Part shown: positions 1 to 64,000 of the stretch, in pieces | Layout: every line of letters begins with the position of its first letter | Position numbering within the stretch: position 1 is the first letter of the stretch | Source: an uncultured cyanobacterium | GTDB taxonomy: Bacteria > Cyanobacteriota > Cyanobacteriia > Cyanobacteriales > Microcystaceae | DNA length: 64,000 nucleotides | Direction: 5' to 3' | NCBI GenBank assembly: GCA_903887375.1 | Contig: CAISPN010000034.1 | Location: forward strand, 26,807 to 90,806 | Notes under the pieces: generated by a model | Seen by the model: only the letters and a program-made list of their open reading frames with translations | Told to the model about the DNA's origin: nothing | Databases searched by the model: none | Translations under genes and position numbers: made by a program

Positions 1-92
1 TTCATAATTTTTTGGGAGTTATCTTGAAAGATATTATCTCAAACTCTGCTCAAGTATCTATGAAGATCCAGAAAGTATAAGCCTAGCTGATT

Positions 93-1382
93 TTATCTCT
101 GCAAGGATGATGTTTTTTGGCGTTCAATTTCGGGTTTGAGTATTTCCAAGGATTTGACCAACTGAGGATCGCTTAGAGTACCAATTTTATCTCTGTTGCC
201 TTGGAGTTCCTTGCGCTCTGCATCTGTTAGCTCTATCACAACATCTGGCTCAATACCACGCTTGTTGATATCTCTACCACTTGGGGTGAGATATTTGGCA
301 ATTGTCACTGCCATTCCAGAGCCATCAGCTAAGCTGCGCACTGACTGGACTAGCCCCTTGCCGAAGGTTTTAGTTCCAATTAATTTAGCACGGCGATTGT
401 CTTGCAATGCTCCAGAGAGGATTTCACTGGCACTGGCAGAACCACCGTCAACTAAAATAACTAGGGGTTTTTCAGTTAGAGCGCGGTTGTTGGCTCTATA
501 GCGCTCTTTTTCTCCTCGTCTTTCCACCGTTGATACAATAGTCCCTTCGTTGAGCCATTGTCGGGCTATATCCACAGCTGCGTAGAGTAGACCACCTGGG
601 TCAGAGCGTAAATCTAACACATAACCTTTGACATTTTGTTGCTCGAGTCTTTGGATGGCATTGCGCATCTCATCTCCTGCTTGAGCGCTAAATTGAATCA
701 GGCGAATATAGCCAATTGATCCATTTGGAGTATCTTGAACATGGAAGCGCACTGGATGAATCTCAATTTTAGAGCGTACCAGAGGATAATCAATCTCTTT
801 GCTTCCTCTGAGAATAGTTAGCAGAACCTTGGTACCTGATTCTCCTCTGATTAATTTAACGGCATCTTGGATGTCCATACCTTTGGTGCTTTTGCCGTCA
901 ATTTTAATGACGATATCTTTAGGCTGAATGCCTGCTTTGAACGCTGGACTTCCTTCAATAGGGTTTGCTACTATCAACTGACCAGTTTTTTCTTGCTTGC
1001 CTAATTCTAGACCTACACCGGAGAGCTCACCTGAGGTTTGGATTTGCATATCCTTGAACTCCTCTGGATCCATAAAGCGAGTGTAGGGATCTCCCAGTTT
1101 TTTGAGCATTTCTCTGATAGCTTTGTATGCTTGCTGCCTATTGTCATAATTTCTTCCCAGGTATTCACTGCGGACAGCTTGCCAATTAGTCTTGTTAAAA
1201 GTACCATCAACATAAGTCCTGTTGATGATTTGCCATACCTCGTCAATTACCTCTTTGGGGCTTTCTTGAAAGGAAGCCTGGCTTGCTGACCAATGCAGTA
1301 AACCAGCCCCGGTAATCGTAGCTGTAGTTAGCATAAATGCCGTAGCTCCACGAAGCAAACCACGCTTTTGAATATTGCCCAT
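93..1382 (-). CDS. Carboxyl-terminal processing protease (CtpA/B/C family, S41)
   Basis: This is a 429-residue S41 family serine protease, exported and expected in the thylakoid lumen or periplasm, where relatives trim protein C-termini (CtpA matures photosystem II D1). An N-terminal hydrophobic signal segment lies at about residues 8-30, a PDZ domain at about 105-195, and the protease core follows. The catalytic pair is readable: Ser317 in SASASEI and Lys342 in TFGKGLVQ, with the 25-residue spacing seen in Tsp. Cyanobacteria carry three paralogues, and I cannot decide from sequence alone which one this is. An AGGAGA lies upstream of the chosen ATG. Confidence 0.93.
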   Translation of the reverse strand: MGNIQKRGLLRGATAFMLTTATITGAGLLHWSASQASFQESPKEVIDEVWQIINRTYVDGTFNKTNWQAVRSEYLGRNYDNRQQAYKAIREMLKKLGDPYTRFMDPEEFKDMQIQTSGELSGVGLELGKQEKTGQLIVANPIEGSPAFKAGIQPKDIVIKIDGKSTKGMDIQDAVKLIRGESGTKVLLTILRGSKEIDYPLVRSKIEIHPVRFHVQDTPNGSIGYIRLIQFSAQAGDEMRNAIQRLEQQNVKGYVLDLRSDPGGLLYAAVDIARQWLNEGTIVSTVERRGEKERYRANNRALTEKPLVILVDGGSASASEILSGALQDNRRAKLIGTKTFGKGLVQSVRSLADGSGMAVTIAKYLTPSGRDINKRGIEPDVVIELTDAERKELQGNRDKIGTLSDPQLVKSLEILKPEIERQKTSSLQR

Positions 1383-1687
1383 AAATCCCGTTTTTCTCCT
1401 GCTGGGGTGAGAAACCTTTTACTCTCTTTCCTTTCAACTCTAACATAGCTCAATTGTTGCTGAGTTAATCGCTCAAGATAAATCTTGAGTCTCTCACGCG
1501 GTCTATGAGGTTTTTCTTTGATGTAGCCAACTTAGCTACCAAAACTAGATCAATACCAGATCTTACTTATTAAAGAATAATATGCGTAGGAACAAAGCAA
1601 ATTTATTGTAATTTTTTTTTAGTTCCTCGCCCTTTTTTTTGCTGCGTTGAGATAGCTAGTAAAGGAGATATAAGCTGTTCATAAAGT
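1383..1687. other. Intergenic stretch without a gene
   Basis: About 300 bases upstream of the protease gene. It is AT-rich with long T runs near 1610-1640. I see no ORF, tRNA or convincing promoter that can be assigned with confidence. The protease promoter should lie here, reading to the left. Confidence 0.5.
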
Positions 1688-2011
1688 TTAAACAAGTCCT
1701 ATAGAGTATCGATAATCACTTTTAAGTTTTCCCCCAATATGTCGAAGCCAAGACATGTGCATAGAACTGGTTAAGATACCAAAATGCCAGAGATTAGCAT
1801 CTTTCAATATAAATACAAGATCACTTGGAATAGTTGGAGGTTTAAGCCAACTTATAGGGATATAATCGCGTCGTTCTGAACTAACCTTTGGTATTACAAG
1901 GAAAGGATTATCAGGAATAACTGTGACATTAAAAACTTCTGGATAAGACGCATTAAAGTTATGTCCTATATCGTTTAGATAGTATACTCTGTTACCGAAG
2001 ACATAGATTAA
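1688..2011 (-). pseudogene. Remnant of MmeI-type DNA methyltransferase/restriction protein (C-terminal part)
   Basis: The minus strand has an open stretch of 107 codons between stops with no usable start. Its translation carries stretches I recognise from MmeI/YeeA-type class I SAM-dependent DNA methyltransferases (type IIL restriction-modification): DNPFLVIPKVSSERRDYIPI, then a WLKPPTIPSDLV segment, then WHFGILTSSMHMSWLRHIGG and KLKSDYRYSIG. The reading frame stops just where family members continue with a YNNFPWP-like motif (after GLV). The rest of the roughly 900-residue protein is missing on both sides. It is a decayed fragment, probably the trace of a lost restriction-modification system. 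The family call rests on remembered conserved motifs, not on a search. Confidence 0.72.
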
Positions 2012-2311
2012 TTAAATAATCAGTATGGGCATAATTCTTTAGTAAGAGCAGATACCTCTAAGTCGAGTTCTTTTTAGTAGACAAATCAGCAATGATTCTT
2101 TGGTGCTCGCGGGCTATCGCCAGTACTTTATTGGGTACACTACGCTACCTATCAGTTGTAGGTCCAGAGCAAACAAAGGTAGGGTAACTATTGGAACAGA
2201 GAAGATAAATTATAGCAACACTTTTACTAATTATTTTGCTAAACTATAAAAAGTACCTGGCTTAACTCCTGTGTTTTTCTTACTACCAGGCGCTACAAAC
2301 TGCTGGCAGCA
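2012..2311. other. Intergenic stretch, probable gene decay
   Basis: Both strands are broken by frequent stops. A 28-codon open piece on the minus strand ending near 2066 (with AIAREHQRIIADL) looks protein-like but I cannot place it. Since it lies directly upstream of the methyltransferase remnant on the same strand, it may be part of the same decayed locus. Confidence 0.35.
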
Positions 2312-2524
2312 ATGCCAGCTTATAAATTTTTCACAAGCACTATGGACACCAACAATCACGACGATCTTAAAATTCGCATTAGTCTAGAGAAAAATTATGA
2401 TCCATCTTTTTCTGCTAACGTTGATGAAATGGCTATGCGTGTATACAAAAGTACTCCCAGAAACAACCATAAGCGTAAATTTAAAGCAACCAAAGTAGTT
2501 CATGATGACTGGATTTGTTTTTAA
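2312..2524 (+). CDS. Short hypothetical ORF
   Basis: A 70-codon ORF with polar, basic composition (for example RNNHKRKFKATK). I do not recognise it. It has no clear Shine-Dalgarno sequence and sits in the decayed region between the methyltransferase remnant and sbtA. It could be a fragment of a larger lost gene or a chance ORF. Confidence 0.25.
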   Translation: MPAYKFFTSTMDTNNHDDLKIRISLEKNYDPSFSANVDEMAMRVYKSTPRNNHKRKFKATKVVHDDWICF

Positions 2525-2942
2525 GTTAATAAGATAAAAAATTCTGCTATAGCCATCTCTAGATGAAACTGCTAGATATGTTTTACCGTTTAATTATTTA
2601 TCAAAGGACATCATAGAAATAAAATAAAAGCGGATCACTAAAGATGTAGTGCTGCTGTAATAGTTTGGGGATGAAATACTAGAACTAGCAAAATTAAGAT
2701 CTTTATATCAAGTATTTTTAAACGAAATACCAATTAGTGAAAAAAATTAAAGATCAGCAGGAAGTAGAAATATGACTTGATTAAATATACATCACTGTAG
2801 CTAGCTATACAGTTTGTTATGGCGTTACTGTGTTTTTTTCATCGGATTTGCATTTATAATAAATCTTGAAGAAATTTTGGTTAGATCTAAAAGAAAATAA
2901 GATATTAACTCACGTAAAACAAAGATAAATAAATAATTCCAT
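2525..2942. other. Intergenic region upstream of sbtA
   Basis: A very AT-rich 418-base stretch with short open pieces only (such as a 28-codon one ending near 2749). It should contain the sbtA promoter, but I cannot place a specific regulator site. No RNA gene is recognised. Confidence 0.4.
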
Positions 2943-3932
2943 ATGGATAGTAGTTTAATTCTGTCTAACATATTAAATCCACCAGTATTGTTTTTCTTTT
3001 TGGGGATGCTGGCAGTTATTGTTCAATCTGATCTGGAAATTCCTAATCCACTGCCCAAACTATTTTCACTTTATCTTTTAATAGCTATAGGCTTTAAAGG
3101 TGGACATGAACTTATCAATAATGGATTAAACCCTCAAGTTATATTAACCTTGATAGCTGCAATATTAATGGCAGTAATAGTTCCTTTGTATTCTTTTTTC
3201 ATACTAAAATTAAAACTAGACAATTATAACGCCGCAGCAATTGCAGCCACTTACGGATCAATCAGTGCAGTAACCTTTATTACAGCAAGTGCCCTGCTTG
3301 ATAAATTGCAAATAAATTATGGTGGACACATGGTAGCGGCACTAGCTTTGATGGAATCTCCTGCGATTGTAGTTGGATTATTGCTAGTGCGTATATTTAC
3401 AAAAAACAACAAAAATGGCGAGAATGAATTAGAGCAGACATCTTGGGGAGAAGTTTTACATGAAGCTTTTTTAAATAGTTCTGTTTTATTATTGATTGGC
3501 AGTCTTGTAATTGGAATACTTACAGGTATTAATGGCTGGAATAAAGTTCATTTGTTCATAGACAAAGATATATTTTATGGCGTATTGATGCTTTTTTTGC
3601 TTGATATGGGATTAGTAGCAGCACGCAGGATAAAAGATGTAAGTAAAAGTGGTACTTTTTTAATTAGTTTTGCAATATTTATTCCAGTTATCAATGCCTT
3701 GGCTGGTATACTTCTTAGCAAAGCTATTGGCATTGGTCAAGGTAATGCTCTTCTATTTGCTGTTCTTTGCGCCAGCGCATCCTATATTGCAGTACCGGCA
3801 GCAATGAGAATGACAGTACCGGAAGCCAACCCAAGTCTTTATGTATCAATGGCGTTGGCTATTACATTTCCCTTCAATATTATCGTAGGTATCCCGATCT
3901 ATTTGTATGTTATAAAAATGCTGGGAATTTAA
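2943..3932 (+). CDS. sbtA: Sodium-dependent bicarbonate transporter SbtA
   Basis: The 329-residue protein is almost wholly hydrophobic, with about ten membrane segments in two inverted halves, as in SbtA. It imports bicarbonate with sodium across the plasma membrane and feeds the CO2-concentrating mechanism. Recognisable stretches are FKGGHELINNGL near residue 52 and ATYGSISAVTFITA near residue 98 in the first half. The central cytoplasmic loop (about residues 150-180) is short, so the protein is shorter than the roughly 370-residue Synechocystis form. sbtB follows 2 bases after the stop, forming a tight operon. Confidence 0.92.
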   Translation: MDSSLILSNILNPPVLFFFLGMLAVIVQSDLEIPNPLPKLFSLYLLIAIGFKGGHELINNGLNPQVILTLIAAILMAVIVPLYSFFILKLKLDNYNAAAIAATYGSISAVTFITASALLDKLQINYGGHMVAALALMESPAIVVGLLLVRIFTKNNKNGENELEQTSWGEVLHEAFLNSSVLLLIGSLVIGILTGINGWNKVHLFIDKDIFYGVLMLFLLDMGLVAARRIKDVSKSGTFLISFAIFIPVINALAGILLSKAIGIGQGNALLFAVLCASASYIAVPAAMRMTVPEANPSLYVSMALAITFPFNIIVGIPIYLYVIKMLGI

Positions 3933-3934
3933 TT

Positions 3935-4222
3935 ATGTTACAGTCAGTAAAGAAAATTGAAATTATAGTTAGCGATGTAGAAGTACCAGCAGTATTAAAA
4001 ATACTGAAAAAATGTCAAATAAAAAATTTTACTATTATCAATAACATTTCCGGTACAGGTTCACATGGAAATCCTAGTGATGGTCTATTGACCAATAGTT
4101 ATATCATGATTATCTCTAATGAATTGGAGCTGTTTGAAAAATTATTAAAGGATATAGAACCTTTGTTAAAAAAACTCGGTGGAATATTTATTGTCAGTGA
4201 CGCCGAGTGGATTGCACATTGA
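3935..4222 (+). CDS. sbtB: PII-like regulator SbtB
   Basis: SbtB is a trimeric PII-like protein that binds adenyl nucleotides (cAMP, AMP, ADP) and controls SbtA. The start chosen is the ATG 2 bases after the sbtA stop, giving 95 residues with the ferredoxin-like core (KIEIIVSDVEVPAVLKIL) and a T-loop region (NNISGTGSHGNPSDG at about 36-50). The C-terminus ends at VSDAEWIAH with no cysteine-containing extension, so the redox-sensitive R-loop described for some SbtB proteins is absent. Adjacency to sbtA strongly supports the call. Confidence 0.88.
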   Translation: MLQSVKKIEIIVSDVEVPAVLKILKKCQIKNFTIINNISGTGSHGNPSDGLLTNSYIMIISNELELFEKLLKDIEPLLKKLGGIFIVSDAEWIAH

Positions 4223-4314
4223 GATACTCTACCAGTAGCGAATGAATCTGCAACTATAGCGGCGAGAGAATGTCAAAATGAAGATATAACAATAATCCCA
4301 AAGTAACTCTAGAA

Positions 4315-5967
4315 GTGGAAATCATCTTTGACTCAATTGATGCAGCCTTAGCTGATATTAAGGCCGGTCGTTCTGTGGTTGTGGTAGATGATGCTCATCG
4401 TGAAAACGAAGGAGATCTGATCTGCGCTGGGCAGTTTGCTACTCCAGATATGATTAACTTCATGGCTGTCGAGGCAAGGGGGTTGATTTGTTTGGCGATG
4501 ACCAGAGAGCGACTCGATGCTCTGGATTTACCGCTGATGGTCACCAAAAATACCGATAGTAATCAAACTGCTTTTACAGTTAGTATCGATGCAAGTCCAC
4601 ATCTTGGAGGCTCTACAGGAATTTCAGCCGAAGATAGGGCCAGAACAATTCAAGTTGCCATCAATCCTGCTAGTACGCCAGAAGACCTGACACGTCCTGG
4701 ACATATTTTTCCCTTAAGGGCTAAAGATGGCGGCGTGCTCAAAAGAGCTGGACATACAGAAGCCGCTGTTGATTTGTCTAGACTAGCAGGGCTCTATCCT
4801 GCTGGGGTAATTTGTGAAATACAAAATCCAGACGGTTCAATGGCCCGTTTACCAGAATTAGTAGAATACTCACGTAAGCATCAACTCAAGCTCATCAGCA
4901 TAGCAGATCTTATTAGTTATCGTCTCAAGCATGATCGCTTTGTTTATAGAGAAGCGGTTTCAGATCTCCCTAGTCAATATGGCAAGTTTACTCTCTATGC
5001 CTATCGCAATATTTTAGATAAGAGTGAACATTTAGCTATAGTCAAAGGTGATCTCAATAAAATTGAGCAAGAGCCGGCAATGGTGCGAATGCACTCAGAG
5101 TGTTTGACGGGAGATGCTCTTGGGTCTCTGCGCTGTGATTGTCAAATGCAGTTACAAGCGGCCCTAAAAATGATAGAAAATGCCACATTAGGGGTGGTGG
5201 TTTACTTGAGACAAGAGGGCAGAGGTATCGGCTTAATCAATAAAATAAAAGCCTATTCCCTGCAGGATATGGGTCTAGATACAGTTGAAGCCAACGAAAA
5301 ATTAGGATTTCCTGCCGATCTGAGAGACTACGGGGTTGGAGCGCAAATTCTCAACGATTTGCATGTTAAAAAAATCCGACTGATTACCAACAATCCGCGA
5401 AAAATTGCTGGACTCTATGGTTATGGTATTGAGGTGGTGGAACGCTTACCTCTTTTGATTGAAGCCAATGATTACAATTTTAGTTATCTCTCGGTTAAAG
5501 CCCAAAAATTGGGGCATCTTCTGTTGAGGAACTATTTGGTAACCATTGCCCTGGAATGGAGCTCTTCTGTGCAAAATGTTAAAGAGCGCTATCAAAGATT
5601 AGAAAAGCTAAGAGAACTTACCCACCAATATGATCTATCCTTACAAGAAGAGGTAAGACCTGTAGCTATTTCACTATTTGGCAAACCCTCGTTAATCTTT
5701 AACTTAGGCTTTGAGCAGCCTACTTCTATAGAATCTAATTGGTACAAAAATAGAGATAATCCTCATTTTATTGCCATATTTAAAATTCTAGATAGCTTAA
5801 TTTCCTGGGAGGAGATTAAGCTATTAGAATTTCTAATTTCTGATGGTGAAGATCCTATGCTGGGGCTACAAATGAAGCTAGACAGGTTCTCTCTAGCTTC
5901 TGGTTCTTCTCCCTCTTTGCTCAAAACAGTTGAAAGGCAAATTATCTATAGTTTTAAGAAATTATAG
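4315..5967 (+). CDS. ribBA: Bifunctional DHBP synthase / GTP cyclohydrolase II
   Basis: This 550-residue enzyme carries out the two entry reactions of riboflavin synthesis. The N-terminal half (about 1-205) is 3,4-dihydroxy-2-butanone-4-phosphate synthase with the RENEGDL motif near residue 27. The second half is GTP cyclohydrolase II with zinc-binding cysteines in SECLTGDALGSLRCDCQ near residue 263 and YLRQEGRGIGL near 302. The C-terminal 130 residues after about 420 form an extension seen in cyanobacterial RibBA. The start is GTG. Its 3' end overlaps the convergent apcF by 6 bases. Confidence 0.95.
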   Translation: MEIIFDSIDAALADIKAGRSVVVVDDAHRENEGDLICAGQFATPDMINFMAVEARGLICLAMTRERLDALDLPLMVTKNTDSNQTAFTVSIDASPHLGGSTGISAEDRARTIQVAINPASTPEDLTRPGHIFPLRAKDGGVLKRAGHTEAAVDLSRLAGLYPAGVICEIQNPDGSMARLPELVEYSRKHQLKLISIADLISYRLKHDRFVYREAVSDLPSQYGKFTLYAYRNILDKSEHLAIVKGDLNKIEQEPAMVRMHSECLTGDALGSLRCDCQMQLQAALKMIENATLGVVVYLRQEGRGIGLINKIKAYSLQDMGLDTVEANEKLGFPADLRDYGVGAQILNDLHVKKIRLITNNPRKIAGLYGYGIEVVERLPLLIEANDYNFSYLSVKAQKLGHLLLRNYLVTIALEWSSSVQNVKERYQRLEKLRELTHQYDLSLQEEVRPVAISLFGKPSLIFNLGFEQPTSIESNWYKNRDNPHFIAIFKILDSLISWEEIKLLEFLISDGEDPMLGLQMKLDRFSLASGSSPSLLKTVERQIIYSFKKL

Positions 5968-6471
5968 GGATATTTCACCTAATTCTGCGCAGATGTGATC
6001 AAAGGGTTCATCTATCGAGGAAAGATCACTAATACCAGATTCTAATGCTTTAGCCTTAACCAAATCTTTCATAATTGCAACCCCGCGAACGGTTGGACCA
6101 ATAGAAACCGCTAGGGAATTGTAAGTTTCACGCAGACCCTGGAGAACCCTCTCATCAAGAACATCAGTATCTCCAGCTACAAGAGCGTAGCTAGCATAGC
6201 GCAGATAGTAATCTAAATCTCTCAAACAAGCCGAATAACGTCTTGTTGTGTAAGCATTGCCACCTGCACGGATCAATTCAGGCACTTCTTCAAAAAGTTG
6301 GACACCAGAAGCTTTTACTATGCTAGCGGCATTGGCATTAATCACCGCGGCAATAGCCAAGCGCGCAGATGCTGAGTTGAAATAAGACTTCAACTGCTCC
6401 ATTGCATCGCGATCGAAATAACGTCCATTCAAATCGTAGTTTTTTATTAAACTGGTGACCGCATCTCTCAT
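5962..6471 (-). CDS. apcF: Allophycocyanin beta-18 subunit ApcF
   Basis: ApcF is a core phycobilisome subunit that helps pass excitation energy from the core to the terminal emitter and photosystems. The 169-residue length is typical. The chromophore-binding cysteine is in TRRYSACLRDLDYYLRYASY (Cys near residue 82), and RDAVTSL at the start is the family signature. I chose the inner ATG at 6471 rather than the in-frame ATG at 6489, because GGGAGAA lies 9 bases upstream of it and the length then matches the family. It is a lone gene, convergent with ribBA. Confidence 0.9.
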   Translation of the reverse strand: MRDAVTSLIKNYDLNGRYFDRDAMEQLKSYFNSASARLAIAAVINANAASIVKASGVQLFEEVPELIRAGGNAYTTRRYSACLRDLDYYLRYASYALVAGDTDVLDERVLQGLRETYNSLAVSIGPTVRGVAIMKDLVKAKALESGISDLSSIDEPFDHICAELGEISL

Positions 6472-6678
6472 TTTAAATAATTCTCCCAAATCGAAATTTT
6501 CAACGAATCTTGATCTATCTATAATTTTATAATCGCATGGGGATCCATAATGGCCCTATGCTAGCTTGTTTAAGTCTCCGTCTTCTGCGTGATTTTATTG
6601 ATTTTTTGAAATATTTCTTCACAAATTACAGGGCAATGGGAAAAATTTTGTCTTTAAGCGGCAACTTGGATAGAAACA

Positions 6679-6721
6679 GTAGCAACAAATACAAAAAACG
6701 TGTTGGATTCATAACTAAGAT
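6679..6721 (+). promoter_or_regulatory. NtcA-activated promoter of glnA
   Basis: GTA-GCAACAAA-TAC at 6679-6692 matches the NtcA site GTA-N8-TAC. Exactly 23 bases later, TAAGAT at 6716-6721 matches the TAN3T -10 box. This is the class-II NtcA promoter layout (N22-24 spacing) expected for glnA. Seen directly; binding is inferred. Confidence 0.85.
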
Positions 6722-6769
6722 TAAATATTCGAGTAAAAACATATCTTGATCTATAGCAAGGAGTTAGCA

Positions 6770-8191
6770 ATGGCTAATACGCCTCAAGAAGTATTACAGT
6801 ATATTAAAGACAACAATATTCAGATGGTTGATCTGAAATTTGTTGATATGCTTGGAACCTGGCAACACTGTACTTTCTACCATGACCAAATTGACGAAAG
6901 TGCCTTTGATGTTGGTGTACCGTTTGATGGTTCCAGTATCCGTGGTTGGAAAGCAATCAACGAGTCTGATATGTCAATGGTGGCTGATCCTACTACTGCT
7001 TGGATTGACCCCTTTTATGCAGAACCAACCCTCAGCCTGATCTGCAGTATTAAAGAACCTCGTACAGGCAATCCCTACAGTAGAGATCCTCGTTCCATTG
7101 CCCAAAAGGCAGTAGATTATCTGGCTACTACTGGTCTGGCTGATGTTGCTTATTTTGGACCTGAGGCAGAATTTTTTGTCTTTGATGATGTTCGCTTTGA
7201 CCAAACTGAAAACAAAGGTTACTACTATCTAGATAGCATTGAAGGGCGTTGGAATAGTGGTAAAGAAGAAGAAGGTGGTAATCTAGCCAATAAACCAGCC
7301 TATAAAGGTGGTTATTTCCCAGTAGCTCCTACAGATACTATGCAGGATCTCAGAACTGAGATGCTCTTAGTCATGGCAAAATGCGGTGTGCCAATTGAGA
7401 AGCATCACCATGAGGTAGCAACTGGTGGACAAAATGAATTAGGTTTTAAATTTGCTCCTTTGATTCAAGCAGCTGACTACTTGATGATCTATAAGTATGT
7501 TATTAAGAACGTTGGTAAAAAGCATGGTAAGACAGTTACCTTCATGCCCAAGCCCTTATTTAAAGACAATGGTTCAGGTATGCATACCCACCAATCACTT
7601 TGGAAAGGTGGACAGCCTCTGTTCTGGGGTGATGGCTATGCCAACTTGAGTGAAATGGCCCTTCATTATATAGGTGGACTGATTAAACATGCTCCTGCTC
7701 TGTTGGCTTTGACCAATCCTAGTACTAACTCTTATAAGCGTCTGGTACCTGGATTTGAAGCTCCTGTAAATTTGGCTTACTCACAGGGTAATCGTTCAGC
7801 TTCAATCCGTATCCCTCTTTCTGGCCCTAACCCCAAAGCTAAACGTTTGGAGTTCCGTTGTCCTGATGCTACTGCTAATCCTTACCTAGCTTTTGCTGCT
7901 ATGCTCTGTGCTGGTATTGATGGTATCAAAAACAAAATCGATCCAGGCGCATCATTGGATGTAGATATTTATGAATTAACTCCTGAAGAGCTGAGTAAAG
8001 TTCCATCTACTCCTGGTTCACTAGAGGCCGCTCTAGAAGCTCTTGAAAAAGATCATGACTTCTTGACCTCTGGTGGAGTATTCAGCGAGGACTTTATCAC
8101 CAATTGGATCAGCTATAAACTTGACAATGAAGTCAATCCAATGAGGCTACGTCCTCATCCCTATGAATTTGCTCTTTATTACGATGTTTAG
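6770..8191 (+). CDS. glnA: Glutamine synthetase type I
   Basis: Type I glutamine synthetase, 473 residues, condenses ammonium and glutamate to glutamine, the main nitrogen-assimilation step in cyanobacteria. The start at [10 protein letters not shown] is chosen because AAGGAG sits 6 bases upstream; the in-frame ATG 24 bases earlier lacks this. Visible signatures are FDGSSIRGW near residue 56, the ATP-binding [11 protein letters not shown] near 268, NRSASIRIP near 344, and a C-terminal [18 protein letters not shown]. It has its own NtcA-type promoter and a strong terminator, so it is monocistronic. Confidence 0.97.
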
Positions 8192-8210
8192 TAATTAGCA
8201 TAATTTTTTA

Positions 8211-8245
8211 AAAAGGTGGTTTTTGTATAGACCACCTTTTTTTAT
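8211..8245 (+). terminator. Rho-independent terminator of glnA
   Basis: AAAGGTGGT (8212-8220), a 10-base loop and ACCACCTTT (8231-8239) form a perfect 9-bp stem followed by T residues. It has an A-run on the other side, so it may also serve the converging porin gene that ends at 8247. Confidence 0.85.
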
Positions 8246-8246
8246 C

Positions 8247-9908
8247 TCAAAATTTGAATGTTCCACGCAAAACGCCAATTATTTGAGAATTGCTATTAAT
8301 CGTTTGGGTAGGATTACTTAGCCAAATAAAACCAGGAGTAATCGAAAAATTGTCATTGAGGGGATATTTATAAAATAGCTCAAGATGTACAGGCGCTGAA
8401 GTGGTGTAGCCTTCTAGACTATACACTTGACTGGTACTTACATTGCCAAAATATGGCTGTACCCCGCCGAAAAAACCTAACACGGCTCCTTCTTTTCCTA
8501 AATCAGAAAAAGCAAGTCCAGCGCCATAGCTCCAAACCTCGCCTGTGCCCGTAAAGCCAGTTCCAGCGTTGGGATCTCCGACAAAATTGACATTAGTATA
8601 ATTTCCAAAGGCAATCAGAGTCAATCCTTGAAACGCCCTAAATGAAAATTCTAGACCATAGCTATTGACAACTTTGCGAGAATCAAAAATAGTATTACCA
8701 CTATCATCAATCACCAAGCCATTGGCTAAAGGGCTACCAACTGCTCCACTTTCTATTCCAATATTGCTATTACTAAATATGGGGACTCCTTGAGCTTGGT
8801 AGGCATTGACATAGGTAAAGCCAATCTCAAATGATTCACCAATGTGGGTATTAATTTGACCGAGCAAACCATAGCTGCCATTAGTTAAACCATTACCTAG
8901 AGTAGGGATGTTGGGGTTAGGTCCTGCTAAATAACCTAGACTTATCGTTGTAGATTGACCCAGCTCAAGAGTAAATCCGGCTCCAGATCCTCCTCCAATG
9001 TAATAAATAGGGTTCTGTTGGCTAAAAAGTGAGAGACTACCGCTTCCGCCACCACTATCACCAAAATAGGGACTTACTGTGGGTATAAAATCATTCCAAC
9101 TGCCAGCTAGTCCTGCAATATAAGTATCTAATTTGGTATCTGGAGTTAAGTGGATTGCACCTTGATAAGCGATCCAATCTACTCCTATATTATTACCAGT
9201 GCTGCCGCCGCTTGAGCTAGCTAGCGCTGTTTGAGGTGAAAATATACCCGAGCGATAACCTTCTAGATTGGCAGTGCTATTAAAGCCTATAAAATTTCCT
9301 GATGACAGTCTTGTATGCAGGACTTCTTCTGCGCCAAAACTACTATCAAGTGTTAATCTGACGCGATTTTGAAGAACCACTTGATTATTAGCTTGAGAAG
9401 CTCCTGCTAGAGAAAAAATAATCTCACCGTTTAATTTGGTGGTAGTGGAGAATTGATGATTTTCTAGAAAAGCTACTCGCTCATCTAGCTTGGTAATCTT
9501 GGCTCCTAAACTGGCTAATTCATTTTGAAATTCTCTAGTGAGTCGGTTTAGTTTTTCTAGATCTTCTTTAGTGACACTTCCTTGTTCAATCAATCGTTCT
9601 AGATTATTTAGACAGGCATTGAGACCGGCAGCAAATTCCCATCTTGAAAGAGATCTATTGCCTTTATAGGTACTATCTGGATAGCCAACGACGCAGCCAT
9701 AGCGCTCAACTAGATTTTGCAGAGCTTCATAGGCCCAATCGCTAGGAGCAACATCGCGTAAATTACTAACATTTGTGATTTGATTTTGCCTTTGATCCAA
9801 GCCAATAAAATGAGAATCAAGATCCCTTGCCAAAACGCCAGTGCTATCTAGGCAAATAAGTGATAGGCTAATGCTACCTATATTTTTAACTAATTCTTGC
9901 AATTTCAT
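8247..9908 (-). CDS. SLH-domain outer membrane porin (OprB-like)
   Basis: The 553-residue protein has the build of cyanobacterial outer-membrane porins: an N-terminal signal-like segment, one S-layer homology domain at about residues 52-110 (NLRDVAPSDWAYEALQNLVE to LSRWEFAAGLNACL), a short coiled coil at about 115-155, and a long glycine- and aromatic-rich beta-barrel ending in a C-terminal Phe (TFKF). Relatives pass inorganic ions and small solutes, and some are called iron uptake porins; the substrate cannot be told here. It follows the channel gene 11 bases downstream on the same strand, so the two may be co-transcribed. Confidence 0.88.
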   Translation of the reverse strand: MKLQELVKNIGSISLSLICLDSTGVLARDLDSHFIGLDQRQNQITNVSNLRDVAPSDWAYEALQNLVERYGCVVGYPDSTYKGNRSLSRWEFAAGLNACLNNLERLIEQGSVTKEDLEKLNRLTREFQNELASLGAKITKLDERVAFLENHQFSTTTKLNGEIIFSLAGASQANNQVVLQNRVRLTLDSSFGAEEVLHTRLSSGNFIGFNSTANLEGYRSGIFSPQTALASSSGGSTGNNIGVDWIAYQGAIHLTPDTKLDTYIAGLAGSWNDFIPTVSPYFGDSGGGSGSLSLFSQQNPIYYIGGGSGAGFTLELGQSTTISLGYLAGPNPNIPTLGNGLTNGSYGLLGQINTHIGESFEIGFTYVNAYQAQGVPIFSNSNIGIESGAVGSPLANGLVIDDSGNTIFDSRKVVNSYGLEFSFRAFQGLTLIAFGNYTNVNFVGDPNAGTGFTGTGEVWSYGAGLAFSDLGKEGAVLGFFGGVQPYFGNVSTSQVYSLEGYTTSAPVHLELFYKYPLNDNFSITPGFIWLSNPTQTINSNSQIIGVLRGTFKF

Positions 9909-9919
9909 ACTTTCTAAAC

Positions 9920-11812
9920 TTATGATTCATTTTCAGCCAAAACTATAATAGTATCTTCTATTGAAAAGTCTACTAAAGCATCTTTGGCAGGATTAATCAC
10001 TACTCCATAGGATTTTGCCGCATTGCGGTAATCACCTTTTCGCCGGTAGCCAATGGCAGATTCACCCCGAGTTTTGGCTGCTTCGACAATAGTATAGAAA
10101 TTGAGAGGATAGTCAATATCTACATATTTGTTAATAGGTTTGAGATAGATTTCTGAACCTTCTGGTTTGAAGAGCTCATTAAATACGGTGTTGAGATATT
10201 TCTGTTCACTGACTTGGGCAAGAACCATGCTGATTAATTCCTCACCAATGACAAAATCATCCGCTCTGGCTGATTGGGCTAGAAACTCGTTATTTTCATC
10301 TATAATTTCGCTGACTATACGCAAGCTTAAGTTATCTCGATCAATGATATTTCTCAAATGCAGAAGAGTTACTACAATCTGCGCATCTGCCGTCTGGGGA
10401 TCTATATCTCTGTTGCACAGTGCAATAATATTGTCGTAGTTGCCTATATTGAGGCTCTCAAGAAACTTACGATTGGTGATTTCCCCTTGAATATATTGGA
10501 TAGTCTGTTTTTTTAGGTAAACTTTAGAAAAATCAACTTCCTCTTGAGGAAAATTAGCTGCAATAGTGATCTTTGAGCCTTCTAAAGCATATTGTTCAAG
10601 CTGTTGGATAATCAAAGAAATACGATTACTTGATCCTAAAATAAGGGTATTTCCAGCTTCTGCGGAATTAACTGAGCTGATATGGATGGCTCTTTGATCA
10701 ATTGGGGTAGGTGAAATTGTTGAAAGATTTATCTTGTCGTCATCTTCACTGATCAAGATTAATTTCTCTCCAACTTGTAATATTCTCTCTGCTGGAGGAT
10801 TGAGCGATATTCTCCCATCAATCTGTTGGATACCGATAACGGCAGAGGTATTGAAAGACAGTAGGGCTTGACCATAGGAGAGTCCTTCTAGGCGTGGCTC
10901 TTTTTGAAAATAGATTTCGTTACCATAGAAACTCAACAATTCTTTATAAACTAGCGACAAGCCAGATTGTCTTGAGGTTTGAGCGATCAGACGTGAGATT
11001 AGATCGTTAACCAAGACAGGTTCAACTTGACCTTGCCCAACGATCTCAATAATGTCTAAACTATTGAGATTTTGTACTTGCGTTACTATGTGATACGGAG
11101 AATCAACCGCTCTGGGAATATTGAGGATTGCCAGTAGAGTTTTGACCAGTTCAAGTTCAGTGTTTTCTTCTGGCAGTTTGAGAATCACAACTGAGCGCGA
11201 AGTTTGAATATTTACCAAAGCTAAATCAGCTACGTTGGCGAAATTTCCTCTGCGTGATACTAACCGAACATTTCGAGGTAAGGTGATCCTTTTGAGGGTA
11301 TCATCCATTTCGGTTTTATCCTGCTCAGATAAAATTACAATACAGGTATTGGGTTTATTGGCGTTGGCTTGCCCTAACTCTTCGATAATGGTTGTAATTT
11401 GTGGAGACCAACCCAAAATTACAATATGCCCAGTTTCTATCACCCTGGAGTTACCCTTTTTTAAATTATCCAGTTTTTCTTCAATAGCACTAGAAAGAAT
11501 ACCGATTAATGTACTGACACTAAAAATTCCCACTAGAGTTACAAACAAAAGAAGTAAACGAAGTTTCCAAGCCCTAGCCAATGCTACATTTCCGGTATCT
11601 ACGGCGTTCATTAGGACAATCCAAAGCGATTCTCCTAGATGATGATGCACACTATCACTAGGCAAAAGATTATTAGCATACAAAAAAACTGACACTAAAA
11701 AGATAAACAATAAGTTAACTAACGCTAGTCCGATAATTAGGGTGATTGTTCCTTTCGCCATAAAATTGTCAAATTTATAGTGAAAGTAATCAATAAAGTT
11801 ATTTTTTTTCAT
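9920..11812 (-). CDS. CASTOR/POLLUX-like ion channel with NAD-binding domains
   Basis: The 630-residue membrane protein has two hydrophobic segments (about 23-46 and 84-108) with a short intervening segment around residues 58-75, then a large cytoplasmic part with two Rossmann-like RCK/TrkA-N repeats (starting near IVILGWSPQI at about 130 and NTLILGSSNR at about 387). This is the layout of CASTOR/POLLUX/DMI1-related potassium or cation channels, common in cyanobacteria. Ion selectivity is not readable. It lies upstream of the porin gene on the same strand. Confidence 0.82.
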   Translation of the reverse strand: MKKNNFIDYFHYKFDNFMAKGTITLIIGLALVNLLFIFLVSVFLYANNLLPSDSVHHHLGESLWIVLMNAVDTGNVALARAWKLRLLLLFVTLVGIFSVSTLIGILSSAIEEKLDNLKKGNSRVIETGHIVILGWSPQITTIIEELGQANANKPNTCIVILSEQDKTEMDDTLKRITLPRNVRLVSRRGNFANVADLALVNIQTSRSVVILKLPEENTELELVKTLLAILNIPRAVDSPYHIVTQVQNLNSLDIIEIVGQGQVEPVLVNDLISRLIAQTSRQSGLSLVYKELLSFYGNEIYFQKEPRLEGLSYGQALLSFNTSAVIGIQQIDGRISLNPPAERILQVGEKLILISEDDDKINLSTISPTPIDQRAIHISSVNSAEAGNTLILGSSNRISLIIQQLEQYALEGSKITIAANFPQEEVDFSKVYLKKQTIQYIQGEITNRKFLESLNIGNYDNIIALCNRDIDPQTADAQIVVTLLHLRNIIDRDNLSLRIVSEIIDENNEFLAQSARADDFVIGEELISMVLAQVSEQKYLNTVFNELFKPEGSEIYLKPINKYVDIDYPLNFYTIVEAAKTRGESAIGYRRKGDYRNAAKSYGVVINPAKDALVDFSIEDTIIVLAENES

Positions 11813-11840
11813 CTTTCAAAATTCTTTATTCTTTTAACTT

Positions 11841-12524
11841 ATGAGTTTACCAGTAAAGATTCCCTTTTCTACCTGTTCTTTAATCGGCAACTTAAAAAAT
11901 TATTTTGAATCATTTATACCTGAAGTTTCTCAAGTATCTTTTTCAAGAGTAGAACAAAATTATCGTGGTTATTTCTCAAGCGAAAAAGAAATCTTTGTTT
12001 ATTTACAACAACAGATAGATTGTAAAGATTTTTTGGAATTTGAAGTCATATCTAGTTCATTGGGCTATTTAGATTTCAAGTTGAGTGATCGTTCTTTGGT
12101 ACTTTGGCTCAATCAATTACCTAGATATCTTTCTCAATTAACCTACAATTATTCAAATCAAGAAGAAATGGATTTTCTTTTGCATTATGTTCACGCACGC
12201 TGCCACGCTCTCTTACGTCTTGCTAAACAAGAGAAAATAATTCCAGATAATTTTGATTTAACCGAGGTTGATTGGACTGTTCTTGATTCAATCTGGGAAA
12301 AACAATTTTTTTGGCAATTACTAGATATACCTGAATATCCTATAGATCAAAAAAGGCTATTAAAAATTGCCCAATCTACACTTGATGTTGAGCGCTATTG
12401 TCGTATCTGGGAAAAAAATCACAACCTATCCAAAACAAGGCTATTTCTGTTTTTACTCTCAAGTCTTATTCTCAATCAATCAGTAAAGGTTCTCTTTCAA
12501 CAAGAACTGCTAACAAGATTATAA
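11841..12524 (+). CDS. DALR anticodon-binding-domain-like protein
   Basis: This 227-residue protein resembles the C-terminal DALR anticodon-binding domain of arginyl-tRNA synthetase, without the catalytic part. The match is to the helical region with YVHARCHALLRLAKQE near residue 115 (compare the arginyl-tRNA synthetase consensus with YAHARI) and the closing segment RLFLFLLSSLILNQSVKVLF. Such stand-alone proteins occur in cyanobacteria and their role is unknown. It is transcribed divergently from the channel gene with only 28 bases between. Confidence 0.7.
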   Translation: MSLPVKIPFSTCSLIGNLKNYFESFIPEVSQVSFSRVEQNYRGYFSSEKEIFVYLQQQIDCKDFLEFEVISSSLGYLDFKLSDRSLVLWLNQLPRYLSQLTYNYSNQEEMDFLLHYVHARCHALLRLAKQEKIIPDNFDLTEVDWTVLDSIWEKQFFWQLLDIPEYPIDQKRLLKIAQSTLDVERYCRIWEKNHNLSKTRLFLFLLSSLILNQSVKVLFQQELLTRL

Positions 12525-12600
12525 AAATTGATCATAAAATTTGTATTCATGAGTGCTTGTTTACGTAATAATAAAAAGGAGATATCTAGAATTGGTTTCC

Positions 12601-13068
12601 ATGAAATCCAGACTTTTTGCTTTTACATCTATTTTACTGCTTTGTTTTTCTAGTTGTGCTATTGCCCAAGAGCTCGAGACACCAATTTCTGCTCAAGCTA
12701 ACATTGGGGGGCACACTATAGATCTTGAGGTTGCCAAAACTCCAGAGCAGATGGAAAAAGGATTGATGTATCGCCGCAGCTTGGCTAAAAATCGAGGAAT
12801 GCTTTTTGTTTTGCAATATCCCTTGATTCCCCGATTTTGGATGAAAAATACACTAATTCCTCTGGATATGATTTTTTTAAAACAAGGGAGAGTTCAGGCT
12901 ATATTGACTGAGGTACCGCCTTGTTTGCAAGATCCTTGTACTGTTTATAGCCCAAAGGTCATTGTCGATAAAGTTATTGAAATATCTGCTGGGCAAGCTA
13001 AAACACTAGCTATCAAAAAAGGTGATCCTGTTTATATTCATTTTTTTGAAACCGCTCAAAAAAAATAA
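12601..13068 (+). CDS. DUF192 family secreted protein
   Basis: A 155-residue protein with a signal peptide (about residues 1-23, ending AIAQ) and a DUF192 domain. Family hallmarks are KGLMYRRSLAKNRGMLFV near residue 50 and FWMKNTLIPLDMIF near 79. The function of the family is not established. A TTG 9 bases upstream (12592) is in frame and better spaced from the AGGAG at 12577-12581, so the true start may be TTG. recD2 begins 16 bases after its stop, suggesting an operon. Confidence 0.85.
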   Translation: MKSRLFAFTSILLLCFSSCAIAQELETPISAQANIGGHTIDLEVAKTPEQMEKGLMYRRSLAKNRGMLFVLQYPLIPRFWMKNTLIPLDMIFLKQGRVQAILTEVPPCLQDPCTVYSPKVIVDKVIEISAGQAKTLAIKKGDPVYIHFFETAQKK

Positions 13069-13083
13069 TCCAAGCTCATTTGT

Positions 13084-15294
13084 ATGTCGAATTCGACAGA
13101 AGATTCAATTACTGGTGTTGTTGAACGAATTACCTTCCATTCGCAAGAATCTGGCTATACAGTAGCTAGAATTCAAGTGCCTAGATTGCGCGATTTAGTG
13201 ACAGTAGTTGGAAATTTTCCCAATTTGCAACCAGGTCAAACCCTCAATATCCGTGGACATTGGCATAATCACCCCAAGCATGGGCAGCAGTTTCAGATGT
13301 CGCAATACTCAGAAACCAAGCCTGCTACTTTAACCGCCATAGAAAAATACCTAGGTAGTGGCTTGATTAAGGGAGTAGGTCCAGTTACTGCTAAGCGCAT
13401 AGTTAACCATTTCAACCTAGACACTCTAGATATTATTGAGCAGGAGATTGATCGTTTAGCTGAAGTTCCCGGTATTGGTGGAAAAAGAGTGCAAATGATT
13501 AAAGTAGCCTGGCTAGCCCAAAAATCGATCAAAGAGGTGATGCTTTTTTTGCAAGGCCATGGCGTATCAACTGTCTACGCAGTCAAGATTTTTAAACAAT
13601 ATGGTGCTAAATCTATCAATATAGTTTCAGAAAATCCCTATCAACTGGCGATAGATATTTATGGTATTGGCTTTTTAACAGCAGATAAAATAGCCCGCAA
13701 CTTGGGAGTGTCTCCTTGGTCAAAATATCGCTACAAATCTGGTCTTCTTCATTTACTTGCTAAAGCTTCTGAAGATGGGCATTGTTTTTTGCCACAAACT
13801 GAACTGCTAACCCAAGCTAAAGAGTTATTAACTATTGATGGGCAAGAGATAGAGATTGAAGTTATCAATACAGTGCTCGAAGAGATGAACCAAGCCAAGG
13901 AACTGCTTATAGAAATTGACGAAAATGGTTTAACTCTCTGTTATAAGCCAGCTTTTTTAAATACCGAAAAACATCTAGCTCAACTATTGCACAGTCGCTC
14001 TAGTAGCACGGTATTGGTAGATATGGAGCGGGTGAGAAATTGGATTGAACGCTACACTCAAAGCAAAAAAATAACTCTTTCTGCTGCCCAACAAAAAGCT
14101 GTTGAAACTTCTACTAGTTCTCGTATTATGATTCTTACCGGTGGACCGGGAACGGGTAAGACCTTCTGCGTTAGTACTATAGTTGCTCTCTGGAAAGCGA
14201 TGGGTGAGAAAATAGGACTAGCTGCCCCAACTGGCCGGGCAGCCCAGAGATTAGGTGAAATGGCTAAGCTGGAAGCCAAGACTGTTCATCGTCTTCTAGA
14301 GTTTTCACCTGCGTCAATGAGCTTCAAAAGAGATCTGGAAAATCCCTTGTCCTATAGCGCAATAGTTGTAGATGAGTCCTCTATGCTGGATTTGTTTTTG
14401 GCCCATTCTTTAATTAAGGCCATTCCACCTGATGCCAGATTGTTAATTGTTGGAGATTGTGATCAGCTCCCTTCAGTCGGTCCTGGCAATGTTCTCTCAG
14501 ATTTAATCGCCTCTAATTTGATACCTGTTGTCAGTTTGAGTGAGGTTTTTCGTCAAGCTGCTACTAGTAGTATCATTCAGGCGGCCCATAGTATTAATCG
14601 CGGACTTGTTCCCAAGTTAGAACCGATCTCTGATTTTCCTAAAACTGATTGTCTTTGGCATAGTGGAGGAAACCAGGCTGAACATGGGCTGCAGAGTGTT
14701 TGTGAGCTAGTGCAGGGTTTGATTCCCCGATTGGGCTTCAATCCACTGACCGATGTGCAGGTACTCTCTCCTATGGTACGTGGGGCGGTGGGAACCAAAA
14801 GTTTCAATCAGGCTCTGCAAAGCTTACTCAATCCTCTACAAAATGGCAAAGCGGAAGTATCTAGAGCTGGAGTTAACTTTAGAGAAGGGGATCGGATTAT
14901 CCAGCTAAAAAATGACTATGATAGGGAAGTTTTCAATGGGGATCTGGGAAAAATTCTTAATATTGACCCCCTTGAACAGGAGGTAACTATCCTCTTTGAT
15001 CAAAGAGAGGTTATCTATGATTATGGTGATCTCAATGAAATTGCTCTGGCTTGGTCGATTTCTATCCACAAATCACAAGGCTCTGAATACCCAGTAGTAA
15101 TACTGCCTATCTATTTTCAGCATTTGATGATGCTCTCGCGCAACTTACTCTATACAGGTTTAACTAGGGCCAAACAATTGGCAATTATTGTTGGTCCAGG
15201 CGCAGCAATCAGAACTGCTATCAATCAAGTAAATCAATCTCAGCGCTACACTAGGTTGAGCCAGAGATTAGGAAAAAATCATCTGATAGAGTAA
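13084..15294 (+). CDS. recD2: RecD-like DNA helicase (RecD2)
   Basis: The 736-residue SF1B helicase has the RecD2 layout: an N-terminal OB-like region, helix-hairpin-helix repeats at about 85-200 (IKGVGPVTAKRIV, VPGIGGKRV), then the motor with Walker A GGPGTGKT near residue 353, a DESSML Walker B near 435 and the C-terminal SIHKSQGSEYPVVILPI motif near 660. RecD2 unwinds DNA 5' to 3' and works outside RecBCD in repair and replication-fork upkeep. Its last 27 bases overlap the 3' end of the convergent mntH. Confidence 0.93.
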   Translation: MSNSTEDSITGVVERITFHSQESGYTVARIQVPRLRDLVTVVGNFPNLQPGQTLNIRGHWHNHPKHGQQFQMSQYSETKPATLTAIEKYLGSGLIKGVGPVTAKRIVNHFNLDTLDIIEQEIDRLAEVPGIGGKRVQMIKVAWLAQKSIKEVMLFLQGHGVSTVYAVKIFKQYGAKSINIVSENPYQLAIDIYGIGFLTADKIARNLGVSPWSKYRYKSGLLHLLAKASEDGHCFLPQTELLTQAKELLTIDGQEIEIEVINTVLEEMNQAKELLIEIDENGLTLCYKPAFLNTEKHLAQLLHSRSSSTVLVDMERVRNWIERYTQSKKITLSAAQQKAVETSTSSRIMILTGGPGTGKTFCVSTIVALWKAMGEKIGLAAPTGRAAQRLGEMAKLEAKTVHRLLEFSPASMSFKRDLENPLSYSAIVVDESSMLDLFLAHSLIKAIPPDARLLIVGDCDQLPSVGPGNVLSDLIASNLIPVVSLSEVFRQAATSSIIQAAHSINRGLVPKLEPISDFPKTDCLWHSGGNQAEHGLQSVCELVQGLIPRLGFNPLTDVQVLSPMVRGAVGTKSFNQALQSLLNPLQNGKAEVSRAGVNFREGDRIIQLKNDYDREVFNGDLGKILNIDPLEQEVTILFDQREVIYDYGDLNEIALAWSISIHKSQGSEYPVVILPIYFQHLMMLSRNLLYTGLTRAKQLAIIVGPGAAIRTAINQVNQSQRYTRLSQRLGKNHLIE

Positions 15295-16569
15295 ATGTAA
15301 ATTTAGAAAAATAATAATTATACTGGCAGCCCAAGACAGAATCTGTAACCAAAAAGGACAAACAAACTCACCCATCATGCGTCGGTTGCTGGTAAAAATA
15401 ACTAGAGGAACTACGGCAAAGGGTAACTGTAAACTTAGTATTACTTGACTTAATATTAGTAGACTGCCGACAGCCTTCTCTCCAAATAAAAAAACAACTA
15501 TTAATGCTGGAATCAAAGCTAAACATCTAGTAAGCAATCGCCGCAGCCATGGTGCTATCTTTAAATCTAAAAAACCTTCCATGACTATCTGACCTGCTAA
15601 AGTTGCAGTCAAAGTAGAACTTTGTCCAGAGGCCAAAAGAGCCAAGGCAAACAAGAAACTGGCTACTTTGACTCCTAGTAAAGGTGAAAGTAGCCTATAT
15701 GCTTGTTCAATTTCTGCTAAATCTTGATGTCCCGAAGCATGGAAGGTAGCTGCTGAGACAATTAAAATAGCACAGTTGATAAACAGAGCAAAACTTAGGG
15801 CAATAGTCGCATCGATAGTACCAAACTTAATAGCTTCCCAGCGTTTTTTGTTGGTAGGTTGCCAGTTTCTACTTTGAATAATCGAAGAGTGCAAGTAAAG
15901 ATTATGTGGCATGATTGTCGCTCCCACAATGCCTATAGCTAAATAGAGCATTTGTGAGTTTTGCCAAATCGAGTGATCTGGCAAGAAACCTTGTATTACC
16001 TTTGAGGGATCTGGGTGAGAAAAAAAGAGCATCGCTGCAAAACACCCACCTACAATTGTTATCAGTAAAATTATCAGCGATTCGACATAGCGAAAACCCC
16101 TGCCTTTGAACAGAAGCAAAATAAGTACGTCCGCTCCGGTTATACATATACCCAGCAACATAGGGCAACCAAAAAAAAGCTTTAGAGCTATTGCACTACC
16201 AAGTAATTCTGCTAGATCACATGCCAAAATAGCTAATTCACATAGTAACCAGAGTGCAATATTAATTCCAGGATGAAAATTATCCCGGCAGGCTTGGGCT
16301 AAATCTTTTTCTGTTGCTACTGCTAGTCTGACGCAGAGTGCCTGTAGTAGTACTGCTAAGCAATTAGCCAGGAAAATTACTCCCAAAAGGCTATAACCAA
16401 ATTTTGAGCCTGCTGCAATATCTGTAGCCCAATTGCCCGGATCAATGTAGCCTACTGCCACTAGATAGCCAGGTCCAGCATAAGCCAATAATTTTTTCCA
16501 CCAGTTTTTGGCATTGGGGATCGCTATTGTGCGGTTAATCTCCGGAAGACTGGGGCTTTTGATGCTCAT
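15268..16569 (-). CDS. mntH: Nramp-family divalent metal transporter
   Basis: A 433-residue Nramp protein with about eleven membrane segments. Segment 1 carries the metal-coordinating DPGN motif (GYIDPGNWATD near residue 42) and segment 6 carries GATIMPHNLYLHSS near residue 217, the two signatures of proton-coupled manganese/iron importers. Manganese uptake is relevant to photosystem II. The gene is monocistronic and convergent with recD2. No regulator site was recognised upstream. Confidence 0.93.
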   Translation of the reverse strand: MSIKSPSLPEINRTIAIPNAKNWWKKLLAYAGPGYLVAVGYIDPGNWATDIAAGSKFGYSLLGVIFLANCLAVLLQALCVRLAVATEKDLAQACRDNFHPGINIALWLLCELAILACDLAELLGSAIALKLFFGCPMLLGICITGADVLILLLFKGRGFRYVESLIILLITIVGGCFAAMLFFSHPDPSKVIQGFLPDHSIWQNSQMLYLAIGIVGATIMPHNLYLHSSIIQSRNWQPTNKKRWEAIKFGTIDATIALSFALFINCAILIVSAATFHASGHQDLAEIEQAYRLLSPLLGVKVASFLFALALLASGQSSTLTATLAGQIVMEGFLDLKIAPWLRRLLTRCLALIPALIVVFLFGEKAVGSLLILSQVILSLQLPFAVVPLVIFTSNRRMMGEFVCPFWLQILSWAASIIIIFLNLHLLYQMIFS

Positions 16570-16712
16570 CTCATAATTTTATCATTATTGAGTTTTGGCT
16601 TCACAATTTGGACAAATAGGTTGGTCTAAACTTAGCAAGGTTAAGTTATATTTGTAGATAGGACTGAAAAAGTCTTTAAATCTGCAAATACAAAAGTGGA
16701 GTCTTTTGTCTG

Positions 16713-16847
16713 ATGGACTATTTAGATAAGGTTTGGGAAAACATCAAAGATTGGGCTAAAAAGCTGATAGAAATCTTGTTAGGTGGATCTCCAGAGCCAG
16801 AGTCTGAGCTGATCCCCATCCCCGTCGATCAGCCAAAACGTCGTTAG
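16713..16847 (+). CDS. Small conserved-looking cyanobacterial protein
   Basis: A 44-residue ORF: an amphipathic helix MDYLDKVWENIKDWAKKLIE followed by a Pro/Glu-rich tail and a basic end (PKRR). It lies 25 bases ahead of aroQ on the same strand, so the two are probably co-transcribed. I recall similar short proteins ahead of aroQ in other cyanobacteria but cannot verify this. Function is unknown. Confidence 0.6.
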   Translation: MDYLDKVWENIKDWAKKLIEILLGGSPEPESELIPIPVDQPKRR

Positions 16848-16872
16848 AGAAGATTGATTTAAATTTTTAATT

Positions 16873-17331
16873 GTGTCCGCACAGATAAGTGTTTTAGTTC
16901 TTCATGGGCCTAATTTGAATCTTTTGGGGTTGCGTGAGCCCCAGATATATGGTTCCTTGACATTACAAGAGATAGATTCACTGTTATTAACTGAATCTGT
17001 AGTTCTGGGTGTCTCTGTTGTTACGCAGCAATCAAACCAAGAAGGAACCTTGATAGATGCCATACACAGTAGTTATCAGCAATATCAAGGGATACTCATC
17101 AATGCAGGCGCTTATACTCATACCAGCGTAGCAATTGCCGATGCTCTCAAAGCTGTGAGGATTCCTACGGTAGAAGTGCATCTGAGCAATATCTATCAGA
17201 GAGAATCCTTCCGTCATCATTCTTATATTGCCCCAGTCGCCATAGGACAGATCAGTGGGTTTGGGGCGCAGAGCTATTGTCTTGGCCTGCGCGCTTTAGT
17301 AGGCTATCTTAGAGACAATCCTAAATTGTAA
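16873..17331 (+). CDS. aroQ: 3-dehydroquinate dehydratase, type II
   Basis: The enzyme dehydrates 3-dehydroquinate in the shikimate pathway. The 152-residue length and motifs fit type [21 protein letters not shown] at the N-terminus (catalytic Tyr near residue 26), [13 protein letters not shown] near 76 and [18 protein letters not shown] near 97. The start is GTG at 16873. hisS starts 12 bases after its stop, so small ORF, aroQ and hisS form one transcription unit. Confidence 0.95.
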
Positions 17332-17343
17332 CTTTTGAGGTAG

Positions 17344-18609
17344 ATGGGATCTATTCAAGCCCTGCGGGGAACCAGAGATATTCTGCCTGCCGAGGTCGGC
17401 TATTGGCAATTAGTAGAAGATACAGCTAGACAAATTCTCTCTCGAGCTCTTTATCAGGAAATCAGATCTCCACTTCTGGAGCAGACTGATCTTTTTGTCA
17501 GGGGCATAGGTGAGGGGACTGATGTTGTTGGCAAAGAGATGTATAGCTTTAGTGACCGCTCTGGCCGTCAGCTTACTCTCAGACCCGAAGGGACTGCTGG
17601 TGTGGTTAGAGCTTATGTAGAGCATGGGCTAGATAAAATTGGTGGGATACAGCGTCTCTGGTATCAGGGTCCTATGTTTCGCTACGAAAGACCCCAAGCT
17701 GGCAGACAAAGACAATTTCATCAGATTGGCTTGGAGCTGTTAGGGAGTGGATCTCCTAGAGCTGATGTTGAAGTGATTGCCTTAGCCAGTGATATTCTCA
17801 GAGCTTTGGGCTTAAAAGATCTCTCCTTACAACTTAACTCGATAGGAAATAGAGACGATCGCCAGAAATATCGCACAGCCTTATTAGATTATTTACTACC
17901 ACTAGAGCAAGAACTAGATAGTGATTCAAAATATAGGCTAAGACGTAATCCTTTGCGAATTCTAGATAGTAAAGATCCTAAAACTCAAGAAATAGCCCGC
18001 AACGCTCCTAGTATTCTTGATTATCTATCCAAGGAATCTCTAGCACATTTTGAGCAGGTACAGTATCTTTTGACGGAGCTAGGTATCACCTATCAAATCA
18101 ATCCCTCTTTGGTGAGGGGTTTGGATTACTATACTCATACAGCTTTTGAAATTCAATCTGCAGATCTAGGGGCCCAATCTACAGTCTGTGGCGGTGGGCG
18201 CTATGATGGGCTAGTTGGCGAATTAGGAGGAAATGATACACAAGCTATAGGTTGGGCAATAGGTGTAGAGCGTTTAGTTTTGCTTTTAAAAGAACTTCGT
18301 CCCTTACCTGGTTTAGAACCGGATTTTTATATCGTTTCCAAAGGAGAAAAGGCTGAAGCTCAAGCTTTGAAAATTGCACAAATATTGCGCTCAAATAACT
18401 TGAAAGTTGAATTGGATTTGAGCTCTAGTGCTTTTGGTAAACAGCTCAAAAGAGCTGATCGTAGCGGCGCTCCTATAGCCTTAATCTTAGGAGATGAAGA
18501 GGCCCAAAACCAAACAGTCAAGTTAAAATGGTTGAAGTCCGCTCAAGAGACAACTATACCTAGTGACCAGTTGATTGCGGATCCTACTAGCTATTTGGAG
18601 TTGAGGTAA
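17344..18609 (+). CDS. hisS: Histidyl-tRNA synthetase
   Basis: A class II aminoacyl-tRNA synthetase of 421 residues that charges tRNA-His. Motif 2 is [19 protein letters not shown] near residue 78, the histidine-binding signatures are [15 protein letters not shown] near 257 and GGGRYDGL near 282, and motif 3 is [11 protein letters not shown] near 300. The C-terminal anticodon-binding domain follows. It sits in an operon-like run after aroQ and before an unknown gene starting 8 bases downstream. Confidence 0.96.
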
Positions 18610-18617
18610 TAGGTGCA

Positions 18618-19541
18618 ATGTGGAAGTTTTTGATCCAGCAGGAGGGTTCGCAAGATTGGCAACTGCTCGAAGATGAAGTGAGTCCTTTGCCTGAGGGAAG
18701 ATATCGCATGGTTGCTAATTCCCATATCAACAACGCCAAGGTAGAGATCTTTATCTTGCATGTAGATAGAAATCAGAAATTGCAGCCGATGCCCAAATAT
18801 CACCGTAAGAGCAATGAGCAAGGACTGCTAATGGTCTTTTCCCATAAGCGACTAAGCGCTGGATTCTGGCAAATAATCTGCTCCACTCAAGAAGGTGAAG
18901 GCAAAATAGATCTAGAGATCACATCCAAAGTCCCTCAAGAAAATCAATCCTCAATTGCCAAATTGTTAGAAAACTGGCAAACAACCCCCCAAGCCGAACT
19001 AGAAAGAATACTTAAAACAGAAATAGAATCCTATCTAGATGAGCATTCTGTTGCTCCTACTGTTGCCGCCGAAAATTTAAATCTCAAGATATCCTTAAAT
19101 CAAAATAGCTTTTTTTGTTTGCAAGGTGAAGTTGTGCCGATCTTTGCCAAATTAGAATCCACAAGCTCTCAGATTATTGCCAAGGATTTTACGCTTGTTT
19201 ATAATCTGCGCAGTTTATTTGAATCCAATGTACTTTATTCCCAAAAGCAGTCTATCACTGTAGATAAATTGCCATTTGAGTTTCAGTATTTTTTAGAAAT
19301 TCCTCAAAATATACCCTATACAACATTTAAAGGGGAAATAATTCTCCTAGATGAGAATGAGCCTATTGCCAGTGAAGAATTTAATCTTTTTACGGAAAAG
19401 GCAGCTCCTAAAACTACTTCAGAGCCAGAAGTGAATCAGATAGATGATATTTCTGTTGATACCAACTCAGCATTGCCCCCTAAACTAAATGGTAAGGTTA
19501 AACCAATCAAAGAGATTATCTTACCTTCTTTTCTCAACTGA
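18618..19541 (+). CDS. Unknown protein, cyanobacterial-type
   Basis: A 307-residue soluble protein that I do not recognise. It has no signal peptide or membrane segment. The N-terminal part (about 1-115) is rich in aromatic and beta-type residues and is followed by a helical linker (about 118-150), then a second beta-rich domain (about 155-255) that reads like an immunoglobulin-like fold, and a disordered tail. It follows hisS by 8 bases, so it is likely in the same operon. No function can be assigned. Confidence 0.75.
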   Translation: MWKFLIQQEGSQDWQLLEDEVSPLPEGRYRMVANSHINNAKVEIFILHVDRNQKLQPMPKYHRKSNEQGLLMVFSHKRLSAGFWQIICSTQEGEGKIDLEITSKVPQENQSSIAKLLENWQTTPQAELERILKTEIESYLDEHSVAPTVAAENLNLKISLNQNSFFCLQGEVVPIFAKLESTSSQIIAKDFTLVYNLRSLFESNVLYSQKQSITVDKLPFEFQYFLEIPQNIPYTTFKGEIILLDENEPIASEEFNLFTEKAAPKTTSEPEVNQIDDISVDTNSALPPKLNGKVKPIKEIILPSFLN

Positions 19542-19549
19542 GAGGTTCT

Positions 19550-20035
19550 TCAAGGGCACAGTAGAGTTTCTCTGGTTTCTCTTGCTGTTATCGGGTTTGT
19601 GCCACTGGCTTGGGCACAAAGTATTTTTTGAATAGCAGGCCGCAAGACAACATCAGTAAAATCAGCTCCTTCTATGATTGCGCCGTCAAATTTAGCATTG
19701 GTCATAAAAGCACTTTCTAAAATTGCATTTTTGAAATTGACATTGGTTAGTCTAGCTGATTCAAGATCGGCTGCGGTTAAATCGGCAGCTTCAAAATTTA
19801 CAGATTCTAGATTGGCTGCAAAAAAACGAACCCCCCTCACGTTAGCATGGCTAAAATCGCTACTGCGCAGGTTCGCATGGTCAAAACTAGCATCTTGCAA
19901 ATTTTGGGAGGAAAAATCTCTTTCAATTAGATTTTCCTTGCCATAGCTAATAGCCCAAGCCGGAGAAATTAAAAGATACAGACAAACTAAAATAGTGCTA
20001 AAAATATAGAATATCTTGCTAAGTGTCTGTTTCAT
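19550..20035 (-). CDS. Pentapeptide-repeat protein with signal peptide
   Basis: A 161-residue exported protein. A signal peptide spans about residues 1-28 (ending SPAWAIS). About 14 tandem A(D/N)LXX-type pentapeptides follow at 38-130 (for example NLRSSDFSHANVRGVRFFAA), which fold as a right-handed quadrilateral beta-helix. A C-terminal segment contains two cysteines (residues 145 and 160), as in lumenal pentapeptide proteins. Its role is unknown. It is convergent with the preceding gene and divergent from the YraN gene 8 bases away. Confidence 0.88.
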   Translation of the reverse strand: MKQTLSKIFYIFSTILVCLYLLISPAWAISYGKENLIERDFSSQNLQDASFDHANLRSSDFSHANVRGVRFFAANLESVNFEAADLTAADLESARLTNVNFKNAILESAFMTNAKFDGAIIEGADFTDVVLRPAIQKILCAQASGTNPITARETRETLLCP

Positions 20036-20043
20036 AATTTGTT

Positions 20044-20478
20044 ATGGGTGATTCAAATCTCGGAAAAATAGGAGAAGATTTTGTTGCTAGTTGGCTTGAG
20101 GGTCAGAACTACTCTATTTTAGCTCAGCGCTGGCGCTGTTCTTATGGAGAAGTTGATCTAATTGCACTCAAATCGGGGGTCTTGGCCTTTGTTGAGGTTA
20201 AAACTCGTAGCCCTAGAAATTGGGATGCCGATGGCTTATTAGCTGTTAATATGCAAAAACAGACTAGATTGAGCCGAGCTGCTGCCTATTTTCTAGCTAA
20301 GCATGCAAATTTTTCTAGATGTTCCTGCCGTTTTGATGTTGCCTTGGTCAGATCTGGCAATTTTGTCCGGGAAGATATGGTAAAAATTAACATAGATCGC
20401 ACTGTTCACTATCAAGGTTACCAATTGACTTTAGTGGATTATATAGAATCAGCATTCGAACCTTTAGATGGGTATTGA
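20044..20478 (+). CDS. YraN/UPF0102 family nuclease-like protein
   Basis: 144 residues with the UPF0102 signature: GEDFVASWLEGQNY near residue 9, then RCSYGEVDLIALKSG and LAFVEVKTRS near 35-58, the acidic and lysine residues of a restriction-endonuclease-like fold. The in vivo role is not settled. It starts only 8 bases from the divergent pentapeptide gene, leaving almost no promoter space. Confidence 0.88.
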   Translation: MGDSNLGKIGEDFVASWLEGQNYSILAQRWRCSYGEVDLIALKSGVLAFVEVKTRSPRNWDADGLLAVNMQKQTRLSRAAAYFLAKHANFSRCSCRFDVALVRSGNFVREDMVKINIDRTVHYQGYQLTLVDYIESAFEPLDGY

Positions 20479-20512
20479 GCAGGATGATCGTCCAAAGAAG
20501 ATGGTGAACTAG

Positions 20513-21343
20513 ATGCAAGTAAAACAATTGTGGATCTATCCAATCAAATCCTGTCAAGGGATATCTTTAACTTCTGCGCAAGTGACCTTCAAGGGTCTCA
20601 AATGGGATAGAGAGCTAATGCTTGTAGATAGCTTGGGTGGTTTTCTTGGCCAAAGACAATATCCAAAATTAGCTAGCGTTAAAGTAGAGCTCAAACAAGA
20701 AAACTTAATTCTCTCTCTTGAGGATCAAAATATTAAGCCACTTGTATTTACTCCCACTCTAGAAGGAGAGCAAAAGCCTGTCGGGATTTGGCTAGATAAG
20801 ACTATTGCTATAGACCAAGGTGATATTGTGGCTAATTGGTTTGAAAAACTTCTGCAATTAGATGGTGTTCGTCTAGTGCGACAATCTCCTCAACATATTA
20901 GAGCAATTGATCCTAATTATGCCCATAAGGAAAATGAGCCGGTGAGTTTTGCCGATGGTTATCCTCTTTTGCTTACTAACAGTTCTTCCTTGGATGAGCT
21001 CAATCGTCGCCTAGATGAAAAATACACTAACAATACAAAAGTTTCTATGAATCGCTTTAGACCCAATGTAGTGGTTGAAACAGATATTCCCTTTCTGGAA
21101 GATCAGTGGAGATCTATTACTATTGGTTCATTGGAATTTGCTGTCATAAAATCCTGTAGCCGTTGTATTGTAACAACTACAGATCAAGCGTCTGGCCAGC
21201 TAGATCCTCAAAAAGAACCATTGGCTACTTTGAGCCAATTTCGCAATTTTCGAGGCAATATAAACTTTGGAGAGAATCTTGTGCCCCGCAAAACTGGTAG
21301 CTTGAATGTAGGAGATATGGTAGAAGTAATCAGAAAAAGATAA
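20513..21343 (+). CDS. MOSC-domain protein
   Basis: A 276-residue protein with an N-terminal MOSC beta-barrel (MQVKQLWIYPIKSCQGI) and a C-terminal MOSC domain. SCSRCIVTTTDQ near residue 218 holds the conserved cysteine that binds the molybdenum cofactor or a persulfide in mARC-like and YcbX-like enzymes. It may reduce N-hydroxylated compounds, but its substrate is unknown. moaA elsewhere in the window fits molybdenum-cofactor use. The next gene begins 19 bases downstream. Confidence 0.88.
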   Translation: MQVKQLWIYPIKSCQGISLTSAQVTFKGLKWDRELMLVDSLGGFLGQRQYPKLASVKVELKQENLILSLEDQNIKPLVFTPTLEGEQKPVGIWLDKTIAIDQGDIVANWFEKLLQLDGVRLVRQSPQHIRAIDPNYAHKENEPVSFADGYPLLLTNSSSLDELNRRLDEKYTNNTKVSMNRFRPNVVVETDIPFLEDQWRSITIGSLEFAVIKSCSRCIVTTTDQASGQLDPQKEPLATLSQFRNFRGNINFGENLVPRKTGSLNVGDMVEVIRKR

Positions 21344-21362
21344 ATTTTAGGGAGCGAATTTT

Positions 21363-22433
21363 ATGGGTTTGAATCGTCGAGGTTTACTTGTTTTGGCTGG
21401 AGTCGGAATTGCTGGCTTAGCCCTAGCTCGTCCTAAAGATAGGGTTGTTGACCAAAATTTAATTACTAAAGCTCCTAGGTTATCAAAAGCGCCCCGGGGT
21501 TTGAATGCACCACCTGTCAGGGGAGATGTCAGAATAATTGTCATTAGTGATCTCAATAGTCAGTATGGTTCAACTAGCTATGAACCAGAGGTAGATCGGT
21601 CCATAGAAATGATTCCAGCTTGGGACGGGGATCTGGTCCTCTGTGGTGGAGATATGATTGCAGCTCAAAAGACTTCTCTTTCTGATAGTAATCTCAAGGA
21701 TATGTGGGAGGGCTTTGATCGCCATATTGCCGCTCCACTTCGTCAAGCTAAAATACCACTTGGCTTTACTGTAGGCAATCATGATGCTTCTGGTAGTCTT
21801 TTAGAAGGCAAGCAGATCTTTGCTAGAGATCGCGATCTTGCCAGTCAGTACTGGCAGTCACATGATCCTGGCCTTGCTTTTGTTGATCGTCAGGGGTTTC
21901 CTTTTTACTATACTTTTGCTCAAAATGATGTTTTTTATCTAGTTTGGGATGCTTCTTGTGATACTATTGCTCCTGAGCAAGTAGCCTGGGCAGAGCGCAG
22001 TTTAACTAGTCCAGTGGCTAAGAAGGCTAAATTGCGCATAGTAATTGGCCATCTTCCTCTCTATGGAATCACCAAAGGGCGTGATAATCCTGGCAATTAT
22101 CTTTCCCAAGCTGAGAGCTTGCATGCTCTTCTAGAGCGCTGTGATGTGCATACCTATATCAGTGGACATGATCATGCCTATTACCCTGCTAAACGAGGTA
22201 AGCTGGAACTTCTCTATACTGGAGCATTGGGTACTGGTCCACGCAGGCTAATTACAGGCTCCTTGAGTCCCTATAAGACTTTGACTGTGGTGGATATTGA
22301 TTTGGCTAAGCAATCAACTATCTATACTACATACAATATGACCAAACTTACCTTGGTCGATATTACAACTTTGCCTAGGCAGATCAAAAGTCCAACAAAA
22401 ACAATCACTCGCAGGGACCTTGTTGGTATTTAG
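21363..22433 (+). CDS. Metallophosphoesterase, exported
   Basis: 356 residues with the calcineurin-like phosphoesterase motifs: IVISDLN near residue 60, LCGGDMI near 91, FTVGNHDASG near 138, IGHLPL near 229 and ISGHDHAYY near 265, which supply the dimetal ligands. The N-terminus has a double arginine (NRRGLLVLAGVGIAG) followed by a hydrophobic stretch, which resembles a Tat signal or an anchor. The substrate is unknown. It follows the MOSC gene closely and may be co-transcribed. Confidence 0.88.
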   Translation: MGLNRRGLLVLAGVGIAGLALARPKDRVVDQNLITKAPRLSKAPRGLNAPPVRGDVRIIVISDLNSQYGSTSYEPEVDRSIEMIPAWDGDLVLCGGDMIAAQKTSLSDSNLKDMWEGFDRHIAAPLRQAKIPLGFTVGNHDASGSLLEGKQIFARDRDLASQYWQSHDPGLAFVDRQGFPFYYTFAQNDVFYLVWDASCDTIAPEQVAWAERSLTSPVAKKAKLRIVIGHLPLYGITKGRDNPGNYLSQAESLHALLERCDVHTYISGHDHAYYPAKRGKLELLYTGALGTGPRRLITGSLSPYKTLTVVDIDLAKQSTIYTTYNMTKLTLVDITTLPRQIKSPTKTITRRDLVGI

Positions 22434-22493
22434 TCTGATTTGCTCATAAAGGCGATATTCTGATTTTAAGTATATTTATTTCTAGATTTGTCA

Positions 22494-23381
22494 ATGTCAA
22501 TTGTTATTAGTACTGTAAATATGAAAGGCGGGGTCGGTAAGACTACACTGACTGTGAATTTGGCGACTTCATTGGCTAAGTATTACCAAAAAAAAGTTCT
22601 GGTTTTGGATTTAGATTCTCAAATTAGTGCCACTTTGAGTTTATTTCAACCTCATGAATTTGCCAAGATTCGCAAAAAAAACCGCACCTTGACCTATCTG
22701 CTAGATGAAGTGATAGAACCTAATCCCTATAGCAAATTGACAATCCAGGATATTATTGTTCCCTCAGTCTGCGGCGTAGAAGGTTTAGATTTACTACCAG
22801 GAGATATAGAACTCTACGATGAGTATATAATTTCCAAAAAATTGCATCAGCAATCTTTAGAGCAGGAAGAATTTGATTTTGAGGCGATATGGGATAGATT
22901 TGAACGAGTTTTACTCAAAAAAATTATAGATCCTGTGCGAGATAGCTATGATTTCATCATCATGGACTGCTCTCCTGGATATAATCTACTTACCCGCAGT
23001 GCCATAGCAGCTAGCGACTACTATATTTTACCGGCCAGGCCTGAGCCACTTTCTATTGTGGGTATTCAACTATTGCAAAGGCGTATTGAGAAATTGAGGG
23101 AAAGACACCAAAACACCGAAGCGCTCAATCTCAATTTGCTCGGTATAGTCTTTATTCTCTCTAGTGGAGGTCTTTTTAGCCGTTACTATTCTCAGGTGAT
23201 GAAAAGAGTAGAAGAGGATTTCACTCCAGAGCAAAGATTTAAAACTACTATTCCGATGGATGTCAATGTTGCCAAAGCAGTAGATCTTTTTACTCCTGTA
23301 GTTCTATGCGCACCTACTTCTAGTGGTGCCAAGGAGTTTGTCAGATTAACTCAAGAGATACTAGCCAAATTAGGTCGATGA
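22494..23381 (+). CDS. ParA-family ATPase
   Basis: A 295-residue MinD/ParA-type ATPase. The deviant Walker A KGGVGKTT is near residue 11, the VLVLDLDSQ switch near 35, and FIIMDCSPGYN near 159. Such proteins segregate chromosomes, plasmids or protein cargo. No parB neighbour is seen, so the cargo is unknown. A TTG 6 bases upstream is also possible as start, but ATG is preferred. It overlaps the next gene by 4 bases (ATGA), indicating translational coupling. Confidence 0.9.
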   Translation: MSIVISTVNMKGGVGKTTLTVNLATSLAKYYQKKVLVLDLDSQISATLSLFQPHEFAKIRKKNRTLTYLLDEVIEPNPYSKLTIQDIIVPSVCGVEGLDLLPGDIELYDEYIISKKLHQQSLEQEEFDFEAIWDRFERVLLKKIIDPVRDSYDFIIMDCSPGYNLLTRSAIAASDYYILPARPEPLSIVGIQLLQRRIEKLRERHQNTEALNLNLLGIVFILSSGGLFSRYYSQVMKRVEEDFTPEQRFKTTIPMDVNVAKAVDLFTPVVLCAPTSSGAKEFVRLTQEILAKLGR

Positions 23382-24514
23382 AAAAAAATTTATTGGTATT
23401 GTTTTTAATAGCTTTTTTGCTCCCTTTTGTGCCAAAAAGTATAGCTGCTGATTCTCCTTCCCAAATAAGAGGAATTTGGCTGACCAATGTAGATAGTGAG
23501 ATTCTCTTTAAAGCTGATGAACTACAAAGAGATATTGACCAGCTTGCTCAGTTTAATTTCAATACTCTTTACCCGACGGTCTGGAATTGGGGCTATACTC
23601 TTTATCCTTCTGCTGTTGCTCAAAAAGCAACGGGAGTGGGGCTAGATCCTACAGAAGGACTACAAGGGCGTGATGTATTGCAAGAGATAATCAATGTAGC
23701 ACATCCTAAAAAAATGAGGGTCATTCCTTGGTTTGAATTTGGCTTTATGGCCCCTGCTGATTCACAATTGGCTAAACAACATAGTCAATGGTTGACTCAA
23801 AAAAAGGACGGATCTAAGCTCTGGCTTGAAGGCGCTGTGCATAAGAGGGTATGGTTAAATCCTCTCTATCCTGAAGTTCAAGCATTCATCAAGGATTTAA
23901 TTGTAGAAATAGTTTCTAAATATGACATAGATGGGATTCAGCTTGATGATCATTTTGGCTATCCTGCTGAATTTGGTTATGACCCCTATACAGTTGAGCT
24001 TTATAAACTAGAGCATCAGGGTCAATCACCTCCTTTGGACTTTCAAGATAAACAATGGATTCAATGGAGAGCTGATAAGATTACTGACTATGTAGAAACT
24101 ATTGTCCAATCAGTAAAAAAGGTCAATCCTAAGGTGATTATCTCGCTCTCGCCTAATCCTCAAACTTTCTCTTTAGAGTCATATCTTTTGGATTGGTTAA
24201 AATGGCAGCAAAAGGGATTGATTGATGAACTTGTACTGCAAGTCTATAGAAATGATCTCTCTAGCTTTACAGAGGAAATAACTCAACCTGAAGTGCTTCA
24301 AGTTAAAGAGAAGATCCCCTTGGCTATTGGAATTATGACTGGACTTAAGGGATCTATTACTCCACTAAATTTAATTTCAGAGCAAATTGAGCAGGTCAAA
24401 AACAGATCTTTTGGCGGAGTGTCTTTCTTTTTTTATGAAAGTCTTTGGAACTTAGCCAGCAAGGAAACTCCCCAACAACGTCAGCAGTTCTGGGGGGCTG
24501 TATTTACTAAGTAA
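23378..24514 (+). CDS. GHL10-type glycoside hydrolase-like lipo/exo-protein
   Basis: 378 residues with a signal peptide (about 1-24) and a TIM-barrel of the glycosyl hydrolase-like 10 family (YngK/FenI/DUF187 type). Typical strings are RGIWLTNVDSEIL near residue 32, FNTLYPTVWNWGYTLYPS near 57, RVIPWFEFGF near 114 and YDIDGIQLDDHFGYP near 187. It probably acts on a cell-wall or extracellular glycan. Its start codon overlaps the ParA stop, so the two are co-translated. This is an odd pairing of a cytosolic ATPase and an exported enzyme. Confidence 0.88.
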   Translation: MKKNLLVLFLIAFLLPFVPKSIAADSPSQIRGIWLTNVDSEILFKADELQRDIDQLAQFNFNTLYPTVWNWGYTLYPSAVAQKATGVGLDPTEGLQGRDVLQEIINVAHPKKMRVIPWFEFGFMAPADSQLAKQHSQWLTQKKDGSKLWLEGAVHKRVWLNPLYPEVQAFIKDLIVEIVSKYDIDGIQLDDHFGYPAEFGYDPYTVELYKLEHQGQSPPLDFQDKQWIQWRADKITDYVETIVQSVKKVNPKVIISLSPNPQTFSLESYLLDWLKWQQKGLIDELVLQVYRNDLSSFTEEITQPEVLQVKEKIPLAIGIMTGLKGSITPLNLISEQIEQVKNRSFGGVSFFFYESLWNLASKETPQQRQQFWGAVFTK

Positions 24515-24517
24515 TCT

Positions 24518-25081
24518 TTATTTGATGCTTTTTCTTTTAAGTACATTAGTCAAGGCTCCAAATAAAGCAATTCCTGTAACAGAACCCAAGACATTGATCG
24601 GTTCAGGGACCTCAATAGCTTGGAAATTTATATCAGCTATGTTTGTATAAGTACCAGGACTATTGCCATAATCGGCAGTAAATACATAAAGACCATAGCC
24701 CACAATAGGAAAATTAGGATCAACGATTCCATCATCATAAAAAAGCACAAGGCCTGCTTGATTAGCGGTAGTTAATTCCTCCGTAGCAAAACCTATGCCT
24801 TTATAGGTAAGTTGAGGTTGGTTTGCAAAAAGAAGATTATCGATTCTCTGATAAATAAGAGTTCCTGCTGGATATAATCCTGTAATATTTGAACCTTCAG
24901 CAATACCAGTGATACCTGTGACTACGAAAGGGGATGTATTATTGGTTGTAAATGTACCACTTCCGCCAATGGTTCCAGCTCCGCTGTATGACCAATTCCA
25001 AGTAGCAGCTTGAGCTCCATTTATTCCTGATATACCACTTATGATCAGCGTTGAAAGTAAAACAATTTTTTGAGGATTCAT
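24518..25081 (-). CDS. PEP-CTERM sorting-domain protein
   Basis: A 187-residue secreted protein: signal peptide (about 1-26, ending AQA), a beta-rich body, and a C-terminal PEP-CTERM tag at about 156-187 consisting of VPEP, a hydrophobic helix and a basic end (KRKSIK). Such proteins are cut and sorted by exosortase to the cell surface. The body resembles the repeated-family cyanobacterial PEP-CTERM proteins, but its role is unknown. It converges with the hydrolase gene with 3 bases between. Confidence 0.85.
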   Translation of the reverse strand: MNPQKIVLLSTLIISGISGINGAQAATWNWSYSGAGTIGGSGTFTTNNTSPFVVTGITGIAEGSNITGLYPAGTLIYQRIDNLLFANQPQLTYKGIGFATEELTTANQAGLVLFYDDGIVDPNFPIVGYGLYVFTADYGNSPGTYTNIADINFQAIEVPEPINVLGSVTGIALFGALTNVLKRKSIK

Positions 25082-25755
<674 letters not shown>

Positions 25756-25763
25756 TAGCCAAT

Positions 25764-26294
25764 ATGCACAAAATATATTTATTGTTTGTTGTAGTTTTAA
25801 CTAGCTTGCCTGCATTTGCCCAAGAGAGAGCTGGCTGTTTTCTGCGCGATAGTCAAGGTAAGGCGGTAGATTTAGGGGATCTTTGCCCTGAGCAATCTAA
25901 GCTAAAAGTACAATCCAAGGTTTATGGGAAAAACATCATAATTCCTATTAAACGTAGGGTTTCGGGTATACCAATTATTGAAGTAGTCTTTAATGGTCGG
26001 CATCATTATGAAATGGCCTTTGATACCGGTGCTAGTTTAATTGCTATTACTCCAGAAATGGCCAAACGCTTAGGAGTAAAAGTAGAAAGAAAAGCAATTT
26101 TTGGTACTGCCAATGGTAATGTAGTAGCCAATATTGGCACAGTTAATTCCATCAAAGTTGGTAATGTAATCCAAAAAGATCTCCCTGTAGTCATCCCAGC
26201 AGGATTAACCATTGGTCTATTGGGTCAAAATTTTTTTGGTGAGCATGATGTAACTATCAGAGCCAATGAAATAATTATTAACAAAAGGCCCTAG
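25764..26294 (+). CDS. Retropepsin-like clan AA aspartic protease, exported
   Basis: 176 residues: a signal peptide (about 1-19, ending AFAQ) and a single-lobe retropepsin-like domain with the catalytic motif [11 protein letters not shown] near residue 89 and the second-half signature GLLGQNFF near 152. The family (TIGR02281-like) is common in bacteria, and its targets are unknown. I prefer ATG 25764, where the signal peptide begins cleanly, to ATG 25740, which lies inside the HIT gene. Confidence 0.87.
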
Positions 26295-26299
26295 AGACT

Positions 26300-27283
26300 A
26301 TGAACCAAGTTGACTATCTCAGAATAAGCCTAATTGACCGCTGTAATTATCGCTGCCAATACTGCATGCCAGAAGGAAGTGAGCTCGATTACGTATTGCA
26401 AAAAGATCTTCTTACTCAACAAGAATTATTAACCCTAATCAAGCAGATATTTATCCCTCTAGGGTTTAGCAAAATTCGCCTCACCGGGGGAGAACCTCTT
26501 TTGAGAGCTGAGTTAATTGAGATAGTAGAGAATATCTCAAGCTATGAGCAAATTAGTGATCTAGCTTTGACTACTAATGGCTATTTCCTAGAAGAAAAGG
26601 CCCAAGATCTCTACAATGCCGGCTTAAGGAGAATCAATATCAGCCTAGATTCGCTAAACCCTCAAACTTTTAATAATATTATTGGCAGAAGTGCTCCTGA
26701 ACTTTGGCACAAAACCTGGCGGGGAATTCAAAAAGCTCATCAAGTCGGCTTTGATCCTTTGAAAATTAATGTAGTAATTATACCTGGCATCAACGAAGAA
26801 GAAATAGAAGATATAGAGGCATTGACCATCGAGCGCAACTGGCATGTTAGATATATTGAATTTATGCCTATAGGTAATGATGAATTATTTCAACAGAGGG
26901 CTTGGGTGCCTTCTACTGAAATCAGAGAGAGAATCAAACAACGTTGGGGTTTAGTAGAATCTAGTGTCAAAGGCAATGGTCCAGCCGATGTCTATCAAAT
27001 TCCCGATGCCCAAGGAACATTAGGCTTTATCAGCCAGATGTCTGAATGTTTTTGTGATAGATGTAATCGTTTGAGATTATCAGCAGATGGTTGGCTGCGG
27101 CCATGTTTGCTCAATGAAACAGGACAAATCGATCTCAAAAGTGCTCTAAGATCTAATCAAACTCTAGAACAAATCCAACAGCAAGTTAGAGAACTCTTAG
27201 AAGCCAAAAAAGATATAAATTTTAAACTGCGAGATAAAGGAGCTCAATTCTATACTCGTACTATGTCCCAAATTGGAGGATAG
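26300..27283 (+). CDS. moaA: GTP 3',8-cyclase (molybdenum cofactor step 1)
   Basis: A radical SAM enzyme of 327 residues that converts GTP towards cyclic pyranopterin in molybdopterin synthesis. The N-terminal cluster site is [11 protein letters not shown] near residue 15 and the second cluster cysteines are [14 protein letters not shown] near 251 and RPCLLNE near 272. TGGEPLL near 61 is the SAM-binding motif. It starts 5 bases after the protease stop and ends at 27283, back-to-back with the convergent pyruvate-kinase-like gene. Confidence 0.95.
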
Positions 27284-28840
27284 TTACCATGAATGCAGAG
27301 CCCTTAACTGCGGCGTTTTTTTTAATTGATGCGCTTCCATTCTAGAGAGGACATCATTCAAAATTGTGATAGCTTCGCATAAAAAAGGACCTTTATTGAG
27401 CATCACACATTCAGCGCGTTGGGACATAGCTGCATCGGTCATCTCAGAACGCGAAGGAGCTCCATTTTTTACCAAACTTTCGAGCACTTGGGTTGCCCAA
27501 ATTACTGGAATATTGGCTGCTTCACAGAGCCAGAGGATTTCTTCTTGAATTTCGGTTAATCTTTGATAGCCAATTTCCACAGCCAGATCTCCTCTGGCAA
27601 TCATCACCCCAAAGGATTGTTTACCTGCAGCATGGACAATCAACTCTGGAAGATTCCTTACTGCTGTGGCTGTTTCAATTTTGGCTACTATTGCCGGCAT
27701 TTTCTTTACTTTTCTTTTGGAGAGTTCCTGCTGGAGTAATTCAATATCAGCAGGATTTTGAACAAATGAATAGCCAATGATATCGGCATATCTTGCCACA
27801 AAATCTAGATCACTTAAATCTTTATCACTCAGAGGACTCAGGCAAATTCTAGTACCAGGAAAATTGAGCCCTTTTTGGCTTTGCAATTTAACTCCTTTGG
27901 GTCTAGTCTGGGTAACTTGCAAAAGTAACCCCTTTTGTTTATCAGGAAAAAGGTAATCAGTATCTATTACTTTGGTACAAATCTTGCCATCATCAATATA
28001 GACAAGTGAGTTGATTTTTAACTGCTCTAGTACCTCTGGGTTACTGCAATAAATTTGAAAGTTATCAAGCTCTAACTCTGCTTTATGCAATCCAGGCTGT
28101 TGGCGCGATAGTAAGATTAAATCTTCGCGAAATACTCTATTTTTGGCAATTGGCGTTAATACATCTATGGTGCGTATTTTGGCTCCAGCAAGGTCCATCA
28201 TGAGTTTACAAGATCTAGCAAGCTCAACTTTCGCTTTTTGTATTTGAGTAATCATTTTTAGCCAGATTTGTGGATCATCATGAGCACAGTTGATTCTCAG
28301 ACAATTGGCACCTCTTTTGATTATGTCCCGTACTAAAGAATAATCACTAGCTGCTTCAGTAGGCAAAGTAACCATGATCCTTACTCGTCTTCTAGGTAAT
28401 GGGGGAGGACCAAATAATTCATCCGTATGCAGTTGTAACAGACGATTGCCTTCAAAAAACGACTCAATATGCGGTAGATGTGGATGTTCTTGACCACAAA
28501 GTGATTCTAAAGTTGCAATTACAGCATCTAGATTTGGCAGTACCCTTGATTCAATTCTACCTAGTGAAGATAATCCCCAAGGCATCAGAGCAAGCTGAAT
28601 TTCACGCAGATCATGGTGGCGAAGAGCTAGATAGCAGGCTAGATTAAGCGCACTAGATAGAAATTCGCTCCTTTGAATGTGGGGTTGCCATTTGCTGAAT
28701 GTAGAGTGTCCCTCATCTAGAACCTGCTGACGTACTGATTGTAAAGTTGAGAGCAGATTTTGAGGACAAGCTAGCTGCTGAAAACTTGACATAACCTTAT
28801 GTTTTGGGGCTTTTGGGTTTAGGATCAGATCACACATCAC
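27284..28840 (-). CDS. Pyruvate kinase-like protein with divergent N-terminus
   Basis: 518 residues. Residues 1-150 do not match pyruvate kinase and are unassigned. From about residue 151 the sequence follows the pyruvate kinase barrel: RIMVTLPTEA (where TIGP(A/S) is usual), INCAHDD (usually NFSHG), LMMDLAGAKIRT, FPGTRICLSPLSDKD, VAKIETATAV (catalytic Lys-Glu), MIARGDLAVEIG and IWATQVLESL. The usual C-terminal regulatory domain is absent. Catalytic residues of the barrel look mostly kept, but several motif changes make the activity uncertain. A true pyruvate kinase may lie elsewhere. Confidence 0.8.
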   Translation of the reverse strand: MMCDLILNPKAPKHKVMSSFQQLACPQNLLSTLQSVRQQVLDEGHSTFSKWQPHIQRSEFLSSALNLACYLALRHHDLREIQLALMPWGLSSLGRIESRVLPNLDAVIATLESLCGQEHPHLPHIESFFEGNRLLQLHTDELFGPPPLPRRRVRIMVTLPTEAASDYSLVRDIIKRGANCLRINCAHDDPQIWLKMITQIQKAKVELARSCKLMMDLAGAKIRTIDVLTPIAKNRVFREDLILLSRQQPGLHKAELELDNFQIYCSNPEVLEQLKINSLVYIDDGKICTKVIDTDYLFPDKQKGLLLQVTQTRPKGVKLQSQKGLNFPGTRICLSPLSDKDLSDLDFVARYADIIGYSFVQNPADIELLQQELSKRKVKKMPAIVAKIETATAVRNLPELIVHAAGKQSFGVMIARGDLAVEIGYQRLTEIQEEILWLCEAANIPVIWATQVLESLVKNGAPSRSEMTDAAMSQRAECVMLNKGPFLCEAITILNDVLSRMEAHQLKKTPQLRALHSW

Positions 28841-28864
28841 AATTGTAAGAGATATTATTTTTCC

Positions 28865-29395
28865 ATGTTGTCAGCAACTACCGTATTGTTTTTACCTGGC
28901 GAACATTCTCCAGAGCTGACAGAAGATTTGCTAGCTCCTTTTGAGCTTGATTCCTATTTGATCTGTGAGGCTTGGGCAAGTTATAGTGCTAGAGAACAGC
29001 TTAAGTTCATCCAAAAACATCACACTATTTTCAAGCCAAAGATTGTGATAGTTGCTTTTAGTGCTGGAGCGGTAGGAGCTAGTGAAATTGCAAACACTTT
29101 ACAAAAGTGGGGCCATCAAGTTGAAGCAATGATCCTAGTTGACGCTTGGGGTGTGCCTCTAATTGGTGATTTTCATAAGTACCGCCTGAGCCATGATTAT
29201 TTTACTCATTGGAGCTCACATCTACTCGGTGGTGGTGATTATAGTTTTTATGCAGATCCCGGGGTAGATCACCTGAAGATGTGGCAATCTTCCCAACAGG
29301 TAAGTGGTTATCTTGTAGAGCGAGTAGGACAAGGCTGCTATAAATATTCCAGAACCAATTTAAAAAAAGCTCTAGAATTTTTCATTTTGTATTAA
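28865..29395 (+). CDS. Alpha/beta-hydrolase-like unknown protein
   Basis: 176 residues. VIVAFSAGAVGASEIA near residue 59 looks like a nucleophile elbow (G/F-S-x-G) after a beta strand, and LFLPGEHSP at the N-terminus resembles the first strand of an alpha/beta hydrolase. A GVDHLKMWQ segment near 137 could supply the histidine. I recall such proteins only as cyanobacterial hypotheticals, so the enzyme class is an inference. It diverges from the pyruvate-kinase-like gene with 24 bases between. Confidence 0.6.
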   Translation: MLSATTVLFLPGEHSPELTEDLLAPFELDSYLICEAWASYSAREQLKFIQKHHTIFKPKIVIVAFSAGAVGASEIANTLQKWGHQVEAMILVDAWGVPLIGDFHKYRLSHDYFTHWSSHLLGGGDYSFYADPGVDHLKMWQSSQQVSGYLVERVGQGCYKYSRTNLKKALEFFILY

Positions 29396-29421
29396 AAGGG
29401 TTTATTGAGCAAATTACCTAA

Positions 29422-30273
29422 TTAAATATGGGTTAACTGATTCAATTTCCATTGATTCTCGTTGGTGAGTTGTTTCTGTCCTAGGCGTACCTCTTCAACA
29501 AATTGAGAAACTTTTATAGGATCAATGGCTTCGGTGATCTGATTGTTTCTTTTTAAAGAACTAGCCACAATTACTCCATTAGCTGAGTGGATTAGTTGAG
29601 CGATATTGTCACAATTGGCCCCACTGCCTATAAGTACAGGATGTCCTCCAGCGGCTATCTTGGCAATCTCTAGCTCTTCTAGAGAAGGAGGTACTCCTGT
29701 GGATATTCCAGAGAGAATCACCGCATCAGCCAGTTCTCTTTCGAGAGTATCTTTAACTGAACTGGCTAAATCAATATTGCCTAAAGGATTGGCATGTTTA
29801 ACCAAAACATCAGCAAAGATAGCTACTTTCGAATTAAGTTCTCTGCGATATCGGAGCAATTCATAGGCCTTGCCTTCGATAATACCTTGATCAGTAGCCA
29901 TGACCCCTGATAGTACATTAACCCTGATAAAATGAGCATTGACAGTTGAGGCGATAGCCATAGCTCCTAGGGCATCATTGCGCAAAAGATTGATACCAAT
30001 TGGTAGAATAACTAAATTCTGAATGCGATCGATAATTAGGGTCATAGCACTAATTACAATAGGATCAACCTCTCCTTTGGCAAAGGGGGCATCAAAAAAA
30101 TTTTCTACAATGATGCCATCTACGCCACCTGCTGCTAGAGCGGTTGCTTCTTGTTCAGCCCTTTGGGTAACAGCCCGTAAATCTCCACCCCAGCGGGGAG
30201 AAGAAGGTAAAGGTAAAAGATGAACAACACCAATAACAGGACAAGATGTTTTAAAAATTTGAGCTAAATCCAC
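29422..30273 (-). CDS. btpA: Photosystem I biogenesis protein BtpA
   Basis: BtpA is a thylakoid-associated TIM-barrel protein needed for stable accumulation of photosystem I in Synechocystis. The 283-residue sequence has the family's GVVHLLPLPSSPRWGGDL start, GVDGIIVENFFDAPF near residue 50, INLLRNDALGAMAIA near 98, FIRVNVLSGVMATDQGI near 115 and LIGSGANCDNIAQL near 215. It fits with the psaA/psaB and psaM genes in this window. Confidence 0.92.
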   Translation of the reverse strand: MDLAQIFKTSCPVIGVVHLLPLPSSPRWGGDLRAVTQRAEQEATALAAGGVDGIIVENFFDAPFAKGEVDPIVISAMTLIIDRIQNLVILPIGINLLRNDALGAMAIASTVNAHFIRVNVLSGVMATDQGIIEGKAYELLRYRRELNSKVAIFADVLVKHANPLGNIDLASSVKDTLERELADAVILSGISTGVPPSLEELEIAKIAAGGHPVLIGSGANCDNIAQLIHSANGVIVASSLKRNNQITEAIDPIKVSQFVEEVRLGQKQLTNENQWKLNQLTHI

Positions 30274-30432
30274 AATATCTCTACCTAATCTATTTAGAAA
30301 ATAGTTTTTCTATAAAATCCCACTAGAAAATTGTATCTCTCAGTCCACATGATTTGACATAGATTGAAGTTTTTTGGATAAAATGTACATCAAACCAAGC
30401 TTTGGGTTCATCGTTTAAAAGGATTTATTTTT

Positions 30433-31056
30433 TTGGCTACTATTTTTAGAACATGGAGTTATCAGTTTCCCGCTCTTTACAATAGTATATCTTTGTTAGC
30501 TACTGCTATGGTGGGAGGAGAGAAACGTTTTCACCTTTTGCCCTTGGAACAGCTCAGCCTTTCTCCTGAGGCTCGGGTTCTGGACCTATGTTGTGGAGGT
30601 GGTCAAGCAACCAAATATTTAATTGAGTCTTTCTCGGATGTAACTGGACTAGATGCATCTCCTATTTCTCTAAAGAGGGCATCTAAGTTAGTCCCTAGTG
30701 CCCACTACGTAGAAGCTTTAGCTGAGAATATGCCCTTTAATGATTCTAGCTTTGATCTAGTCCATAGCAGTGTGGCTTTACATGAGATGAATACTGTTCA
30801 ATTAGAGCAGATTTTTCAACAAGTCTATCGTGTACTTGCTCCCGGTGGATTTTTTGTTTTTCTAGATTTGCACAGTCCCACCAATCCTCTTGTTTGGCCA
30901 GGCTTGAGTTTGTTTATGTCGTTATTTGAAACAGAAACTGCTTGGCAATTGTTAGATACTGATTTAAGAAAATTATTGGAACTACAGGGTTTTACTGAGA
31001 TCAAGCAGAAGCTCTATGCTGGAGGCGCTCTGCAGGTAATCCAATGTCAAAAATGA
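30433..31056 (+). CDS. Class I SAM-dependent methyltransferase
   Basis: 207 residues of the UbiE/methyltransferase-11 type: motif I VLDLCCGGGQATKYL near residue 49, the ASPISLKRA acidic-loop region near 75 and FDLVHSSVALHEM near 107. The substrate is unknown. The start is TTG at 30433, with AAAAGGA about 10 bases upstream. Its last 13 bases overlap the next gene, implying coupled translation. Confidence 0.82.
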   Translation: MATIFRTWSYQFPALYNSISLLATAMVGGEKRFHLLPLEQLSLSPEARVLDLCCGGGQATKYLIESFSDVTGLDASPISLKRASKLVPSAHYVEALAENMPFNDSSFDLVHSSVALHEMNTVQLEQIFQQVYRVLAPGGFFVFLDLHSPTNPLVWPGLSLFMSLFETETAWQLLDTDLRKLLELQGFTEIKQKLYAGGALQVIQCQK

Positions 31057-32633
31057 GAAAATTAAATACTTTGCTAGCATCAGCCTTGCTTTTACTATTT
31101 GGTTGTCAAGCTAAAAATTTACCTAATGATAGTAAGCGTCCTATTATCTTGGGTACTACTTTGAATCCACGCGGACTAGATCCAGCCGATAGCTATGATC
31201 TAGCCAGCTTAATGATTATCTACAATCTAGCAGATACTCTCTATACATATGAATTGGGTTCTACAAAACTCAAGCCTCAACTGGCGATTGGTTTTCCCCA
31301 AGTAAGCCAAGACGGACTAACCTATAGGATCAAACTGAGAAAAGGCGTAGTTTTTCATGATGGAACGCCTTTTGATGCTAAAGCAATGGCTTTTAGTCTG
31401 CAGCGCTTTATTAAAAATGGGGGATCTCCTTCTTTTTTACTTTCAGAAACCTTAGAAAAAATAGAGCCAACGGGTCAGTATGAACTGACATTACACTTAA
31501 AACAACCCTTTGCCGCTCTTGCTGCTCTTTTAGCTTTTCCGGGCACCTGTGCAATTTCTCCAGCTGCTTATCAAATAGGTGAAGGTAAATTCAATCCCAA
31601 TAAATTCGTTGGCACAGGTCCCTATAGACTTTTGGAAATAACTGGTGATCGCATACGCCTAGAAGCTTTTTCTCATTACTGGGGACAAAAACCAAGAAAT
31701 AATGGCTTGCTTGTTCAGATGTACCCAGGTAATCCCGCAAATCTGTATAACGCACTCAGAACCGGTATGGTAGATGTAGCCTATCAGTCTCTAGCAACTC
31801 AGCAGGTAGCAAAGTTGCAGTCAGATTCTTTAAATAATGGCAAATTGCAAGTTATAGAAGGCAAAGGCTCTGCCATCAATTATCTCAGTTTGAATCTGCG
31901 CATGAACCCACTCAAAGCCCACAAGGTTCGAGAGGCTATTGCGGCAATGATTGATCGTCCCTTTTTAGTCAAACGTATCTTACAGGGACAAGCTCAGCCA
32001 GTTTATAGTTTGATTCCTAATACTTTTGTGGAATATCGGCCTGTCTTTGCCAAGCCCAATATTCCCTTAGCCAAAAAACTTTTGGCTCAGGCGGGTTTTT
32101 CTAGCAATCAACCTGCCAATGTCGAGATATGGTATTCCTCAAGTTCTCTTAATTCGAGTCTTCTGGCCGCTTTGCTCAGAGCCACCGCCAAAAGAGATTT
32201 AGCTGGCATGCTTGTTTTTGAGCCCAAAAGCATAGCATCAGCTGCTTTTTTTCGTAACATCTCTGATGGTCTCTATACTAGCTCGGTAGCTAACTGGTAT
32301 CCTGATTTTTTGGATGCCGATAATTATGTCTATCCTTTTTTGTCCTGTTCTAAAGGATCATCTGTCAATGGTTGTCAAAAAGGGGGCTCTCAAAGTCAGG
32401 GCTCTTTTTACTACAGCAACTATATGAACGAGTTGCTCAATCGAGAAAGGAAGGAACAAGATCCAACAGCCAGAGAGAAAATTTTCATTCAAATACAAAA
32501 ACTTTTAGCCCAAGATGTTCCCTATATTCCCCTTTGGCAGAGTAAAGATTATGCTTTTGCTCAAAATAACTTAAAAGGAGTCATAATAAACCCAAGCCAA
32601 ACCTTTCCCTTTTGGACCTTGGAGAGAAAATAA
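31044..32633 (+). CDS. ABC transporter substrate-binding lipoprotein, family 5
   Basis: 529 residues. A lipobox LLFGC near residue 21 marks a lipoprotein. The rest follows the peptide/nickel/opine-binding (SBP_bac_5) family: PRGLDPADSYD near 50, LRKGVVFHDGTPFDAKAMAFS near 97, FVGTGPYRLLE near 188 and VREAIAAMIDR near 293. The transported solute is unknown, and no permease or ATPase gene is adjacent. An inner ATG at 31053 is an alternative start. Confidence 0.88.
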   Translation: MSKMRKLNTLLASALLLLFGCQAKNLPNDSKRPIILGTTLNPRGLDPADSYDLASLMIIYNLADTLYTYELGSTKLKPQLAIGFPQVSQDGLTYRIKLRKGVVFHDGTPFDAKAMAFSLQRFIKNGGSPSFLLSETLEKIEPTGQYELTLHLKQPFAALAALLAFPGTCAISPAAYQIGEGKFNPNKFVGTGPYRLLEITGDRIRLEAFSHYWGQKPRNNGLLVQMYPGNPANLYNALRTGMVDVAYQSLATQQVAKLQSDSLNNGKLQVIEGKGSAINYLSLNLRMNPLKAHKVREAIAAMIDRPFLVKRILQGQAQPVYSLIPNTFVEYRPVFAKPNIPLAKKLLAQAGFSSNQPANVEIWYSSSSLNSSLLAALLRATAKRDLAGMLVFEPKSIASAAFFRNISDGLYTSSVANWYPDFLDADNYVYPFLSCSKGSSVNGCQKGGSQSQGSFYYSNYMNELLNRERKEQDPTAREKIFIQIQKLLAQDVPYIPLWQSKDYAFAQNNLKGVIINPSQTFPFWTLERK

Positions 32634-32681
32634 CTGTATAGTGGTAAAAAGTATTAACCCGGCGGCAGTCTAAACAACAAA

Positions 32682-33617
32682 GTGGAAATCACATTCTTAG
32701 GCACAAGCTCAGGAGTCCCTACAAGAGCGCGTAATGTCTCTAGTTTGGCCTTGCGGTTACCGCAAAGGGCTGAGGTGTGGCTCTTTGACTGTGGAGAGGG
32801 TACACAACACCAAATCCTTCGCTCTGATGTCAAGGTCTCCCAACTAAGTAAGATTTTTATCACTCATATGCATGGGGATCACATTTTTGGCTTGATGGGA
32901 TTGTTAGCTAGTTGTGGATTAGCCGGCAGTGCTCAACATGTCGAAATTTATGGACCACCCGGTTTAGAAGATTATCTCAAGGCCTGTATACGCTATTCCC
33001 ATACCCACTTTAGTAACCGCCTTAAAGTTCATGTGGCTAATGCTGGACTACTTTATGAAGATCAGGAGTATTTTGTCAGGTGTCTACCACTTAAACATCG
33101 TATTCCCGCTTTTGGCTATGCGATTGAGGAAAAAGATAGGCCAGGGCGCTTTAGAGCCCAGCAAGCTAAATCTCTTGGTATTCCTTCTGGTCCGCTTTAT
33201 GGCAAGTTAAAGAAAGGACAGACCGTCACCCTAGAAGATGGCAGGATAATAAGAGGTCAAGACCTCTGTGAGCCGACTGAAGCAGGCCGTAAAATGGTTT
33301 ATTGTACTGATACAGTGTATTGTGATGCGGCTGTAGAATTGGCAAAAGGAGCAGACATTTTAATCCATGAGGCTACATTTTCTCACCAAGATGCGTCTAT
33401 GGCTTTTGAAAGACTCCACTCTACTTCTACTATGGCCGCTCAAGTGGCACTCAATGCCCAGGTCAAACAATTGGTTATGACCCATTTTAGCCCTCGTTAT
33501 GCTCCTGGTAATTCTATACAACTAAACCATTTACTTGAAGAGGCAAAAACGATCTTCCCCAATACAATTCTGGCTCATGATTTTATGAGTATAGAAGTGC
33601 CCAGGCGTTCAAATTAA
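32682..33617 (+). CDS. rnz: Ribonuclease Z
   Basis: tRNA 3'-endonuclease of 311 residues that trims tRNA precursors at the discriminator base. FLGTSSGVPT near the start, THMHGDHIFGL near residue 61 (zinc ligands), YCTDTVYCD near 207, HEATF near 229 and MTHFSPRY near 266 give the full metallo-beta-lactamase active site. The start is GTG. The tRNA-Arg(CCU) gene in this window has no encoded CCA, so it would need this enzyme. The 3' end overlaps a small convergent gene by 9 bases. Confidence 0.95.
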   Translation: MEITFLGTSSGVPTRARNVSSLALRLPQRAEVWLFDCGEGTQHQILRSDVKVSQLSKIFITHMHGDHIFGLMGLLASCGLAGSAQHVEIYGPPGLEDYLKACIRYSHTHFSNRLKVHVANAGLLYEDQEYFVRCLPLKHRIPAFGYAIEEKDRPGRFRAQQAKSLGIPSGPLYGKLKKGQTVTLEDGRIIRGQDLCEPTEAGRKMVYCTDTVYCDAAVELAKGADILIHEATFSHQDASMAFERLHSTSTMAAQVALNAQVKQLVMTHFSPRYAPGNSIQLNHLLEEAKTIFPNTILAHDFMSIEVPRRSN

Positions 33618-33773
33618 ATCAGCTTGGTGACAAACAGCTGCAAAAATTCCTGCTATCAAGGTAATCAAAAGAGCCAAAAGAGGATTTTGACCATGCCCAA
33701 CACACCATGAAGTCACCACTCCAGCTCCTAGTGCTGCTGTCAATCCCGCTGTTAAAATATCTTTCTTCATCAT
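33609..33773 (-). CDS. Small membrane protein, unknown
   Basis: A 54-residue ORF starting MMKKDILTAGLTAALGAGVV with two hydrophobic segments (about 7-24 and 31-48) split by a short polar turn (GHGQNP). It overlaps the 3' end of rnz by 9 bases. Composition and layout look like a real small cyanobacterial membrane protein. The function is unknown. Confidence 0.6.
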   Translation of the reverse strand: MMKKDILTAGLTAALGAGVVTSWCVGHGQNPLLALLITLIAGIFAAVCHQADLI

Positions 33774-33940
33774 GGTCCAAGAAAACTAATTCAAACAGAA
33801 GATAACATCTTTAATGCTCTTGCTAGAAGAATTTGTAATCAAGTTTCAAACTTAGTTGTCTTTCTTAACATTCTTAAGTGGCATTGACAATGTTGCTAAA
33901 TTTTGCTACAACTAGTAGTTTGTGTGAACATTAAATATAA

Positions 33941-35296
<1,356 letters not shown>

Positions 35297-35315
35297 CTTT
35301 TAATAGGAGATTGAA

Positions 35316-35609
35316 ATGACTATCACACTTGAATGCAAAAAAAGACCCGAAAATAGCAAGCCCAACGCCTTAAGAAGAGAAGGCTTGATCCCTGCTACTC
35401 TTTATGGACATAAGGGAACTGAATCTGTATCTTTGGTGATCCCCGAAAAAGAAGCCTATGCCCTTTTGAGAAATGCTTATGTTAACAAAACAAAAGTTGA
35501 TCTCAGTATTCCCGATTTATCCTGGAACGGCAAAGCTGTCATTCGAGAAGTTCAGGCTCACCCTTGGAAACAAACTCTGTATCATTTAAGTTTTTTCTAT
35601 CAAGCTTAA
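35316..35609 (+). CDS. rplY: Ribosomal protein bL25
   Basis: 97 residues, the short form of bL25 that binds 5S rRNA, without the CTC extension. NALRREGLIPATLYGHKG near residue 16 is the family signature and KAVIREVQAHPWKQTLYHLSFF the C-terminal RNA-binding part. TAGGAGA lies about 8 bases upstream. It ends the purA operon with a terminator 20 bases later. Confidence 0.93.
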   Translation: MTITLECKKRPENSKPNALRREGLIPATLYGHKGTESVSLVIPEKEAYALLRNAYVNKTKVDLSIPDLSWNGKAVIREVQAHPWKQTLYHLSFFYQA

Positions 35610-35629
35610 AAAATAGATCATAAAATGTA

Positions 35630-35668
35630 AAGGGAGACTATATATTTTCTATAGTCCCCCTTTTTTAT
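35630..35668 (+). terminator. Terminator of purA-rplY
   Basis: A 13-position stem (35630-35642 with 35650-35662) with one A/C mismatch and a 7-base loop, followed by a T run at 35661-35666. Confidence 0.8.
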
Positions 35669-35677
35669 ATCTAATTT

Positions 35678-36892
35678 ATGAGTACTACTATAGATTTTCC
35701 TAAAATTCGTCCCCAAATTCAGCAATTAGAGCCAAAAATAATCGACTGGAGACGTCATTTGCACCAATATCCAGAATTAGGTTTTCTGGAAGTTTTAACA
35801 GGGGAATTTGTTGAGCAAAAGCTCAGAGATATAGGACTTGAGCCTCAAGTTGGGATCGCTAAAACTGGAGTTGTAGTTCTGATAGAGGGAGATTTACCAG
35901 GGCCAACTATTGCCTTGAGAGCTGATATGGATGCCTTGCCAATCCAGGAAGAAAATGAGGTGAGTTATCGCTCAGTGCATCAAGGCAGAATGCATGCTTG
36001 CGGGCATGATGGACATACAGCAATTGCTTTGGGAGTTGCCTATTATTGGGCGAACAATCGCCATAAGCTCTCTGGTAGGGTAAAAATCATTTTCCAACCG
36101 GCTGAAGAAGGTCCTGGCGGCGCTAAACCAATGATTGAGCAAGGTGTGCTCAAAAATCCGGATGTAGATGTTATCATTGGTTTACATCTTTCCAATAATC
36201 TTCCATTAGGAGTTGTAGGGGTGCGTAGTGGTCCTATCATGGGAGCTGCAGAAATATTTCATCTGAAGATTCAAGGCAAAGGTGGACATGGCGCAGTTCC
36301 ACAGCAGACTATTGATAGTATTGTTGTTGGATCTCAAGTTGTCAACGCCTTGCAGACAATAGTCTCACGTAATGTTGATCCTATTGAATCGGCTGTAGTT
36401 ACTGTAGGTAGTTTTCAAGCTGGTTCTGCTCCCAATGTGATTGCTGGAGAAGCCAAAATCAGTGGAACTATTCGCTATTTCAATCCTAAATACCGCGGTT
36501 ATTTTGAGAAACGATTAGCCTCTATAGTTTCAGGGATTTCTCAGGCTCATGGGGCAAGCTATGAACTGGATTACAAGGAATACTATCCTCCAGTGATCAA
36601 TGATCCCCAAATAACTAAAATAGTCAGCGAAGTTGCCTTGGATGTAGTCGAAACTGAGCAATCTATCGTCTCGCAATGTCAGATATTGTGGGGAGAAGAT
36701 ATGTCCTTTTTCTTACAAGAGGTTCAGGGGTGTTTCTTTTTCTTGGGAGCAGCTAACCAACTCAAGGGACTTGACTATCCTCATCATCACCCTCGTTTTG
36801 ATTTTGATGAAGCATCTTTGACCATGGGGGTTGAGATATTTGTCCGTTTTATAGAACGTTTTTGCGCAAAAGAGTTTGCTAAAATTTCCTAG
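35678..36892 (+). CDS. M20-family amidohydrolase
   Basis: 404 residues of the M20D peptidase/amidohydrolase group (N-acyl-amino-acid or IAA-amino-acid hydrolase-like). Signatures: WRRHLHQYPELGF near residue 24, ALRADMDALPIQEE near 78, GRMHACGHDGHTAIAL near 103, IFQPAEEGPGGAKPMIEQG near 137 and QGKGGHGAVPQQTIDSI near 199, which hold the dimetal ligands. The natural substrate is not known. The 3' end overlaps the convergent 60-residue ORF by 14 bases. Confidence 0.92.
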   Translation: MSTTIDFPKIRPQIQQLEPKIIDWRRHLHQYPELGFLEVLTGEFVEQKLRDIGLEPQVGIAKTGVVVLIEGDLPGPTIALRADMDALPIQEENEVSYRSVHQGRMHACGHDGHTAIALGVAYYWANNRHKLSGRVKIIFQPAEEGPGGAKPMIEQGVLKNPDVDVIIGLHLSNNLPLGVVGVRSGPIMGAAEIFHLKIQGKGGHGAVPQQTIDSIVVGSQVVNALQTIVSRNVDPIESAVVTVGSFQAGSAPNVIAGEAKISGTIRYFNPKYRGYFEKRLASIVSGISQAHGASYELDYKEYYPPVINDPQITKIVSEVALDVVETEQSIVSQCQILWGEDMSFFLQEVQGCFFFLGAANQLKGLDYPHHHPRFDFDEASLTMGVEIFVRFIERFCAKEFAKIS

Positions 36893-37061
36893 CACTTTCA
36901 ACAAGATAGACAAAACCCAAAATCACAGTCAAGATAACTAGCCATATCAATATTGAGCCGGGCAAGAAGGTTATAATTTGTAGTCCTCTTAAAAGATAAA
37001 AGATGAATGTAGCCAAAAGGCCAATAAAAAAAAGATAGCCGATTCTAGGTTTTCTATTCAT
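36879..37061 (-). CDS. Small two-helix membrane protein, unknown
   Basis: 60 residues with a basic N-terminus (MNRKPR) and two hydrophobic helices (about 8-24 and 33-53). It resembles conserved small cyanobacterial membrane proteins, but I cannot name it. It overlaps the amidohydrolase 3' end by 14 bases and diverges from the TPR gene. Confidence 0.62.
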   Translation of the reverse strand: MNRKPRIGYLFFIGLLATFIFYLLRGLQIITFLPGSILIWLVILTVILGFVYLVESARKF

Positions 37062-37122
37062 GATCTAGTGTTATTGTTGATTTATATTTGTCCCTAGCAT
37101 AAAACAAGAGATTATTTAGGCT

Positions 37123-37809
37123 ATGTATTTCAAAAAAATTTTACTACTTGGATCGCTCATTGCTCTTGGACAGCTCACGCTTTTGTGCTCAAATGGTCTA
37201 GCCAATCAGACCACAATTAGTGAAAAAAATTCTTCTAAGATTTTAGTCCAACAAGCTCTAGAGAAAAACAGTCAGGGCCAATATAGCCAAGCCTTAACTG
37301 ATTTGACCGAAGCAGTACGTCTTGATGCCCAGGCAGTAGATGCTTATTTCAATAGAGGATTGACCTATTATCACCTACACCAAAAGGAGAGGGCAATTGA
37401 AGACTTTAGTACAGCTATCTCTTTAAATAAGCAATTTGTCGAGGCCTATGTTAATCGTGGAAATGTCTATTTAGAACTCGAAGAGTATACCAAGGCAATG
37501 AGTGACTATCAAAAGGTGCTCAACATTGATCCTGTAAATTCCTTGGCTTTTAATAATCTCGGACTGGCCTATATGAATTTAGGTGAGTACAATCAGGCAA
37601 AAAAATATTTCAACAGAGCTATTAAACTTCAGCCTGAGTATCTTGATGCCTACTTCAACCAAGCCCTCTTACTAGTAGAACTAGGTCAAAAAGAAAGTGC
37701 AATTGCTAATTTCCGCAAGGCAATGAGTTTAGCCAATCAGCAAGATAACCAAGAAGTTTATCAAGCCGCTAAAGGGGAACTATTAAAACTTCAGAAAAAT
37801 TCTAATTAG
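37123..37809 (+). CDS. TPR-repeat protein, exported
   Basis: 228 residues with a signal peptide (about 1-27) and five tandem tetratricopeptide repeats (about 40-215; for example AVDAYFNRGLTYYHLHQ and SLAFNNLGLAYMNLGEYNQA). TPRs mediate protein contacts. The partner is unknown. The 3' end overlaps ppx by 8 bases. Confidence 0.88.
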   Translation: MYFKKILLLGSLIALGQLTLLCSNGLANQTTISEKNSSKILVQQALEKNSQGQYSQALTDLTEAVRLDAQAVDAYFNRGLTYYHLHQKERAIEDFSTAISLNKQFVEAYVNRGNVYLELEEYTKAMSDYQKVLNIDPVNSLAFNNLGLAYMNLGEYNQAKKYFNRAIKLQPEYLDAYFNQALLLVELGQKESAIANFRKAMSLANQQDNQEVYQAAKGELLKLQKNSN

Positions 37810-39448
37810 TTAACTGTAAGGGCATTCTAGCTAGGGTGGTGACCAGTTTGATCTTAAATTCTTCTTCAAAAACTGGTTTTTTGTAATTGAGGCTCCACAA
37901 CTCTAGGGAACAGTCGTCATCGGCTAGATGCGGAAACAAGTGCAGATGAAGGGTGCGATATTCGGAATCGTACTTACAATCTACTTGAGCAATCGCCCCA
38001 GTTTGCCGGCGATCTAGGGCAACAGCAAGCCGTAAAATGGCACTCAATTCACGTACTAATTGTTTTTGAGGATCGCTGAGTTGTCCATATGCCTCATGCC
38101 TGCGTTTAGGTTTACTTCGGCGATGATAGCGGGCAATATTGGCAATCAGCTCCAATTCTATTTCGGTATAGCCAAGTAGTTCAGCATTGCGAATAAGATA
38201 GTAAGAATGTTTGTGATGGGACGAATGGCTGATATGGATCCCACAATTATGAAGAATTGCAGCCGCCCAGAGTAGTTCTTTTTCTGCTGTTCCCCAGCTA
38301 TGGAGAGTACCTTGGGTTTGTTCAAAAAGGGAAAGGGCAAAACTGCTCACATGTTCAGCATGTTCGAGATCGCTCTGGTACTTGCGGGCTATTTTCATAA
38401 CGCTGCGATTGCGCACGTCGCTTTGATAGCTAAGGCGACTGTCAATATAGCCATGAGTTAGCATCCAATCTACAATAATGCCTTCTCTGAGGGCTCTTTC
38501 ACAAAGGGTGATTGTTTCAATCCCCAACATATTCATTGTCTCTAACAGAACCAAAGAACCAGCAAAGATAATTTCGCTTCGCCGTTCGGAAACCCCTGGA
38601 ATCATCGCCCTAGCGCTACAAGAGAGATTGGCAAAGTTGCTTACCATCTCGCGGATATCGCGCCGCTTCATCTGATATCCATTGAGTGGACTAGGAACAT
38701 AGCCTAGTTTGCTCATCGCATGAACAGTTGAGAGGGTTTCAATAGTGCCTGAAGTGCCTATTAATCCAAATTCCAAGCCATCAGGCATTTGGGATTTGAG
38801 ATCATCTATGGGTCTTTCTAACATCCCCTGAATGTAAGCCTTCATGGCAACTTGTTCAGTCAGACTGATAGGATCGTTTTTGACAAATTCTTGAGTGAGC
38901 CGCACAGCGCCTATTTTTGTACTGCTTAAAAACCTGGAATCTTCACTATCTCCTAAAATCAGCTCAGTTGAACCTCCCCCAATATCGATAATGATGTGGG
39001 GTTTTTCGTTAAAATCCATACCTGAGAGAACGCCAAGATATATTCTGCGGGCTTCTTCTTGACCAGATATTAGATCTACATTGATACCAACTTTCTCTTT
39101 TATCTGATGGAGAAATTCTTTCCCATTGGGCGCTTCTCTAGTGGCGCTAGTGGCAACAGCGACAATCTGATTGGCTTCTAAAGAATTGGCCAGCTCACAA
39201 CATCTTTGCAGTGCCGCAATGGTTCTTTCCATGGACTCTTGAGTCAGATTGCCTGTTTTAGAGTCACGATCTCCTAATCTAACGGTTTCTTTTTCTCTGG
39301 CAATAGTACTAAAAGCCGAAAGAGCCGGATCAATACGCACAACAATCATATGAACCGAATTGGTGCCAATATCTATGGCAGCTAGAATAATGCAACCTTT
39401 ATTATTAGAGAGAGAACTGTCTTGGGATATCTGTAGGGTAGTAACCAT
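37802..39448 (-). CDS. ppx: Ppx/GppA exopolyphosphatase
   Basis: 548 residues. The ASKHA-type Ppx/GppA domain starts at about residue 20 (AAIDIGTNSVHMIV) and has IDIGGGSTELILG near 150 and GTSGTIETLS near 231. A C-terminal HD-like domain follows from about 350 (AAILHNCGIHISHSSHHKHS). It degrades polyphosphate chains and possibly pppGpp. The start codon is clear and the gene is monocistronic on the minus strand. Confidence 0.93.
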   Translation of the reverse strand: MVTTLQISQDSSLSNNKGCIILAAIDIGTNSVHMIVVRIDPALSAFSTIAREKETVRLGDRDSKTGNLTQESMERTIAALQRCCELANSLEANQIVAVATSATREAPNGKEFLHQIKEKVGINVDLISGQEEARRIYLGVLSGMDFNEKPHIIIDIGGGSTELILGDSEDSRFLSSTKIGAVRLTQEFVKNDPISLTEQVAMKAYIQGMLERPIDDLKSQMPDGLEFGLIGTSGTIETLSTVHAMSKLGYVPSPLNGYQMKRRDIREMVSNFANLSCSARAMIPGVSERRSEIIFAGSLVLLETMNMLGIETITLCERALREGIIVDWMLTHGYIDSRLSYQSDVRNRSVMKIARKYQSDLEHAEHVSSFALSLFEQTQGTLHSWGTAEKELLWAAAILHNCGIHISHSSHHKHSYYLIRNAELLGYTEIELELIANIARYHRRSKPKRRHEAYGQLSDPQKQLVRELSAILRLAVALDRRQTGAIAQVDCKYDSEYRTLHLHLFPHLADDDCSLELWSLNYKKPVFEEEFKIKLVTTLARMPLQLTN

Positions 39449-39560
39449 GAAGAGCGCAAGTTAAGTCAAATAATTTCGTTAAATAAAAATATCGAATAAA
39501 ACTAGACAACAATTATAATATTTATTCGCTGTGTTCTTGTTTTTTTAATCTAGTTTCTGT

Positions 39561-40430
39561 ATGATTTCACCTGAACCAGTTTGGTTAACTGTTATTCGTC
39601 TGTTACGTTGGGACAAGCCAGCTGGGCGTTTGATTCTGATGATACCTGCACTTTGGGCAGTGATTCTTGCTTCTGCTGGAAGACCACCTTGGCAACTAGT
39701 AGGGATAATTATAGTTGGTACGCTAGCAACTAGTGGCGCAGGTTGCGTAATCAATGATATTTGGGATCGCAATCTAGATCCTTTGGTGGAGCGGACCAAA
39801 ACTCGTCCACTAGCTTCTAAGAGCCTTTCGCTTAAAGTTGCCATAGGTGTAGGCTTGCTTTCGCTCTTTTCTGCAGCAATGTTTGCCTTTTATCTCAATC
39901 CCTTGAGTTTCTGGTTATCAGCTCTGGCAGTTCCCGTGATAGTAATTTATCCCTTGGCTAAAAGGGTTTTTCCTGTACCTCAATTGGTTTTGGCTGTGGC
40001 TTGGGGCTTTGCCGTATTAATTAGCTGGAGCGCAGTTACTGCCAAAATAGAAGTTGCTACTATATTGCTATGGCTAGCTACTATCACCTGGACATTGGGC
40101 TTTGATACGGTCTATGCGATGGCTGATAGGGATGATGATCGCAAAATAGGGGTCAATTCAGCGGCTCTATTTTTTGGTAAATCTGCCCCCGAAGCTATTA
40201 TCTTCTTCTATGCGTTGAGTGCAATTTTTTTGGCTCTAATGGCAATCGTGCTTAAACTCAATTGGAGTTTTTGGCCTGCCTGGATTATTGCCAGCATAAT
40301 CTGGATTTGGCAATATATACAGCTCAAATATTCTCAATTAGTTCCTCTTGACTATGGACGTATGTTTGCCCAAAATGTGACTATTGGTTTTATTTTGATG
40401 TTAGGCATGCTCACTGGTTGTTTATTTTAG
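39561..40430 (+). CDS. ubiA: 4-hydroxybenzoate polyprenyltransferase (plastoquinone pathway)
   Basis: A UbiA-superfamily membrane prenyltransferase of 289 residues, with about eight helices. The two aspartate-rich substrate-binding motifs are NDIWDRNLDPLVERTKTRPL near residue 66 and DTVYAMADRDDDRKIG near 188. In cyanobacteria this enzyme attaches solanesyl to 4-hydroxybenzoate on the way to plastoquinone. It stands alone, about 100 bases from the divergent ppx. Confidence 0.92.
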   Translation: MISPEPVWLTVIRLLRWDKPAGRLILMIPALWAVILASAGRPPWQLVGIIIVGTLATSGAGCVINDIWDRNLDPLVERTKTRPLASKSLSLKVAIGVGLLSLFSAAMFAFYLNPLSFWLSALAVPVIVIYPLAKRVFPVPQLVLAVAWGFAVLISWSAVTAKIEVATILLWLATITWTLGFDTVYAMADRDDDRKIGVNSAALFFGKSAPEAIIFFYALSAIFLALMAIVLKLNWSFWPAWIIASIIWIWQYIQLKYSQLVPLDYGRMFAQNVTIGFILMLGMLTGCLF

Positions 40431-40536
40431 GTTAGTGTGGAGGTAAATTATTTCAACTTGTAACAAGACACTGGCTTAATTGGCCGCGATAGCAGAAAGT
40501 AGATTTAGTGTTTTTTTATTAAGGAGTCGTTAACCT

Positions 40537-40632
40537 ATGCCTATCACAGAAACTCAAGTTCTCACAGCTCTTGTAATTGCTCTTTTTCCTGGAATTTTGG
40601 CTTTCCGTTTAGCTACTGAGCTTTACAAATAA
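40537..40632 (+). CDS. psaM: Photosystem I subunit M
   Basis: A 31-residue single-helix subunit of photosystem I. The sequence [20 protein letters not shown] followed by [11 protein letters not shown] matches the PsaM pattern. AAGGAG at 40521-40526 lies 10 bases upstream of the start. It is monocistronic, with a terminator 12 bases after the stop. Confidence 0.95.
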
Positions 40633-40643
40633 ATAAAATAAAT

Positions 40644-40680
40644 AAAAATACATCCTCATTTTTGGGGGTGTATTTTTGTT
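40644..40680 (+). terminator. Terminator of psaM
   Basis: Stem 40644-40657 with 40664-40677 (14 pairs including G-T wobbles), a 6-base loop, A-rich on the left and T-rich on the right. Confidence 0.82.
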
Positions 40681-40765
40681 TTATAGTATAGTGCTGAGAA
40701 ATATTATTTTGGAATGAAGTATAATTCTATACAAGTGTAAGACCTCAAAAGGATAGTAGCCCGAG

Positions 40766-42250
40766 ATGCTCTTTTTGGTAGAAATTAAAAAGCAGACTAG
40801 AGGATTTATATCGGGTTGGAAAACTGAATTAAGACTACTGGCAAAACAAAACACTGATCAAAGTTGGAGTAACACACCCAATGAGGATTTACTCATCTCT
40901 GAGGAGATTGGACCTTTTGGCGAAGGTGTTTTGTTGATGCTCAACCTCAACAGTAATCGACAGATTCAAGGTTCACCTGAGCTTGCTAGTAATGGGATAA
41001 TCCAGCAGCTGCAAAAATTATCGCGTCTTTTAGAAAAATCGAAGCAGCAGCAAGAAGAAATAGATCGTTGGAAAAGTTCTCTAGAAATCCAATCTCAAGA
41101 GCTCTCCGATAGACAAATTGCCTTGGAGTCTCAGTATGAGCAGCTAGAGAATTTGGCAGAAAAATATCAAACCATTGCCGACGAGCGCCGCGAAATAGAC
41201 CATCAATGGGAGCAATTAAGGCAGCAAAGAGAGCAAATACAAACCCAACAGAGTTCTGCTCCAGCCGATCTTTTGTTGGTATTAGGGCAATCTCAAAATT
41301 TTTTGGATGGCCAATGGCGTCAATTGGAGCAAAAGAAAACAGAACTGTATCACTCCTGCGCTCTTATTGCCCAACAGGAAGAAATCCTACAGCAGCAAAG
41401 ACAAAAGTTATATTCATTTGATAAAACAATAGAGCAGCTCAAAGTTCGTTTGTCCGAACAAAAGATCTTATTGATGTCCAAACAGCAGGGGTTTGGCCGA
41501 CTCTATTTCCAGATCCAAACTCTCAAACAAGCCCAAGTCAATTTGACCTATGCTTTAGCCGATGCAGGTTACCCAATAGCTGAGATTTCTGAGCAGAGCG
41601 TAGATCATAAAGTAATTGAAAGTAGTAATCTAGAACAACTACAAAAAATAGTCGATGATTTAGAAGTTGAACTAAAAGAACTTGAGCTTTTTGTAAAAGA
41701 TCAAGAAGATGAATTGATGACTGAATCAGAATCTTTAGAAGAACTTTATATCAGATATATCAATTCTTCTGATTCAGAAAAAAACTCGATAGAAAGAGAG
41801 ATTCTAGATCGAGAAGAAGTTAAAAAAATGCTCGAAGATACCTTGATAGGTCAGCAGCGCACAGTCAGACAAAAGCATTATGTATTGATTCAATATATAT
41901 CTGCTGTGCGTCTAAGGCAAGGGAGAAAATGCGAGCAAAAGATTGACTTGACAACTGTTCTGGTAAAATTAAATTCTAGAGAAGATACCCTCAAGCAATA
42001 TTGGAACAAAACAGAACAAGATATAACCAATTTGGTTCAATCTATAGAAAGACTTAATTCTGATTATCAACTAGCACTCGAGCAACAAAATAGCCAGCGC
42101 AGGGAAATTGATCAACAGGAATTTCATCTAGAGAAGTTAAAAATGGAGCTAAATGTTGTTCGTACCATAGCTACTACCAGTGAAGAATTTCTAGAACCAA
42201 TGCAAAATAGTATTAACGCTATTAGTAAGCTGTGCTCAACCAACATTTGA
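40766..42250 (+). CDS. hmpF: Pilus motility protein HmpF
   Basis: 494 residues. A conserved N-terminal domain (about 1-80: MLFLVEIKKQTRGFISGWKT) is followed by long coiled coils (about 85-480, rich in Q/E/L heptads). This is the layout of HmpF, a polar protein needed for type IV pilus-driven motility and phototaxis in filamentous and unicellular cyanobacteria. The name rests on the N-terminal resemblance and coiled-coil build. It overlaps the next gene by 19 bases. Confidence 0.82.
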   Translation: MLFLVEIKKQTRGFISGWKTELRLLAKQNTDQSWSNTPNEDLLISEEIGPFGEGVLLMLNLNSNRQIQGSPELASNGIIQQLQKLSRLLEKSKQQQEEIDRWKSSLEIQSQELSDRQIALESQYEQLENLAEKYQTIADERREIDHQWEQLRQQREQIQTQQSSAPADLLLVLGQSQNFLDGQWRQLEQKKTELYHSCALIAQQEEILQQQRQKLYSFDKTIEQLKVRLSEQKILLMSKQQGFGRLYFQIQTLKQAQVNLTYALADAGYPIAEISEQSVDHKVIESSNLEQLQKIVDDLEVELKELELFVKDQEDELMTESESLEELYIRYINSSDSEKNSIEREILDREEVKKMLEDTLIGQQRTVRQKHYVLIQYISAVRLRQGRKCEQKIDLTTVLVKLNSREDTLKQYWNKTEQDITNLVQSIERLNSDYQLALEQQNSQRREIDQQEFHLEKLKMELNVVRTIATTSEEFLEPMQNSINAISKLCSTNI

Positions 42251-43311
42251 TTGTCAATCTTTCGATTCTTTTTGATCGTCCCACCGGGATCGCCACCTAC
42301 GCAGGTAATATCATTCCATATCTTAAGCAACTCAATCCTACACTGCTTACTAGTCGAGAATACCCAGATTTTAATTGTTATCCCATTGCCTCTAATATGA
42401 CCCCTTTGCAGGGCAAGGTTGGGCATTTTTCTCGTCTGCTTTGGACTCAATTTCAAGTACCAAAAATTTACCAGCAACTAGGGGGGACTTTGCTATTTTC
42501 ACCCCTGCCTGAAGCTCCCCTAGGTCAAGTATGTCGAACAGTATTGATGGTACATGATTTGATCCCGCTGCGTTTTCCTAGTTTGACATCTCCTCTTTCA
42601 CATTATTTTCGTCACTATGCCCCGATTGTTTTAAAAAATGCTCTGCATATTATCTGCAATTCCCAGGCAACGGCCAAAGATATAGTTGATTACTATCATA
42701 TTGAGCCAGAAAAGATTACGGCAATTCCCCTAGGTTATGATCCTACTCATTTTAGACCACAAACCCCACTCTCTCAAGGATCCTATTTTCTCTATGTTGG
42801 CCGTCAAGATCCCTATAAAAATCTGCACCGTCTGATTGCTGCCTTTGCCGCCTTACCTCAAAGAGGTGATTACCAACTATATGTGGTGGGCACCCCAGAT
42901 CCTCGATATAGTCCCAAGTTGCTGGAACTAGCTAAATCTCATGGTGTGCAGGAACAGGTAAAATTCCTGAATTATGTTTCCTATCAACAGTTGCCCTCAC
43001 TTTATAGTGGGGCTCAAGCTTTGGTCTTTCCCAGTCTTTGGGAGGGGTTTGGTATTCCAGCTCTAGAAGCCATGGCCTGTGGTACACCAGTGATTACTTC
43101 TAATATTTCAGCCTTGCCCGAGGTGGTTGGGGATGCTGGGTTACTTGTTGATCCTTACAGCGTTCAATCTATCACTGAGGCTCTAGTAACTGTGCTAGCT
43201 GATTCGCAATTGCGCTTAAAAATGAGTCGCCTGGGACTTGAGAGAGCCGCTCAATTGAGCTGGCATACTACTGGCAAGAAAACTCAAGAAGTTCTTCGAC
43301 GTTATATTTGA
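42232..43311 (+). CDS. Glycosyltransferase family 4
   Basis: 359-residue GT-B glycosyltransferase. The donor-binding half shows [18 protein letters not shown] near residue 187 and [20 protein letters not shown] near 264 (E-x7-E motif). It transfers a sugar, probably for surface polysaccharide or lipid-linked glycan; the substrate is unknown. The start is GTG inside hmpF, so it is co-transcribed with it. This would fit a cell-surface role, but that is only an inference. Its 3' end overlaps pth by 10 bases. Confidence 0.9.
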
Positions 43312-43904
43312 TTGTTTTCTTCTATTATTTTGTTGTTATAAAGACTCATCGCCTTTTCTACACCTTCAAATAAACTAGTTTCTATACAATCTACTGTCTG
43401 TGCCAAAACTTTAGAGATGATCTGATCTTGGGCTTGGCTAAAGCGCCCTAATACATGGTTTATAGATTCTTTGTTTCCTCTACCTATGCCTATGCGTAAG
43501 CGGGGAAATTTTTGAGTTCCCAGATGAGCAATAATCGACTTCATTCCATTATGACCACCATCAGAGCCTGCCAAACGCATACGCATCTTCCCTACAGGTA
43601 AATCCATATCGTCATAGATAACAAGTACAGTTTCTGGAGAGTATTTGTACCAATCAATGGCGGCTCTGACCGATTGCCCGGAAAGATTCATATAGGTCAA
43701 GGGCTTGAGAAGGCGAACTTTCTGTTTATTAGGTGCAATTCCTTCGCTAATTAACCCTGTAAAGCGACGATTGTCCTGCCAAGAATAATTCCATTTGCTG
43801 GCAATTTGTTCAACTGCTGCAAAGCCTATATTATGTCTTGTTCCTTCATATTTGTTCTCTGGGTTACCTAGTCCCACAATTAATTGAGGAATCACTAGAC
43901 TCAT
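43302..43904 (-). CDS. pth: Peptidyl-tRNA hydrolase
   Basis: Recycles tRNA from peptidyl-tRNA. LIVGLGNPENKYEGTRHNIG near residue 8 includes the catalytic His, and IYDDMDLPVGKMRMR and GGHNGMKSII hold the other active residues. I chose ATG 43904, giving 200 residues, because it overlaps the upstream gene's stop as TAATG, a coupling arrangement; an in-frame ATG at 43940 lies inside that gene. It is the second gene of a two-gene unit. Confidence 0.93.
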   Translation of the reverse strand: MSLVIPQLIVGLGNPENKYEGTRHNIGFAAVEQIASKWNYSWQDNRRFTGLISEGIAPNKQKVRLLKPLTYMNLSGQSVRAAIDWYKYSPETVLVIYDDMDLPVGKMRMRLAGSDGGHNGMKSIIAHLGTQKFPRLRIGIGRGNKESINHVLGRFSQAQDQIISKVLAQTVDCIETSLFEGVEKAMSLYNNKIIEENNQI

Positions 43905-44125
43905 TAGCGAAAATGGGTTTCTAGATATATCCTTGCGCATTTCCAGTCACTATAGTTTACCGAGCCGTCTTGGTTAGAGCTTTCTTGAAGCAGAAATTTA
44001 GCCAATGCAGCTACAAAGACTTGATCTTGATCCCAAGTTGGATGATTTTCCAAATATCCCTTGAGTGATTCATGTAGTTCTTCAGGAATCTCTGTTATAA
44101 CGCTGATGAATTTTTCCATACTCAT
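43904..44125 (-). CDS. DUF2811 family protein
   Basis: A 73-residue protein with the DUF2811 pattern EIPEELHESLKGYLENHPTW followed by DQDQVFVAALAKFLLQ and a final RIYLETHF. Function is unknown. The inner start (MSMEKF at 44125) matches family length; an in-frame ATG at 44185 would add 20 unrelated residues. Its TAA overlaps the pth ATG. Confidence 0.8.
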   Translation of the reverse strand: MSMEKFISVITEIPEELHESLKGYLENHPTWDQDQVFVAALAKFLLQESSNQDGSVNYSDWKCARIYLETHFR

Positions 44126-44216
44126 AATTGATAGTTGACTCCAACGGTAAAAATCATTGTCGTGAACAACTCCTAAATTTGTCAATGAACATAGGGTGTT
44201 ACAAAAAAAAGAATTG

Positions 44217-44756
44217 TTAACCTAAAAATGGCTTGGCCAGATAAAAAGCTGTAATAGTTTTAGCATCAACCTTTTCACTTTTTAAGATCTCTTGTTCTAG
44301 CTCTTGCTTTGTCATCAAAACAACATCGATATCTTCATCCTCATCTTGTGCGGGGGGCTGCTCTAATTTTTCTAATCCTTCTGCCAAAAAAAAATATATA
44401 TACTCATCTGAGTAGCCGGGAGCTAGGGCGAATTTTCCAAGAAATCTCCATTGACTAGACCTATAGCCTGTTTCCTCCTCGAGTTCTCTAGAGATGGTTT
44501 GATCGGGTGTTTCCTTGGCTTCTATGGTCCCGGCTGGAAACTCTAGAATCCTTGCCCCTAGGGTGAAGCGGTATTGATTTACCAGAACTAATTTGCCATC
44601 AGGGGTAATCGGTACAGCTAAAGCCCCTCCGGGGTGTTTGATATATTCCCAATCACCTTCTATCCCATTGGGTAGACGAAGACGGTCGACGGCAAAATCA
44701 AACTTACGTCCTCGATACAATAGGCGATTTTGTATTAATTCAATTGATTGGCTCAT
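44217..44756 (-). CDS. NUDIX hydrolase, ADP-ribose pyrophosphatase type
   Basis: 179 residues. The Nudix box is intact near residue 76: AGTIEAKETPDQTI and SRELEEETGYR (Gx5Ex7REUxEExGU). The surrounding layout fits ADP-ribose pyrophosphatases. It hydrolyses a nucleoside diphosphate derivative, and the exact substrate is not readable. It follows folK by 4 bases, so the two are an operon. Confidence 0.9.
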   Translation of the reverse strand: MSQSIELIQNRLLYRGRKFDFAVDRLRLPNGIEGDWEYIKHPGGALAVPITPDGKLVLVNQYRFTLGARILEFPAGTIEAKETPDQTISRELEEETGYRSSQWRFLGKFALAPGYSDEYIYFFLAEGLEKLEQPPAQDEDEDIDVVLMTKQELEQEILKSEKVDAKTITAFYLAKPFLG

Positions 44757-44760
44757 AATT

Positions 44761-45237
44761 TTAGCAATTTTTAAGAGATAGGCATCCTAAAAGTTCTCTG
44801 ATTGTTTTACCTGAGAGCGGCTCGATCCATTCAGAGGCGATCTCATTTAGCGGAAGCAGAACGAAATCTCTCTCCTTCATCCGAGGATGAGGAATCTGTA
44901 AATCAGGGCAATCAACAATTACGTCTCCATAGAGTAAAAGATCAAGATCTAAAGTTCTAGGACCCCAATGTATATCCCTGACTCTGCCAAATTGCTCTTC
45001 TACAGCTTGGAGTTTATGCAGTAATTCCTTTGGGGATAAATTAACATTTAAAATGGCACAACCATTGAGATAGTCAGGCTGCCGAGGCCCACCAACTGCT
45101 TTAGTTTTATACCATTTGGAACAAAGAACTACTTCTATATAAGGGCTTTTATCTAGCTCTTGCAGAGAACTTTCTAGATAGTTCAAAGAGTCTCCTAGGT
45201 TACTCCCCAGGGCAATAGCACAATGCAAATAAGTCAA
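44761..45237 (-). CDS. folK: HPPK, folate biosynthesis
   Basis: 6-hydroxymethyl-dihydropterin pyrophosphokinase, 158 residues. IALGSNLGDSLNYLESS at the N-terminus, YLNGCAIL near 56 and the HPPK signature WGPRTLDLDLLLYGD near 91 followed by IPHPRMKERDFVLLPL are all present. It makes the pterin pyrophosphate for dihydropteroate synthesis. Confidence 0.95.
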   Translation of the reverse strand: MTYLHCAIALGSNLGDSLNYLESSLQELDKSPYIEVVLCSKWYKTKAVGGPRQPDYLNGCAILNVNLSPKELLHKLQAVEEQFGRVRDIHWGPRTLDLDLLLYGDVIVDCPDLQIPHPRMKERDFVLLPLNEIASEWIEPLSGKTIRELLGCLSLKNC

Positions 45238-45624
45238 AGACCTCCCGGTTCTATCATCTTAAACCGAAAGTTCATAGCTGTTATGTGTCAGTTCTCAAAA
45301 AATAAAAAATTAAGAAAAAAAGAATTGCCTTACGGGCAACCATAAATCAAGAGTTAATTATCGCTCTTGTTTTTAGGGATTAGCTTTTGTAGAGGCAACT
45401 CACGACTAAACAGATCAAAATTTTACTTAGAACGCAACCCAGAACATTAAAGAAGCTACTAGATCTACTTTATGACAAAGAGATATTTTTGTCGGTATGT
45501 AAAAAGTAAGATTTTAGACCAAATTAGACAAATTAGACAAAATTCAGTAATTTTACTGAGAAAAAATTTGAACCTTTTTTTTCAGGCAGTAATTTTACTT
45601 AGAAATCTTGACTTTTGTTCTAAT
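45238..45624. other. Intergenic region with inverted repeats
   Basis: 387 AT-rich bases between folK and the end of frr. It holds TTGCCttacGGGCAA-like dyad symmetry near 45327-45342 and a perfect 7-base inverted repeat TCAGTAA-TT-TTACTGA at 45544-45559, with a second degenerate copy at 45587-45602. A 62-codon ORF reading rightwards into frr (45472-45660) has low complexity and is probably spurious. No known RNA is recognised. Confidence 0.4.
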
Positions 45625-46173
45625 CTAAAGAGTGAGAATCTCTTTCTCTTTGCTAGATAGCAGTTCTTCTACTTTTTCTGTGTATTGGTCAGTGACTTTT
45701 TGAATTTGCTCTTGAAGGTCTCTTGCTTCATCTTCAGAGATTTCTCGATTTTTCTCCTGCTTACGAACAGCATCAACCGCATCTCGGCGAATATTGCGCA
45801 AGGCGACTTTACCCTCTTCGGCTAATTTGGAGGCTTGTTTGGCTAATTCTTTGCGGCGTTGTTCGGTTAATGGTGGTATGTTTAACCGAATGGTTTGACC
45901 GTCGTTATTAGGAGTAAGGCCAAGATCGGAAATTGAAATTGCTTTTTCAATTTGCCCCATGCTGCTTTTGTCATAGGGCTGAATTGCAATCGTAGTAGCA
46001 TCAGGCGTGCTGATGTTTGCTAGAGACTTAAGCTGCGTCTCGGTTCCATAGTAATCTACTGTGATTCTATCTAGCAAAGACGCATTGGCTCTGCCAGTTC
46101 TAATGGTATTGAATGCCCGCTGAGTAGCTTCAATACTTTTTTGCATATTGTCTTTAACTTCAGCTAACTTCAC
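45625..46173 (-). CDS. frr: Ribosome recycling factor
   Basis: 182 residues, splits post-termination ribosomes with [26 protein letters not shown] near the N-terminus and [23 protein letters not shown] near 103 are the family signatures (cited in parts: [18 protein letters not shown]). The start overlaps the 3' end of pyrH by 14 bases, and pyrH-frr is a common bacterial operon. Confidence 0.96.
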
Positions 46174-46882
46174 AAACTCCTCCTACAATTGTACCAACAG
46201 TCTCACCCTTGATAGCGCGGACAATATTACCGCGTACCGATAAATTAAAAACTAGAATCGGAATATTTTGCTCTCTGCATAAGGCAATGGCCGTCCCATC
46301 CATAACACGAAGATCATGACTGAGAACATGCGCGTAGTTGAGACTTTTATAGAGACGTGCATCCGGATTTTTATTGGGGTCACAGTCATAAATGCCATCA
46401 ACTTTAGTAGCCTTCAATACTATTTCAGCATCAATCTCGGCAGCTCGTAAAGCGGCTGTTGTGTCTGTGGTAAAAAACGGATTACCTGAACCTGCACCAA
46501 AAATTACAACACGGCCTTTTTCCAAATGGCGAATTGCCCTGCGACGTATGTAGGTTTCAGCCACCTCTTGCATCGCAATAGCAGTCAGAACTCGAGTCGG
46601 AATTTCTCGACGTTCTAATGCATCTTGAAGAGTCATAGCATTCATGACTGTTGCAATCATGCCAATATAGTCACCAGTAGCCCTGTCCATGCCTCCGGCT
46701 GAAGCTTTGACTCCTCGAAAAATGTTACCACCACCAACAACTATGGATAGTTGAACACCCAGGCTGACAACCTCTGAAATTTCTTCGGCAATATCATCGA
46801 CAATTTTAGGATCAATTCCATAACCGAGATCCCCCATCAGGGCTTCTCCACTTAATTTAAGTAAAACTCGCTGATAAGCCAT
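46160..46882 (-). CDS. pyrH: UMP kinase
   Basis: 240-residue hexameric UMP kinase of the amino-acid-kinase fold, phosphorylating UMP to [15 protein letters not shown] at the start, [10 protein letters not shown] near residue 48, [17 protein letters not shown] [19 protein letters not shown] near 132 and [13 protein letters not shown] near 158 are typical. It heads the pyrH-frr operon. Confidence 0.96.
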
Positions 46883-47046
46883 GTTGCAACTGTAATAATT
46901 TGTTCTAACTGTCTCACATTTACTTTACATCATCTCGGAGCAGCGCAAGAGAAATGTATGCTAAGTAATTTTTTTTGGTGATATGATGTTTCAGGGTTCT
47001 TTCGGTTAGATTAAATAATCCAATAAGTTTAAGGAGAATCAAGATT

Positions 47047-47604
47047 GTGATCCAGGGCCAGCTGGTAGTTATCAACAAAAAAACATTACAAGTAAAATTT
47101 TCTAATGCCAATGGTAAAGAGGTCAGTTTTAATATCAAAGAATCAGAACTTTCAGCACCTCTACTAGAAAAAAAAGCCAAAAAACTTGCTGAACTAGACC
47201 AACTAGAAGTTGATCTAGAAGAAGTTGGAGGACAGCCAAAAAAAATTACAGAAAAAGGAATACCATGGGAGCTTCCCAGAATCCAATCTGCAACTGACTC
47301 GACTCGTAAAACTTACTCAGACAAAGGAAAAAAAGATTCAACAAGAGAATTTAGACCCAGAGAGAAAACTTCAATTGATCAAACTTCAGAAAAACCCAAA
47401 AAAAATGAAAAAATCTTACCTGCTCCAGTACGAAGTGGTAAAGTTCTACCTCCACCAAGGAGGATAGCTGTTGGTACAGAAAAACAGCCTGAAGAAACAA
47501 TTCTAGAACAGACTAGTGAACTAGAGCCATTGACAAATGAAACAACATTAGATCAATTAGATCAAATGGAAGAACCAAAGATCTCAGAACAAGAGACAAT
47601 TTAG
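47047..47604 (+). CDS. Unknown basic/disordered protein
   Basis: 185 residues with GTG start and AAGGAGA upstream. The N-terminal part (about 1-62, MIQGQLVVINKKTLQVKF) looks like a small beta domain with a helix (LSAPLLEKKAKKLAELDQLE). The remainder is low-complexity, rich in Lys, Glu, Pro and Thr, and is likely disordered. I do not recognise it. It lies between divergent pyrH and the psbB gene and has no evident partner. Confidence 0.65.
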   Translation: MIQGQLVVINKKTLQVKFSNANGKEVSFNIKESELSAPLLEKKAKKLAELDQLEVDLEEVGGQPKKITEKGIPWELPRIQSATDSTRKTYSDKGKKDSTREFRPREKTSIDQTSEKPKKNEKILPAPVRSGKVLPPPRRIAVGTEKQPEETILEQTSELEPLTNETTLDQLDQMEEPKISEQETI

Positions 47605-47762
47605 CTTTAATCACAAAAACCTCAGATCATCTTCTCTGAAGTCTTGTAATTGGGGTAAAATCTGTAATACTACCTTTTTAGAGGGTAATGGCACTCTTTG
47701 GGTGCTACATTCCGTCAAAATAAGCTCTAAAAGTCAATAACAAAAAACCTTACTTAATCTTT

Positions 47763-47781
47763 GGAGGCAATGTAGTCAATG
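47763..47781 (+). promoter_or_regulatory. psbB ribosome binding site with an AUG-UAG start-stop
   Basis: GGAGG at 47763-47767 serves psbB, whose ATG is at 47779. Between them lies ATGTAG (47770-47775), a start codon followed at once by a stop. The Shine-Dalgarno to psbB spacing is 11 bases. Confidence 0.6.
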
Positions 47782-49305
47782 GGACTACCTTGGTATAGAG
47801 TTCACGCAGTCGTCATTAATGATCCCGGGCGACTTATTTCAGTCCACCTGATGCATACCGCCTTGGTAGCAGGCTGGGCAGGGTCAATGGCACTTTACGA
47901 ATTGGCAACAGTAGATCCTAGTGATCCAGTTCTCAATCCTATTTGGCGACAAGGAATGTTCGTACTTCCCTTTATGGCACGTTTGGGTGTCACCAGTTCA
48001 TGGGGAGGATGGAGCATCACTGGAGAAACAGGAGTTGATCCAGGTTTTTGGTCTTTTGAGGGAGTAGCTGCTGCACATATCATTCTCTCAGGTTTACTTT
48101 TCTTAGCTGCTGTTTGGCACTGGGTTTATTGGGACTTGGATCTGTTTGTAGATCCACGTACCGGTGAGCCTGCCTTGGATTTACCCAAGATGTTCGGTAT
48201 TCATTTATTCCTATCAGGCCTTGCTTGCTTCGGTTTTGGAGCCTTCCATCTGACAGGTGTATGGGGTCCAGGTATGTGGGTATCTGATCCTTACGGATTA
48301 ACTGGTCATGTTCAACCAGTAGCACCAGAATGGGGACCAGAAGGATTTAACCCCTTCAATCCTGGTGGTGTTGTTGCTCATCACATAGCAGCCGGTATTG
48401 TAGGAATTATTGCAGGATTATTCCACCTGACTGTACGTCCACCTGAGCGTCTCTATAAGGCACTCAGAATGGGAAATATCGAAACAGTTCTCTCTAGCAG
48501 TATCGCTGCTGTCTTCTTTGCTGCTTTTGTAGTAGCAGGGACTATGTGGTATGGCAGTGCGACTACTCCAATTGAATTATTTGGACCTACTCGCTATCAA
48601 TGGGATAAGGGTTATTTCCAACAGGAAATTCAGCGCCGCGTGGAAGCTGGTCTAGCTGAAGGAGAAACCCCTTCTGAAGCTTGGTCAAAAATACCCGAAA
48701 AACTCGCTTTCTATGACTATATCGGCAACAGTCCAGCCAAAGGCGGTCTCTTCCGTGTTGGCATGATGGACAGTGGCGATGGTATAGCTAAGAGCTGGGC
48801 TGGCCATGCTGTATTCAAAGACAAAAATGGCGATGTGCTCAATGTTCGCCGTATGCCTAACTTCTTTGAAACCTTCCCTGTGATCTTAACTGACAGTAGT
48901 GGTACAGTACGTGCTGATATTCCTTTCCGTCGTTCTGAATCAAAACTCAGTATTGAGCAAAATGGCGTATCAGTTAGCTTCTATGGTGGTGCCTTAGATG
49001 GTAAAACCTTCACTGATGCTCCTACTGTTAAACAGTTTGCACGCAAATCCCAATTGGGTGAAGCCTTTGAATTTGACCGTGAAACTCTAGCCTCTGATGG
49101 GGTATTCCGTACCTCACCAAGAGGCTGGTTTACCTTTGGTCATGCGGTATTTGCTCTGTTGTTCTTCTTTGGTCATATTTGGCATGGCTCCCGTACTCTA
49201 TTTCGGGATGTTTTTGCTGGGGTTGAAGAGGATCTGCAAGAGCAGGTTGAATGGGGTCTATTCCAAAAAGTTGGTGACTTCTCAACTCGTAAGAAGGAAG
49301 CGTAA
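47779..49305 (+). CDS. psbB: Photosystem II CP47 chlorophyll protein
   Basis: CP47, the 508-residue inner antenna of photosystem II, with six membrane helices carrying chlorophyll-ligating histidines and a large lumenal loop between helices 5 and 6 (about residues 260-445). It begins [20 protein letters not shown] and ends with the long C-terminal stroma-side tail [20 protein letters not shown]. Its presence shows that the organism makes photosystem II. A hairpin terminator follows 34 bases after the stop. Confidence 0.98.
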
Positions 49306-49339
49306 TTTAGCATCAGGTTCTATCTGAAACTAAATCTTA

Positions 49340-49372
49340 AAAAAATGGGGGTCTACGGGCTCCCATTTTTTG
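49340..49372 (+). terminator. Hairpin terminator after psbB
   Basis: AAAAAATGGG (49340-49349) pairs with CCCATTTTTT (49362-49371) around a 12-base loop. It lies between psbB and psbT, so psbT may be made partly from read-through or from its own promoter. Confidence 0.78.
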
Positions 49373-49457
49373 TTAAGCTATTTTTAGTAAGGTGAATTAT
49401 TCATCCAGTCTTGATCTTCTCAACCATATTTTTGAACAAAACATTTGAGGCAGTTTT

Positions 49458-49553
49458 ATGGAAAGTGTAGCTTACATTCTTATTTTAGCCATGGCTCTTG
49501 CGGTTCTTTTCTTTGCTATCGCCTTTCGTGAGCCACCCCGCATTGAAAAATAG
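49458..49553 (+). CDS. psbT: Photosystem II subunit T
   Basis: A 31-residue single-helix photosystem II subunit at the monomer interface near CP47: MESVAYILILAMALAVLFFA then IAFREPPRIEK. The position downstream of psbB is the usual one. A weak GAGG lies 10 bases upstream. Confidence 0.95.
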   Translation: MESVAYILILAMALAVLFFAIAFREPPRIEK

Positions 49554-49587
49554 ATAAATAATCTGTTACAATTTTTCAACCTATGCC

Positions 49588-49618
49588 ATAGGGCCGTGTA
49601 ATTACGGCTCTATTTTTG
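49588..49618 (+). terminator. Terminator of psbT
   Basis: ATAGGGCCGT (49588-49597), loop GTAATT, ACGGCTCTAT (49604-49613), one G-T wobble, then TTTT. Confidence 0.83.
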
Positions 49619-49653
49619 CTATATATAAATAAAAATGAATTTTTTGTTTATTT

Positions 49654-50166
49654 ATGCAATGTATTCATTGTCAGTATAAAGAAAGCAGAGTTTTAGAATC
49701 TCGCCCTGCTGAAGCAGGAGAGAGTATTCGGCGGCGTCGGGAATGTCTCAATTGTAAACACCGTTTTACAACCTATGAAAGGATTGAATTCATACCAATT
49801 ATTGTTCTAAAAAAAGATGGATCCAAGGAACTATTTGATCGTTCTAAACTTTTGCGCGGTATGGTTCGTGCCTGTGAGAAAACAGGTGTTTTTCATAGCC
49901 GTTTAGAGAGGTTGGTTGAAGAAATAGAAGGTTATCTTCAACAAAAGACTGAAAAGGAAATTACAAGTAAGGAAATAGGCAAACTAGTTCTTGCTCAGCT
50001 CAAAAAAGAAAGTGAAGTTGCTTATGTACGATTTGCTTCAGTTTATGGGCAGTTTCAAGGGATTAAGGATTTTGTAGAGGCTCTCGAGCAGCTCCAGATT
50101 GAATTAGAATCAAGCGACTGCCAATATCCTGCTACATCGCTCTTAGAAGGTAGTTCTAGTTTCTAA
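49654..50166 (+). CDS. nrdR: Transcriptional repressor NrdR
   Basis: 170 residues; a zinc-ribbon (CIHC near residue 3, CLNC near 31) and ATP-cone domain (about 49-139). NrdR represses ribonucleotide reductase genes when dATP is high. SRVLESRPAEAGESIRRRRE is the family signature. The 3' end overlaps the convergent lipoprotein gene by 4 bases. Confidence 0.96.
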   Translation: MQCIHCQYKESRVLESRPAEAGESIRRRRECLNCKHRFTTYERIEFIPIIVLKKDGSKELFDRSKLLRGMVRACEKTGVFHSRLERLVEEIEGYLQQKTEKEITSKEIGKLVLAQLKKESEVAYVRFASVYGQFQGIKDFVEALEQLQIELESSDCQYPATSLLEGSSSF

Positions 50167-51290
50167 GAAAAGAAAAGACGTGCTGGTGCTGGTGCTTTAG
50201 TAGGCTCTTCTATCTCAGGAGTAACAGGCTCTTGCGGTTCTACTGTGGTAGTAGAAGAAGGCGGCTCTTCTATCTCAGGAGTAACAGGTTCTTGCGGTTC
50301 TGCTGTGGTAGTAGAAGAAGGCGGCTCTTCTATCTCAGGGGTAACAGGCTCTTGCGGTTCTGCTGGTAATGGTTTTTGGTAATCAGGATCGACTATAGCG
50401 CGGGCTTGATCGATGGGGATTTCATTGCGCATAAGTCTTGAAAGAGGATCAGTTTCATCTGCCTGGTAGTCAATGACCCGTACAGTGGTATTAAAGGCAT
50501 TAGTGATGGGTATACCTTTTTCGTTGATGTATTCTAGCTGAACCCAATTTTTACCTTTACTAAAACCAGCTAGATAGATAGGCTCCCAGCGATCCAAGTA
50601 AAAGGTTTCGCCATTAGTTGTTACCTTAATGCGCCAGTTTTCTATGGCATCTTCTTCACTTTGCTTGGCCACCAAGTGTAAAGGAGCATTAGTGAGATAG
50701 AAATCCAATAAAACAGGCTCTCCCATGTAAATACCTTGGGGCTGATTGAAAGTCAAAAGAGGTTGGCTTGGAGTTGGAGCGTTTTCTCCGGTTTTGCTGT
50801 AAAGATGGAAAGTAGTTTCGGCATATGCGCCATCATTTTTAAAACTTTCACCCCAAGGCTTAACGGCAAAGAGCCTCAATGTATGAGTTCCTGGTGCCAA
50901 GTTTTCCAGGACAACAGGATCTTTAGTGGAGTAAATTGAGCGTTTAATTTGATTGTCAACAATGAGCTCTAAATGAGGACCAAGACCTAAATCTTTGCTC
51001 TGGAATATTTTGAGGTCTTTGACATCGACTGCCACAGATAAAGTACTATCTTCTAGGACAGCATCTTTGGCAGGGCTAGTTATAGAAACTTGAGGCTGAT
51101 ATAAAGAGTCTATCTCCAGACGAAGCTGTTGGATAACTTCAGGTGGGGAGACTTCCGTAATTTTCCCCTGTTTTGGAATCACACTGTCAGCTTGCTCTTG
51201 AACTAGTTTGGATGTTTCTAATTTTCCATTACAGGCAACTAGACTCAAAGCAAGCAAACAAACAAACAGGTATTTACAAAGGCTTCCCAT
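50163..51290 (-). CDS. Repeat-containing lipoprotein, unknown
   Basis: 375 residues from the chosen start (51290), which gives a clean lipoprotein signal with lipobox SLVAC near residue 18; an in-frame ATG at 51323 would add a polar 11-residue leader. The middle (about 70-270) has beta-rich domains that may be Ig-like or FN3-like (for example SPAKDAVLEDSTLSVAVDVK). The C-terminus is three near-identical 20-residue Pro/Glu/Thr repeats (PQEPVTPEIEEP type). It is presumably exported. The function is unknown. Confidence 0.8.
   Translation of the reverse strand: MGSLCKYLFVCLLALSLVACNGKLETSKLVQEQADSVIPKQGKITEVSPPEVIQQLRLEIDSLYQPQVSITSPAKDAVLEDSTLSVAVDVKDLKIFQSKDLGLGPHLELIVDNQIKRSIYSTKDPVVLENLAPGTHTLRLFAVKPWGESFKNDGAYAETTFHLYSKTGENAPTPSQPLLTFNQPQGIYMGEPVLLDFYLTNAPLHLVAKQSEEDAIENWRIKVTTNGETFYLDRWEPIYLAGFSKGKNWVQLEYINEKGIPITNAFNTTVRVIDYQADETDPLSRLMRNEIPIDQARAIVDPDYQKPLPAEPQEPVTPEIEEPPSSTTTAEPQEPVTPEIEEPPSSTTTVEPQEPVTPEIEEPTKAPAPARLFFS
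50203..50365. repeat. 60-base tandem repeat, about 2.7 copies
   Basis: The block beginning GGCTCTTCTATCTCAGG recurs at 50203, 50263 and 50323 with only a few base differences. It encodes the C-terminal repeats of the lipoprotein. Reading frame is kept because 60 is a multiple of 3. Confidence 0.9.
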
Positions 51291-51757
51291 TAGATAATTT
51301 CCAGCTTTTTTGTGACAACTCATTAATACTCTATCTATTCTCTAGCAATTTTGCTCAAACTTTAGGGAATTTTAATTATTGTTAAGGATAACTAACGGGT
51401 AACTAAAGTAGGTCTTATCATCAACTAATGGTAGAGAGCTTCCTAGTCCAAATCTTGTTTATAAAGAGATGGGTCGGTATCTAAATAAACCCATTTTTAG
51501 ATACTGAGCGGGTGAAAATCCGTACTTTTGCTCTATCTGCTGAGTTGGTTGGTTCTACAAAATTTAGAAAAATCAACTCTTTACATTAAGACAAGCCTTT
51601 CTGGGAATTTTCCCGGAAACAAGGCAGTTAAATGTCTTCAAGAAAAAAACTTGGAATTTAACCAAGAGTTGAGAAGCTATCAAAATCACTTTGATATTCT
51701 TTCTTAACTATCCTCATAGCAAAACTCTTTCATGTTTTAAGGACGAGGAGAAGCCTC
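51291..51757. other. psaA upstream region with leader hairpin
   Basis: About 470 bases with no gene. It should hold the psaAB promoter. TTTACATT at 51580-51587 matches one half of the HLR1 motif bound by RpaB; the second half, 2 bases on, is poor. A strong imperfect hairpin at 51595-51625 (GCCTT...AAGGC around a CTGGGAA/TTCCCGG-type core) follows and would sit in the psaA 5' leader. Confidence 0.5.
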
Positions 51758-54019
51758 ATGACAGCAAGTCCTCCATCCAAAGAGGCCAAAGTCAAAGTAG
51801 CCGTGGACAAAAATCCTGTTCCCACCTCCTTTGAGAAGTGGGGAAAACCGGGCCATTTTGACCGAACTTTGGCTAGGGGTCCAAAAACCACTACTTGGAT
51901 TTGGAATCTTCACGCTAACGTTCACGATTTTGATAGCCAAACCAGTGACCTAGAGGATATTTCTCGGAAGATCTTCAGTGCTCACTTTGGACACCTTGCG
52001 GTAGTTTTTGTTTGGCTGAGCGGTATGTATTTTCATGGCGCTCGTTTTTCCAACTACGAATCATGGCTAGTTGATCCCACTCATATTAAACCCAGTGCTC
52101 AGGTAGTATGGCCAGTAGTTGGACAAGGTATTCTTAATGCAGACGTAGGCGGCGGCTTCAGTGGAATTCAGATCACCTCTGGATTGTTCTACCTCTGGAG
52201 AGCTTCTGGTTTTACTAATAGTTACCAGCTCTACGTCACAGCAATTGGTGCTTTGGTTGCAGCAGCTTTAATGTTGTTTGCGGGTTGGTTTCACTACCAT
52301 AAGAGCGCACCTAAACTGGAGTGGTTCCAGAATGTTGAGTCAATGCTCAATCACCACTTAGCCGGACTTTTGGGTCTAGGTTCTTTGTCTTGGGCAGGTC
52401 ACCTCATTCATGTTTCACTACCTGTAAATAAGCTCTTAGATAGCGGCACAGCTCTCAAAGATATTCCCTTGCCTCATGAATTTCTCTTTAACAAGGACTT
52501 GATGGCTGAGTTATATCCCAGTTTCTCCCAAGGGATTGTTCCCTTTTTTACTTTGAACTGGTCTGTATACTCTGACTTTTTGACCTTTAAAGGCGGGGTG
52601 AATCCTGTAACTGGTGGTCTCTGGATGACAGATATTGCTCACCACCATGTAGCTATTGCTGTTCTCTTTTTGGTTGCCGGACATATGTACCGCACCAATT
52701 GGGGCATAGGTCATAGTATCAAAGAAATACTCGAAGCTCACAGAGATCCACTGTTGATCAGTGGTCAAGGACACAAAGGACTCTACGAGATCCTTACCAC
52801 TTCTTGGCATGCTCAACTGGCTATAAACTTGGCTTTGCTCGGTTCTTTGACCATCATTGTGGCCCAGCATATGTATGCTATGCCTCCTTACCCCTATCAA
52901 GCTATCGACTACGCAACTCAACTGTCCCTGTTTACTCACCATACATGGATAGGCGGTTTCTTGATAGTTGGAGCAGGTGCTCACGCTGCTATCTTTATGG
53001 TACGTGACTATGATCCAGCCAAAAACGTTGGTAACGTTCTAGATAACGTTTTACGTCACCGCGATGCGATCATTTCCCACCTGAACTGGGTATGTATTTT
53101 CCTCGGTTTCCATAGTTTTGGTCTGTATGTTCACAATGACACCATGCGTGCATTGGGACGTCCCCAAGATATGTTCTCCGACACGGCAATTCAACTGCAG
53201 CCTGTATTTGCTCAATGGGTTCAACACCTACATGCAGCTGCTCCCGGTACAACCGCTTTAAATGCAGTAGCTCCTGCTAGCTATGCTTTTGGTGGAGCCA
53301 CTATTGCTGTGGCTGGAAAAGTTGCTGTAGCTCCAATTCCTTTAGGAACTGCTGACTTTCTAATTCACCACATCCACGCTTTCACTATTCACGTAACTGT
53401 ACTGATCTTGTTGAAAGGGGTTCTCTACGCACGTAGCTCTCGTCTGATCCCAGATAAAGCTACTCTAGGTTTCCGCTTTCCTTGCGATGGACCAGGACGT
53501 GGAGGTACTTGTCAAGTTTCTGGATGGGACCATGTTTTCCTAGGTCTGTTCTGGATGTACAACTCTCTTTCAATTGTGATTTTCCACTTCAGTTGGAAAA
53601 TGCAGTCTGATGTTTGGGGTACTGTAAATCCTGACGGAACAGTGAACCATGTCACGGCTGGTAATTTTGCCCAAAGTGCCATTACCATCAACGGATGGTT
53701 GAGAGATTTCCTCTGGGCACAAGCTGCTCAGGTAATCAACTCCTATGGTTCAGCTCTTTCTGCTTACGGCATAATGTTCCTTGCTGGTCACTTCGTTTTT
53801 GCTTTCAGTCTGATGTTCCTATTTAGCGGACGTGGATATTGGCAAGAATTGATTGAATCAATTGTATGGGCACATAACAAGCTGAACTTAGGACCTGCTA
53901 TACAGCCTCGCGCTCTGAGTATTATTCAGGGTCGTGCTGTTGGTGTAGCACACTATCTGCTAGGGGGAATCGTAACCACTTGGGCCTTCTTCTTAGCCAG
54001 AAGTATATCAATTGGCTAA
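51758..54019 (+). CDS. psaA: Photosystem I reaction-centre subunit PsaA
   Basis: 753-residue core subunit with eleven membrane helices, carrying P700 and electron-transfer cofactors. [15 protein letters not shown] near residue 573 gives the two cysteines for the F-X iron-sulfur cluster shared with PsaB. Length and motifs are standard. psaB starts 104 bases downstream, so the two form an operon. Confidence 0.98.
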
Positions 54020-54123
54020 ATCTTTTCAAGCCAGTCTGAAGTCTTTTCAGATTGGCTAATCTAGAGAACAACAATTGTCAGTCTGGCCTCATTTAATAAA
54101 GTAGGAGAATTTCCTAAACAGCT

Positions 54124-56340
54124 ATGGCAACTAAATTTCCAAAATTTAGCCAGGATCTAGCACAAGATCCCACAACCAGAAGAATATGGTACGGGATTGC
54201 CACAGCCCATGACTTTGAGTCTCATGATGGGATGACCGAGGAAAATCTCTATCAGAAGATTTTTGCCTCTCATTTTGGTCATCTAGCCATCATTTTTCTG
54301 TGGACTTCCGGCACCATATTCCACGTGGCTTGGCAAGGTAACTTTGAACAATGGATCAAAGATCCGTTGAACGTTCGCCCTATCGCTCATGCGATTTGGG
54401 ATCCTCAGTTTGGTAAAGGAGCAGTAGATGCTTTCACCCAAGCTGGCGCGGCTAACCCAGTTAATATTGCTTATTCTGGGGTTTATCACTGGTTCTATAC
54501 CATTGGTTTGAGAACCAACCAAGATCTCTTTCAAGGAGCAGTATTCCTTTTAATTCTTGCTTCTTTGTTCCTGTTTGCAGGCTGGTTACACTTACAACCC
54601 AAATTCCGTCCTAGTCTGGCTTGGTTCAAAAATGCTGAATCTCGCCTCAACCACCACTTGGCCGGCTTGTTTGGTGTAAGCTCTCTAGCTTGGACTGGTC
54701 ACCTAGTTCATGTTGCTATTCCTGAAGCGCGCGGTCAGCATGTAGGTTGGGATAATTTCCTTTCCACTCCTCCACACCCATTGGGTTTGGCTCCATTTTG
54801 GAGCTTAAACTGGGGGGCATATGCTCAAGACCCTGACAGCCTTGGCCATCTTTTTGGCACTTCACAAGGAGCTGGAACAGCAATCTTGACCTTCCTCGGT
54901 GGTTTCCATCCACAAACAGAAGCTCTTTGGTTGACAGATATTGCCCATCACCACTTAGCGATTGCTGTGATCTTCATCATTGCTGGTCACATGTATCGTA
55001 CTAATTGGGGAATAGGCCACAGTATCAAAGAGATCCTCAACGCTCACAATCCTCCTAAAGGTACTCCTTTTGGTGGAGCTCTAGGAGCTGGTCACAAGGG
55101 TCTTTATGACACTATCAACAATTCCTTGCACTTCCAATTAGGATTGGCGTTGGCTTCTCTTGGTGTGGTTACTTCTCTGGTAGCGCAGCACATGTACGCA
55201 CTGCCTTCCTATGCTTTTATTGCTAAGGACTACACCACCCAAGCTGCTCTGTATACCCATCACCAGTATATTGCTGGATTCTTGATGGTTGGAGCTTTTG
55301 CTCATGGCGCGATCTTCTTTGTTCGTGATTATGATCCAGAAGCCAATAAAGATAATGTTCTTGCACGTATGCTTGAGCATAAAGAGGCGATCATTTCTCA
55401 CTTGAGTTGGGTCTCTCTATTCCTCGGTTTCCATACCTTGGGTCTCTATGTTCACAACGACGTAGTAGTTGCCTTTGGTACTCCTGAAAAACAAATCTTG
55501 ATTGAACCTGTATTTGCTCAGTTCGTTCAAGCAGCTTCTGGAAAAGCTCTCTACGGTTTTGATACCCTCTTATCTAATTCTGATAGTATAGCTTCTACCA
55601 CTGGAGCGGTATGGTTACCTGGTTGGTTATCTGCTATCAATAGCGGTACTAACTCTCTTTTCCTGACAATAGGTCCTGGTGATTTCTTAGTCCACCATGC
55701 CATTGCTTTAGGTCTGCACACCACCACTTTGATCTTGGTCAAAGGTGCCCTAGATGCTCGTGGTTCCAAATTAATGCCCGATAAAAAAGACTTCGGTTAT
55801 TCCTTCCCTTGCGATGGACCAGGCCGTGGCGGTACTTGTGATATCTCTGCTTGGGATTCCTTCTATCTAGCTATGTTCTGGATGTTAAACACCCTAGGTT
55901 GGTTGACCTTCTACTGGCATTGGAAACATCTTGGCGTATGGCAAGGTAACGTGGCTCAATTCAATGAAAATTCCACCTATTTGATGGGCTGGTTCCGTGA
56001 TTATCTCTGGGCTAACTCTGCTCAGTTGATTAATGGTTACAACCCCTATGGAGTGAATAATCTATCTGTCTGGGCTTGGATGTTCCTCTTTGGACACCTT
56101 GTATGGGCAACCGGATTTATGTTCCTCATCTCATGGCGTGGATACTGGCAAGAACTGATTGAAACAATCGTTTGGGCTCATGAACGTACTCCTCTAGCGA
56201 ATCTTGTTCGTTGGAAAGATAAGCCTGTTGCCCTTTCTATTGTTCAAGCTCGTGTTGTCGGTCTTGCTCACTTTACCGTAGGCTATATCTTTACCTATGC
56301 TGCCTTCTTAATTGCCTCTACTTCTGGTAAGTTTGGCTAA
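54124..56340 (+). CDS. psaB: Photosystem I reaction-centre subunit PsaB
   Basis: 738-residue partner of Psa[16 protein letters not shown] near residue 558 supplies the other two F-X cysteines. AGGAGAA lies about 16 bases ahead of the ATG. The gene is second in psaAB and ends at a strong terminator. Confidence 0.98.
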
Positions 56341-56361
56341 GGTTTGCTCTGGTAGATAATA

Positions 56362-56400
56362 TTAACCCCCTAGCTTTAAAAGCAGGGGGTTAATTTTTTT
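56362..56400 (+). terminator. Terminator of psaAB
   Basis: TTAACCCCCT (56362-56371), a 12-base loop and AGGGGGTTAA (56384-56393), then seven or more T. It reaches the first base of the convergent carA stop codon and can serve both. Confidence 0.88.
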
Positions 56401-57563
56401 TATGCTCGTTTTTCTCGCATCAGTTTGACAAATTCGGCAAATAGATAATCGGCATCATGAGGACCAGGACTGGCTTCTGGATGATACTGTACAGAGAAAA
56501 AGGGTAGCTCTTTGTGCTTGAGACCGGCAACAGTGTGATCATTGAGATTAAAGTGCGTGATCTCAACTGTTTGAGATAGAGAATCTTGAGCAACTGCAAA
56601 ACCGTGGTTTTGGCTAGTTATTTCAATCTGTTGGACTTTAGAATCTGAATCGGGATTGCCCGCAGGTTGATTGAGTCCGCGATGGCCAAACTTTAGCTTA
56701 AAAGTCTCTGCTCCGAGAGAGAGACCTAAAATTTGATGACCCATACAAATTCCAAAGGTGGGCTTCCCTGCTTTTAAAAGCTCTTGGGTTGTTTCTATAC
56801 CTTCTAAAACTGCCGCTGGATCTCCTGGTCCATTGGATAGGAATATACCATCTGGTTCATATTTGAGAATATCTTCAGCCTTGGTAGAAGCTGGAACGAC
56901 TATAACTCGACAACCATGACTAGCCAAACGACGAAGTATATTGCGTTTAACACCAAAATCAATCGCTACAACTGTTAATGGCTCACCTTGGCTCTCGTCA
57001 AGGGCTTCAGGAGCAAATTCCCATTGTTTATCTGTTGGAGATGACCATTGGTAAACTTTATCAGTCGTTACCATCTTAACTAAGTTGAGACCTGACATAC
57101 TGGGAGCATCTTGAATTAGTCTTAGTAATTCATCTATATCAAGTATTTCGGTAGAAATTGCGCCATTCATCGCTCCAGCAGAGCGAATTTTCTGAGTGAT
57201 TGCCCTTGTATCAATTCCGTAAATCGCGGGAATTTTGTGATCATTCAGGTAATCCGGCAGGGACTGGGTTGAGCGCCAATTACTAGGTCGTTTAGCAATC
57301 GAGCGAGCAATCACACCTTTAACATGGGGAGCAATAGATTCTTCATCTTCTGGATTGACACCAGTATTTCCCATTTCAGGATAAGTAAATAGGACGATCT
57401 GCCCGCAGTAGCTTGGATCTGTTATGACTTCCTGATAACCTGTCATGCCAGTATTAAAAACCACCTCACCAATGGTTGTTCCATGCGCACCAAACGACCA
57501 CCCTTTGTAGGAACTTCCATCGGCTAAAACTAAGATGGCAGGTTGACTCTGTGTAATTACCAT
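56400..57563 (-). CDS. carA: Carbamoyl-phosphate synthase small subunit
   Basis: 387-residue glutaminase subunit that supplies ammonia for carbamoyl phosphate (arginine and pyrimidines). The N-terminal half has the family's [20 protein letters not shown] (near 27). The class I amidotransferase half has [12 protein letters not shown] with the nucleophile Cys near residue 272 and a YHPEASPGP motif with the catalytic His near 360. carB is not adjacent. Confidence 0.96.
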
Positions 57564-57702
57564 ATCTGCAGAATTTTCAAGGTAAAATAAATCAATAACT
57601 TTAATACTAAACGATACTTTGAGTATGCAAGCTTTTTAATTTTATTAGTCCTACAATCACTTAGATGCTGGGTCTGGTAATAATAAAAAGTAGCTGAGCC
57701 TT

Positions 57703-58380
57703 ATGAAGAAATTATCTGATCAAATAAAAGAAGAGATTATACAGATTTATCGTCAAAGCGATCTGACAAGCTCTATGCTAGCAGAACGTTTTGATGTGAG
57801 CACTTCTACGATCACTCGTGTTCTCAAAGCCAATTTGAGTGCAACTGAGTATGATCAGTTAATTTTAAATAAAAAAAGAGCCGGCAAAACCAGCAAAATA
57901 GAGCACCAAGAGGAAGAAGAACCTATTCTAGAGCTTCCTTCGGTTGATGAACTTGAAGATTTCGATACTGAAGAAGATCAAGACGATCAAGATGAGGACG
58001 AAAATGAAGATCAAGAAGATGATCAAGAAGATGATAACTTCTTCTCATCAGCTCTAGGCGATAAGATCAATTTACAGGTATTGCCGATTGCTGTAGCTTC
58101 ATTTCCCCAAACATGCTATTTAGTAATTGATCGCTCTGCCGAGCTAATAACTCGTCCATTGCGAGAATTTGCTCAACTAGGTAAAATCTCTAGCCAGGAA
58201 TTTCAGCAAAAAACCCTACCTATTTTTGATAATCACAAAGTTGCCAAGAGATTTTCAAACAGGTCTCAGCGTGTCATTAAAGTTCCCGATGGAAGTATAT
58301 TTCACAAAACCTCTGGACATCTGAAAGCTAAGGGTATCACCAGATTGCTCATAGACGGACAAATATACTCACTAACTTAA
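57703..58380 (+). CDS. HTH protein with acidic linker, unknown
   Basis: 225 residues in three parts. Residues about 1-50 form a transposase-like helix-turn-helix (EIIQIYRQSDLTSSMLAERF, then VSTSTITRVLKANLS). Residues about 65-110 are extremely acidic (runs of Asp, Glu and Gln). The C-terminal part (about 120-225) is a conserved-looking domain (CYLVIDRSAELITRPLREFA). It may bind DNA, but no target is known. The gene heads a tight run with DUF3172 7 bases downstream. Confidence 0.72.
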   Translation: MKKLSDQIKEEIIQIYRQSDLTSSMLAERFDVSTSTITRVLKANLSATEYDQLILNKKRAGKTSKIEHQEEEEPILELPSVDELEDFDTEEDQDDQDEDENEDQEDDQEDDNFFSSALGDKINLQVLPIAVASFPQTCYLVIDRSAELITRPLREFAQLGKISSQEFQQKTLPIFDNHKVAKRFSNRSQRVIKVPDGSIFHKTSGHLKAKGITRLLIDGQIYSLT

Positions 58381-58387
58381 TATAGTA

Positions 58388-58945
58388 ATGAAACGCAAAC
58401 CTAGAAATGACTACGACTATCAACAAGAGCGCTACGATTCTTCTTATCCAGGTAAATCTTCCACTGGCAACAAAACTGACTATACCAAAATAGCTCTTGT
58501 AGGTGGTGTCTTTATTTTGGGCGTAGGAGTAGGCATTGGTTTTAGCTCTACTGCCAGTTTAGATAGGGAGAATGTTGCCTCTAGAGAGGTAATTGATCGC
58601 AGCGCTCCCAATGCTGAACTATGTATACAATATGGAGCAAGCGCCATCGTAACTGATGTCAGAGTCTTTGTCACCTTTAACCCTTTTAATGTCTATGTAA
58701 CACAACCTTTGATGGCTCCAGGCTGTGTTTTACGACGCAACAACTGGGCTCTTTTAGAGCAGCAGAAATTAGTCACCTCCGAACAGGTCAATGAATGTAA
58801 AAATAGGATGAATACTTTTGGCTTTACCGGACCATTAGAGGCCAAGCCCAAAATTGATTGTATCTACCAAAACGAAGCAGCAGGTAATCTTTTTCTCAAT
58901 CAGCCTGGTTCAGTTGGTCCTCGGCCTCAGACAGAGGGTTTTTAA
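58388..58945 (+). CDS. DUF3172 membrane-anchored protein
   Basis: 185 residues: a polar N-terminus (MKRKPRNDYDYQQERYD), one membrane helix at about 33-54 (rich in Gly and Val), then a lumenal or periplasmic domain with three or more cysteines (for example CIQYGASAIVTDVRVF near 79 and PGCVLRRNNWALL near 112). It matches the cyanobacterial DUF3172 family. The function is unknown. It is co-oriented and close to its neighbours. Confidence 0.82.
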   Translation: MKRKPRNDYDYQQERYDSSYPGKSSTGNKTDYTKIALVGGVFILGVGVGIGFSSTASLDRENVASREVIDRSAPNAELCIQYGASAIVTDVRVFVTFNPFNVYVTQPLMAPGCVLRRNNWALLEQQKLVTSEQVNECKNRMNTFGFTGPLEAKPKIDCIYQNEAAGNLFLNQPGSVGPRPQTEGF

Positions 58946-58946
58946 T

Positions 58947-59699
58947 TTGCCTACTATTTACTGTAGAGATAAAAATTTTGGCGATATCCAAGCTATTATT
59001 TTCGATAAAGATGGCACATTGGAAGATTCTATTTTGTTGTTGAGCGATTTGGCCAACAATGTTGCGCATTGGCTAGAAGGAAGAATACCAGGTCTTAAAG
59101 AGACAATTTTGCGCTCACTTGGTATGCACAATAATGTACTGAATCCAGCTGGACTTATGGCAGTAGGCTCTCGATTGGAAAATGAAATTGCCCTTGCCGC
59201 TCATGTTGCTCAAAGGGGCAAAAGTTGGCTAGAATCGAGACATTTAGTTCAACAGGCATTTAAAGAAGTAGATCTGATAGAAAAAAGAACAGTTATTTTT
59301 CCTGGTTGCTATGAGGTGATTAGCAACCTGCACCAAAGAGGTTTGAAATTAGCTATTCTCTCTTCGGCCAGTAGTCGAGATATAGAGATCTTTTTAGAAG
59401 ATCATCAACTGAGCCAATTTATTGAAATATATCAAGGAGCTGACCAGGGTTGCCTTAAGCCTGATCCTATCTGCTTTGAGATGGTTTGTAAAAAATTACA
59501 AGTATCTTGTGCAAATACTCTGATGGTGGGAGATTCCCAAATGGACATTCAAATGGCCAGCATGGCAAATGCTGCTGGGATAATAGCCATACGTTGGGGC
59601 AGCGGCGATATTCCTTGCCAATCCCTTGCTGGGGCTGATGTGCAAATTTTAAATTTAAATGAGATTAAATTGATACCCCAAAATTTTAATTTGAACTGA
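58947..59699 (+). CDS. HAD-superfamily hydrolase
   Basis: 250 residues from a TTG start 1 base after the DUF3172 stop; longer in-frame ATG starts would lie inside that gene. HAD motif I is IIFDKDGTLEDS near residue 16, motif II LAILSSASSRDI near 135, motif III in LKPDPICFEMV near 170 and motif IV MVGDSQMDIQMA near 192. It resembles phosphoglycolate phosphatases and related phosphatases; the substrate is unknown. Confidence 0.85.
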   Translation: MPTIYCRDKNFGDIQAIIFDKDGTLEDSILLLSDLANNVAHWLEGRIPGLKETILRSLGMHNNVLNPAGLMAVGSRLENEIALAAHVAQRGKSWLESRHLVQQAFKEVDLIEKRTVIFPGCYEVISNLHQRGLKLAILSSASSRDIEIFLEDHQLSQFIEIYQGADQGCLKPDPICFEMVCKKLQVSCANTLMVGDSQMDIQMASMANAAGIIAIRWGSGDIPCQSLAGADVQILNLNEIKLIPQNFNLN

Positions 59700-59724
59700 T
59701 TTTGCGTGGCTTAATGATTATATC

Positions 59725-59760
59725 TAACAGGTGTAGTATAAATTAAATCTACACCTGTTA
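59725..59760. terminator. Bidirectional hairpin between HAD and DUF1269 genes
   Basis: Perfect 12-base inverted repeat TAACAGGTGTAG (59725-59736) and CTACACCTGTTA (59749-59760) with a 12-base AT loop, placed between convergent genes. It lacks a long T run. Confidence 0.65.
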
Positions 59761-59764
59761 CTGC

Positions 59765-60277
59765 TTAGACTAAGGGTTTGTCAGTCACTAACCCGTGATT
59801 GGTCAGAACTTCTTGAAGTTTGGTTTCATCATCTTTAGAGAGTGAAGTTTTTAGAACTTTGCCACCAAAAGGAGCGATTTCAGCTAAAACCTTATCTGGT
59901 GTAACTTCTCTAACTAAAACAAATAGGGCAGAGCTACCTGCAGGTAAATTTTCTCCCAATTCACGCATGAAGTTATCATCTACTCCAATATCTGTAAGTG
60001 CTCCAGAAATTCCGCCAGCAGCTGCTCCTACAGCTGCTCCTAGTAGTGGATTAAGAAATAGAACGCCGATTAGTAATCCCCAGAAACCACCACTGAGCGC
60101 GCCTGTTGTAGTCAAATCGATGGCTTGTTTTAGTTTGATTTTGCCCTCTTCATTTTTCACTACAACTGCAGCATCCTCAAGCTCAATCAAATGTTCAACC
60201 TGAAGTTTGCGCAAACTCAAGCGCACTTCTTCGGCTTTGAATTGATCATCGTAAGCAATTGCGATTAAAGTACTCAT
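59765..60277 (-). CDS. DUF1269 glycine-zipper protein
   Basis: 170 residues with a DUF1269 pattern. A central glycine-rich stretch at about 76-100 (GLLIGVLFLNPLLGAAVGAA) can insert in membrane, flanked by charged domains (N-terminal AYDDQFKAEEVRLSLRKL, C-terminal LVREVTPDKVLAEIAPFGGK). The family is often stress-linked, but its role is unknown. Confidence 0.85.
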   Translation of the reverse strand: MSTLIAIAYDDQFKAEEVRLSLRKLQVEHLIELEDAAVVVKNEEGKIKLKQAIDLTTTGALSGGFWGLLIGVLFLNPLLGAAVGAAAGGISGALTDIGVDDNFMRELGENLPAGSSALFVLVREVTPDKVLAEIAPFGGKVLKTSLSKDDETKLQEVLTNHGLVTDKPLV

Positions 60278-60400
60278 TTCAACTTCCTCAAAATTTAGTC
60301 AAACACAATTTTTATTGTTGCCTAAAAGTAGTTTAAAGTTTTGGACAACCAATGGTAACCTAGATAGCATTAATCTTAATTATATAAGGCCAATATATAC

Positions 60401-61018
60401 ATGCTCTTTACAGACAATATCGCGCTCAAGCTCGGAGCAATGCCCCAACAGGTCATTGATGGAAGAAGATTACATTACTATGACAAAGGAGAAATAATTC
60501 CTTTAGATCCTCAAGGTGTATGGCAAATATGTCGCGGTGTGGTTCAACTGAGCCAGATTGATGCCCAAGGGGAAGATACTATTTTGGGATGGGCTATCTC
60601 TCAGGCTTTTTTTGGACTGTGGCTAACCCAGATAGATAACTATAGTGCTAATGCTCTCTCGGAAACTTATTTAAAATGGTACACTGTTGAGGAGTTGGAG
60701 AGATCTAATACCCTTGCCAGTCTGATGCTTAAACATGTTGTTTCTCGTCTGCGCCAAAGTGAAGCTCTACTTGCCATTACCGGACTTAAACGAGTAGAAG
60801 ATCGCTTGGTTGAACTATTAAGGTTTCTTAAAACAGAATTGGGCGAGCCAAGTATTAATGGTAATACTCGTTTAAGTATACGCCTAACTCATCAAAATAT
60901 TGCCAACACAATTGGTACAACTAGGGTTACCGTAACTCGCCTAATGGGAGAATTTCACCGTCAGGGTTTAGTGGCAACAGATGATAAACGCCATCTGATT
61001 ATCAATGAAAAAAGATAA
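60401..61018 (+). CDS. Crp/Fnr-family transcriptional regulator
   Basis: 205 residues with a cyclic-nucleotide-type beta-barrel (about 25-90), a dimer helix (about 100-130) and a winged helix with recognition region LTHQNIANTIGTTRVTVTRL near 165. It belongs to the CRP/FNR family, but I cannot match it to NtcA, SyCRP1 or another named member. No cysteine cluster of the FNR type is seen. Its ligand and target are unknown. Confidence 0.82.
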   Translation: MLFTDNIALKLGAMPQQVIDGRRLHYYDKGEIIPLDPQGVWQICRGVVQLSQIDAQGEDTILGWAISQAFFGLWLTQIDNYSANALSETYLKWYTVEELERSNTLASLMLKHVVSRLRQSEALLAITGLKRVEDRLVELLRFLKTELGEPSINGNTRLSIRLTHQNIANTIGTTRVTVTRLMGEFHRQGLVATDDKRHLIINEKR

Positions 61019-61034
61019 TATATTTTTTTGTTAA

Positions 61035-61377
61035 CGGGACCGGCCAGAATCGAACTGGCGGCCTAGCGCTTCAGATTGGTGTGAGTTTCCTCACTCTCTG
61101 GACTATTCCTTCACCATAGATAATCAAACAATCCTTAGGTGGTGGCCGTTTCTGTTGAGAGAGAGATTATTTATCTCCAAAACCTTCCCTAGGGTTCTCA
61201 CAACCAGTCTCTGCACCTTCTTCGAAATGGGAAATCATCGAAGCTTGGCTCAAGATTACCATATCTAGATAAGACTTAGGCTTCCTTGAATTTGACCACA
61301 TTCACTCCTGTAGTTTCCTAGACAGAGTGCCCGATATTTCAGGAGGCGCTCGCTCTATCCTGCTGAGCTACGGCCCC
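61035..61377 (-). tRNA. trnR-CCU: tRNA-Arg(CCU), interrupted by a group I intron
   Basis: The exons are 61341-61377 (37 bases, 5') and 61035-61071 (37 bases, 3'). Joined, they give a 74-base tRNA. Acceptor GGGGCCG pairs with CGGTCCC (one G-U) and the discriminator is G. The D arm is GCTC/GAGC. The anticodon stem AGCGC/GCGCT encloses loop CTCCTAA with anticodon CCU, the variable loop is AGGCC, and the T arm is GCCAG-TTCGATT-CTGGC. No CCA is encoded. The intron falls between U36 and A37. All base pairs were checked by hand. Confidence 0.93.
61072..61340 (-). ncRNA. Group I intron in tRNA-Arg(CCU)
   Basis: A 269-base intron. It follows a U (U36) and ends in G, as group I introns require. Core strings read in order on the minus strand: AATCTTGAGCCAAGC (P-element), GGTGCAGAGACTGG (Q/R, P7 5' side) and AAGGAATAGTCCAGAG (P7 3' side/S). 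A P2-like hairpin CACTC...GAGTG surrounds GAAA near the 5' end, and GGG about 9 bases into the intron can pair with the exon's CCU ending in a U-G pair (P1). No ORF lies inside. It is presumably self-splicing, by analogy with other bacterial tRNA introns. Confidence 0.88.
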
Positions 61378-61411
61378 AATTTAACCCCTAACATCATAAC
61401 AAAGTTATTCT

Positions 61412-61831
61412 CTAATGTGCAGGTTTTTTGCTCTCCCTGTCTATCATTATTTCAATTTGGTGTTTTAGAGCAGCTAGGGTTTGATTTTTAGGGTTTTGTT
61501 TAATTAGTTCATCAAGAGTTGGTAGACTTTTTTGTAACATAGTCACATCTCCAGTAAGCTGATACATTTTTAATCTTGCATCAGTCACGCGCTCAAGTGC
61601 AAAAGTATTTTTAGGTTCGCGCTCCAAAATTTTCTGGTAGCTTTTTTCCTGCTCAGTGAATTTTTTGATTAATTCTTCTTTGCTACTTTGTAAGTTTGTT
61701 GGCGCTGGAGAACTATTGTTGGAGCTGTTAAAAAGGCTAATAAGCGGCACAACAGCAAAACCAAGAAAGCCAACGAGCATCATTGCGATTATGATGATTT
61801 GCCGCGGATTGAATTTAGATTGTTCCGGCAT
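61412..61831 (-). CDS. Membrane-anchored TPR-like protein
   Basis: 139 residues: one N-terminal membrane helix (about 12-33), a low-complexity Ser/Asn/Pro linker, then helical TPR-like repeats (about 58-130; YQKILEREPKNTFALERV and LIKQNPKNQTLAALKHQI). The partner is unknown. Its start overlaps the 3' end of the upstream membrane protein gene by 17 bases. Confidence 0.78.
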   Translation of the reverse strand: MPEQSKFNPRQIIIIAMMLVGFLGFAVVPLISLFNSSNNSSPAPTNLQSSKEELIKKFTEQEKSYQKILEREPKNTFALERVTDARLKMYQLTGDVTMLQKSLPTLDELIKQNPKNQTLAALKHQIEIMIDRESKKPAH

Positions 61832-62432
61832 GATTTCCCCACAGCTGAAAAAATATTAGTCCAAGGATAAAAGATAGTATTCCACTTAAGCAAACTACCC
61901 AAGTGATAGAAAAATGTTTATAACCATAGCGCTGCAGGTCAATTCTTAGTAACAAAGCCCCAGCTAATATGATAAAAAAGCGAACAAAGTAAGTAAACCA
62001 AGTAAAAACCACTGGGATTAAACTGGACCAAAGTAAAATGTAGAAAAAAGTCAATACACTTGAAGAAAAGGGTTTCCTGATTATAATTTTCATTACTCGC
62101 AGGGAATCAGAGAAAAAAAGTGTAACTAAAAAAATAAAGGATGTCTCTATACTTTTTATCAAGGTTTCAACCCAGGATTTATGCTCTAGTAAGAAAGAAC
62201 TATCACCCCAGAGCTTTATTTGAGCAAAGACAAAGCGCGACAAAAACAAGTTGTCTGATCCTACTATCCACCCATAGACTCCGTATATTGTTAAGAAAAG
62301 GAGCCATGAAGGCCAGGGAAATTTCTTCAACACGGCAGATATACCTTTAACCTTGGATTTTTCACAGATTTTCTCATGCTTTGAGCAAGGGTTTGACACA
62401 ATTTTTTCGTAAAATCGTAACCAGTTGTTCAT
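61815..62432 (-). CDS. Integral membrane protein, unknown
   Basis: 205 residues with about four or five hydrophobic helices (about 42-58, 90-108, 122-143, 146-164, 177-196) after a charged, cysteine-containing N-terminus. I do not recognise it. It is translationally coupled with the TPR-like protein, and a joint membrane role is only an inference. Confidence 0.7.
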   Translation of the reverse strand: MNNWLRFYEKIVSNPCSKHEKICEKSKVKGISAVLKKFPWPSWLLFLTIYGVYGWIVGSDNLFLSRFVFAQIKLWGDSSFLLEHKSWVETLIKSIETSFIFLVTLFFSDSLRVMKIIIRKPFSSSVLTFFYILLWSSLIPVVFTWFTYFVRFFIILAGALLLRIDLQRYGYKHFSITWVVCLSGILSFILGLIFFQLWGNHAGTI

Positions 62433-62506
62433 ATAGCAAGTCTAAATTATAAACATATAGACTGTAATTGTCCCTAATTATTTTTTTGCTTTAAAGGCTA
62501 ACTACT

Positions 62507-63703
62507 ATGACAAATCAGAGAAAATCTTTTTTGACCTATCTTTCCTTGCTTTTACTAGGTGGCAGTTTGGGACTATTTGGTTCTTCTGTCCTTAACAGTA
62601 AAAGCTCGCAAAATATTAGTTCATCTACTCCAGCTGAGCAGGTCCCCAATAATTCGGCCACAGCCGCTATTCCACCGGGAGTTTCTCCTACTAGTTTTAT
62701 TACCGAAGTTGTCAAAGATAGCGGTCCTGCTGTTGTGCGGATCAATGCTTCTAAGGTTGTATCGGCAGAGATGCCCGAAGTTTTCAATGATCCTGTATTT
62801 CGCCATTTTTTCGCAGGTTCTGTACCTCAGAATCCCGAAAAACAGATTAGAAGAGGACTTGGTTCTGGCTTGATTGTCAGCTCCGATGGTCTTATCTATA
62901 CTAACGCCCATGTTATAGAAGGAGCTGATAAGGTTACTGTCACCCTTAAAGATGGCAGAACTCTTCAAGGTAAGGTATTAGGCGGTGATAAAGTGACTGA
63001 TGTTGCTGTGGTCAAAATCAATGCTACTAATCTGCCAACTGTTAAATTGGGCAACTCTGATCGATTACAAGCTGGTGAATGGGCTATCGCTATCGGTAAT
63101 CCTTTAGGCTTAGATAATACAGTAACAGCAGGGATTATCAGCGCTATTGGTCGTCACAGTTCCGATATAGGTGAAGGAAACAAGAGAGTTGATTTTCTTC
63201 AGACTGATGCGGCAATCAATCCAGGAAATTCCGGTGGGCCTTTGCTCAATTCTAGGGGTGAGGTGATTGGAATTAATACAGCAATCATTCAACATGCTCA
63301 AGGTATAGGATTTGCGATCCCAATTAATAAAGCCAAACAAGTTGCCGATCAGATAATCACCAAAGGCAAAGTTGAGCATGCCTATCTCGGTATCTATATG
63401 GTGGGAATTAATCCTGAGATTAAACAGGAAATTCAGCAACAAGCCAAAGGAATCAATATAAAGGCCGATAAAGGAGTTTTAGTGGTTAATGTTGCCAATA
63501 ATTCACCTTCATCTAAAGCAGGTATCAAACCAGGTGATGTGATCCAAAGCCTAGCTAATAGGGAAGTTAAAGATCCTAGCTCAATCCAAGATCTGGTAGA
63601 GAAAACTGAGATAGGTCAACAAATCCCCATAACTCTGGATCGCAATGGTCAAAAAATTAGTCTCAATGTGAGAGTTGAGCCCATTCCCTCTGCTGCAAAC
63701 TAG
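62507..63703 (+). CDS. HtrA/Deg-type serine protease
   Basis: 398 residues with a signal or anchor segment (about 10-30), a trypsin-like domain with the triad His in TNAHVIEGADK near 132, Asp in VTDVAVVKI near 165 and Ser in INPGNSGGPLLNSRG near 242, and one PDZ domain from about 290. It is one of the cyanobacterial HhoA/HhoB/HtrA paralogues, used in protein quality control. I cannot choose which. Confidence 0.93.
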   Translation: MTNQRKSFLTYLSLLLLGGSLGLFGSSVLNSKSSQNISSSTPAEQVPNNSATAAIPPGVSPTSFITEVVKDSGPAVVRINASKVVSAEMPEVFNDPVFRHFFAGSVPQNPEKQIRRGLGSGLIVSSDGLIYTNAHVIEGADKVTVTLKDGRTLQGKVLGGDKVTDVAVVKINATNLPTVKLGNSDRLQAGEWAIAIGNPLGLDNTVTAGIISAIGRHSSDIGEGNKRVDFLQTDAAINPGNSGGPLLNSRGEVIGINTAIIQHAQGIGFAIPINKAKQVADQIITKGKVEHAYLGIYMVGINPEIKQEIQQQAKGINIKADKGVLVVNVANNSPSSKAGIKPGDVIQSLANREVKDPSSIQDLVEKTEIGQQIPITLDRNGQKISLNVRVEPIPSAAN

Positions 63704-63721
63704 TTCTTTTTTAACTTTGCC

Positions 63722-63749
63722 AGAGCTGATCTAAGTTAAGATCAGCTCT
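63722..63749. terminator. Hairpin after the HtrA-type protease
   Basis: AGAGCTGATCT (63722-63732), loop AAGTTA, AGATCAGCTCT (63739-63749): a perfect 11-base stem, followed by a weak T tract. Confidence 0.6.
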
Positions 63750-63845
63750 ATTTGCTAAGAAAACCACTGGAGTTTTTTCTATAGCTCCTCAGAGAAGGCT
63801 ATACTTTAAACTAAGATAGAAACCCTAAACTTAAACTTGATTTAG

Positions 63846-64000
63846 ATGGACACAGGAATTGATTTACAGGGAACCTTTATCGAATCTCTCAAAGATTTAG
63901 GATTCTCACAGGGAGTTGCTAAGCTCTTCTGGATGCCCCTGCCCATGCTGTTGATGATTTTGGGTGCAACTGTTGGAGTTTTGGTCTGCGTTTGGCTAGA
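63846..64000 (+). CDS. ndhA: NDH-1 subunit 1 (NdhA), 5' end only
   Basis: The window ends inside this gene after about 51 codons. The visible start [20 protein letters not shown] and the hydrophobic segment [20 protein letters not shown] match the N-terminus of cyanobacterial NdhA. That subunit is part of the membrane arm of NDH-1, which drives respiratory and cyclic electron flow. Confidence 0.9.

Follow-up and report, generated by a model that had tools for sequence, protein, structure and literature searches.

The gene for tRNA-Arg(CCU) in this uncultured cyanobacterium is interrupted in its anticodon loop by a group I intron, and we put at about 0.9 the probability of the following reading: this is the only detected tRNA-Arg(CCU) gene of the genome, its intron, which contains no long ORF, is predicted to be self-splicing, and the intron, likely inherited, belongs to a family that occupies the same site in roughly half of the genomes sampled from the order. 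The gene lies at 61035-61377 on the minus strand of the window, by which we mean the whole 64,000-nucleotide stretch of DNA analysed. It makes trnR-CCU a third home for introns among cyanobacterial tRNA genes, occupied in half of the order's genomes that were sampled and in diatom endosymbionts; according to the accessible portion of PMC5733544, work before it knew such introns only in tRNA-Leu(UAA) and tRNA-fMet. Our literature search, the reach of which stopped short of key older papers, returned no report of a group I intron in a cyanobacterial trnR-CCU gene, and its novelty in print is likely, if not proven.

The split gene and its place in the genome

Two exons of 37 bases flank the 269-base intron (61072-61340). 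The 5' exon (61341-61377) ends in the anticodon CCU, and the 3' exon (61035-61071) begins with A37 and A38 and continues to the discriminator base, placing the intron between U36 and A37. This is the arrangement that the initial annotation had read from the letters alone, and ARAGORN concurred when introns were allowed, reporting a tRNA-Arg(cct) with a 269-base intron as the sole tRNA of the window (61034-61378, one base longer on each side); run without introns, it reported zero tRNAs in the window. The spliced exons give a 74-base tRNA with every stem present, as had been proposed, and the group I core strings that were first noticed, GAGCCAAG, GCAGAGACT and ATAGTCC, all occur in the minus-strand reading of the intron. 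The Rfam group I model RF00028 matches the intron end to end, over the full model length (68.7 bits against a cut-off of 50, E 2.4e-15), and the only large insertion relative to the model separates P7 (5' strand) from P3 (3' strand). It is the sole Rfam match of the window at gathering cut-offs, and the same model is matched only once, at this intron, in the draft genome (2.93 Mb, 124 contigs). The exon boundary is identical in 140 of 145 junction loci of homologues, the other five (L090, L151, L160, L169 and L174) being excluded as giving no decode; as homologues share this boundary and carry compensatory changes, chance is ruled out as the source of the split gene. The cyanobacterial host assumed at the outset is borne out by the record titles of relatives, which are cyanobacterial with one odd exception, and by two ORFs of the window (51758-54019 and 54124-56340) which we take, by recognition, to resemble psaA and psaB. 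Annotation can miss trnR-CCU genes of this kind, because ARAGORN without introns returns a blank and a copy with a LAGLIDADG gene (L061) goes unlisted at the Rfam cut-off. The Bartonella tRNA-Arg(CCU) gene, as described in the accessible part of PMC7717549, was unannotated and recognised only once its exons were joined.

An intact trnR-CCU elsewhere in the genome would have spoken against the initial annotation, and none was found in the draft by BLAST, by junction pattern, or by tRNA model with ARAGORN. The whole gene used as BLAST query gave one match, the spliced (intronless) CCU junction pattern is absent from the 2.93 Mb draft, and the tRNA model returned 40 matches, none at the trnR-CCU locus, among which ARAGORN distinguished 39 tRNAs with ACG, CCG and UCU as the arginine anticodons. 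The window locus is the only detected tRNA-Arg(CCU) gene, and a further copy beyond the draft assembly is presumably absent. Among 13,314 codons counted over 30 long window ORFs, 66 are AGG. A tRNA-Arg(UCU) could wobble to AGG, and its gene is present in the draft, so the split locus might be silent or decayed, leaving the UCU tRNA alone to read AGG; this we regard as extremely improbable, given that the exons, splice sites and core helices of the locus are intact and conserved, and that across 386 genomes sampled from the phylum the intron-bearing junction (31 genomes) and the intact, intronless CCU junction (56 genomes) never occur together, which is expected of one needed gene. We favour a locus in use, the spliced product of which would be a normal tRNA reading AGG.

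Intron structure and predicted splicing

The drawn structure, all elements of which lie on the minus strand, was scored on 66 ORF-less homologues with the insert (alignment A1, made with MAFFT). In P1 (helix 1, every counted cell paired), a guide GGG (61330-61332) pairs with CCU, leaving a U.G at the splice site, and is followed by the P2 hairpin (61303-61329), in which five of seven pairs are changed on both sides. The 5' and 3' strands of P3 (61294-61299 and 61142-61147; helix 3, 99.7% paired) enclose the P4-P6 domain (61216-61290; helices 4-7, 92.6-100% paired), the 5' strand of P7 (61206-61209) and an insert of 58 bases closed by a hairpin stem (61148-61205), which is the site of the LAGLIDADG ORF in relatives. 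P8 follows (61112-61141; helix 10, 84.6% paired), then the 3' strand of P7 (61101-61104; helix 8), the four pairs of which are invariant in 66 of 66 rows, and P9 with its GAAA loop (61081-61094; helix 11, 100% paired and including one pair with both sides changed). The terminal, or omega, G of the intron (61072) is invariant in A1. Overall, 87.5% of cells are paired in the drawn structure versus at most 47.8% when it is slid along the 66 introns, and cells changed on both sides number 172 versus 82.2 in shuffles, with 0 of 500 shuffles as high; such a double change occurs in one or more pairs of each of P2, P3, P4, P5, P6, P8 and P9. The 66 homologues share the group I core, with its P3-P8 and P4-P6 domains and P7 formed across P3. 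They share also the splice sites of the class, with the U.G at the 5' site (in 59 of 66 rows; a one-column shift in A1 makes the remaining seven score as C-G) and a G at the intron end, and a CGGG able to pair with CCU is conserved among homologous introns.

Support for the insert stem is confined to an alignment-free test, because the MAFFT columns are out of register there and the stem as drawn for the window is paired in only 36.9% of A1 cells; in that test, the best end-to-end helix has a mean of 9.35 pairs in 80 distinct inserts, versus 6.09 when shuffled and 6.89 when swapped. Bacterial tRNA introns of subgroup IC3 have a compact core, with no extra helices beside P7. The feature that bears on membership of that subgroup is the P7-P3' insert, a 58-base hairpin in the window's form versus 4 bases in the other. 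Free-energy folding of the intron was discarded as a structure test, being uninformative (z -0.64, with 50 of 200 shuffles as good).

On this structure, the intron would remove itself from the precursor by two transesterifications, with the guide GGG pairing with CCU to set the U.G at the 5' splice site, a role suggested by group I introns generally, and the terminal G acting as the 3' splice nucleotide. The extra P7-P3' hairpin could conceivably alter folding, and some group I introns need protein co-factors in vitro, and presumably in vivo (PMC7717549, accessible part), so that the intron might splice poorly alone and depend on a host protein, making the step open to regulation. Such dependence seems unlikely to us, as the core of the window's intron is complete and the tRNA-Arg(CCU) intron of Bartonella splices both in vivo and in vitro, where it does so by itself, according to the same portion of that source. 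Autonomous splicing is the course that we predict for the window's intron.

Distribution, two forms and resident genes

Comparison with other cyanobacterial trnR-CCU loci, which the initial annotation had called for while leaving the frequency of the intron open, placed the 16-base 3' splice junction in 193 of 388 sampled genomes from the order, and in 77 of 149 genera; a reversed control pattern in the same survey had zero matches among those listed. Across the phylum sample, the 31 of 386 genomes that carry the intron junction are all among the 105 of the order, and the junction is absent from the 281 genomes outside it. As the patterns are exact, all of these counts are minima. A scan of named genomes returned at least 115 stretches, 110 of which decode as intron-bearing trnR-CCU; by record title, the hosts include Trichodesmium, Okeania, Moorena, Planktothrix, Arthrospira, Nostoc and Calothrix, as well as endosymbionts of the diatoms Epithemia and Rhopalodia (L065, L119). 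The intron is also present in a single-contig relative of 1,443,806 bases (G391, locus L055), and 16 intact trnR-CCU genes were read in relatives. A record titled Candidatus Gracilibacteria (L162, JAAUUT010000011.1) contains the cyanobacterial intron and is likely mislabelled.

The trnR introns fall into two forms where pattern matching could classify them (137 of 172), with a P7-P3' spacing of 36-84 or about 630 bases in one form versus 4 bases in the other; the remaining 35 were unclassified for the insert by pattern, and most were read by eye. Among the matches listed, the forms differ too in P4 and the joining segments, with the exception of L075 and L183, which combine the first form's P4 with no insert. 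Intron length is under 500 bases in 92 of the 110 decoded loci (from at least 115 named stretches) and over 500 in 18. By our reading, a stop-to-stop frame of 206-249 codons crosses the P7-P3' gap in sixteen of these long introns, and in the other two (L154, L168) the P5 loop holds an antisense frame. Pfam, run on four proteins, assigned L142 and L061 to LAGLIDADG_2 (E 1.8e-26 and 1.5e-33) and L177 and L154 to HNH_2 (E 1.9e-9 and 1.5e-10). The LAGLIDADG stop codon falls inside P8 in 19 of 20 rows, so that the frame crosses P3'; the exception is Desmonostoc vinosum, in which the frame stops earlier. In the endonuclease table L156 and L196 are one genome, and L063 was left out. Antisense HNH-type frames in the P5 loop of insert-free introns were seen at L154, L168, L177 and L192, L154 and L192 apparently coming from a single genome.

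One LAGLIDADG protein used as query had 156 relatives, and among the 120 of these that were listed the named organisms are cyanobacterial with a single exception, P0108, a protein of 55% identity whose record names a Pyrinomonadaceae bacterium, of a different phylum. The relatives' gene likely encodes a homing endonuclease, and such a protein could carry the whole intron or just its core from one lineage to another. The intact endonuclease gene of a mobile intron is absent from the window's copy, in which the longest listed frame lying wholly within the intron spans 44 aa and is by eye unlike a LAGLIDADG protein. The window's insert was considered as a relic of a LAGLIDADG gene and set aside, as by eye there is no similarity beyond the stem.

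Within the family that about half of the order's sampled genomes have at this site, the window's intron would be the ORF-less state. We are evenly poised on a broader proposal: that much of the order decodes AGG through a long-lived split tRNA gene, the intron of which has two core forms that trade places and has taken up LAGLIDADG and HNH genes in different loops, the hairpin being the scar of a lost gene. If this is true, the ribozyme has been a shared homing platform on which two unrelated endonucleases settled in different loops. A site with empty, ORF-less and gene-bearing alleles would allow the homing cycle of intron gain and loss to be tested.

Descent and relation to other tRNA introns

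Whether the intron was transferred or is an old element had been left as two possibilities by the initial annotation; for the window's lineage the balance now favours inheritance, while elsewhere the form has switched. Long inheritance is likelier than recent transfer for the window's intron because, within its form, intron distances track those of HisS (rho 0.816 over 24 hosts with the insert, 0 of 5000 permutations as high), in a comparison based on this one protein and on hand-chosen hosts. Both the window's intron and its HisS are nearest those of two genus mates, G387 and then G386; there is a mismatch within the genus, in that the G386 intron is nearest G401 and G398, while the G386 HisS is nearest G387 and the window's genome (G000). 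On a HisS tree of 51 hosts, four intron states require 9 changes versus 23.7 in shuffles, a count which is no measure of rates because the hosts were hand-chosen and only six are intronless; they are 51 of 60 candidates, eight having a divergent match only and G407 a split one.

Recent horizontal transfer into the window's genome, as proposed for some bacterial tRNA introns, is quite improbable in this setting. The patchy distribution would suit it, as there are intron-free relatives within the window's family and, in another genus of that family, the locus that bears the intron in G403 is an intact trnR-CCU in G397 (632 bases of flank are 89% identical); the endonuclease-like genes in introns of relatives would suit it too. 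Against it speak the agreement of intron and HisS distances and the lack of a long ORF in the window's copy. A recent phage or plasmid carrier was rejected, as the trnR-CCU gene had no match in plasmid or phage collections and the junction pattern was absent from viral contigs. A departure from vertical descent is seen in Desmonostoc, where D. vinosum (G101) and D. geniculatum (G278) differ in the form present at one shared locus (1745 bases align, with 79% identity), a switch which is in keeping with transfer and counts against pure inheritance. In D. vinosum the intron combines the P4 of the first form and a LAGLIDADG gene with the other form's base in the segment before P7', a mixture compatible, on that one base, with gene conversion; the Symploca introns L156, L197 and L198 have the same base there. 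We picture the window's lineage as having likely inherited its intron, in which the LAGLIDADG gene that relatives have in this hairpin was either lost or never present.

The closest known counterparts by gene and class are the tRNA-Arg(CCU) introns of alphaproteobacteria (Agrobacterium, and BbgpI of Bartonella), compared here by published description, the hosts of which belong to a different phylum; the accessible part of PMC7717549 cites Paquin 1999 on this group. The tRNA-Leu(UAA) introns of cyanobacteria share core motifs with the window's intron, and by BLAST bases 83-172 of the trnR-CCU gene match a second place in several relatives, which in G268, G183, G147, G143 and G105 is the tRNA-Leu(UAA) intron. 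Those introns sit after the first anticodon base, unlike the window's, and lack a P7-P3' insert in the 23 that were cut into segments; the tRNA-Leu(UAA) gene of the window's genome is intron-free. With all tRNA introns placed in one tree, the Leu introns other than L218 are separate from those of trnR, on five core segments totalling 88 bases, which are too short for claims about branches. Thirty introns were dropped from it at segment extraction (22 Leu, 5 Asn, 2 Arg and 1 other), and L063, L102 and L142, Arg introns with no recognisable P3' segment, are also left out. The tRNA-Leu(UAA) cores of L218 and L223 (G185 and G289, family f22) are nearer the insert-free trnR-CCU form than are other Leu cores, a resemblance of sequence that may reflect a move between tRNA genes.

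The cyanobacterial tRNA-fMet intron resembles the trnR-CCU relatives in bearing an endonuclease, but it occupies another tRNA and its enzyme, I-Ssp6803I, is of the PD-(D/E)XK type (PMC1995217, accessible part), rather than LAGLIDADG_2 or HNH_2. The 'group I introns' of 22-49 bases described in cyanobacterial tRNA-Arg(ACG), tRNA-Gly and tRNA-Lys, in the accessible text of PMC5733544, also interrupt the anticodon loop, but of other tRNAs, and their length is much below what a group I core needs. Group I introns were seen, too, in the anticodon loop of tRNA-Asn(GUU) at L010, L025, L029, L226 and L228, three of them longer than 500 bases, in members of the phylum outside the window's class (family f38). 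Finally, positions 1001-3915 of L234 (G207) contain three group I introns inside 3 kb.
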